From an uncultured Pseudomonadota bacterium (GTDB lineage: Bacteria > Pseudomonadota > Gammaproteobacteria > Methylococcales > Methylomonadaceae): a DNA stretch of 37,295 bases. Below, one piece after another: positions 1 to 37,295 of this stretch. The stretch lies in contig CAINHP010000221.1 in assembly GCA_903848905.1 (NCBI GenBank), positions 1-37,295 of the forward strand, given 5' to 3'. Numbering within the stretch: the stretch's first letter is position 1; the number at the start of each line of letters is the position of its first letter. The notes under the pieces were generated by a model. It was given only the letters and a program-made list of their open reading frames with translations. It ran no database searches and had not been told where the DNA came from. Position numbers and translations under genes: made by a program.

Positions 1-67
1 AATCTTTTCGCCCATGAATATCAAACCATGCGAGCAACTGTTTCGCAAAATCAAACGTGTCATCCAT
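1..67 (-). CDS. mutY: Adenine DNA glycosylase MutY, 5-prime fragment cut by the window edge
   Basis: Reading the minus strand from an ATG at 67-65 gives 22 residues before the window ends. They include LLAWFDIHGRKD, which matches the start of MutY, where a conserved W-[FY]-D-x-x-GR-[KN]-x-LPW segment opens the helix-hairpin-helix glycosylase domain. MutY removes adenine mispaired with 8-oxoguanine in base excision repair. The ATG shares its first base with the glyS stop codon (TAATG), which suggests translational coupling and co-transcription with glyQ-glyS. Only the extreme N-terminus is visible, so the catalytic residues and the iron-sulfur cluster cannot be checked. The call rests on a short but distinctive motif. 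Confidence 0.72.
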   Translation of the reverse strand, partial: MDDTFDFAKQLLAWFDIHGRKD

Positions 68-2133
68 TACGCTTGTAATTTAGAAATATCAGCGCACTCT
101 AAAAATTGTTTCGACAATAAATTCAACAATGCAAGACGATTTCCACGTAAGGTTAAATCATCACAATTCACCATCACACCATCGAAAAACGCATCGACAG
201 GTTCTTTCAATTCAGCCAGTCGCGCTAAAGCGGCTGGATAATTGCGAGTTTCAAGCAATGGCGCAATATCTTTTGCTGATTGGTTCGCTAATTCAAGCAA
301 AGCAATTTCAACCGGTTCAACCAAATTGCCCACTGTTTGCGATGCGGGCGAGTCCGATTTTTTCAAAATGTTTAAAATACGTTTATTAGCCGCCGCTAAA
401 CTTTCCGCTTCTGGTAATTGTCTAAACGCTTTTACCGCTTGCAAACGCTGAATAAAATCAAACGGTTGTGTTGGATTAACCGCTAAAACAGCTTCAAATT
501 CATCAGCTGAAAAACCTTTATCAAGGCAATAGCCTTTTAAGCGCTCAAAAATAAAATCAGCGACTAATTTTTGCGTGGCAGCGTGATCAAAATCATGGGT
601 GAATAAGGTTGAGGCAACAGCAATTAACGCATGAATATCCAATTTTAACTCATGCTCAATCAAAATACGCAAAACACCCAATGCCGCGCGACGGAGCGCA
701 TAAGGATCTTTATCGCCCGTTGGAATTAACCCAGCGCTAAAAATCCCTACTAACGTGTCAATTTTTTCTGCAAGTGCAACGACGCAACCTAATTCATTGC
801 TCGGTGTTGCGCCACCGGCTTGTTTTGGCAAATAATGCTCTTCAATGGCCTTTGCAACTAGTGGATTTTCACCATCCGCGAGCGCGTAATAACGCCCCAT
901 AATGCCTTGTAAATTCCCAAACTCACCGACCATTTCGGTCATCAAATCATTTTTCGCTAAAAATGCCGCGCGTTTTGCTAACTCAACATCCCCGCCAATT
1001 TGCGATGCGATGGTTTCTGCAAGTTTTACCAAACGTGAAACCTTTTGCGCAACCGTTCCCAATTTTTCTTGAAACACAATCGTTTCTAAACGCGATGAAA
1101 AATCAGCAAGGGATTTTTTACGGTCTTGTTTCCAGAAAAATTCCGCATCCGATAAACGTGGCGTGACAACCCGCTCATTTCCATCTTGAATGGATTGGGG
1201 GCGTGTGCTTTGAATATTACTAAATGTAATAAAATATGGGCGCAAGGAACCATCTGTATTTTTGACGGGAAAATACTTTTGATTTTCCTGCATCGTAGTG
1301 ATTAACACTTCCGCTGGCAAAGCTAAAAAGCGCTCATCAAAATGGCCTGTAATGGGAACTGGTAATTCATTTAACGCGGCAATTTCTTCAAGTAAATCGT
1401 CATCAATATGTGCAATCCCTTGAACTGCTGATGCGGCTTTTTCTGCATCACTGCGAATCTGTGCTTGACGCACATTTAAATCCGCAATCACTTTGCCTTG
1501 TGACAATAATAAATCAGCATAATTTTCAGGTTTATCAATCACAATCGATTGCGGTGCGTGAAAACGATGACCACGAGTTTGATTACCGGTTTGCAAACCT
1601 AAAATTTCTGTTTCAACAATTTGCTCACCGTAAAGCAACACCGCCCAATGCACGGGACGCACGAATTCGATCGCAAAACTTCCCCAACGCATCCGTTTCG
1701 CAATCGGCAATAAACTAATACTTTTGCGAATAATATCGCCAATAAGCTGCTGCGTGGTTTGCCCTGCAATAGTTTGCGTACAAGCGAGCCATTCACCTTT
1801 ATCGGTTTTTAAGCGCTCAAGCTGGTCAAATTCAACACCGCAACTTTGCGCAAAGGCAAGCGCCGCTTTACTTGGGGTGCCGTCAGCTTGAAAGGCGCCT
1901 TGAATTGCTGGGCCGCGTTTTTGAACGGTTTTATCAATCTGCGCACCGGCCAAATTTTCAATAAAAACCGCAAGGCGTCGTGGCGCCGCATAACTTTTTA
2001 CTGATGAAAATGCCAGTTCAGCATCGTTTAAACCTTGCACGATGCCTGAAGTCAATGCATTGCTGAGTTTTACTAAGGTTTTAGGCGGCAATTCTTCGCA
2101 GCCGAGTTCAAATAATAAATGTTGTGTTGTCAT
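67..2133 (-). CDS. glyS: Glycyl-tRNA synthetase beta subunit
   Basis: This is the 688-residue beta chain of the bacterial alpha2-beta2 glycyl-tRNA synthetase; E. coli GlyS is 689 residues. The N-terminus ([13 protein letters not shown]) and internal stretches such as [12 protein letters not shown] and [15 protein letters not shown] are hallmark GlyS sequences. The beta subunit mainly recognises and binds tRNA-Gly, with an HD-like domain and a C-terminal anticodon-binding region, while GlyQ holds the aminoacylation site. The start overlaps the glyQ stop by an ATGA, and the stop overlaps the downstream mutY start by one base, so glyQ-glyS-mutY read as one coupled operon. Confidence 0.97.
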
Positions 2134-3050
2134 TCGTGTGCTCCTTGCGTGGTTAACATCGGAAATCCTAAGGTTTCACGTCTTGCATAATAGGCTTCTG
2201 CAACGGCTCGTGACAAGGTACGAACACGCAGAATATAGCGTTGACGCTCTGTCACGGAAATCGCATGACGCGCATCAAGTAAGTTAAACGTATGCGAGGC
2301 TTTAAGCACCATTTCATACGCAGGAAGCGGCAAATCAGCGGCAATTAATTTTTGGCATTCTTCTTCGTAGGTATTGAAGCACTCAAAGAGAAAATCCACT
2401 TTGGCATGGTCAAAATTGAACGCTGACATTTCGACTTCGTTTTGATGGAACACGTCACCATAAGTCACCACGCCATGCGGTGTCTGCGTCCACACTAAGT
2501 CATAAACGCTATTCACGCCCTGCAAATACATCGCAAGACGCTCTAAACCATAAGTAATTTCACCCGTAACAGGACGACATTCAAGGCCGCCTACTTGTTG
2601 AAAATAGGTAAATTGCGTGACTTCCATACCATTGAGCCACACTTCCCAGCCAAGTCCCCAAGCACCAAGCGTGGGAGATTCCCAATTATCTTCCACAAAA
2701 CGAATGTCATGCTCAAGCAAATCAAATCCTAAGCAGGTCAACGAACCGAGATATAAATCTTGAATATCCGCCGGTGAGGGTTTGAGCATCACTTGAAATT
2801 GATAGTAATGTTGCAAACGGTTTGGATTATCACCAAAACGTCCGTCAGTCGGACGACGTGACGGTTGCACATACGCCGCGCTCCAAGGCTCAGGTCCTAT
2901 TGCGCGAAGAAATGTGGCAGGATGAAATGTTCCTGCGCCAACTTCTAAGTCAAGTGGTTGAAGTAGTACACAGCCTTGCTGTGCCCAATACGTTTGCAGT
3001 GCTAAAATAAGCCCTTGGAAAGTAGTTACTTTTTGAATGGATGTTGACAC
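2130..3050 (-). CDS. glyQ: Glycyl-tRNA synthetase alpha subunit
   Basis: This is the class II catalytic subunit that activates glycine and charges tRNA-Gly together with GlyS. Diagnostic segments are [30 protein letters not shown] and [21 protein letters not shown] chose the GTG at 3050-3048, giving 306 residues (E. coli GlyQ has 303). The frame stays open upstream to a TTG/ATG near 3131-3128, but that would add a hydrophobic leader of about 27 residues foreign to the family. A TATAAT box at 3088-3093 lies inside the extension, so a transcript from it would exclude the longer form. The ribosome-binding site before the GTG is weak. The stop overlaps glyS by four bases. Confidence 0.93.
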
Positions 3051-3087
3051 AATATTGACCAAGTTAAACGATAAAAGAGATACGCAA

Positions 3088-3093
3088 ATTATA
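3088..3093 (-). promoter_or_regulatory. Candidate -10 box for glyQ-glyS-mutY
   Basis: A perfect TATAAT on the minus strand would start transcription near 3081, about 30 bases before the preferred GTG start of glyQ. No good -35 hexamer is visible at 17 bases spacing, so the call rests on the -10 match and its position in the divergent intergenic region. Confidence 0.45.
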
Positions 3094-3200
3094 ACGGAAA
3101 AATGCGCTTTATGGCGTCTCTCACTCATCAAAAGTCGCCTTTAAGCTTAAATACTTGTTAATTCACACCGTTATGGGCGACGCATTGGCTTTCAATCCGC

Positions 3201-3206
3201 TATAAT
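3201..3206 (+). promoter_or_regulatory. Candidate -10 box for the MHS-family transporter
   Basis: A perfect TATAAT on the plus strand would start transcription near 3213, about 25 bases before the ATG at 3238. The -35 region is weak. It lies back to back with the glyQ promoter, about 110 bases away, in the divergent gap. Confidence 0.45.
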
Positions 3207-3237
3207 TAGGTAATTGAAAGAATTCACAGGATTGATT

Positions 3238-4509
3238 ATGTCGCAAATGAAAAAAGTCGTTGCATCAACCATGCTTGGCAACGGACTGGAATGGTACGAT
3301 TATGCTCTTTACGGCACATTTACAGCGTTAATTAGTAAACATTTTTTCCCTGCAGGCGATGAAAATGTCGCATTAATTGCAACATTTGGTATTTTTGCCA
3401 TTGGTTTTTTAATGCGTCCGCTTGGCGCCATGTTATTTGGCTATATTGGCGATAAATATGGTCGAAAAAATGCGCTGTCACTCTCGATTTTAATGATGGC
3501 CATTCCAACTGCTTGCATTGGTTTGCTACCAACGTACTCGATGATTGGGATTTGGGCACCTATTCTTTTAACCGTCATTCGCTTGGTTCAAGGCGTGGCG
3601 ATTGGTGGCGAATTTGGTGGTTCCATTGTGTATTTGGTGGAACATGCGAAACCGACTAATAAAAATCGTGTTGGCAGTTTATCCATGTTAAGTATGCTTA
3701 TGGGTTTATTTTTTGGCACCATGATTTCTGCGCTGCTTGCCGAATTTATGCGTCCCGAAGATTTTGATACTTACGGCTGGCGAATCCCCTTTGTATTAGG
3801 TTTTTTTATTGGTCTTGTTGGACTTTATATTCGAACAAAACTGCAAGAAAGTCCCGTTTTTCTCGAAGCGCAAGAAGCTGGTCATGTTAGTGAGTCACCT
3901 ATTAGTGATACACTCAAAAATAATTATAAAGAAGTCTTTCTCGGCATTGGTTTATATATGGCGGTAACGATTCCGTTTTATATTCAAACCGTTTTCATGC
4001 CAAGCTTTATGGTCAAATTCATGCACTTTAGCAGTTCAGATTCACTTGAGATTTATTTGATTGTCTTAGGTGTTATGATGGTGATGGCTCCCATTTCAGC
4101 GACGCTTTGCGATACACACAACCGTGAGCGTTTGATGAAAATTGTCTGCGTCTGTTATTTATTGTTTGCCCTACCCTATGTTTATTTGCTTGATTACCAA
4201 ACTTTTACGTTTGCGCTGATTTCACAAGTTGTATTTGCTATGATTGTTTCGTTTTACATTGCGCCTATTCCCACATTAGTGACTGAAATTTTTCCCGCTC
4301 GCACACGCTACACGGGTATGTCGCTTGCGTGTAATTTAGCGGCGGCTATTTTTGGTGGTACATCGCCCATGCTTGTTACTGCATTGATTACCAAAACGGA
4401 TTCCCATTATCCTATTGGCATTTATGTCATGTTTGCAGCTGCTATTTCACTTTTCTGTGTCTTTGAAGTGAAACGTCGCCGCGATCAAAAACGTCTATTT
4501 TTGATCTAA
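3238..4509 (+). CDS. MFS transporter of the metabolite:H+ symporter family (ProP/KgtP-like)
   Basis: This is a 423-residue, 12-helix inner-membrane transporter. GNGLEWYDYALYG in helix 1, GDKYGRK in the loop between helices 2 and 3, and RLVQGVAIGGEFGGS in helix 4 place it in the metabolite:H+ symporter branch of MFS, which includes ProP (proline/betaine) and KgtP (2-oxoglutarate). The substrate cannot be read from sequence, and I see no long ProP-type C-terminal coiled coil. The ATG at 3238 is preceded by an ACAGG ribosome-binding site at 3226-3230 with seven-base spacing. An in-frame TTG at 3214 sits at the predicted transcription start and is less likely. tonB begins 34 bases after the stop. 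Confidence 0.88.
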   Translation: MSQMKKVVASTMLGNGLEWYDYALYGTFTALISKHFFPAGDENVALIATFGIFAIGFLMRPLGAMLFGYIGDKYGRKNALSLSILMMAIPTACIGLLPTYSMIGIWAPILLTVIRLVQGVAIGGEFGGSIVYLVEHAKPTNKNRVGSLSMLSMLMGLFFGTMISALLAEFMRPEDFDTYGWRIPFVLGFFIGLVGLYIRTKLQESPVFLEAQEAGHVSESPISDTLKNNYKEVFLGIGLYMAVTIPFYIQTVFMPSFMVKFMHFSSSDSLEIYLIVLGVMMVMAPISATLCDTHNRERLMKIVCVCYLLFALPYVYLLDYQTFTFALISQVVFAMIVSFYIAPIPTLVTEIFPARTRYTGMSLACNLAAAIFGGTSPMLVTALITKTDSHYPIGIYVMFAAAISLFCVFEVKRRRDQKRLFLI

Positions 4510-4543
4510 CATTCTCTCTAAACCATTATTATCTATTTCGGTC

Positions 4544-5305
4544 ATGACGACATTTTCGCCCCTTTTTGCTGCATCTCATTTACGTCAAAAAACGTTTAGC
4601 ATGAAAGTGCGCGGCTTATTTTTATTTTTAGTATTAGTAATGCATGTGAGCGTGGGCACATGGATTATCAATGCCACGCAGACACCTAAAAAAATTGCGC
4701 CTAAAGTCATTGAAGTGGTTATGCTTCCTCCAATCGAAAAACCAAAAGTTCTACCAGAAAAACCACCTGCACCACCAGTCGTTAAAAAAGAGCCTGTGAA
4801 ACCTGTTGTCAAACCGCCTGAACCATTAAAAAAAATCACGCCTCCCAAACCCGTCGCACAGCCCAAAATTTTGACTAGCGCGTCTGAAAATGCAGAAACC
4901 AGCATTCCAAAAGTTGACACGACATCGGTTCCCACACAAACGATGCCATCGTCTAATGTAACAAAATCAGTTTCAAAACCAGCTGAATTTGACACGCAAA
5001 GTACGGGTAATAGTTCAACGGGCGGTGACTGTGATAATTGTCAAAATATTGAACGCCGCCTAAAACGTAAAAATGAACGCTGGCGACTTGAAGGCGCAGT
5101 TACCTTCACGTTATCGATTAACGAAAAGGGTCAAGTAAACGATGTGAATGTTAAGAATACAGAACCCGATAATATATTTGATGCCGATTTGTTAGCAGAA
5201 ATAAAAGAAATTGTCATGGAAATGGAATTTACCCCTAAAATTGTTAACGATAAAGCTGTCGGTTTTAAAGGGACAAAAACATTTAAATTCCAAATTCAAA
5301 AATAA
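4544..5305 (+). CDS. tonB: TonB energy-transducing protein with a CxxC before the C-terminal domain
   Basis: At 253 residues this has the TonB architecture: a short cytoplasmic start, one membrane helix (about 22-42) with a histidine (H34) where TonB carries its functional TM histidine, a Pro/Lys-rich periplasmic linker (about 61-108), a Ser/Thr-rich spacer, and a C-terminal alpha/beta domain (about 180-253) of the form EGAVTFTLSINEKGQV. It would carry proton-motive energy from ExbB-ExbD to outer-membrane receptors. C163 and C166 (CDNC) lie just before the C-terminal domain, and a charged helix replaces the usual YP motif. exbB follows after 29 bases. The start codon lacks a clear ribosome-binding site; ATG 4601 is an alternative. 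Confidence 0.85.
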   Translation: MTTFSPLFAASHLRQKTFSMKVRGLFLFLVLVMHVSVGTWIINATQTPKKIAPKVIEVVMLPPIEKPKVLPEKPPAPPVVKKEPVKPVVKPPEPLKKITPPKPVAQPKILTSASENAETSIPKVDTTSVPTQTMPSSNVTKSVSKPAEFDTQSTGNSSTGGDCDNCQNIERRLKRKNERWRLEGAVTFTLSINEKGQVNDVNVKNTEPDNIFDADLLAEIKEIVMEMEFTPKIVNDKAVGFKGTKTFKFQIQK

Positions 5306-5334
5306 ATTAAGACACGCAAGAGGAAATATAAATA

Positions 5335-5994
5335 ATGTCTGATCAAATTACCCACTTTGTTATTGATGCAACGCTTTACACATTACTCATTTTTTCAGTA
5401 CTTAGCTGGACATTGATTTTTTTTAAAATTTGGCAGTTTATGTCAAATAATCGTCAAAACAGGGCTTTTAGCGACGTATTTTGGCAAGTAAAAGACCTTG
5501 AGCAAGCAAAAAAACTGCCTGAAACGATTTTCAAAGGCACACAAGCGCAACTCGCCTTAGAAGGTTTGCATTGGCTCGATGAATATGGTCGTCTGCACGA
5601 TAAAAATTTCAAATACAGTGGCAATCCTCAAGAATTGCTTCAGCACACGCTTGAAAAACAACTCCAGCACGAACAACACATGCTCGAAAGTGGCTTAACG
5701 CTACTCGCCAGTATTGGTAGCACAGCGCCTTTTGTAGGCTTATTTGGCACGGTTTTAGGAATTATGCACGCTATGCATGATATTACTGAAAGTGGTTCAA
5801 CAAGTTTAGATGTCGTAGCCGGGCCTATTGGTGATGCGCTGGTTGCTACGGCTATTGGTATTGCGGTAGCTGTTCCAGCGGTATTGGCCTATAACTTTTT
5901 TCTGCGTCGCGTGAAATTGCAACGCCAACAATTGGAGCAATTTGTCGCGCATTTTTTGCTTGTTGCCCTGCCTTCATCGCAACAAAATAAATAA
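5335..5994 (+). CDS. exbB: ExbB proton-channel subunit (MotA/TolQ/ExbB family)
   Basis: This 219-residue inner-membrane protein has three membrane segments. TM1 is near residues 15-35. The family hallmark LLASIGSTAPFVGLFGTVLGIM precedes TM2, and GPIGDALVATAIGIAVAVPAVLAYN forms TM3. With ExbD it makes the proton channel that drives TonB. TolQ is the alternative in this family, but adjacent tonB and exbD, with no tolA or tolB, favour ExbB. An AAGAGGAAA ribosome-binding site at 5318-5326 precedes the ATG. Confidence 0.92.
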   Translation: MSDQITHFVIDATLYTLLIFSVLSWTLIFFKIWQFMSNNRQNRAFSDVFWQVKDLEQAKKLPETIFKGTQAQLALEGLHWLDEYGRLHDKNFKYSGNPQELLQHTLEKQLQHEQHMLESGLTLLASIGSTAPFVGLFGTVLGIMHAMHDITESGSTSLDVVAGPIGDALVATAIGIAVAVPAVLAYNFFLRRVKLQRQQLEQFVAHFLLVALPSSQQNK

Positions 5995-6006
5995 AGGAGC
6001 TGAAAA

Positions 6007-6417
6007 ATGGCCTTTAAACCACAATCAGACGACGAAAGCGCAATGAGCGAAATTAACGTCACGCCCCTTGTGGATGTGATGTTGGTTTTAGTGATTATTT
6101 TACTTGTCACTGCGCCACTGCTTACCCAATCTGTTCAAGTCAAACTGCCTAAAACCACTCAAACCATTGCTGATACGCAAAAGCAACCATTGCAGCTAGG
6201 CATTGATGCGCAAGGCATGGTCACGTTAAATAAAGTTGCTCAAACCGATTTAGCGTTACAAGAAACCAATTTAAAAACTGAACTCACCAAAGATGCTGAA
6301 ATTGGTGTGCATTTATACGCAGATCAAGCGGTAGTGTATGGAAAAGTAGCAGAGGTGATGGCAATTGTTCAACACGCGGGCATTTCTAAAATTGCCTTCG
6401 TGACTGTGGAGCAATAA
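6007..6417 (+). CDS. exbD: ExbD proton-channel subunit
   Basis: This 136-residue protein has one N-terminal membrane helix and a periplasmic domain. MSEINVTPLVDVMLVLVIILLV is the family signature, and D23 corresponds to the proton-carrying aspartate of ExbD (D25 in E. coli). An AAAGGAG ribosome-binding site lies about eight bases before the ATG. The stop TAA shares one base with the apbE ATG (TAATG), so the two are translationally coupled. Confidence 0.93.
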   Translation: MAFKPQSDDESAMSEINVTPLVDVMLVLVIILLVTAPLLTQSVQVKLPKTTQTIADTQKQPLQLGIDAQGMVTLNKVAQTDLALQETNLKTELTKDAEIGVHLYADQAVVYGKVAEVMAIVQHAGISKIAFVTVEQ

Positions 6418-7448
6418 TGACACGCGCGTTTGTTTATCCCGTCCTCAGTGCGGCCTTTATTCTCACCTTAAACGGCTGTGAACCTGCTAAAACCGTACAA
6501 AAATTAGAAGGTTATACGCAAGGAACAACATATCACATGAGTTTTTGGTCAAGCAAAAATACGGTTGATTCTGTTGCACTTCAAAAGCAAGTCGATGAAG
6601 AACTGCAACGCCTTGATGTAGAGCTCTCCAATTACCGTGAGGATTCAGTGATTGAGAAATTTAACGCGCTAAACAGCACTGAGCCACAAATGCTTGGCGA
6701 TGAAGTTATCGCGTTAATACAAGCGGCAAAAGTGGCTAGCGAAGCAACGCAAGGTTGCTACGATTTAACCATTAAACCCTTATTTGATCTATGGGGTTTT
6801 AAAGGTGAATCACTCACGCAGCCCAGTCCTAGCAAATTAAAAACCGCTTTAAGCCAAGTCGGATTTAATCAAATAGACATTATTGACTCGACGCATTTGC
6901 GCAAAAAAAATCCAACACTCAAAATCGATTTATCGTCAGTGGGGCAAGGTTATAGCGTGTCACAAATTGCCGGCATTTTTAAAGCGCAAGATATTGATAA
7001 TTATTTAGTTGAAATCGGTGGTGAACTTCAAACGTTTGGAAAAAAACCAGATAATTCACCTTGGCGCGTGGCGCTGGAAAAACCATTATCCACTCAACGC
7101 AGTATGCACAAAATTATTACCATGAATCGCACAGAGCCTATGTCGGTCACGACGTCTGGCACGTATCATCATTTTTTTGATAAAGACGGAAAACGCTACA
7201 GCCACATTTTAGATGCCAAAACAGGCACGCCAATTACACATAACACGGTGTCTGTTTCTGTATTTGATGAAAATGCGACCCAAGCAGAGGTGTGGGATAC
7301 AGCACTTTTATGTTTAGGGCGTGAAGCAGGAATGGATGTGGCTAATAAAATGGGTATTGCTGCTTTATTTATTGAGCAAGAAGGTGATCATTTTACTGAA
7401 TTCAGCTCAACAGCGTTGACTGATTTGAAAACCGTTGTAATTGAATAA
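6417..7448 (+). CDS. apbE: FAD:protein FMN transferase, lipoprotein ApbE
   Basis: This 343-residue protein begins with a signal sequence ending in a lipobox (LNG-C21), so it is probably a periplasm-facing lipoprotein. ApbE moves FMN from FAD onto a Ser/Thr of target flavoproteins such as NqrC or RnfG, using Mg2+. Supporting motifs are EGYTQGTTYHM (31-41), DLSSVGQGYS (171-180), EIGGELQTFG (199-208), TSGTYHHFF (246-254) and HILDAKTGTP (263-272). One-base overlap with exbD puts it in the TonB operon. No flavinylation target is encoded nearby, so its substrate here is unknown. The stop abuts the convergent epmB stop with no terminator between them. Confidence 0.92.
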   Translation: MTRAFVYPVLSAAFILTLNGCEPAKTVQKLEGYTQGTTYHMSFWSSKNTVDSVALQKQVDEELQRLDVELSNYREDSVIEKFNALNSTEPQMLGDEVIALIQAAKVASEATQGCYDLTIKPLFDLWGFKGESLTQPSPSKLKTALSQVGFNQIDIIDSTHLRKKNPTLKIDLSSVGQGYSVSQIAGIFKAQDIDNYLVEIGGELQTFGKKPDNSPWRVALEKPLSTQRSMHKIITMNRTEPMSVTTSGTYHHFFDKDGKRYSHILDAKTGTPITHNTVSVSVFDENATQAEVWDTALLCLGREAGMDVANKMGIAALFIEQEGDHFTEFSSTALTDLKTVVIE

Positions 7449-8426
7449 TCATAAATTTTGTTTGGCAAGTGCGCCTGCTTGCTCTGTGACTAATTTGGGA
7501 ACAAGGTAACCGGGAAGTTGATTTTGCATGGCCTCAAATAATGCTAATGCGTCTGTTTTACTCACTTGAAAATGCCCTGTTCCATTCGCCTTATCTAAAA
7601 AATGCAAATAATACGGCAACACATCTATTTCAAATAATTTCTCACTCAATTCACAAAGCGCGGTGGCATTATCATTCACATCGCGCAGTAAAACGGACTG
7701 ATTGAGAAGTACCACGCCAGCAGAACGCAAACGAGCGCAAGCATTGGCGACGTCATCATCAATTTCATTGGCGTGATTGCAATGCACGACGACGATAATT
7801 TTTTTTGAGCAATGTTTAAATAGTGTCAATAAATCATCTGTTATTCGCGCAGGCAACACAATCGGCAAACGTGTGTGAATGCGAATACGTTTGAGTTTTT
7901 CAATAGTTGCCAGTGCGTCAATGAGTGACGTTAAACGTGCATCATTTAAAATCATCGGGTCGCCACCGCTTAAAATCACTTCTTCAATGCTACTATCGTT
8001 TCTAATTGCCTCGATAACGTCATTTTCTTGTTGTTTTGTAAGCTGCAAATCCGCATACGGAAAATTGCGTCGAAAACAATATCGGCAATGGATAGCGCAC
8101 GCACCCGTATTGATAAGCAATACGCGCCCATGATATTTATGAAGTAAACCCGTTTGTTTAAGTGAAGGTAAATCGCCGACAGGATCGTCACTGAAATCGG
8201 GATAAATTTTAAGTTCATCGGAAATAGGCAATATTTGCCGCAAAAGTGGGTCAGCAGGATTCCCTTTTTCCATCCGTGAGGCAAACGCAAGTGGGACACG
8301 CAGTGGAAATTGTGTTCGTGCATCTTGTGAAAGACGTAATTCACTTGGCGATAGTTGCAGATAATGACAGAGTTCATCAAAATTTGAGAATGCGCTTGCG
8401 AGTTGAGTTTGCCAATTTTGTGTCAT
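7449..8426 (-). CDS. epmB: EF-P (R)-beta-lysylation protein EpmB (radical SAM lysine 2,3-aminomutase)
   Basis: This 325-residue radical SAM enzyme carries the cluster motif CAIHCRYC (C110, C114, C117) followed by FRRNFPY, and the SGGDP motif at 153-157. Both are typical of the KamA/EpmB family. The short length, without the extended lysine aminomutase C-terminus, favours EpmB, which makes (R)-beta-lysine for EpmA to attach to elongation factor P. Neither efp nor epmA is in the window. It is transcribed away from the NSS transporter; the likely promoter is at 8478-8486. The start codon lacks a visible ribosome-binding site. Confidence 0.88.
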   Translation of the reverse strand: MTQNWQTQLASAFSNFDELCHYLQLSPSELRLSQDARTQFPLRVPLAFASRMEKGNPADPLLRQILPISDELKIYPDFSDDPVGDLPSLKQTGLLHKYHGRVLLINTGACAIHCRYCFRRNFPYADLQLTKQQENDVIEAIRNDSSIEEVILSGGDPMILNDARLTSLIDALATIEKLKRIRIHTRLPIVLPARITDDLLTLFKHCSKKIIVVVHCNHANEIDDDVANACARLRSAGVVLLNQSVLLRDVNDNATALCELSEKLFEIDVLPYYLHFLDKANGTGHFQVSKTDALALFEAMQNQLPGYLVPKLVTEQAGALAKQNL

Positions 8427-8477
8427 GGATAAGTGAAGTTTGAAGCGATTACTGCGCTGTTTTTGAGAAATTAGCCT

Positions 8478-8486
8478 ATCATACCA
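8478..8486 (-). promoter_or_regulatory. Extended -10 promoter for epmB
   Basis: The minus strand reads TGGTATGAT, an extended -10 element (TGn plus TATGAT). Transcription would start near 8471, giving a leader of about 45 bases before the epmB ATG. The -35 region is poor, as is common with extended -10 promoters. Confidence 0.42.
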
Positions 8487-8624
8487 AGTTTTTAACGCTT
8501 AAAATGCCCTGTTTGAATACAAGAAAGAGTCTGTACTTTGCATCCTCTCCGTGACATCTTGCCAAAAAAGCGATAAATTCATCACCTTATCTCAAATTAT
8601 CTCAATAAATCATGTGAGTTTTTT

Positions 8625-9986
8625 ATGACAACAAACAATTCGTTACTCCACAGCCATTGGTCATCAAGGTTTGCCTTTATTTTAGCCGCAACGGGTTCTG
8701 CGGTCGGGCTTGGGAATATTTGGAAATTCCCCTATATTACCGGAGAAAATGGTGGTGGGGCGTTTGTTTTGGTTTATTTAGTCTGCGTTTTACTCATTGG
8801 CATTCCCATTATGATCGCAGAAACCATGCTAGGACGACGTAGCCAACGCAATCCCGTTGAAACGATGCAAATGCTCACAAAAGAAGCCAATGCGGATGAA
8901 AATTGGCAATACTTAGGCTGGATGGGCATGATTGCTGGCGTGTTAATTTTATCCTATTACAGCGTGATTGCAGGATGGGCGTCGGCTTATGTCGTGAAAG
9001 CATTTACAGGTAGTTTTTTCAACGCCGATGCGAACGCTATTCAAAGTGTATTTGATAATTTCACTGCAAATCCACTTCAACTGACGTTTTGGCATAGTGT
9101 ATTCATGGGCGCGACCATGTGGATTGTTTCTCGTGGTGTGAGTAATGGACTTGAAAAATCGGTGCGTTTTTTAATGCCAAGTTTATTTGTACTATTGATT
9201 TTACTTGTTGGTTACGCAATGACAACCAATAGTTATCAACGTGGTTTGCATTTTATGTTCAATGTAGATTTTAGTACATTAACGCGAAATTCTGTATTGA
9301 CTGCTATGGGTCACGCCTTTTTTACGCTTAGCTTGGGTATGGGCGCAATTATGGTTTATGGCGCGTATTTACCTAAAGATATCTCTATTTCAAAAACCAC
9401 TTATTTAGTCGCCGCAGCGGATACCATTGTTGCGCTACTCGCTGGTATTGCGATTTTTCCGTTGGTATTTGAACATAATCTGCACCCAGCTTCAGGGCCT
9501 GGCTTAATTTTTCAAACACTGCCTATTGCGTTTGGCAATATGACAGGTGGTTGGCTGATGGGCATTTTGTTTTTTGTTTTACTTGTTTTTGCAGCGCTGT
9601 CTTCTTCAATTTCGCTTATTGAACCTTTAGTTGCATGGCTGGTTGAAAATAAAAATTTCACCCGTGAAAAAGCGTGTATTTGGAGTGGATTTGGCACATG
9701 GTTTTTGGGACTTGGTACTGTCTTTTCGTTTAATATTTGGAAAGATGTTCACTTTTTTGAGCGTACTATTTTTCAATTACTCGATTATGTCACCGCCAAT
9801 TTAATGCTCCCTATTGGTGGTTTTTGTATTGCCGTGTTTGCAGGATGGATTATGCATCGAGATCACAGTGAATCAGAACTCCAAATGCCTTGCAAACCCA
9901 GTTATGAGCTTTGGCGCATTTTAGTGCGCTATGTTGCCCCTGCTTCTATTTTCTTGGTCTTTTTACACGTCATTGGAGTGCTTTAA
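8625..9986 (+). CDS. Sodium-dependent transporter of the NSS/SNF family (LeuT-fold)
   Basis: This 453-residue polytopic membrane protein has the bacterial NSS signature in TM1: GSAVGLGNIWKFPY at 24-37, the unwound helix that holds Na+ and substrate, followed by NGGGAFVLVYL. The length and helix pattern fit an 11- or 12-helix LeuT-fold symporter, probably for an amino acid, in the inner membrane. The specificity cannot be read. Its stop directly abuts the ratA ATG, so it probably heads the eight-gene run ending at rsfS. The 198-base gap upstream, shared with epmB, gave no confident promoter for this direction. Confidence 0.9.
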   Translation: MTTNNSLLHSHWSSRFAFILAATGSAVGLGNIWKFPYITGENGGGAFVLVYLVCVLLIGIPIMIAETMLGRRSQRNPVETMQMLTKEANADENWQYLGWMGMIAGVLILSYYSVIAGWASAYVVKAFTGSFFNADANAIQSVFDNFTANPLQLTFWHSVFMGATMWIVSRGVSNGLEKSVRFLMPSLFVLLILLVGYAMTTNSYQRGLHFMFNVDFSTLTRNSVLTAMGHAFFTLSLGMGAIMVYGAYLPKDISISKTTYLVAAADTIVALLAGIAIFPLVFEHNLHPASGPGLIFQTLPIAFGNMTGGWLMGILFFVLLVFAALSSSISLIEPLVAWLVENKNFTREKACIWSGFGTWFLGLGTVFSFNIWKDVHFFERTIFQLLDYVTANLMLPIGGFCIAVFAGWIMHRDHSESELQMPCKPSYELWRILVRYVAPASIFLVFLHVIGVL

Positions 9987-10424
9987 ATGACGCGCATTGA
10001 GAAAACCGCGTTAGTCAAATTTTCTGCGCAACAAATGTTTGATTTGGTCAACGACATTGAATCGTACCCACAATTTCTTCCATGGTGCAGCCATAGTCGC
10101 ATCATTAAACGTGAAGGAAACATTGTGGAAGCGGAATTATCGATTTCAAAAGGTGGCTTTCAAAAAGCTTTTTCAACGCGTAATGAACTCGATATGGGCA
10201 AACAAATGACGGTGTCACTCATTGATGGTCCTTTTTCACATTTGGCAGGTGTTTGGCAATTTCAACCGTTGCGTGAAGATGCGAGTAAAATTTTATTCAA
10301 CTTGGATTTTGAGTTATCGGGAAAACTGGCTAGTTTGGCTTTTGGCGCTGTATTTAACCAGATTTGCAATACGATGGTCAGTTCATTTACACAGCGTGCT
10401 AAAGTTGTATACGCAAATGATTAA
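9987..10424 (+). CDS. ratA: RatA/Coq10-like START-domain protein
   Basis: This 145-residue single-domain protein of the polyketide-cyclase/START fold is of the ubiquinone-binding Coq10 type. The pattern near the start, VNDIESYPQFLPWCSHSRI, and the GPFSHLAGVWQFQPL segment are characteristic. In E. coli RatA is reported to bind the 50S subunit and block 70S assembly, while homologues act as coenzyme Q chaperones. Which role applies here is open. It follows the transporter gene without a gap and overlaps rnfH by eight bases, the usual partner in gammaproteobacteria. Confidence 0.9.
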   Translation: MTRIEKTALVKFSAQQMFDLVNDIESYPQFLPWCSHSRIIKREGNIVEAELSISKGGFQKAFSTRNELDMGKQMTVSLIDGPFSHLAGVWQFQPLREDASKILFNLDFELSGKLASLAFGAVFNQICNTMVSSFTQRAKVVYAND

Positions 10425-10695
10425 TGCGGAAATTGTGTATGCAACGCCAAAAAAACAACTATTACTCACCATTACGTTGCCTGCACATTGCAATGTCGCG
10501 GATGCCATTAAGTTATCGGGAATTTTGACGCAATGCAGTGAATTCGAGCAGCAAGAAGTCACGTCACTCAATGTCGGTATTTTTTCCATACCTTGTACGC
10601 TCGAGCGTGAAGTTCAACAAGGCGATAGAATTGAAATTTATCGTCCGCTGCGTCATGACCCAAAAGATGCTCGTCGAATGCGTGCCAAAAAGTAG
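10417..10695 (+). CDS. rnfH: RnfH family protein (UPF0125, RatB)
   Basis: This is a 92-residue protein with a ubiquitin-like beta-grasp fold; E. coli RnfH has 96 residues. AEIVYATPKKQ at the N-terminus and the C-terminal GDRIEIYRPLRHDPKDARR are the family hallmarks. The ATG at 10417 lies eight bases inside ratA. The open frame extends upstream, but only this start gives a family-length protein. RnfH is conserved beside RatA, and its molecular function is not settled. Confidence 0.93.
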   Translation: MINAEIVYATPKKQLLLTITLPAHCNVADAIKLSGILTQCSEFEQQEVTSLNVGIFSIPCTLEREVQQGDRIEIYRPLRHDPKDARRMRAKK

Positions 10696-10707
10696 ACAGC
10701 AGAAAAG

Positions 10708-11640
10708 ATGATAAGCGAATTTTCACTTATTGATAAATTCTTCAAACAAAAAAAACACCTAAATGAGCATACAAATTTAGGGATAGGTGATGATTGCGCC
10801 CTATTATCTATTCCAACTGGCTACGAACTGGCGATTACAACTGACACCATGGTTGAAAATGTCCATTTTTTTGCAGATGCAGATCCAGCGCAACTTGGGC
10901 ATAAATTACTAGCGGTGAATTTAAGTGATTTAGCCGCCATGGGGGCTAAACCTATTGCGGTGACATTAGCGTTAACACTGCCTCATATTGATGAAAACTG
11001 GCTGCGTCAATTTTCAAGTGGATTTTTAGAACTAGCAAGGCAGTTTTCCGTCGATTTAATTGGCGGTGATACCACGCAAGGGGCATTGACACTCACCGTT
11101 CAAGCAATGGGAATCGTGCCAAAGCGGCAAGCACTCAAACGCTCTACCGCACAAATTGGCGATGTCATTTTCATGACGGGAAATTTGGGTGATGCGGGAT
11201 TGGGTCTTAAAATTAAACAAGGCTACAGATACGAAGCCGCTCAAGCGGCTTTAGAGCGATTTCACACCCCTATGCCTCAGATAGGCAAAGGTTTGGCGTT
11301 GCGAGGCGTTGCGAGCGCGTGTATCGATATTTCTGATGGCTTATTGAGTGATTTGGGACACATTTTAAAGCAAAGTGAAGTGGGCGCGTGTATCGAATGG
11401 GAAAAATTGCCACTTTCATCTTCTGTTAAAGCTTATATAGCGCAAACGGGCGATACGTTAATGCCGCTTATTTCGGGTGACGATTACGAATTATGCTTTA
11501 CCGTTCCCAGTCAATTCGTGCATTGTATCCCTGCTAATTGCACACAAATTGGCACCATTGAGGCGCAATTGGGTTTGCGTTTACTAAAAGCAGGTCATAT
11601 TGAAACACTCACAGCAACAGGTTATGAACATTTTTCTTGA
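10708..11640 (+). CDS. thiL: Thiamine-monophosphate kinase
   Basis: This 310-residue AIR-synthase-fold kinase phosphorylates thiamine monophosphate to thiamine diphosphate, the last step of cofactor synthesis. N-terminal GIGDDCALL (25-33), TTDTMVENVHF (44-54) and the LAVNLSDLAAMGAKP segment form the ATP/Mg2+ and substrate site, and SGDDYEL near the C-terminus is also typical. It starts 12 bases after rnfH, and its 3-prime end overlaps pgpA by 17 bases, as in many gammaproteobacteria. Confidence 0.96.
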   Translation: MISEFSLIDKFFKQKKHLNEHTNLGIGDDCALLSIPTGYELAITTDTMVENVHFFADADPAQLGHKLLAVNLSDLAAMGAKPIAVTLALTLPHIDENWLRQFSSGFLELARQFSVDLIGGDTTQGALTLTVQAMGIVPKRQALKRSTAQIGDVIFMTGNLGDAGLGLKIKQGYRYEAAQAALERFHTPMPQIGKGLALRGVASACIDISDGLLSDLGHILKQSEVGACIEWEKLPLSSSVKAYIAQTGDTLMPLISGDDYELCFTVPSQFVHCIPANCTQIGTIEAQLGLRLLKAGHIETLTATGYEHFS

Positions 11641-12148
11641 AACTTACGGTAAAAATCAACTCACGCCCAAAAATATTTTAACCAATCCCACGTTATTTTT
11701 GGCGTTCGGATTTGGCTCAGGACTTGTCAAAAAAGCACCGGGAACCTGCGGCACAATAGCTGCGATTCCAGTTTATTTATTGGCTGCGCAAACGTCTTTT
11801 GAAATATACAGTGTCTTAACACTGATCTCGATTATTGCGGGTATTAAAATTTGTGGCGATGCCGCAAATTTACTCGGTGAACATGATTTTAATGGTATTG
11901 TTTGGGACGAAGTAGCCGGCTATTTAGTGACACTTTGGTTTGTGCCTTTTAGTTGGGAAGCTGTTTTAATCGGGTTTGTGTTATTTCGATTTTTTGATAT
12001 TCTCAAGCCATTTCCCATAAAATGGGTCGATAAACACGTTCATGGCGGCTTTGGTATTATATTTGATGATATTTTAGCGGGTATTTTTGCGGGTGGTTTA
12101 TTACTGGCATTGGAACTTTTGGGAATAAAGGAAATTTTTAGCACATGA
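11624..12148 (+). CDS. pgpA: Phosphatidylglycerophosphatase A
   Basis: This 174-residue inner-membrane enzyme removes the phosphate from phosphatidylglycerophosphate to make phosphatidylglycerol. [29 protein letters not shown] and [14 protein letters not shown] closely follow the PgpA pattern, with acidic residues for Mg2+. I prefer the ATG at 11624, which matches the family length (E. coli 172) and follows an AACAGG stretch. A TTG at 11600 would add eight residues inside thiL. It overlaps proA by an ATGA. Confidence 0.94.
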
Positions 12149-13404
12149 CAATTCAAGCTTATATGCAAACATTAGGGCAGCAAGCAAAAGAAGCGGCACG
12201 ACTCCTAAGTCACACAGAAACACTTACAAAAAACCAAGCACTTATTGCCATTGCAAGCGCATTGCATGTGAATCAAGCGCATGTTATAGCAGAAAATCAA
12301 AAGGATTTAGACGCAGGAAAAGCAAGTGGTTTAGATGCAGCGGCACTCGATAGATTAACGCTTACGCCAAAGAGTATTGACGCAATGATTGAAGGATTGC
12401 GTCAAGTTGCCGCCCTCCCCGATCCTGTGGGTGAAATTTCCAATTTAAGCTATCGTCCAAGCGGAATACAAGTCGGGCAAATGCGCGTGCCACTAGGCGT
12501 GATTGGAATTATTTACGAGTCACGCCCCAATGTGACCGTTGACGCGGCTGCATTGTGTTTAAAATCAGGCAATGCCTGTATTTTGCGCGGAGGCTCTGAA
12601 GCGATTCACTCAAACCAAGCCATTGCCAAATGTGTGACGCAAGGTTTGCTTGATGCGGGCCTGCCAGCCGGTGCGGTGCAAATTGTTGAAACGACTGATC
12701 GCGCCGCCGTTGGCGAGTTGATTACGATGAAAAATTTTGTCGATATTATTGTGCCGCGTGGTGGAAAAAGTTTAATTGAGCGTATCAGCAACGAAGCGAC
12801 GATTCCTGTTATTAAGCATTTAGACGGGATTTGCCATGTCTACATTGACGATAAAGCAGATATAGACAAAGCCATGCGTATTGCCATCAATGCAAAAACA
12901 CATCGTTATGGCGTGTGTAATGCGATGGAAACGCTGCTCGTGTCAGAAAGTATTGCGCCAAGTATTTTGCCTAAACTCGCGCAAGCCTATATTGAAAAAG
13001 GCGTCGAATTGCGTGGTTGTGCAAAAACCTGTTCATTACTTGCGGCGAATTGCCTTCGTGCAACGACAGAAGATTGGCAAACTGAATATCTTGCACCCAT
13101 TTTATCAATCAAAATTGTCAGTGGCATCGATGAAGCCATTGATCATATTCATCAGTACAGCTCGCAACACACAGAGGCCATTGTGACAGAAGATTACACA
13201 CTGGCTCGTCGTTTCTTGCGTGAAGTCGATTCAAGCTCTGTTATGGTCAATGCGTCCACGCGTTTTGCAGATGGCTTTGAATACGGTTTAGGGGCAGAAA
13301 TTGGTATTAGTACCGATAAACTTCATGCTCGTGGCCCTGTAGGCTTGCACGGTTTAACTTCACTTAAATATATCGTCCTTGGCGATGGCCATATTCGTCA
13401 ATAA
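12145..13404 (+). CDS. proA: Gamma-glutamyl phosphate reductase
   Basis: This 419-residue NADPH-dependent enzyme reduces gamma-glutamyl phosphate to glutamate semialdehyde, the second step of proline synthesis; E. coli ProA has 417. The aldehyde-dehydrogenase-like fold shows [18 protein letters not shown], the loop [10 protein letters not shown], and the predicted catalytic cysteine C258 in [13 protein letters not shown]. proB, its usual partner, is not adjacent. It overlaps pgpA by four bases, and its stop directly abuts nadD. Confidence 0.97.
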
Positions 13405-14019
13405 ATGATTGGTATTTTTGGCGGTACATTTGATCCAGTGCATTTTGGACATTTGCGTTCTGCATTGGAATTGAAAGCCTTATTTGAGCTGGATCATGTG
13501 CGTTTAATTCCTTGTATGCCCTCTCACAGGTCGCAAACAAAGGCGAGTGCAAATCAGCGTTTAGATATGCTTGAACTTGCGGTAGGAAATCAACATGATT
13601 TAATCATTGATGCTCAAGAATTAGAGCGTGGCGGGTATTCTTATACGTTTGATACGCTTACTTCACTGCGTCATAATCATACACAAACACTATTATTATT
13701 TATTGGCAGTGATGCATTTAATCACTTAACGACATGGTATCGATGGCAAGAAATCTTTGATTTAGCGCATGTTGTTGTGATTACCCGCCCCGATACGGTA
13801 CTCAATTCACTAAGCGATTTTTTTAAAAAACGCTTAATTCATGATAAAAAAATTTTAAAAAAATACAGTGCTGGCGGTTTATTTTTTCAAGAAATTACAC
13901 AATTAGCCATTTCTGCAACTGCAATTCGCGGTATGATTGCGGCAGGATGCAGTCCGCGATTTTTATTACCTGACGCGGTGATTGATTATATTACGCAACA
14001 TCAACTCTACAAAGAGTGA
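13405..14019 (+). CDS. nadD: Nicotinate-nucleotide adenylyltransferase
   Basis: This 204-residue nucleotidyltransferase joins nicotinate mononucleotide and ATP to form deamido-NAD. GGTFDPVHFGHL (6-17) contains the HxGH nucleotide-binding motif. YSYTFDTLTSLR and the C-terminal ISATAIR motif complete the signature. The ATG follows the proA stop with no gap. nadD-rsfS is a widely conserved pair. Confidence 0.96.
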   Translation: MIGIFGGTFDPVHFGHLRSALELKALFELDHVRLIPCMPSHRSQTKASANQRLDMLELAVGNQHDLIIDAQELERGGYSYTFDTLTSLRHNHTQTLLLFIGSDAFNHLTTWYRWQEIFDLAHVVVITRPDTVLNSLSDFFKKRLIHDKKILKKYSAGGLFFQEITQLAISATAIRGMIAAGCSPRFLLPDAVIDYITQHQLYKE

Positions 14020-14045
14020 TTTTTTACGATTTAAAAAGGAACACA

Positions 14046-14396
14046 ATGCAAACAGAGGCTTTATTAAAAATAGTTAAAGACGTTTTAGAAGAACGTAAAG
14101 CACACAATATGGTCGTACTTGATGTACGAGGAAAAACCAGCTTCACTGATTATATGATTGTCGTCACAGGAACTTCAAATCGTCACATTAAAGCATTATG
14201 TGATTATGTTGAAATAGGTGTTAAGGAAAAAGGTTTTAATCCACTTGGCATGGAAGGCGATATTACATCTGATTGGGTGCTTTTAGATTTAGGTGATGTC
14301 ATTGTCCATGCGATGACCGAGCAATCGCGTGGATATTATCAAATTGAAAAATTATGGTCAGTGGGTGGTGAATTACCCCAGGTTCAAGCGGCTTAA
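14046..14396 (+). CDS. rsfS: Ribosomal silencing factor RsfS
   Basis: This 116-residue protein binds L14 on the 50S subunit and blocks subunit joining during starvation. Motifs include VVLDVRGKTSFTDYMIVVTGTSNRH, DWVLLDLGDVIVHAM and QSRGYYQIEKLW. The ATG at 14046 follows an AAAAAGGA ribosome-binding site at 14033-14040. An in-frame upstream start at 14016 would add ten unconserved residues. rlmH, the usual next gene, is absent; a terminator follows instead. Confidence 0.95.
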   Translation: MQTEALLKIVKDVLEERKAHNMVVLDVRGKTSFTDYMIVVTGTSNRHIKALCDYVEIGVKEKGFNPLGMEGDITSDWVLLDLGDVIVHAMTEQSRGYYQIEKLWSVGGELPQVQAA

Positions 14397-14423
14397 AAAT
14401 AACTTTTTCTCTAATCAGAAATA

Positions 14424-14452
14424 AAAAAAGGCGAATTTAATTCGCCTTTTTT
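14424..14452. terminator. Bidirectional rho-independent terminator between rsfS and purM
   Basis: The stem AAAAAAGGCGAAT pairs with ATTCGCCTTTTTT around a TTA loop. The GC core is flanked by A on one side and T on the other, so it can end transcripts arriving from either direction. It sits exactly between the convergent rsfS and purM genes. Confidence 0.9.
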
Positions 14453-14479
14453 ATTGTCAGTCCGTTTACTTTTTTAATT

Positions 14480-15523
14480 TTAAAAGTAATGAACGTCCGG
14501 AATTCTTTCACCGTCAGCGATTTCACCAATCGTAAACGCTTTTTCACCTAATTCACTGAGTAACGCTAACGTTTTAGATTCATCTTCAGCAGCAACAAAA
14601 ATCACCATGCCAACACCGCAATTAAATGTCACGAGCATATCTTCTTGCGAAACATTGCCACTACTTTGAAGCCAATCAAAAATAGCAGGGAATTGCCAAG
14701 AAGATAAATCAATATTAGCGCGTAAATCATCGGGAATAACACGTGGAAGATTTTCTGTTAATCCACCACCCGTAATATGCGCAAGTGCGTGTACATTCAC
14801 TTGTTTAAGTAACGCTAAAAGCGATTTTACATAAATACGTGTTGGTGCTAAGAGTGTTTCACCTAACGTTTTTCCATCAAATGGATCACTTAAACTTGCT
14901 TCATTGCGTTCAATAATTTTACGGATCAGTGAATACCCATTTGAATGTGCACCTGATGAGGCTAAACCAATCAGTTTATCGCCGGCTTTCACTAAACTTC
15001 CATCGAGCATTTGTGATTTTTCAACAATCCCGACGCAAAAACCCGCTAAATCATAATCACCCTCTGCGTACATATCGGGCATTTCAGCTGTTTCACCACC
15101 TACAAGCGCAGCGCCAGCGAGTTCACAACCTTTACCAATCCCTTCAATAACAGCAGCAGCGGTATCAACGTCAAGTTTTCCTGTCGCAAAATAATCAAGG
15201 AAAAAAAGCGGTTCTGCTCCTTGAACAATAATGTCATTGACGCACATAGCGACTAAATCAATGCCAACTGTATTGTGTATACCTGAATCAATTGCTAATT
15301 TTAATTTAGTCCCCACACCATCAGTGCCAGACACTAAAACAGGATTTTTATAGCGATCAAGCGGTAATTCAAATAGCGAACCAAAACCTCCTAGTCCAGC
15401 CATTACGCCGGCTGTGCGGGTCTTTGCTGCAATAGGTTTGATGCGCTCGATGAGTGCATTACCTGCAACAATATCAACGCCTGCATCTTTGTAATTTAAA
15501 CCGCTTTTATTTTCTACATTCAC
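14480..15523 (-). CDS. purM: Phosphoribosylformylglycinamidine cyclo-ligase (AIR synthetase)
   Basis: This enzyme performs the fifth step of purine synthesis, closing the imidazole ring with [46 protein letters not shown] and [19 protein letters not shown] are diagnostic. I chose the GTG at 15523-15521, giving 347 residues (E. coli 345), with an AGAGAAA stretch just upstream. The open frame continues to about 15610, but that would overlap the DUF2802 gene and add unconserved residues. purN does not follow. purM is the last gene of the flagellar-strand series and shows no PurR-like operator, so it may be read with the DUF2802 gene. Confidence 0.94.
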
Positions 15524-15560
15524 AAGTATTTTCTCTGCATTTAATTTGTATCTGGATAGG

Positions 15561-16028
15561 TTAAATAGGCTGTTTGCCGCCATGCAGACGAATAAGCAGC
15601 GCCGCCTCATCGTAGCTGATTTCAGATTGACGCATTAACTCTTCAATGCTCGCCCCATCTCGAATTTTACGAATATCAACATTATAAGGGCTATTTGGAT
15701 CAATGGGTTCATACTGACTAAACGCTGACATCTTTTCGGAAATTTGAGAAAGTTGTTGCTTTAATTCATGCAGTTTTTCATGAATAGTGCCTGTATTTTC
15801 ATTGACACTTAGTGCAGCAGAACATAAGCCATAGATATCATTTTTATTACTTTGAGTTATTGATTCAATCGTGATGTAATTTTTATTCAGTTTTAAATAG
15901 AGTCGACTAAGCCAAACAACAGCAACAAGTAATCCGACAATTACCAAGGCTAAAGCAATAAATCCAATTAAAATGGTCGTTTCGTTAAGCATGGATGTCG
16001 ATATGTTCACTAGGGACTGAGTCATCAT
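15561..16028 (-). CDS. DUF2802 membrane-anchored protein linked to flagellar/chemotaxis loci
   Basis: This 155-residue protein has one N-terminal membrane helix (about 17-43), a middle helical region with coiled-coil character (about 80-105), and a C-terminal helix-turn-helix-like motif ([29 protein letters not shown], about 122-150) that matches DUF2802 as I remember it. In Pseudomonas-type genomes DUF2802 sits at the end of the chemotaxis cluster after cheW. Its function is not known. A GAGGA ribosome-binding site at 16038-16034 precedes tandem ATG codons at 16028 and 16025. The gene overlaps the upstream 58-codon ORF by 44 bases. Confidence 0.72.
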
Positions 16029-16161
16029 GTTCTTCCTCGTAATCGTCGCTTAATTTCAGCTTACGCTTGGGTTTTTTTTCGGGCATACGATCATCATCTT
16101 TATGGATTTTTTTAGATTTTTTCATTGGATAAGCGGCTGAAACAGCTTGAACTTCTAACAT
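15985..16161 (-). CDS. Small charged hypothetical protein (58 aa)
   Basis: An ATG at 16161-16159 opens a 58-codon frame ending at TAA 15987-15985. A GGAG ribosome-binding site lies eight bases upstream. The product has a short uncharged start, then a highly charged stretch rich in Lys, Asp and Glu with KKSKKIHKDDDRMPEKKPKRK and DDYEEEHDD, with no membrane segment, so it is probably an intrinsically disordered cytosolic protein. It overlaps the DUF2802 gene, which suggests coupling. I do not recognise a family. It could be a spurious frame, but the ribosome-binding site and tight overlap argue that it is translated. Confidence 0.55.
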   Translation of the reverse strand: MLEVQAVSAAYPMKKSKKIHKDDDRMPEKKPKRKLKLSDDYEEEHDDSVPSEHIDIHA

Positions 16162-16236
16162 TTTATAATCTCCGCAAAAGGTGTCGTTTTATGCGTTTAA
16201 ATCTGTTAAATGCAACGTATTTCCATTAACCTAGTA

Positions 16237-16289
16237 TCAATAAGACAGAGAAAGTGATACATAAATGCTTACTTTCTCTGCCTTATTGA
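16237..16289 (-). repeat. 19-bp inverted repeat (stable RNA hairpin) between fliA and the DUF2802 unit
   Basis: The arms at 16237-16255 and 16271-16289 form a 19-bp stem with a 15-base loop. The only imperfection becomes a G-U wobble in minus-strand RNA but an A-C mismatch in plus-strand RNA, so the structure fits minus-strand transcripts. No T-run follows the stem, so it is not a canonical rho-independent terminator. It may be a partial terminator, an mRNA 3-prime-end stabiliser or a processing site. Confidence 0.6.
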
Positions 16290-16399
16290 GGTTATTTTTA
16301 AATTCAGGAGTTTTATCATACCTTAAATTTTATAACTAGCGTCTATTACAGTGCAATTGTTCAATAAATCCATGATTATCACGGCTAATTGGTTAATAT

Positions 16400-17131
16400 T
16401 CAATCATTATTTAACCAACTGCCCAATCGAGAGCGTAAACGCAGAACTGCTTGTGAACTAATTTGACTCACTCGCGATTCAGTCAAATTCAAAATCTTTC
16501 CAATTTCCCGTAGATTTAATTCTTCATCATAGTAAAGTGAAATAATCAATCTTTCACGCTCTGGTAACGAAGCAATCGCTGCACTCAACGCGCTTTGAAA
16601 ATTCTCTAATGTTAAACTTTCAAGAGGCGTATCATTGACACTCGAGGATTCTTCTAAGTAATTATCACCAGTTTGCGATAATTCTTCAATACTGAATACG
16701 CGACAATTATTTGAATCTTGTAAAATATGATGATATTCATCCAAACTCATATTTAGATATTCTGCTACCTCAGCATCTTTAGCCGCGCAACCCGTTTCAT
16801 TTTCAATAATTCGAATTGCATCACTTATAGTGCGTGATTTTTTATAAACCGAACGTGGCACCCAATCGCATCGGCGCACTTCATCAAGCATCGAGCCACG
16901 AATACGAATACCCGCATAAGTGTCAAAACTTGCGCCTTTACTTAAATCATAATTTCGCAATGCTTCAAGTAAACCAAGCATGCCCGCTTGAATTAAATCA
17001 TCCACTTGGACTGAATTAGGAAGCTTACTTAGCAAATGATAGGCGATACGCTTAACAAGTGGTGCATGTTGCAGAACTTGTTCGTCAATGCCTCCAACTT
17101 GCACGGAACTGTACATTGCTACTGCGCTCAT
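16400..17131 (-). CDS. fliA: Flagellar sigma factor sigma-28 (FliA)
   Basis: This 243-residue sigma-70-family factor directs RNA polymerase to late flagellar promoters. Region 2 is seen in VQVDDLIQAGMLGLLEALRNYD and FDTYAGIRIRGSMLDEVRR-DWVPRSV. The region 4 helix-turn-helix is LNLREIGKILNLTESRVSQ. I chose the ATG at 17131 because a GGGAGG ribosome-binding site lies just before it at 17141-17136 and because it forms an ATGA overlap with the 29-codon ORF upstream. An ATG at 17143 would add four residues and destroy that arrangement. cheY-cheZ, which often follow fliA in polar flagellates, are absent. Confidence 0.95.
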   Translation of the reverse strand: MSAVAMYSSVQVGGIDEQVLQHAPLVKRIAYHLLSKLPNSVQVDDLIQAGMLGLLEALRNYDLSKGASFDTYAGIRIRGSMLDEVRRCDWVPRSVYKKSRTISDAIRIIENETGCAAKDAEVAEYLNMSLDEYHHILQDSNNCRVFSIEELSQTGDNYLEESSSVNDTPLESLTLENFQSALSAAIASLPERERLIISLYYDEELNLREIGKILNLTESRVSQISSQAVLRLRSRLGSWLNND

Positions 17132-17217
17132 GCAACCTCCCATTTATTAAAAGGCTCATTGATAAAAAGTAACAGCCAATTTTTTGACTGCCACATAGTC
17201 AGTAATCGTTTATTCAT
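17128..17217 (-). CDS. 29-codon ORF coupled to both flhG and fliA
   Basis: An ATG at 17217-17215 overlaps the flhG stop (ATGA). The frame runs 29 codons to a TGA at 17130-17128, which overlaps the fliA ATG (ATGA again). The peptide has basic residues at the start (MNKRLL), three tryptophans and a short hydrophobic core (WLLLFI). It has no family I recognise. The geometry implies that ribosomes finishing flhG can reinitiate here and then at fliA, so it may act as a translational coupling leader whether or not the peptide has a role. Confidence 0.5.
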   Translation of the reverse strand: MNKRLLTMWQSKNWLLLFINEPFNKWEVA

Positions 17218-18086
17218 GCGACATCCTTTTGAGACGCGTACTTGACCATTCGTTCGATAAAAAATTCGATATAGCCACCTGCTTGCGCTTTAATGGGCCA
17301 ACTGTCAATTTTTGTCGCAATGGCTTTCATCGCTTGCGCAGATTTGCTACGTGGGTACGCTAAAACCACTGGATTTTGTTTTTGTACAGATTGGCGTAAG
17401 TATTCGTCATAAGGAATCGCGCCAACAAATTGCAAGGTAACGTCTAAATAATTATCCGTCACTTTGTTTAATTTTTGAAATAACGATTTACCCTGTTGAA
17501 CAGATTGCACCATATTAGGCAGAATATGAAAATGATTACAGCCGTAATCACGGTGTAGTAATTTAATAAACGCATAAGCGTCAGTGAGTGAGGTCGGCTC
17601 ATCGCAAATCACGACGATAATTTCTTGACACGCTCGTGAAAAATTGACAACACTTGACGAAATACCCGCCGCCGTATCAACAATTAATACGTCTATTTGC
17701 TGGTCAATTTCACTAAATGCACGAATCACCGCTGCTTGCTCAATGGTAGACAACTCCGTCATTTTTTGAATTCCTGACGCGCCAGGAATGAGTTTTAAAC
17801 CCGATGGCGACGTGACCATAATTTCGTCTAGCGTTTTCTCACCGGTTAACACATGCGACAAATTGTACTTGGGATAAACACCCAGCAAAATATCAACATT
17901 GGCAAGCCCCATATCCGCGTCCATCAATACGACGCGTTGACCCATTTTCACTAAAGAGATACCGACATTCACCGAAACATTCGTCTTCCCAACGCCACCT
18001 TTGCCACTTGCAATGGCAATGACGCGTACCGGTTTACTTTTGTTTAGTTTACGAATGCCTGCTGCTTGATCTGGTTGTTTAAGCAT
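17214..18086 (-). CDS. flhG: Flagellar number regulator FlhG (FleN), MinD-type ATPase
   Basis: This 290-residue ParA/MinD-like ATPase limits the number of polar flagella and works with FlhF. The deviant Walker A motif GKGGVGKTN is at 28-36, followed by MDADMGLANVDILLG and the VDTAAGISSSV switch segment. The C-terminus ends with an amphipathic helix (GGYIEFFIERMVKY) suited to membrane binding. The N-terminal LKQPDQAAGIRKL matches the conserved helix with which FlhG stimulates the FlhF GTPase. The ATG at 18086 overlaps flhF by eight bases. Longer in-frame starts lie inside flhF and add unconserved residues. Confidence 0.94.
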   Translation of the reverse strand: MLKQPDQAAGIRKLNKSKPVRVIAIASGKGGVGKTNVSVNVGISLVKMGQRVVLMDADMGLANVDILLGVYPKYNLSHVLTGEKTLDEIMVTSPSGLKLIPGASGIQKMTELSTIEQAAVIRAFSEIDQQIDVLIVDTAAGISSSVVNFSRACQEIIVVICDEPTSLTDAYAFIKLLHRDYGCNHFHILPNMVQSVQQGKSLFQKLNKVTDNYLDVTLQFVGAIPYDEYLRQSVQKQNPVVLAYPRSKSAQAMKAIATKIDSWPIKAQAGGYIEFFIERMVKYASQKDVA

Positions 18087-19794
18087 AACCTTGAGCCACC
18101 CATGCTTCGTTGTTTTCTTCGCTGTAATCGTCCACAACATCCAATTCAGTAACGCATTGTGCAATTAACTTTCTTGCACAGGGATGACGCATGTCTTCGG
18201 GGACTTGTTGACCGTTGGTAATAAAAGAGATTGGTAAATTATGTTCAATTAATGACGAAATTGCCGAACCGACGGTTGCCGCTTCATCAATTTTCGTTAA
18301 AATTGCCGCATGGGGTTTAAAAATATGAAATGCATCAATAATTTCATTCATTGCTTTGTACTCAGTTGCTGCTGACATAACGAGATAAGACTTAATCATC
18401 AAATCATTCTCTTTGAGCGTATTGATTTGTTCAATTAGTTTCATGTCGCGTTGACTCATTCCGGCTGTATCAATTAACACCAATTTTTTGTCAGAAAAAC
18501 TATGAATTAAATGACTTAATTCTGACGCACTTGACGCAACTCGTACAGGAATATTTAAAAGTCGACCATAAGTATTTAATTGCTCATGGGCAGCAATACG
18601 GTAGTTATCCGTTGTAATTAGGGCGACTTGATTGGGGCCATGCTTGATGGTGAATTGCGCCGCAATTTTGGCAACACTTGTTGTTTTACCTACACCTGTT
18701 GGGCCTACTAGGGCAACAATGCCACCTGTTTCAAGTAAATTATCTTCAGCGATGGGTAATACTTTTGAGAGCAATTCTTGTGCTTGTGTAAACACAAAAT
18801 CAAAATTGGTATGATTAGCAAAACGATTTGCAATTTTGACGCTTAATTTTTTTGAAATACTCATTCCTGCTAAGTTTTTCAAAAGCTCTGTGCGAACTGG
18901 AATCGCGTCTTTGTTTTGAAGATGATGCGCAAAATTAATGCTAGATAGCTTACTATCAAAGGTGTTGCGAAGAGATTTAATCTCTTTGCTCATCTGTATA
19001 AGTAACTTTTCAGATGCGTTTTCTTTCTCTTCAAAGTGAGCAGAAGCCGTTGTGTCAAATTTTGGTTGTTCGTTTATTGCCGCAGTTGGTTCAACGTAGG
19101 CTTGCTTTGTATTGGGCGAGTAGAGCGACGTTTCTTCTTCGAAAATATCGTCAAAATCGTCTTCGTAATCATCTTGGAATAAATGACGCAAATCACGCGC
19201 TTCATCACTGACTTCTGTGCGCAGGCCATGGCGAGCTTGAGGCATAATAGCTTCACGTAGTACTTCAACAGGTGCAACTACTTTTGGTTTTTTAGGCACT
19301 TTGATCATTACTGATGGCGATGTTGCTACGGTAGGCAGTGGAGCTGGCGTTGTGAAATGATGCTTGATCGCGTCCGGATTACCACGTAATTGGACTTTTT
19401 CGGCATAACCAACATATTGGTCTATTCCACGTCGCGCTGAACTGCGATTCATGGCTTTTTCTTTCTCTTCTTGTTTACGAGGACTGCTAACGACGTGCAA
19501 ACGATTTTTTTCAGCTTCAAAATCAGGCAATGCCACTTTTTTTACTTGTTTTGTATTAACAGTTGGCTTTTGATAATCGCGCGATGAAGATAATGATGAC
19601 TGACTTTGCGACGACTTTGGTGTTGATGCCGTCGTGCGAATAACTTCTTGTTCATCAAAATCGCGAGCAGCGACAATTTCAACACCGCCATCCACGCTGC
19701 GATTAGACATAATCACAGCATCTGCACCTAATTCATCACGAACCATCTGCATGGCTTGACGTATATTTTCTGCAAAAAAGCGTTTAATTTTCAT
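18079..19794 (-). CDS. flhF: Flagellar placement GTPase FlhF with a long linker
   Basis: This 571-residue SRP-type GTPase sets the position of the polar flagellum. The N-terminal B-domain starts MKIKRFFAENIRQAMQ-VRDELGADAVIMSN. The NG domain begins near residue 290 and holds G1 GPTGVGKTT (364-372), TTDNYRIAA-EQL (near 394-406), DTAG (442-445) and TKID (500-503). Between them is an unusually long, low-complexity linker (about 50-290) with an acidic patch at 208-221. An AAGGA ribosome-binding site precedes the ATG. It overlaps flhG by eight bases and follows flhA after 30 bases. Confidence 0.95.
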   Translation of the reverse strand: MKIKRFFAENIRQAMQMVRDELGADAVIMSNRSVDGGVEIVAARDFDEQEVIRTTASTPKSSQSQSSLSSSRDYQKPTVNTKQVKKVALPDFEAEKNRLHVVSSPRKQEEKEKAMNRSSARRGIDQYVGYAEKVQLRGNPDAIKHHFTTPAPLPTVATSPSVMIKVPKKPKVVAPVEVLREAIMPQARHGLRTEVSDEARDLRHLFQDDYEDDFDDIFEEETSLYSPNTKQAYVEPTAAINEQPKFDTTASAHFEEKENASEKLLIQMSKEIKSLRNTFDSKLSSINFAHHLQNKDAIPVRTELLKNLAGMSISKKLSVKIANRFANHTNFDFVFTQAQELLSKVLPIAEDNLLETGGIVALVGPTGVGKTTSVAKIAAQFTIKHGPNQVALITTDNYRIAAHEQLNTYGRLLNIPVRVASSASELSHLIHSFSDKKLVLIDTAGMSQRDMKLIEQINTLKENDLMIKSYLVMSAATEYKAMNEIIDAFHIFKPHAAILTKIDEAATVGSAISSLIEHNLPISFITNGQQVPEDMRHPCARKLIAQCVTELDVVDDYSEENNEAWVAQGYA

Positions 19795-19824
19795 TTAGAA
19801 GTCCTTAAATTCTCTATAAATCAG

Positions 19825-21921
19825 TTAGGCGCGTCGTCCGACATTTGCAATCACTTTCACCTGCTTATCGGCAGGGATTTCGTTATATGCAAGGACGTGT
19901 AAGTTCGGAATCGAATGACGAACAAAGCGTGATAACCAAGGTCGAATATAGGAGGACACTAACAGAATCGGTAATTGTCCATCCATTTCCATTTGTTGCG
20001 TATTCTCCTGCAACGATTCGTGCATTTGATCCGCAAGGCCTGGTTCGACGCCGGTACCACTTTCGCTCGCCGTTTGTAAAGACTTCTGCAATATCTGTTC
20101 CAACTCGCTATCTAACGTGATAACTGTTAATTCTTCTGCTGATCCGGTAATTTCATGAATAATTAATCTGCCAAGCGCGGTGCGTACTGCAGAGGTTAAA
20201 ATGTCGGTATCTTGACTTTTTGAACCGTATTCCGCCAGAGTTTCGGCTATTGTCCGCATATCGCGAATGGGCACTTGCTCGACAAGTAAGTTTTGGAGAA
20301 CTTTCGCCACCACGCCAAGAGATAGCGTTTTTGGCACCAAATCGTCCACAAGCTTGGGCGCTGTTTTTGACAAATTATCCAGCATGCGCTGTGTTTCTTC
20401 GTAACCGAGAAGTTCATGGGCATGCGATTGCAGTAAATGACTTAAATGCGTGGCTACAACGGTCCCTGAGTCAACTACGGTGTAACCCATCGTTTGTGCA
20501 TAATCTTTTTGATTGGGCTCAATCCAGAACGCTTCAAGTCCAAAAGCTGGATCACGACAAGGCTTACCTACTAAATCACCAAATACACGTCCAGGGTTAA
20601 TGGCCATTTCCATTTCAGGAATAATTTCAGACTCTCCTACCGTAACGCCCATCAGTGAAATGCGATACGTTGTTGGACTTAAATCCAAGTTATCTCGAAT
20701 ATGTACTGAGGGAATAAGAAAGCCCAATTCTTGAGATAATTTCTTCCGCACCCCTTTAATACGCGTCATTAATTGACCACCTTGGTTTTTATCAACTAAT
20801 GGAATTAAACGATACCCCACTTCAAGACCAATAATATCAACAGGCATGACATCTTCCCAACCCAGCTCTCTGCTTTCAGCCGGCATGAGTGATGAATCGG
20901 CTTTTTTAGAATCTAATTTTTCCAGTGCCATTACTTTATTGCGTTTATCAATATAGTAAGCGGATGCACCTAATGCTGTTGATAGCATAATAAATACTAA
21001 ATTAGGCATACCAGGAATTAATCCCAATGCACCCATAATCCCGCTGGTAATGATTAAGGCTTTAGGGTTGTCAAATAATTGTGCACTCACTTGTTGACCA
21101 ATATTTTGACTGGTCGCACCAACTTTAGTGACTACTAAGGCCGAAGCAGTAGAAAGTAACAATGAGGGAATTTGCGCCACAAGACCGTCACCAATGGTTA
21201 ACAAGACATATTTTTCACCCGCATCGGCAAACGTTAAGCCATGTTGCAACATCCCAATTGAAAGGCCTCCAATAATATTCACAAAAAGAATAATAATCCC
21301 TGCAATCGCATCACCACGAACGAATTTACTCGCACCGTCCATAGAACCGTAAAAATCCGCTTCCATTGCTACTTCAGCGCGCCGCTCACGGGCTTGATCT
21401 TGTGTGATAAGGCCTGAATTTAAATCCGCATCAATAGCCATTTGTTTGCCAGGCATTGCATCTAATGTAAAACGTGCGCCAACTTCTGCAACACGCCCAG
21501 CACCTTTCGTCACAACGACGAAATTGACAATAACCAAAATGGTAAAAACAACTAAACCAACAGCAAAATTACCCCCGATGACAAACGCACCAAAAGCCTC
21601 AATAACTTTCCCTGCTGCATCACCTCCGTTGTGACCTTCTAAAAGCACGACACGAGTTGAAGCCACGTTCAAAGCAAGACGTAGCAGAGTTGCAAGTAAA
21701 ATGACTGTCGGAAATGACGCAAAATCTAAGGGTCTGAGCGTATAAACCACCACCAATAGAATAATGAGCGAAAAGGAGATATTAAAAGTGAAGAAAATAT
21801 CGAGCAAAAAGGTCGGCAAAGGCAACATGACCATCGCCAAAATCATAATAATGACAAAAGGCGCACCTAATTCGGCTTTGCCTAACATCGTCAATATGCT
21901 TCTAAGTTTAGTTAAATCCAT
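19825..21921 (-). CDS. flhA: Flagellar export apparatus protein FlhA
   Basis: This 698-residue member of the FHIPEP family forms the nonameric ring of the flagellar type III export gate. About eight N-terminal membrane segments flank the FHIPEP signature, which here reads FVVVTKGAGRVAEVGARFTLDAMPGKQ. A large cytoplasmic domain from about residue 350 binds chaperone-substrate complexes. The length matches the family (about 690-700). It lies six bases after flhB in the coding direction. Confidence 0.97.
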   Translation of the reverse strand: MDLTKLRSILTMLGKAELGAPFVIIMILAMVMLPLPTFLLDIFFTFNISFSLIILLVVVYTLRPLDFASFPTVILLATLLRLALNVASTRVVLLEGHNGGDAAGKVIEAFGAFVIGGNFAVGLVVFTILVIVNFVVVTKGAGRVAEVGARFTLDAMPGKQMAIDADLNSGLITQDQARERRAEVAMEADFYGSMDGASKFVRGDAIAGIIILFVNIIGGLSIGMLQHGLTFADAGEKYVLLTIGDGLVAQIPSLLLSTASALVVTKVGATSQNIGQQVSAQLFDNPKALIITSGIMGALGLIPGMPNLVFIMLSTALGASAYYIDKRNKVMALEKLDSKKADSSLMPAESRELGWEDVMPVDIIGLEVGYRLIPLVDKNQGGQLMTRIKGVRKKLSQELGFLIPSVHIRDNLDLSPTTYRISLMGVTVGESEIIPEMEMAINPGRVFGDLVGKPCRDPAFGLEAFWIEPNQKDYAQTMGYTVVDSGTVVATHLSHLLQSHAHELLGYEETQRMLDNLSKTAPKLVDDLVPKTLSLGVVAKVLQNLLVEQVPIRDMRTIAETLAEYGSKSQDTDILTSAVRTALGRLIIHEITGSAEELTVITLDSELEQILQKSLQTASESGTGVEPGLADQMHESLQENTQQMEMDGQLPILLVSSYIRPWLSRFVRHSIPNLHVLAYNEIPADKQVKVIANVGRRA

Positions 21922-21927
21922 AACAGC

Positions 21928-23058
21928 TTATTCCTGTTTAAATTCGGGGGGAACTTGAATGTCTTTGGGAGGCGTCGGTTTTGTGCCTCGTGTTTTTGTT
22001 GCTTCTTTAAGTTGAAAAATATATGCCAACACTTGAGCAACGGACGAATATAAGCCTTGTGGAATTTCGGTATCTAATTCGGTTGAATAATAAAGCGCAC
22101 GAGCTAAAGGTGGCGCCGCAACTAAAGGTACATTTGCTTCAATGGCTAAGTTACGAATTTGAGCGGCAATTAAATCGACGCCTTTAGCCACTAAAACAGG
22201 GGCACTACCTGAATTTTCATCATATTTCAATGCAACAGCATAATGACTCGGGTTGGTAATAATGACGTCCGCTTTAGCAACCTCACCCATCATACGATTC
22301 TGCGCCATTTCCATTTGTGCACGACGAATTCGTCCTTTGACTTCTGGACTGCCTTCAGATTCCTTCATTTCGTCTTTAATTTCTTGTAGCGTCATTTTTA
22401 AGTTTTTACTGTGATTCCACAATTGATAGGGCACATCAATTGCCGCCACAAGAATCAAAGCACAACTTAAAATTAAAAAACTATAACTAATTAGCTTAAC
22501 TGCGTGGACAATGGCTTGCTGCATAGGCTCGGCACTTAAGCCAAGTATTTGTGCAAATAGTGAGTTAAACAGCAGCCAACCTACAAGGCCAACTAGCGTC
22601 ATTTTCAACATCGCTTTAAGCAACTCAACAAGTCCGTTAAGTGAAAATAATTTAGGCAAGCCTTTAATGGGATCGAGCTTGTCGAATTTAGGTGTTATTG
22701 ATTCCATACTAAAAATCCAACCTCCTAAGGCGATGGGAGCGACAATAGCCGCAATTGTTAACATTGCGAGCATAGGTGCAACAAGTAATAAACCGTCTGT
22801 CATGGCTTGTTTAAATAAAACAACGGTCAATTTAGGTTCGAAAATCATGTCGCGCGATAAATGGAAATAACTGCGCATCATGCTAAGGATGCCCTCACCA
22901 ACACGCTGACCCTGTGTCATAAGCAGCCATGCACTGACAATGAGCATAATAAACGTATTTAACTCTCTAGAACGGGCAATTTGTCCTTTATTTTGGGCAT
23001 CAGTTAACCGTTTCTGGGTGGGTTCTTCGGTTTTTTCTTGTCCTGAATCTTCAGCCAT
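21928..23058 (-). CDS. flhB: Flagellar export switch protein FlhB (NPSH variant)
   Basis: This 376-residue inner-membrane protein controls the switch from rod/hook to filament export. It has a cytoplasmic N-terminus (EKTEEPTQKRLTDAQNKGQI), four membrane helices, the GSPEVKGRIRR linker, and a cytoplasmic domain that normally cleaves itself between N and P of an NPTH motif. Here the motif reads N269-P270-S271-H272 followed by YAVALKYD. The scissile Asn and Pro are intact, but Thr is replaced by Ser. It starts three bases after the fliR stop. The C-terminal tail beyond residue 355 is short and Pro/Lys-rich. Confidence 0.96.
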   Translation of the reverse strand: MAEDSGQEKTEEPTQKRLTDAQNKGQIARSRELNTFIMLIVSAWLLMTQGQRVGEGILSMMRSYFHLSRDMIFEPKLTVVLFKQAMTDGLLLVAPMLAMLTIAAIVAPIALGGWIFSMESITPKFDKLDPIKGLPKLFSLNGLVELLKAMLKMTLVGLVGWLLFNSLFAQILGLSAEPMQQAIVHAVKLISYSFLILSCALILVAAIDVPYQLWNHSKNLKMTLQEIKDEMKESEGSPEVKGRIRRAQMEMAQNRMMGEVAKADVIITNPSHYAVALKYDENSGSAPVLVAKGVDLIAAQIRNLAIEANVPLVAAPPLARALYYSTELDTEIPQGLYSSVAQVLAYIFQLKEATKTRGTKPTPPKDIQVPPEFKQE

Positions 23059-23061
23059 ACG

Positions 23062-23847
23062 TTAATTTATGCGGAGTAATTGTTTAATTAAATCAAAAGC
23101 ATCATCTAATAAATCAGGTATTAAGCCTAATAAATCCGGTAATGTAAACCAAATTAGCAGAATACCTAGCATTAAAGTAATCGGAAAACCTACTGAAAAA
23201 ATTTGTAATTGTGGCGCTGATTTAGATGCAACACCAAAAATAACGTTAACAAGCAATAGACTAATAATAATTGGCATTGAGAGCAATAAGCCATCTGAAA
23301 ACATTCGCCCACTCCACGAAATCACTGCCCAAATATCGTTTGTGGAAAAAGTCTCTCCAATGGGAAGAGTCTGAAAACTATCTGCAAGTAACTTAATGAG
23401 AATTAAATGCCCATCCATCGCCAAAAATAACAAGGTACTTGTAATCATGTAAATTTGCGCAATAACGGGCACTTGTTGACCATTTTGTGGGTCAATCATC
23501 GAAGCGAAACCCAGACCCATACCATAGGCAATTCCCTGCCCCGCAAACACAACCGCAGCAAAAACTAACTGTAAAATGAACCCCGTCGTTAAACCTATGG
23601 CAACCTGATGTACACCAATCATAATGCCAGCATAACTGAGCATCTCAACATGCGGAATGGGAGGAAGCATTGGCATCACAAGCAGTGTAATGGCACCAGC
23701 AATAATGACTCGAATCCGTGCCGGCATCGCACGAACACTCAAAACAGGCATAGACACAAACATGGCACTAATTCTCATGAATGGCCACATCATCATTGCT
23801 ATCGTATTAAGCACTTGTGCTTCGGTAAAATTCATTATGTTAGCCAA
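23062..23847 (-). CDS. fliR: Flagellar export gate protein FliR
   Basis: This 261-residue polytopic protein is part of the FliP5-Q4-R1 export channel. The N-terminal MMMWPFMRISAMFVSMPVLSVRAMPARIRV and the GLGFASMIDPQNGQQVPV segment are typical of FliR. It overlaps fliQ by eight bases and is followed by flhB after three bases. Confidence 0.96.
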   Translation of the reverse strand: MANIMNFTEAQVLNTIAMMMWPFMRISAMFVSMPVLSVRAMPARIRVIIAGAITLLVMPMLPPIPHVEMLSYAGIMIGVHQVAIGLTTGFILQLVFAAVVFAGQGIAYGMGLGFASMIDPQNGQQVPVIAQIYMITSTLLFLAMDGHLILIKLLADSFQTLPIGETFSTNDIWAVISWSGRMFSDGLLLSMPIIISLLLVNVIFGVASKSAPQLQIFSVGFPITLMLGILLIWFTLPDLLGLIPDLLDDAFDLIKQLLRIN

Positions 23848-24109
23848 TCAAAACGGGAATTTCCTTAATTAAATCCTGAAAATAATCAAGAAACTGTTGC
23901 AACATAGTCGGTCCAAATAGAAGCAAGACAAGACCTATCACGACTATTTTTGGCACAAACGTTAACGTAGATTCGTTAATTTGTGTTGCTGCTTGAAACA
24001 TAGCAACAATTAAACCAACTACTAGCGCAGGCAGGAGTAAAGGTACCGTCAATTTGACAGCAACAATCATTGCTTGCTGGCCCACGGTATAAATTATTTC
24101 GGGTGTCAT
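23840..24109 (-). CDS. fliQ: Flagellar export gate protein FliQ
   Basis: This 89-residue protein has two membrane hairpin helices and is a component of the helical FliPQR channel. LVVGLIVAMFQAATQINESTLTFVPKI is the family's conserved core. The length is the family norm (89). It follows fliP after 15 bases and overlaps fliR. Confidence 0.97.
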   Translation of the reverse strand: MTPEIIYTVGQQAMIVAVKLTVPLLLPALVVGLIVAMFQAATQINESTLTFVPKIVVIGLVLLLFGPTMLQQFLDYFQDLIKEIPVLIG

Positions 24110-24124
24110 AGCTTTGACGCTCCG

Positions 24125-24886
24125 TTAAGTGCCAACATAAAAGCTCGCAGCGAGCATTTCCATAATGAGCGACCAGCCATCAGCGAGAACAAATAGCATG
24201 ATTTTAAAAGGGAGTGAAATAATCATAGGTGAGAGCATCATCATACCCATTGACATCAACACACTCGCTACAACTAGATCAATAATTAGAAACGGCAAAA
24301 AAATCATAAAGCCAATTTGAAATGCGGTTTTGATTTCACTAGTGACATAAGCTGGTAGTAAAAGCGAAAAGGGAATTTCTTCAGCGTTATTTATTTCAGC
24401 TTTGCCAGAAATTCGTACAAACAACTCCAAATCACTTTCGCGCGTTTGCTTGGTCATAAACTGACGAAAAGGAATCGATGCCTTTTCAACTGCCGCCATG
24501 GCATCAATTTTTTCTTCCATATAGGGTTTAACCGCTTCATTATTGACTTTGTCAAACACTGGCATCATGATAAAAAGTGTCAAAAACAATGATAGACCAA
24601 GTAGTACTTGGTTGCTAGGAACCTGACCCGTACCTAATGCTTGACGCAATAAACTGAAAACAATCATGATGCGCGTAAACGACGTCATGGTCAGCAACAT
24701 TGCAGGCAAAAGCGTCATAATGGTCATTAGCGCTAAAATTTGCAACGTCACGCTATATGTCTGCCCCCCTTTTGGGTTGCTTGTCACCGTTAAAGCCTCA
24801 ATACCTGCAGGCATGGCAAAGGCTATGGAGCTCAAACCCAGCGCAGCGAGTGTAAATAAGATAAAAATAACGGTGCGTTTACGCAT
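24125..24886 (-). CDS. fliP: Flagellar export gate protein FliP
   Basis: This 253-residue protein is the main ring subunit of the export channel. It starts with a signal peptide (about 1-24, ending SIAFA), as is usual for FliP, followed by four membrane helices. [32 protein letters not shown] and the C-terminal [26 protein letters not shown] are diagnostic. It overlaps fliO by eight bases. Confidence 0.97.
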
Positions 24887-25238
24887 GATTTTTTCCTTTC
24901 ATGACTTGTTTTAACTTATAAGCGAAACTGTTTTCTGGCGCAGATTCAAACGTTATCTTTTGCAAGCAATCATCACCCTCTAAAACACAAAGCATGTCAA
25001 TTCGACTGGGCGTCACACCTAAAATTAATTGCTTTTTCCCTGCTTGGACCAGGACTAATCGCTCGCGCATTCCAAGTGACAATCCACTGACAATACGCAA
25101 GCGATCATTGTCATGTACAGTTTGTTTTTGTAGCAATTTAATTGCCCAAACACAAATCATAAAAATGACTAAAACAACAAGCAAGGCAAGTGACGGGCCT
25201 AAAAAGTCGCTACTTGAAATCAGTTCAGTTTGCCTCAT
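24879..25238 (-). CDS. fliO: Flagellar export assembly factor FliO
   Basis: This 119-residue protein has one membrane helix (about 14-35) and a small cytoplasmic domain with [32 protein letters not shown], the FliO pattern. FliO helps assemble the FliP ring. Its ATG shares one base with the fliN stop (TAATG), and its end overlaps fliP by eight bases. Confidence 0.93.
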
Positions 25239-25582
25239 TATGCCAAGCGTTTAACGCGCTCTGAAGGACTAATAACATCAGTTAATCGTATACCAAATTT
25301 GTCGTTAATCACAACAACTTCGCCATGGGCAATTAACATTCCATTGACAAGTACATCAAGACCTTCACCAACAAAACGCTCCAACTCAACCACGGAGCCT
25401 TGGTTGAGTTGCAGTAAATTACGAATACTAATCTGAGTGCGTCCGATTTCCATGGAAATCACAACAGGCACATCTAAAATAACATCTAAATTTACTTCTT
25501 CATTAGATTCAATAGATTGTGAATTTTCATGATCTTCGAATTCTTTAAAAGAAACGGTTTCGATATCGTCTTTATCGCTCAT
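25238..25582 (-). CDS. fliN: Flagellar motor switch protein FliN
   Basis: This 114-residue C-ring protein has an acidic, variable N-terminus (1-30) and a SpoA domain (about 35-112): LDVPVVISMEIGRTQISIRNLLQLNQGSVVEL and GEVVVINDKFGIRLTDV. It forms the lower C-ring and binds the FliH-FliI ATPase complex. It is one base overlapped with fliO and follows fliM after about 50 bases. Confidence 0.96.
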   Translation of the reverse strand: MSDKDDIETVSFKEFEDHENSQSIESNEEVNLDVILDVPVVISMEIGRTQISIRNLLQLNQGSVVELERFVGEGLDVLVNGMLIAHGEVVVINDKFGIRLTDVISPSERVKRLA

Positions 25583-25632
25583 AATTTTTCTCGCTTATCT
25601 TTTCTTTAATTTAGTTTCAAGTGCCGATATCA

Positions 25633-26640
25633 TCAGGTGACGATACGATCAGTAATTTGAATGGCGTAATTGCCTTCAGAGATGCCAACTTTACCTGTAA
25701 ATATAGGCACATTAGCTGCATCTAAGGTCACAGATTCAGGCAAGTCAATTGGAATCACATCACCTTTTTTGAGTTGGAGCACGCTGCGAATGGACATATT
25801 TTTCTCAATTAGCAAACTGCTAACAGGAATATCCACTCTCATCACTTCACGATAAAGTGAGTCATACCAATTTTCATCAACGTCTTCTTTATTGCTATTG
25901 ATAACGTCAAGTAAATCTCGAATTGGCTCAAGCATCGCATAGGGCATTGCAATATGAATATCACCGCCACCGCCTTCCAAATCCACATGCAATGTTGAAA
26001 CCACCACTAATTCAGGTGGCTCTACAATATTGGCAAACCGCGGATTGATTTCAGAAGTTAAATAGTCGAAATCTAAATTCATCACGGGTTTCCATGCCTC
26101 TTTTAAATCTTTAAAAATCAATTCAATGATTAAAAGTACCACGCGCATTTCGGTCTGTGTAAATTCTTTACCTTCTGAAGGTGCATTTTCAAAAAAGCCG
26201 CCGCCGCCAAAATAACTATCTACCGCTGTGAAAATTAAGCTTGGCTCAACTACAATTAACGCCTTGCCTCGTAATGGATTAACACGAATAACGGTTAAAC
26301 TTGTTGGTACAAGCAAACCCTGAGAAAAATCCGAAAACTTTTTAATCTGAATGCTGGAGATGAAAATTTCCGATGCACGACGCAAAAAGTTAAAAATCGA
26401 CACACGAAGTAATCGTGCAAAACGCTCGTTAATCATTTCAAGCGTTGGCATTCGACCCCGAACAATCCGTTCTTGATTCGCTAAATCATACGATTTAACA
26501 ATACCGCGCTCTTCCATTTCCTCGACATCGTCTTCAGAATAGACACTATCCTCTTCTTCTGCGTCACCGACATCAAGGTCGCCGCCGCCCATGCCATTCA
26601 ATAAGGCATCAATTTCCGCTTGCGAAAGTAAGTCACTCAT
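25633..26640 (-). CDS. fliM: Flagellar motor switch protein FliM
   Basis: This 335-residue C-ring protein connects FliG to FliN and receives the CheY-P signal. The N-terminal peptide LLSQAEIDALLNG (4-16) is the CheY-binding motif, so the motor appears able to respond to chemotaxis even though no che genes are in this window. The middle CheC-like domain carries a GGGGFF stretch, and a C-terminal SpoA domain follows. It starts four bases after the fliL stop. Confidence 0.97.
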   Translation of the reverse strand: MSDLLSQAEIDALLNGMGGGDLDVGDAEEEDSVYSEDDVEEMEERGIVKSYDLANQERIVRGRMPTLEMINERFARLLRVSIFNFLRRASEIFISSIQIKKFSDFSQGLLVPTSLTVIRVNPLRGKALIVVEPSLIFTAVDSYFGGGGFFENAPSEGKEFTQTEMRVVLLIIELIFKDLKEAWKPVMNLDFDYLTSEINPRFANIVEPPELVVVSTLHVDLEGGGGDIHIAMPYAMLEPIRDLLDVINSNKEDVDENWYDSLYREVMRVDIPVSSLLIEKNMSIRSVLQLKKGDVIPIDLPESVTLDAANVPIFTGKVGISEGNYAIQITDRIVT

Positions 26641-26644
26641 AGTC

Positions 26645-27166
26645 TTATTGCATGATAAATGAAGTAAAGAAGACGTCTTTAATTTCCGCTTCAGGCGACA
26701 TTTTTTCTAGCATAGCCGTCGCGTCATCGAAAATGGCGTCACGAAGCGCAACCTTTCCGTCGTGTGTTTTTAAGTTATCTGTATTTTGCGCGCTAATTAA
26801 CATCAGCAAATTATTCATGAGCATCGGCTCATTTTTCTTCAATACATCAATAGTTGCAGGGTCTTCTGCAGACATAGTCAGTGTCACTTTAACAACACGT
26901 ACTGAAGAGCTAGGTGAAAAGTTCACCACTAATGGCTTGGTTAGTTCGAAATAGAGAGTGTGATCAGGTGGTGGTGGCGGTTCTTCACACACGGCAATTT
27001 CTTCTTCATGTGCAGCAGCGCCAATTAAACCTTGTTTCACAGCAAAAAAGGTACCTCCACCACCGGCTGCCAAAGACAGAATAATGGCAACTACTAAGAT
27101 GATAAGGGGCTTTTTTGATTTTTTAACTTCGTATTCAACTTCTTCGTTTTCGATTTCTTCTGCCAT
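26645..27166 (-). CDS. fliL: Flagellar basal-body protein FliL
   Basis: This 173-residue protein has a short acidic and basic cytoplasmic start, one membrane helix (about 20-43, Gly-rich), a Pro-rich spacer (EEPPPPPDH) and a periplasmic stomatin-like domain with YFELTKPLVVNFSP. FliL surrounds and stabilises the stator. It is the first gene of the operon, and its ATG is about 147 bases downstream of the predicted sigma-54 transcription start. Confidence 0.94.
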   Translation of the reverse strand: MAEEIENEEVEYEVKKSKKPLIILVVAIILSLAAGGGGTFFAVKQGLIGAAAHEEEIAVCEEPPPPPDHTLYFELTKPLVVNFSPSSSVRVVKVTLTMSAEDPATIDVLKKNEPMLMNNLLMLISAQNTDNLKTHDGKVALRDAIFDDATAMLEKMSPEAEIKDVFFTSFIMQ

Positions 27167-27478
27167 TTTGACAACCTATACGTTTTATTCACTATTAATC
27201 ACCAGAAATATACTGGCAAACTATATTTGTATCAATAACCTATTTCGTTAACTCGTTTTTCTACCATGTTGTTTTGATGGCTGAAAAATGCAGCAGACGA
27301 AATTATTGCTGCTGTTTTTATAAAGCAGGATTTATGCCAAACATTTCATTATCTCTTGAATAATAACGATATTGGATTCCCTTTTTTGTATCAATTTATT
27401 TGCACGCAATATTAATTCCATCAATCTATGGCATAATAAAGCTATATTAAAATTTATGCGAAAATAACCCAACAACCC
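27167..27478. other. Divergent regulatory gap between fliL and kdsD
   Basis: This 312-base AT-rich interval holds no convincing gene. It contains the sigma-54 promoter for fliL (27324-27340) and, in the leader just downstream, an inverted repeat CAGCAG (27291-27296) / CTGCTG (27309-27314). No confident sigma-70 promoter for kdsD was found: TATATT at 27443-27448 and CATAAT at 27432-27437 both lack a good -35. Activator sites of an FlrC/FleR or FlrA/FleQ type may lie here but cannot be recognised by eye. Confidence 0.6.
27324..27340 (-). promoter_or_regulatory. Sigma-54 (RpoN) promoter of the fliL operon
   Basis: The minus strand reads TTGGCATAAATCCTGCT, matching the -24/-12 consensus TGGCAYR-N4-YTGCW. 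GG and GC are separated by exactly ten bases. Transcription would start near 27313. Sigma-54 control of fliL-type operons is established in Vibrio and Pseudomonas through FlrC/FleR, and rpoN is encoded at 30839-32317. No bacterial enhancer-binding protein gene is in the window. Confidence 0.8.
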
Positions 27479-28456
27479 ATGAAACTCCATGATGATGCCT
27501 TGCGTGAGCTTGGACTTGCCGTTATTCAAGTTGAGGCGCAAGCGATTGCCGATTTGGCAAAGCAAATTGACGCCAATTTTGTGGCGGCATGTAAACTCTT
27601 ATTCGCGTGTAAAGGTCGAATTGTTGTCACTGGTGTAGGTAAATCTGGACATATTGGAGGGAAAATTGCCGCGACACTTGCCAGCACAGGTACCCCCGCT
27701 TTTTTTGTCCATTCTGGTGAAGCAAGTCATGGTGACTTAGGAATGATAACCATGCATGACGTGGTGTTGGCGTTATCTAATTCAGGTGAAACACAAGAAA
27801 TTATTGCTATTTTACCTTTAATTAAGCGTTTAAGCATTCCCCTCATCGCGTTAACAGGCAATACGACGTCGACATTAGCCAATTTTGCAACGGTGCATTT
27901 GAATGTATCTGTTGAACAAGAAGCCTGTCCATTAGGCTTAGCGCCCACTTCAAGTACCACCGCAACCCTTGTCATGGGCGATGCTCTCGCGGTTTCATTA
28001 CTTGAAGCGCGGGGATTTACGCGGGCGGATTTTGCTTTTTCTCATCCGGGTGGCCGATTAGGACGTCGATTACTTTTGCGTGTAAATGATATTATGCATA
28101 CAGGATGCGCCATTCCTACTGTTTCAGTTGACACATTAGTCAGTGGCGCCGTACTTGAAATGACAGCAAAAAAACTTGGTATGACAATTGTTGTTGATGA
28201 AAAAGGTCAATTACAAGGTATCTTTACTGATGGAGACCTGCGTCGCCTGTTAGGGCAAAACTTATCATTGCCAAATTGCTCAATAAGTGATGTGATGACG
28301 CGTGATTGTGCGGTCATTGAAGAGATGTGTTTAGCCGCGCAAGCCATGCAGGTAATGCAAGAAAAGAAAATTAGTGCCTTGTGTGTTGTAAATAATCAGC
28401 AGCAAGTGTGTGGTGCTTTAAATATGCACGATTTAATTCGTGCAGGGATAGTGTAA
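27479..28456 (+). CDS. kdsD: Arabinose-5-phosphate isomerase
   Basis: This 325-residue enzyme interconverts ribulose 5-phosphate and arabinose 5-phosphate, the first step of Kdo synthesis for LPS. The N-terminal SIS domain shows VVTGVGKSGHIGGKIAATLASTGTPAFFVHSGEASHGDLG and SNSGET. Tandem CBS domains follow (about 205-325, with GIFTDGDLRR). E. coli KdsD has 328 residues. The start lacks an obvious ribosome-binding site. The stop directly abuts kdsC. Confidence 0.95.
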   Translation: MKLHDDALRELGLAVIQVEAQAIADLAKQIDANFVAACKLLFACKGRIVVTGVGKSGHIGGKIAATLASTGTPAFFVHSGEASHGDLGMITMHDVVLALSNSGETQEIIAILPLIKRLSIPLIALTGNTTSTLANFATVHLNVSVEQEACPLGLAPTSSTTATLVMGDALAVSLLEARGFTRADFAFSHPGGRLGRRLLLRVNDIMHTGCAIPTVSVDTLVSGAVLEMTAKKLGMTIVVDEKGQLQGIFTDGDLRRLLGQNLSLPNCSISDVMTRDCAVIEEMCLAAQAMQVMQEKKISALCVVNNQQQVCGALNMHDLIRAGIV

Positions 28457-28987
28457 ATGATTCCAGTACGGGTGATGGAACAAGCACGCCGAATTCGTCT
28501 ATTGATTTTAGACGTAGATGGCGTATTAACAGATGGTAAGCTGTTTTTTGATTACCAAGGTAATGAATACAAGTCTTTTCATGCACGTGATGGTCATGGA
28601 ATGAAAATGCTTAAACAAACAGGGGTGGAAATTGCTGTCATATCAGGGCGAGAATCACCTATTGTTGCAATGCGGATGCAAAGTTTGGGAATTACACACG
28701 TTTATCAAAATCAAGAGGATAAACGCATTGTATTTAACGAATTACTTGTGAAATTAGAGCTTTCTAGTGATGAAGTCGCTTATGTAGGTGATGACGTTAT
28801 TGATTTGCCCGTCATGATGCATGTGGGTTTAGCTATTTCCGTAGCGGATGCAAATGAAGCTGTTAAGGCTTGTTCAGATTGGTGTACAACCTTGAATGGA
28901 GGATTAGGTGCTGTGCGTGAGGTATGTGATTTAATTTTGCAAGCGCAAGATAATTTTGAGCCGTTACTGAGTCAATATTTGGCATGA
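28457..28987 (+). CDS. kdsC: 3-deoxy-D-manno-octulosonate 8-phosphate phosphatase
   Basis: This 176-residue capless HAD phosphatase releases Kdo from Kdo 8-phosphate. The catalytic motif is D19-V-D21-GVLTDG; ISGRES is motif II, and GDDVIDLPVM supplies the acidic motif for Mg2+. It abuts kdsD and overlaps lptC by four bases, the standard gammaproteobacterial order. Confidence 0.95.
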   Translation: MIPVRVMEQARRIRLLILDVDGVLTDGKLFFDYQGNEYKSFHARDGHGMKMLKQTGVEIAVISGRESPIVAMRMQSLGITHVYQNQEDKRIVFNELLVKLELSSDEVAYVGDDVIDLPVMMHVGLAISVADANEAVKACSDWCTTLNGGLGAVREVCDLILQAQDNFEPLLSQYLA

Positions 28988-29553
28988 TAATGAATCATAA
29001 GACTTTTTATGGTTTTATTATGGTGGTTGCTTTGGTGAGTTTTTTATGGGCAGAATTGCTCAAGCAAAATACAAATACAACATTACGTGGCGCAGTAGAG
29101 CATAGTGCAGATTATTTTAGTGTCGGCTATCAAAAGTGGCAAATGGATGAAAAAGGTCTTTTAGATACACAATTGACTGCCAATAAAATGACGCATTACA
29201 GTGACAATAAAACGATTATTTTAGAAAATCCCGTGATGATTTTTGAGGATAATACAAAATCGCCTTGGAAAATTCGTGCACAAACTGGTGAAATACCAAC
29301 AAATTCAGATTTTGTTTTGTTAAATGGCGCTGTATTTATTGAGCGTCCAGGTAATGTAAAAGAGCGTGAGTTAGCTATTGAAACGTCTAATTTAACTATT
29401 TTTCCTCAAACGCATTTTGCTCAGACAAAAGAATGGACACATCTACGCAGTGGAAGAAATATCACAACTGGTCTTGGCATGAAAGCCAACTTTAATGCAC
29501 CCATACATTTAGAATTATTAGCAAAAGTACATGGTAAATATGAGACAAAATAG
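28984..29553 (+). CDS. lptC: LPS export protein LptC
   Basis: This 189-residue protein has a single N-terminal membrane helix (about 8-25) and a periplasmic beta-jellyroll. LptC passes LPS from the LptBFG transporter to LptA. Sequence conservation is low, but HYSDNKTIILENPVMIFED and the position between kdsC and lptA make the call secure. The ATG overlaps the kdsC stop; a second ATG two codons later is possible. Its end overlaps lptA by 23 bases. Confidence 0.9.
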   Translation: MIMNHKTFYGFIMVVALVSFLWAELLKQNTNTTLRGAVEHSADYFSVGYQKWQMDEKGLLDTQLTANKMTHYSDNKTIILENPVMIFEDNTKSPWKIRAQTGEIPTNSDFVLLNGAVFIERPGNVKERELAIETSNLTIFPQTHFAQTKEWTHLRSGRNITTGLGMKANFNAPIHLELLAKVHGKYETK

Positions 29554-30076
29554 ACAAAGCCAGCACCATTTTAATACTGTAAGTGTTGCTGCTTTAATAA
29601 CGTTATTTATGAGTAGTTCACAAGCATTTGCGTTAGAAAGTGATTCAAAACAAGCAATTATGATTGATTCAAATGGCGCATCTTATGATGAAAAATCACA
29701 ATTGAGTATTTACACAGGTAATGTTATTGCTACACAAGGCAGCATAAGGGTAAATTCAGACAAATTAGTGGTACATTTAAAAGAAGGTGCACCTGAAAAA
29801 TTAGTATTTACTGGAAAAATGGCCAAATTCAAACAAACGCCAAGTCCGGGGTCTGCTGATATTGCTGGGCAAGCAGAAATTGGTGAGTTCTACCCTAAGC
29901 GTAATTTGCTTTTATTAATAAATAACGCAACTGTTTGGCAAGGAAGTGGTACTTATTCTAGTGATTTAATTGAATATGATATTAAAACGTCGTTAGTTAA
30001 AGCCGGTGATAGAGATGATGATAATGCTAATAACAGCAAACAACGCGTGCATGTTGTTATTCAACCCAAGCCCTAA
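29531..30076 (+). CDS. lptA: LPS transport periplasmic protein LptA
   Basis: This 181-residue protein has a signal peptide (about 1-34, ending AFA before LE) and an OstA-type beta-jellyroll with SIYTGNVIATQGSIRVNSDKLVVH. It forms the periplasmic bridge carrying LPS to LptD. The ATG at 29531 lies inside lptC; the ATG at 29540 three codons later is equally plausible. lptB begins three bases after the stop. Confidence 0.92.
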   Translation: MVNMRQNRQSQHHFNTVSVAALITLFMSSSQAFALESDSKQAIMIDSNGASYDEKSQLSIYTGNVIATQGSIRVNSDKLVVHLKEGAPEKLVFTGKMAKFKQTPSPGSADIAGQAEIGEFYPKRNLLLLINNATVWQGSGTYSSDLIEYDIKTSLVKAGDRDDDNANNSKQRVHVVIQPKP

Positions 30077-30079
30077 TTT

Positions 30080-30802
30080 ATGATTCTTGCGGCGAAACAA
30101 TTACATAAATCATATAACAAACGTGATGTAGTAAATGGCGTGTCCTTGCAGGTTAAAACCGGTGAAGTTGTGGGGTTACTTGGGCCTAACGGCGCTGGGA
30201 AAACAACCAGCTTTTATATGTTAGTGGGGCTTGTAACGGTCGACCAAGGTGAAATTACATTAGATGGTCAATCTATTACGCATACGCCAATGCATTTGCG
30301 CGCATTGCACGGAATCGGGTATCTGCCTCAGGAGCCTTCTGTATTTCGTAAATTGTCGGTTGCAGATAATTTGCGTGCTGTGTTGCAATTGCGTTCAGAT
30401 TTGAATAAAAACCAAATAGATTCTATTATTATCAATCTGTTAGATGAGTTTCATATCACCCATTTGCGGGATCAATTAGCACTAAGTTTATCGGGTGGAG
30501 AGCGTCGACGCGTTGAGATTGCTCGTGCCCTTGCATCAAATCCAAAATTTATTTTACTGGATGAGCCCTTTGCTGGTGTTGATCCCATTTCAGTGGATGA
30601 CATTAAAAAAATTATTCAACATTTAAGTCAGCGTGGCATAGGTGTTCTCATTACAGAACATAATGTTCGAGAGACGCTCGACATTTGTCATCGTGCTTAT
30701 ATTTTAAGTGACGGACGCGTTATTGCCGAAGGTGATGCGCAGGCTATTGTTGCAAACAAGGAAGTTCGAGACGTTTATTTAGGCAATAATTTTAGTCTTT
30801 AA
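30080..30802 (+). CDS. lptB: LPS export ABC transporter ATPase LptB
   Basis: This 240-residue ATPase powers LPS extraction by LptFG. Walker [10 protein letters not shown] is at 35-43, the signature LSGGE at 137-141, Walker B FILLDEP at 157-163, with the LptB-typical [14 protein letters not shown] segment and C-terminal VRDVYLG. lptF and lptG are not in the window, as is usual. rpoN follows after about 36 bases. Confidence 0.97.
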
Positions 30803-30838
30803 ATCATTGCAGCGCATTTCACAACAGGTTCATTGCTT

Positions 30839-32317
30839 ATGAAACAAACTCTACATTTACGGCTAGGTCATCAATTATCGATGACACCCCAATTACAACA
30901 AGCCATTAAATTATTGCAAATGTCGACATTGGACTTGCAGCAAGAAATTCAACAAGCGCTAGAATCAAATATTATGCTAGAGCTTGAATCAGAAGAGTTA
31001 GGTTCGTTTTCATTGGATGCTCCCCTTCAAGACAAAAAGAGTGATAATTTAGATTTACTGCATGGTAGTGAAGGTTCACAAACTGATATTCCTGATGAAT
31101 TACCAATTGATTCATCATGGGATGATATCTATGAGCCAGAACAAGAAACTTTACCTGAATATGATTTTGGAACGATTCGGGAAACGTCTAATTTTGACGG
31201 TGAATTTGAAACGCAGCGCAGCGATAGTTTAAGTTTACACACGCACTTACTGGATCAGCTTGAATTAGTCTCTTTTTCTGAGCGCGATCATGCTATCGCA
31301 ATTTCAATCATTGATTATATCGATACAGAAGGCTATTTACTGGCATCAGTAGAAGAAATTTTCTCTAGTTTGCGTGAGCAAATTATTGATATTGAAATTG
31401 AGGAGGTGTCTGCAGTACTTCATCGTATTCAGCATTTTGATCCTGTTGGGATTGGCGCCATTGATTTGAGTGATTGTTTGCGACTTCAGCTTCAACAGTT
31501 GCCTGATTCAACACCCCATAAAGCCAATGCATTACTGTTGGTAACGCGTTATTTAGACTTGCTTGCGACACATGATCAAGCAAAATTAGTGCGTAAGTTA
31601 AGTATTTCAGAAGTGGAATTAGATAATATTGTCGTTTTAATTCGTACTTTAGACCCTAAGCCGGGTGAAAAAATACAAAGTACTTTATCGGAATATGTTG
31701 TGCCGGACGTTTATGTAAGAAAAATAAATGATCGCTGGCGAGTTGAGCTTAATCCAGATATTGCACCTAAACTTTGCATTAATGAAACGTATGCAAATCT
31801 GATTAAAAAATCAGATACAGGCAAAGACAATACTTGTATGAAAGAGCATTTGCAGGAAGCAAAGTGGTTTATTAAAAGTTTACATAGTCGAAATGATACA
31901 CTTTTGCGCGTGGCAAGTTGTATCGTTGAAAAACAAACTGCTTTTTTTGAGCATGGTTCTATTGCGATGAAGTCAATGGTGCTCCGTGACGTTGCTGAAG
32001 AGTTAGAGCTTCATGAGTCTACGATTTCACGTGTAACAACCCAAAAATATATGCACACACCAAATGGTATTGTTGAGTTTAAATATTTTTTCTCAAGCCA
32101 TGTTTCAACGGATGGCGGTGGTGAGTGTTCCTCAACGGCTATTCGTGCGTTAATTAAAGAACTTATTAGCAATGAAAACATCGCTAAACCGCTCAGTGAT
32201 AGTAAAATAGCTGAATTTTTAAAAGTAAAGGGCATCAACGTTGCCCGCAGAACAGTAGCTAAATATCGCGAAGCGATGTTTATTTCCTCCTCTAGTCAGC
32301 GCAAGCGTTTATTGTAA
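30839..32317 (+). CDS. rpoN: RNA polymerase sigma-54 factor
   Basis: This 492-residue sigma factor works only with AAA+ enhancer-binding activators. Region I starts LHLRLGHQLSMTPQLQQAIKLLQMS, an acidic region II lies at about 50-120, and the DNA-binding region ends with the RpoN box ARRTVAKYRE (about 469-478), preceded by a helix-turn-helix that recognises the -12 element. ATG 30839 is preferred over TTG 30833; ACAGG lies about ten bases upstream. It probably drives the fliL operon through the promoter at 27324-27340. Confidence 0.97.
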   Translation: MKQTLHLRLGHQLSMTPQLQQAIKLLQMSTLDLQQEIQQALESNIMLELESEELGSFSLDAPLQDKKSDNLDLLHGSEGSQTDIPDELPIDSSWDDIYEPEQETLPEYDFGTIRETSNFDGEFETQRSDSLSLHTHLLDQLELVSFSERDHAIAISIIDYIDTEGYLLASVEEIFSSLREQIIDIEIEEVSAVLHRIQHFDPVGIGAIDLSDCLRLQLQQLPDSTPHKANALLLVTRYLDLLATHDQAKLVRKLSISEVELDNIVVLIRTLDPKPGEKIQSTLSEYVVPDVYVRKINDRWRVELNPDIAPKLCINETYANLIKKSDTGKDNTCMKEHLQEAKWFIKSLHSRNDTLLRVASCIVEKQTAFFEHGSIAMKSMVLRDVAEELELHESTISRVTTQKYMHTPNGIVEFKYFFSSHVSTDGGGECSSTAIRALIKELISNENIAKPLSDSKIAEFLKVKGINVARRTVAKYREAMFISSSSQRKRLL

Positions 32318-32365
32318 ACTCGTTCGCTGACTTTTTATGTTTCATTTTTTATAAGGAATTATTCC

Positions 32366-32653
32366 ATGCAAGTTATTATTAGTGGTCATCATTTAGAAAT
32401 TACGGATGCTTTAAAAGCGCACACAGAAGAAAAATTCGCCAAATTAGCGCGTCATTTCGATAAAGTGACGGATGTTCACGTTATTTTAAGTGTTGAAAAA
32501 TTAGTCCAAAAAGCTGAGGCAACTTTACATTTTTCAGGTACAAAATTCTTTGCTGAAGATCACCAAGAAGATATGTATGTTGCAATCGATGAATTAGTGA
32601 CTAAATTAGATCGTCAAATTCTCAAGCACAAAGAGAAACACGCATCACACTAA
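32366..32653 (+). CDS. hpf: Short ribosome hibernation promoting factor
   Basis: This 95-residue protein is the size of short HPF and has its pattern: MQVIISGHHLEITDALKAHTEEKFAKLARHFDKV, then VEKLVQKAEATLHFSG. It binds the 30S decoding region and promotes inactive 100S dimers in stationary phase. An AAGGAA ribosome-binding site precedes the ATG. ptsN and rapZ, its usual downstream neighbours, are missing and a terminator follows. Confidence 0.95.
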   Translation: MQVIISGHHLEITDALKAHTEEKFAKLARHFDKVTDVHVILSVEKLVQKAEATLHFSGTKFFAEDHQEDMYVAIDELVTKLDRQILKHKEKHASH

Positions 32654-32662
32654 AATACCACG

Positions 32663-32700
32663 CAAAGGTGTGAAAATGTCATTTCGCACCTTTGATATTT
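32663..32700 (+). terminator. Rho-independent terminator after hpf
   Basis: A 13-bp stem (32663-32675 with 32682-32694, one G-U pair, six-base loop) is followed by a T-rich tract (ATATTTTCTTTTCTTT). It closes the kdsD-to-hpf transcription unit. Confidence 0.85.
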
Positions 32701-32755
32701 TCTTTTCTTTCACATGCTTTTAATATCGTTGAAATCATGTATCCAATCACAATTC

Positions 32756-32992
32756 ATGTCACTTCTCCTCTTTGGTACTCAGGGCTGTCATTTGTGTGAG
32801 CAAGCACAAGCGCTCTTATCGCAACTAGCGATTCCTGTCGAAATCATCGATATTGCTAATGAAACACAGTGGCAAACAGAGTTTGCTGTTTTAATTCCTG
32901 TGTTATACCATTCTACATCAAAGCGATATATCAATTGGCCTTTTGATTCAAAGGCCATTTTTTCATTCATTCAATCTTTAAGCGAGACATAA
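32756..32992 (+). CDS. Glutaredoxin-like thioredoxin-fold protein (DUF836)
   Basis: This 78-residue protein starts MSLLLFGTQGCHLCEQAQALL, a thioredoxin-fold opening with the redox pair C11-x-x-C14, and continues through the NIPVLYH-like cis-proline segment (VLIPVLYH). Length and pattern fit the DUF836 glutaredoxin-like family found in gammaproteobacteria. The substrate is unknown. I chose the ATG at 32756; an upstream in-frame start near 32714 would add 14 residues overlapping the hpf terminator tract. It is separated from prlC by three bases, so the two are probably co-transcribed. Confidence 0.75.
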   Translation: MSLLLFGTQGCHLCEQAQALLSQLAIPVEIIDIANETQWQTEFAVLIPVLYHSTSKRYINWPFDSKAIFSFIQSLSET

Positions 32993-32995
32993 ACC

Positions 32996-35086
32996 ATGTC
33001 AAACCCTCTCTTAACACAAACTGATTTACCGCATTTTGATCAAATATTACCTGAGCATGTTCAACCTGCGATATCAGAATTATTAGTTCGCGCTAAAAAG
33101 ACGGTTCAAGATTGCCTTCATGCAACATCAAATTACACTTGGGAAAATTTAGTAGCTCCCATTGAGAATGTTGAAGATGATTTAAATAAAGCGTGGTCGC
33201 CGGTTAGTCATTTAAATGCCGTTATGAATAACGAACAATTGCGTGAAGAATATAATGCCTGCTTACCTTTGCTAAGTGACTATTCGACTGAAATGGGCCA
33301 AAACGAAGATCTGTTTAAAGCATATCAATATATTGCTCAAAGTAACAATTTCGCATCCCTTGAAAAAGCCCAGCAAAAAATTATTAGCAATGCACTAAGA
33401 GATTTTAGACTTTCTGGTGTTGCTCTTAACGCGGAAGATAAAAAACGTTTCAAGGAAATTTCTCAGCAACTTAGTCAACTTGCTAGTCGCTACGAAGAAA
33501 ACGTTTTGGATTCTACTAATGCGTGGTCTAAATTAATTGCCGATATTGACGAATTAGCTGGTTTACCACAAAGCGCTCTTGATCAAGCAAAGCAAAGTGC
33601 TGAAATGTTCCACGTGAAACAATCAATTAATGATGCAAATGACAGTGCCATGTTTCACGTGGAACAATCCAAGGAATCTGTAGGTTGGTTAATTACATTG
33701 CAATATCCCTCCTATATTGTGGTCATGACCTATGCGGACAATCGAGAGTTGCGTCGTGAACACTACACCGCTTTTGCGACTCGTGCGACAGAAAGTGAAT
33801 TTGACAATACACAAATCATGGAAGATATTCTTGCGCTTCGACATGAAGAAGCGCAATTACTTGAATTTGAGAATTATGCGCAATTATCCATTGCGGCAAA
33901 GATGGCAAGTACAACAGATGAAGTAGTCAATTTTCTTGAAGACTTAGCACACAAATCTCGGCCTCAAGCGAAAGAAGATATGATTGCATTACGGAAATTT
34001 GCTTTAGATAGCTACGGTATCGAAAAAGTAGAGGCGTGGGATATTACCTATTTATCTGAAAAGATGCGTCTTGCAAATTATCAATTATCACAGGAAGAAG
34101 TGAAAAGTTATTTTCCGGTGCCAAAAGTATTAAATGGTTTATTTGCAATTTTAAATCGATTGTATGGTTTAAAAATTACTGAATTAACCCATTTCAATCG
34201 CTGGCATGATAACGTGCAATTATTTGAAGTGCACGATAAAGATGGCAACAAGCGTGGACGATTTTATTTGGATTTGTATGCACGTGAGAAAAAGCGAGGC
34301 GGTGCGTGGATGGATGATTGCATGGGTCGTAGAAAAATAAATGCTGACACCATGCAGTACCCTGTCGCTTATTTGGTTTGTAATTTCACGTCACCCACAG
34401 CAATACACCCCTCATTGTTAACCCATGATGATGTCACTACCTTGTTTCATGAATGTGGCCATGGACTTCACCATATACTAACGCAAGTAAATTATTCAGG
34501 TGTGGCAGGCATTAATGGCGTTGCATGGGATGCTGTGGAGTTGCCAAGTCAATTCATGGAAAACTGGTGCTGGGAAAAAGAAGCGCTCGCGTTAATTTCT
34601 GCACATTATGAAACGGGTGAAACGCTGCCTGAAAGTTTACTTGAAAAAATGTTAGCGGCGAAAAATTTTCAAACGGGTATGAGTATGGTGCGTCAATTAG
34701 AATTTAGTTTATTTGATTTTTATATACACCGAGATTTTGATCCTAATAAAGGTGGTCGTATTTATGAAACACTTAATCAAGTTAGAGAGCGTGTGAGTGT
34801 TTTACCTGTTCCTGAATTCAATCGTTTTGCACATGGTTTTTCACATATTTTTGCAGGCGGTTATTCTGCAGGGTATTACAGTTATAAATGGGCCGAAGTA
34901 TTGTCGAGTGATGCGTTCTCATTATTTGAAGAAAATGGTATCTTTGATGAAGAAACGGGACAGGCTTTCTTAATAAATATTTTAGAAAAAGGTGGAAGTG
35001 ACGATGCTATGGAGTTATTCAAAAATTTCCGTGGACGCGAACCTTCTTGTGGTGCCTTGTTGCGCCATAGTGGGATTGAACACTAA
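32996..35086 (+). CDS. prlC: Oligopeptidase A (M3 metallopeptidase) with an in-frame insertion
   Basis: This 696-residue cytoplasmic zinc peptidase degrades small peptides, including cleaved signal peptides. The zinc motif H485-E-C-G-H489 sits in LFHECGHGLHHIL. FTSPTAIHPSLLTHDDVTTLFHE and the C-terminal FSHIFAGGYSAGYYSYKWAEVLSSDAF are diagnostic. Against E. coli OpdA (680 residues), remembered rather than aligned, residues 204-225 look like an insertion of about 22 residues between AKQSAE and KESVGWLITL. That insertion begins with MFHVKQS and ends with MFHVEQS, each encoded across a parS site. The catalytic domain looks intact. Confidence 0.95.
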   Translation: MSNPLLTQTDLPHFDQILPEHVQPAISELLVRAKKTVQDCLHATSNYTWENLVAPIENVEDDLNKAWSPVSHLNAVMNNEQLREEYNACLPLLSDYSTEMGQNEDLFKAYQYIAQSNNFASLEKAQQKIISNALRDFRLSGVALNAEDKKRFKEISQQLSQLASRYEENVLDSTNAWSKLIADIDELAGLPQSALDQAKQSAEMFHVKQSINDANDSAMFHVEQSKESVGWLITLQYPSYIVVMTYADNRELRREHYTAFATRATESEFDNTQIMEDILALRHEEAQLLEFENYAQLSIAAKMASTTDEVVNFLEDLAHKSRPQAKEDMIALRKFALDSYGIEKVEAWDITYLSEKMRLANYQLSQEEVKSYFPVPKVLNGLFAILNRLYGLKITELTHFNRWHDNVQLFEVHDKDGNKRGRFYLDLYAREKKRGGAWMDDCMGRRKINADTMQYPVAYLVCNFTSPTAIHPSLLTHDDVTTLFHECGHGLHHILTQVNYSGVAGINGVAWDAVELPSQFMENWCWEKEALALISAHYETGETLPESLLEKMLAAKNFQTGMSMVRQLEFSLFDFYIHRDFDPNKGGRIYETLNQVRERVSVLPVPEFNRFAHGFSHIFAGGYSAGYYSYKWAEVLSSDAFSLFEENGIFDEETGQAFLINILEKGGSDDAMELFKNFRGREPSCGALLRHSGIEH
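33606..33621 (+). promoter_or_regulatory. parS: parS site 1 (ParB-binding sequence) inside prlC
   Basis: TGTTCCACGTGAAACA is a 16 of 16 match to the chromosomal parS consensus TGTTNCACGTGAAACA established for Spo0J/ParB and conserved across bacterial phyla. It lies within codons 204-209 of prlC, in the segment that looks inserted relative to other oligopeptidase A proteins. Confidence 0.88.
33651..33666 (-). promoter_or_regulatory. parS: parS site 2 (ParB-binding sequence) inside prlC
   Basis: The plus strand reads TGTTTCACGTGGAACA. Its reverse complement is TGTTCCACGTGAAACA, identical to site 1 and a perfect consensus match. It lies 45 bp centre to centre from site 1, in the opposite orientation, with 29 bases between the two sites. 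Confidence 0.87.
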
Positions 35087-35102
35087 AGACCACCTGAGCT
35101 AA

Positions 35103-35873
35103 ATGACCTATTTTTTAAAAGCCGAGAAACAATTTATTTTTTGCGGACGATTGTTTGTTATATCGTTCGCGTTAAATTTACTTTCATTTTCTGTGATTGC
35201 TAAAGAGAGTGTGATTCATTTAAAAAAACGCGCACAACCGCAGTTGTTATTTATTGGTGATTCGCATTCTGTTGGTGTATTTGGGCACGAATTAACCAAG
35301 TTGCTTACTGAGTCATTGCCGGGTGTGGATGTCACAACTGTTGCAAGTTGTGGTAGTGATCCAAAATGGTGGATTGAAAGCAAACCAACCAGTTGTGGTT
35401 TTTGGCAAAGGCACCCTGATGGTTCGCAAATAGAAGAACATAAAGCGAATACACCGAAATTAGAAAAATTGATGCACAATAAACCTAAATTAACTATTGT
35501 TGCACTTGGGTCTAATATTGTTTTAATGAATGAAGATGAGCGTATAACATATACGGATAAACTCATGGAGATGATTGAAAAAAAATCTAGCCGTTGTATC
35601 TGGATTGGTCCTCCCGATTCAAGAAAATTTAGTGTGCAAGAGATAAATTCAGTTTATAGTCTACTTAAAAAAATGTCTAAACCACATCATTGCCAATTAA
35701 TAGATAGTCGAAAATATACTCTCTATCCGAGTGTGGGTGGTGATGGTTTACATTATGGCGGAAAAGAAGGTACGGTAATTGCTTTACACTGGGCAGAGAG
35801 AGTTTTTTCTCATGATATGAAACCACTACTTTTGAAATCATTTAGCCATGAACGTGAATATAAAAAAAATTGA
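35103..35873 (+). CDS. Exported SGNH-fold hydrolase-like protein
   Basis: This 256-residue protein has an N-terminal membrane or signal segment (about 11-33) and an SGNH domain. The catalytic set is complete: S54 in GDSHS, G84 in block II, N138 in GSN, and D214/H217 in DGLH. It probably acts in the periplasm as an esterase or acetyltransferase partner. It overlaps the acyltransferase-3 gene by 26 bases, which suggests joint work on O-acetylation of a surface glycan. It starts 16 bases after prlC with a weak ribosome-binding site. The substrate cannot be read from sequence. Confidence 0.72.
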   Translation: MTYFLKAEKQFIFCGRLFVISFALNLLSFSVIAKESVIHLKKRAQPQLLFIGDSHSVGVFGHELTKLLTESLPGVDVTTVASCGSDPKWWIESKPTSCGFWQRHPDGSQIEEHKANTPKLEKLMHNKPKLTIVALGSNIVLMNEDERITYTDKLMEMIEKKSSRCIWIGPPDSRKFSVQEINSVYSLLKKMSKPHHCQLIDSRKYTLYPSVGGDGLHYGGKEGTVIALHWAERVFSHDMKPLLLKSFSHEREYKKN

Positions 35874-37295
35874 CACATTACAAGATATAGCAAAGCTAAC
35901 GCCCAAACATAGCAGTTCATATCTCGCCTATTTAGATGGATTACGAGCGTTTGCGATTATTGCCGTTTTACTTTTCCATGGTGACAATAATTGGTTGCAT
36001 GGTGGATTTTTAGGGGTTGAGATTTTCTTTGTGATTAGTGGTTTTATCATATCAAAACTACTTTTTGACGAATTGAATAAAACAGGTCGTGTCGATTTAG
36101 GGCGTTTTTGGATTCGGCGTTTACGGCGCCTGTTACCTGCGGCATTTACCATGATGATTAGCACATGGATTTGTGTGGTACTTTTATTTCCCGATGAAAT
36201 TAACCAAATATATGAAGATTTGCCTTATGGGTTTAGTTTTTTAAATAATTGGAATTACATTATAAATGAACGCTCATATTTTGAACTTATTGGGCGGCCA
36301 CGGCTATTTGAGCATTTATGGTCACTTGGTGTCGAGTTTCAGTTTTACGTGGCGTGGGCGCTTATTTGCTGTCTATTATTTAAGCAACCGCGTTGGTTTG
36401 CGACGGTGGCAATTATTTATATGGCGTTATATTCTACCTGCCAGATGCTCGCACTTTACACACCTAATGAAGATCCCTCACGCGTCTACTTTGGAACCGA
36501 TACACGAGCGAGCGCTCTGCTTGTTGGTGCATTACTCGCGTTATTACTTCAAAAAGTCAAAGAACCACTTAGCTATGCCCAATGTCAGCTCACCAATTTA
36601 TTGAGTATTTTCAGCATAGTTGGATTGATATTGTTTTGTGTGTATGCAAAATCAACAGATTCAGCTTTATTTCAAGGTGGTTTTCTATGTGTATCTTTAT
36701 TGACAGCAATCGTTATTGGCTCATGCTTGTTAATGTCAAAACAAAATCATTCTAGCGTTATATTATCCATATTGAGCAGCAATATATTAAGCATTATCGG
36801 TATTCGCGCATATGGTATTTATTTATGGCACTGGCCTATTTTTGGTTTAACACAGCCTTGGGTAGATGTGCCTTTTGAAGGTGCTACACTATTTTTTTTT
36901 AGATTAGTCTTAACCGCTTTTTTCTCTGAAATCACGTATCGGTTTATTGAAAATCCAATACGTAGTGGATGTATAGCACGAACATTAGAATCTATAATCA
37001 CTTCGAGTGGTACAGAAAAGAAAAAATTAATTACTGTATGGTCATTAACTGGCTGCCTTTGCCTAGCTGGATGTTCAAGCCTTGTGATTGCAACTGAAAA
37101 TCATTTGGACATGATTCAACGCCCACAAATTAATAGCGACGCATTTGAACCCATATTGGTGGAAAAAAATGACGATGCTAGCATTGCAACGCAGACGCCT
37201 GAAATAGTCAGCGCCTCTATGCAATATTACGAAACAACGTTAACAGAACCTGCAAAAAAATATAAATATGATAATTCGATATTGTCTAATACGAT
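35848..37295 (+). CDS. Acyltransferase-3 family membrane protein (OafA/OatA-like), 3-prime truncated by the window
   Basis: From the ATG at 35848 a frame stays open for 482 codons to the window edge. The N-terminal domain is a multi-helix acyltransferase-3 module: YLAYLDGLRAFAIIAVLLFHGD, GGFLGVEIFFVISGFIIS and RFWIRRLRRLLPA, with later FEHLWSLGVEFQFYV and YGIYLWHWPIFG. Proteins of this type move acetyl or other acyl groups across the inner membrane to O-antigen, capsule or peptidoglycan. After the last helix (about 390-412) a periplasmic segment begins that may lead to a second SGNH domain beyond the window, as in OafA/OatA. It starts inside the SGNH gene. Confidence 0.88.
   Translation, partial: MNVNIKKIDTLQDIAKLTPKHSSSYLAYLDGLRAFAIIAVLLFHGDNNWLHGGFLGVEIFFVISGFIISKLLFDELNKTGRVDLGRFWIRRLRRLLPAAFTMMISTWICVVLLFPDEINQIYEDLPYGFSFLNNWNYIINERSYFELIGRPRLFEHLWSLGVEFQFYVAWALICCLLFKQPRWFATVAIIYMALYSTCQMLALYTPNEDPSRVYFGTDTRASALLVGALLALLLQKVKEPLSYAQCQLTNLLSIFSIVGLILFCVYAKSTDSALFQGGFLCVSLLTAIVIGSCLLMSKQNHSSVILSILSSNILSIIGIRAYGIYLWHWPIFGLTQPWVDVPFEGATLFFFRLVLTAFFSEITYRFIENPIRSGCIARTLESIITSSGTEKKKLITVWSLTGCLCLAGCSSLVIATENHLDMIQRPQINSDAFEPILVEKNDDASIATQTPEIVSASMQYYETTLTEPAKKYKYDNSILSNT

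Follow-up and report, generated by a model that had tools for sequence, protein, structure and literature searches.

A 29-codon frame joining flhG and fliA in a genus of methane-eating bacteria: most likely a reduced sigma region-3 insert kept for translational coupling

The window, as we call the whole stretch of 37,295 nucleotides analysed here, belongs to a genome of 2.49 Mb in 278 contigs, and carries the flagellar genes flhG and fliA on its minus strand with a short open reading frame between them (Table 1). Its translation has 29 amino acids, MNKRLLTMWQSKNWLLLFINEPFNKWEVA. At its beginning, the TGA of flhG (17216..17214) overlaps the ATG of the frame; from there it runs unbroken up to fliA, where its stop (17130..17128) overlaps the fliA ATG (17131..17129), both junctions being stop/start overlaps of -4. 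The coordinates bear out a preliminary description of this DNA, made from the sequence alone, which had reported a 29-codon frame with exact ATGA overlaps at both ends and a GGGAGG ribosome-binding site ahead of the fliA start. The spacing between the flhG stop and the fliA ATG, given there as 70 bases, counts 82 (17213..17132). The identity of flhG is supported by the FlhG of relatives at the same place, which is 68-100% identical. No Pfam family matched the 29-codon frame at E <= 1, Sigma70_r3 (PF04539) included, and Rfam gave no match at the gathering score over positions 16000-18500. A scan for sigma-70-type promoters found no match within the 82-bp gap and two matches elsewhere, on the minus strand.

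Table 1. Features at the flhG-fliA junction of the window, with positions and basis.
Feature	Position	Strand	Basis or remark
flhG, MinD-type regulator of flagellar number	17214..18086	-	start taken at the Met of MLKQPDQ
fliA (sigma-28)	16400..17131	-	above the Pfam cut-off in each of regions 2, 3 and 4
Bridging ORF from ATGA to ATGA, 29 codons	17128..17217	-	open in 4/4 genomes with an 82-bp gap
5' ATGA junction, flhG stop/ORF start	17214..17217	-	AAAGGAT upstream, a possible ribosome-binding site
3' ATGA junction, ORF stop/fliA start	17128..17131	-	direct reading
GGGAGG, likely fliA ribosome-binding site, within the ORF	17136..17141	-	sequence and folding
Terminator-like hairpin of 11 pairs, then TTTTT (17168..17164), within the ORF	17169..17194	-	folding; 7 pairs in G014, weak in G006
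Predicted hairpin pairing GGGAGG and part of the fliA start codon	17130..17159	-	folding

The junction was compared among 18 genomes of a Methylococcaceae-like genus, including that of the window (G000). The group consists of freshwater methane-eating bacteria, and the named near relatives are metagenome-derived genomes; one assembly among them is UBA10906, which appears in the literature as an uncultured clade of Methylococcales methane oxidisers (PMC11192741). The junction is opened by 31-244 bp in 17 of the 18 genomes, the sole ungapped one, G017, having a plain ATGA overlap. The gap is 31 or 34 bp in four genomes (G009 and G010; G005 and G011), 82 bp in another four (G000, G013, G014 and G006) and 232-244 bp in nine. 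Without exception, the gapped genomes have an unbroken frame that begins with the ATGA of flhG and ends precisely at that of fliA, with a length of 12 codons (two genomes), 13 (two), 29 (four) or 79-83 (nine); 13 further genomes thus have an open frame of other length at the position of the bridging ORF of the window. Frameshifts or stops in relatives, which the preliminary description had named as evidence against its reading, are found in none of the 17, and this supports the coupling idea. Outside the genus the two genes overlap directly in almost every case. Of 57 named loci, 17 come from the genus and 40 from elsewhere; after dropping from the latter four without one of the genes and two distant ones (FlhG 39 and 44% identical), whose gaps do not lend themselves to comparison, 34 usable records remained, titled Methylobacter, Methylococcaceae, Methylococcales or Methylocucumis, and 33 of them have the 4-base overlap. 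The 34th (L086), from a Methylobacter metagenome genome, has an in-frame TGA at flhG codon 37, beyond which the rest of the gene reads on; its junction is intact, and its apparent gap of 758 bp is an artefact of this premature stop, which may be an assembly error. A locus search giving 30 places, from which the junctions of the same family were read, added 12 loci, with the 4-base overlap in 11 and a spacing of +6 in L029.

The nine long frames encode 79-83 residues and comprise eight distinct proteins, which were aligned. Residues 18-81 of the insert match residues 88-152 of FliA (blastp, 30 FliA sequences, E 1e-12 to 1e-16). Over a core of 52-62 aligned columns, the three best matches have 42-48% identity in seven of the eight proteins and 39-42% in the remaining one, from L018. 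On this sequence evidence, the core of the insert resembles FliA residues about 91-150, corresponding to sigma region 3. The structure predicted for the long insert has three helices, with a mean pLDDT of 73 and block means of 84-90 in residues 21-60. A Foldseek search with this fold returned no match at E <= 0.001; the best match was sigma-28 of Pseudomonas aeruginosa (9wsm_F, probability 1.00, E 0.034), and the sigma-28 structures 9wsm, 9wsf and 1rp3 were among the best. Structural re-alignment placed sigma-28/FlgM (1rp3_G) at the top, with an rmsd of 3.3 over 72 residues and a Z of 8.7, a value that by the tool's own warning is of a size possibly reached by background. A profile built from the insert alignment found FliA chains in the PDB at E 5e-6; a repeat protein ranked marginally higher (E 2.4e-6), but no individual stretch of it passed. 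Sigma70_r3 scored 22.1, 17.6 and 16.2 bits in the three long proteins scanned, below its cut-off of 25.3. As for regions 2 and 4, no Pfam match at E <= 1 was found in the three scanned out of the eight distinct long proteins, and the FliA match of the long inserts is confined to residues 88-152. The preliminary description had held that the gap has no other explanation, and this does not stand: nine relatives carry what appears to be a copied piece of fliA at that place, and the gap of the window also bears a terminator-like hairpin.

The long gene was found in nine of 237 family genomes, all nine in the genus, other matches lying in frames of at least 175 codons; among the matches listed for 369 class genomes, drawn evenly, every one lies in a frame of at least 199 codons. 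Both surveys are able to detect the long form only. In a tree of FliA region 3, the inserts form one clade with support of 100, on a long branch. With regard to the ends of the insert, the N-terminus of fliA as the source of its start gave mixed results (p 0.003-0.46, seven tests) and the C-terminus of flhG as the source of its end gave p 0.001-0.043 (seven tests), a likeness that may be due in part to the ribosome-binding site alone. FlgM is present in all 18 genomes of the genus, so that its presence does not track the insert.

The core of the long insert is under purifying selection. In eight of ten pairs its dN/dS, rough as single ratios because many silent distances are near saturation, is 0.05, 0.08, 0.09, 0.10, 0.10, 0.21, 0.21 and 0.28; of the other two pairs, one has silent changes only and one has no change, and the pairs L012-L015 and L012-L017 are in effect one comparison. 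The same region of FliA in the same eight pairs has a dN/dS of 0.05-0.19, and in the pairs with L015 or L017 the insert is less constrained than FliA or about equal to it (0.28 vs 0.05; 0.21 vs 0.19). The first 18 or so residues of the insert are loose. When three pairs that share no branch of the species-level trees described below (rpoB and rpoB+flhG+fliA) are combined, differences are found at 83 of the 129 silent sites and at 64 of the 447 others (Fisher p 1.6e-27). L015 and L017 (genomes G012 and G004) are identical over about 715 bases, from 367 before to 348 after the flhG stop, with the whole insert included and dispersed differences on both sides. This stretch is likely a recombination tract, and the identity of the two inserts was not taken as constraint.

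The short frame of the window behaves differently and, to judge from its substitutions, it is the frame, more than the peptide, that has been kept. G000 agrees with G014 at 21 of 29 residues and with G006 at 12. The dN of the frame is 0.13 between G000 and G014 and 0.37 between G000 and G006, against 0.003-0.023 in flhG and fliA (0.007 and 0.023, respectively, in the G000-G006 pair), and in codons 2-20 of the G000-G014 pair, which offer few sites, dN is 0.22 and dS 0.14. The tryptophan-rich micropeptide that had been suggested is not supported, since W9, W14 and W26 of the window are reduced to W14 and W26 in G014 and to none in G006. A micropeptide that matters through its own sequence is improbable, even though the residues of the last nine codons are kept among G000, G013 and G014 and the dN of 0.37 is lower than both the dS of the frame (0.89) and that of the flanking genes (1.17-1.49) in the same G000-G006 pair. 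The lower dS of the frame relative to flhG and fliA points to some restraint on the DNA. An accident, in which an 82-bp spacer happens to be open between two ATGA junctions, has to be weighed against recurrence. Dinucleotide shuffles of the gap with the frame kept are stop-free in 13.6%, and with the one-in-three frame factored in the probability is 4.5% for the two junctions as given, so the open frame of the window, taken alone, is only mildly unusual. What exceeds chance is the repetition among relatives, with 17/17 gapped genomes bridged in frame over four size classes. For the four short states to be kept in frame and stop-free, the product of the shuffle probabilities is 2.5e-4 if all four are independent, and by arithmetic about 1.4e-3 if one of the two basal short lineages is omitted. 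A count of bridges of 8-99 codons, joined by ATGA or GTGA and lying between ORFs of at least 100 aa, covered 606 kb of sequence taken from five of the genomes in this genus. It gave six, four of them at the flhG-fliA locus. The two other bridges, together with the 4.5%, leave some room for an accident, which we nevertheless consider improbable to much the same degree as the micropeptide. A true fliA start upstream, with the short frame merely overlapping it, is very improbable: an in-frame ATG at 17143, then GGAGG, is present in the window and has counterparts at that position in G013 and G014, but G006 has no such ATG and the FliA of 30 loci aligns from the start at 17131.

Two RNA folds are predicted inside the gap. 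On a rival reading the gap serves mainly as a transcription attenuator, its hairpin and TTTTT ending transcription ahead of fliA unless a ribosome reads the frame through the hairpin. A terminator hairpin with a U tract inside the frame does appear to be present, by consensus and folding. Its stem lies on the coding strand, its MFE is -13.3 compared with -6.6 in shuffles (z -3.1), and in a scan of both strands of the window it is the second strongest of 11 places with a hairpin followed by TTTTT. Against this, only four of its 11 pairs are G-C, the stem is full in G000 and G013 alone among the four genomes with the 82-bp gap, terminator-like places number two in the 601 bases scanned when 0.8 are expected by chance, and covariation of the two folds over four sequences was no better than in shuffles (83/500 as high, for pairs changed on both sides). 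We therefore hold a mainly attenuating role to be unlikely. In the second fold, the GGGAGG of the window has a mean unpaired probability of 0.10, against 0.34 in shuffles, none of 60 shuffles being as low; the site is also low in G013 (1/60) and G014 (2/60) and not low in G006. Across the 29 loci tested, these three were the only ones below 0.12 of their own shuffles, and this modelling makes a hidden fliA ribosome-binding site in three related loci suggestive. As the folds are weak or absent in G006, they cannot explain the first keeping of the frame. Elsewhere in the window, at about 14426-14452, a terminator-like hairpin with T runs on both strands lies between two convergent genes.

The order in which the forms arose was examined by phylogenetic analysis. 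The trees of rpoB and of rpoB+flhG+fliA support the genus with 100 and the 14 genomes outside the window clade with 100, and the four-genome clade of the window with 100 and 96, respectively (the rpoB alignment has 1362 codons, of which G006 has 596 and G002 1147). In the rpoB tree the window clade is sister to the remaining 14, a position under which it may have lacked the long gene from the outset. Both halves of the 14 contain genomes with long inserts, with short or absent states nested among them (G010 with G011; G009; G005 with G017), and on one reading only, that of the rpoB-type trees, there were three or more losses, after each of which an in-frame remainder or a plain overlap was left. 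The tree of flhG+fliA alone is weak at its base and puts G017, G005 and G009 nearest the outgroup, with supports of 29-42. The flhG+fliA alignment of the 18 genomes rejects the rpoB tree (AU p 0.0006), which indicates that the locus was probably exchanged between lineages. A clade of the long-form genomes alone is rejected by rpoB (AU p 6e-44); under flhG+fliA it is rejected by AU (0.0025) but not by SH (0.08). It is very likely that the long gene was lost, reduced or exchanged in some lineages. With the trees in disagreement, the count of independent events is not firm, and the short frames may predate the long gene. The short relay would then have come first, with the region-3 piece added later and the frame of the window an early form. 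The basal placement of an overlap genome and two short-form genomes by flhG+fliA and the little likeness of the 29-codon frames to the long insert speak for this order, while the nesting of G009, G005 and G017 among long-form genomes by rpoB and the rejection of a long-only clade speak against it; we regard it as possible, if rather unlikely. In 15 shuffle tests of three window-clade frames against the long insert, low values were obtained only for G006-L010 (p 0.038) and G006-L011 (p 0.006), and global alignment of short with long inserts gave p <= 0.04 in 5 of 35 comparisons. Direct likeness being weak, the case for descent from the long gene stands chiefly on the repeated junction and on the distribution of the forms. 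The frame of the window is most likely a reduced form of the region-3 insert, kept for the translational coupling of flhG and fliA.

We find it on balance probable that a duplicated junction with a piece of fliA was reduced to a relay frame that couples the translation of the two genes. The ancestral state would be an flhG-fliA pair overlapping by ATGA. In the genus, a repeated junction carrying part of fliA would have ended up between the two genes, most simply by tandem duplication, giving rise to a small gene with sigma region 3 as its core. In the window clade, 29 codons would be left, with little constraint on the peptide and the ATGA-to-ATGA frame retained. Ribosomes ending flhG would restart at the first ATGA, read the short frame, stop on the fliA start and restart there. 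A relay of at least 12 codons would bring back the 4-base overlap with fliA. In the species of the window and the two genomes closest to it, the passage of ribosomes may open the fold that hides the fliA ribosome-binding site, and may also disrupt the terminator-like hairpin, full in two of these genomes and with 7 pairs in the third. The output of fliA would then follow the translation of flhG tightly. We propose that the frame was kept because an untranslated 82-nt gap would break the coupling. In published reporter work, little termination-reinitiation was left across gaps of about 20 nt in most of the cases examined. A 38-nt gap in E. coli lowered reinitiation by 80-90% for two gene pairs and eliminated it for another, and the final 15 nt of the upstream gene were enough to support it (PMC10666635). 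Pseudomonas putida shares this gene order, and its fliA transcription requires promoters that lie upstream of flhF (PMC6424431). Against a need for coupling stands the good ribosome-binding site that fliA itself possesses. The earlier suggestion of termination-reinitiation gains from the frame being open in every gapped genome, and through such coupling the frame might, as was also suggested, set the ratio of FlhG to FliA.

The arrangement can be compared with known systems. It shares with ATGA-coupled termination-reinitiation pairs the 4-base overlaps at both ends, the same-strand flagellar genes and a ribosome-binding site before the second gene, but it differs from them in having a low-constraint short frame as an apparent relay, relatives that overlap directly, and relay lengths of 12 to 83 codons in one genus. 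Leader-peptide attenuators likewise have a short frame over a terminator-like hairpin, as seen in the window; here, however, the frame lies between two genes and the hairpin is not full in all relatives. The long form has in common with FliA/sigma-28 the region-3 core matching FliA residues 88-152, although it stands alone with 79-83 residues, regions 2 and 4 were not found in it and the three proteins scanned fall below the Pfam cut-off. SigO and RsoA of Bacillus subtilis form a split sigma factor, in which two partners make one functional sigma. There, too, a sigma piece is encoded apart from the rest, whereas in the present case the piece is region 3 and an entire FliA comes after it. FlgM contacts several regions of sigma-28; in E. 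coli, the extended -10 element is recognised by an arginine with which region 3 begins. We tentatively suggest, as a rather doubtful possibility, that the region-3 microprotein is a new class of flagellar regulator, doubly coupled in fixed proportion to FliA and tuning sigma-28, perhaps through competition for FlgM or at the promoter. Lineages that lost it, including that of the window, would have kept the frame, now empty, purely as a ribosome relay; in the subclade of the window this relay would have turned into a lock, with translation of the frame needed to open both the terminator and the fliA ribosome-binding site. Literature searches on flhG/fliA coupling, the fleN-fliA overlap, FliA fragments or decoys and partial duplication of sigma genes, with subscription journals thinly covered, turned up neither the frame nor a region-3 microprotein; the relevant mention in PMC8325347 is confined to the sigma-3 domain of WhiG.

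One genus thus offers a natural series of direct overlap, short relay, long relay and conserved insert gene, which lets selection for the translational coupling of two genes be tested directly. A sigma-domain microprotein arising inside a flagellar operon is also of the kind that is missed by the Pfam cut-off. The two bridges outside flhG-fliA, the sole ones in the 606 kb examined, run from ATGA to ATGA on the plus strand of L176 (genome G011), at 4137-4167 and 17641-17773, with 9 and 43 codons, and are flanked by longer ORFs.
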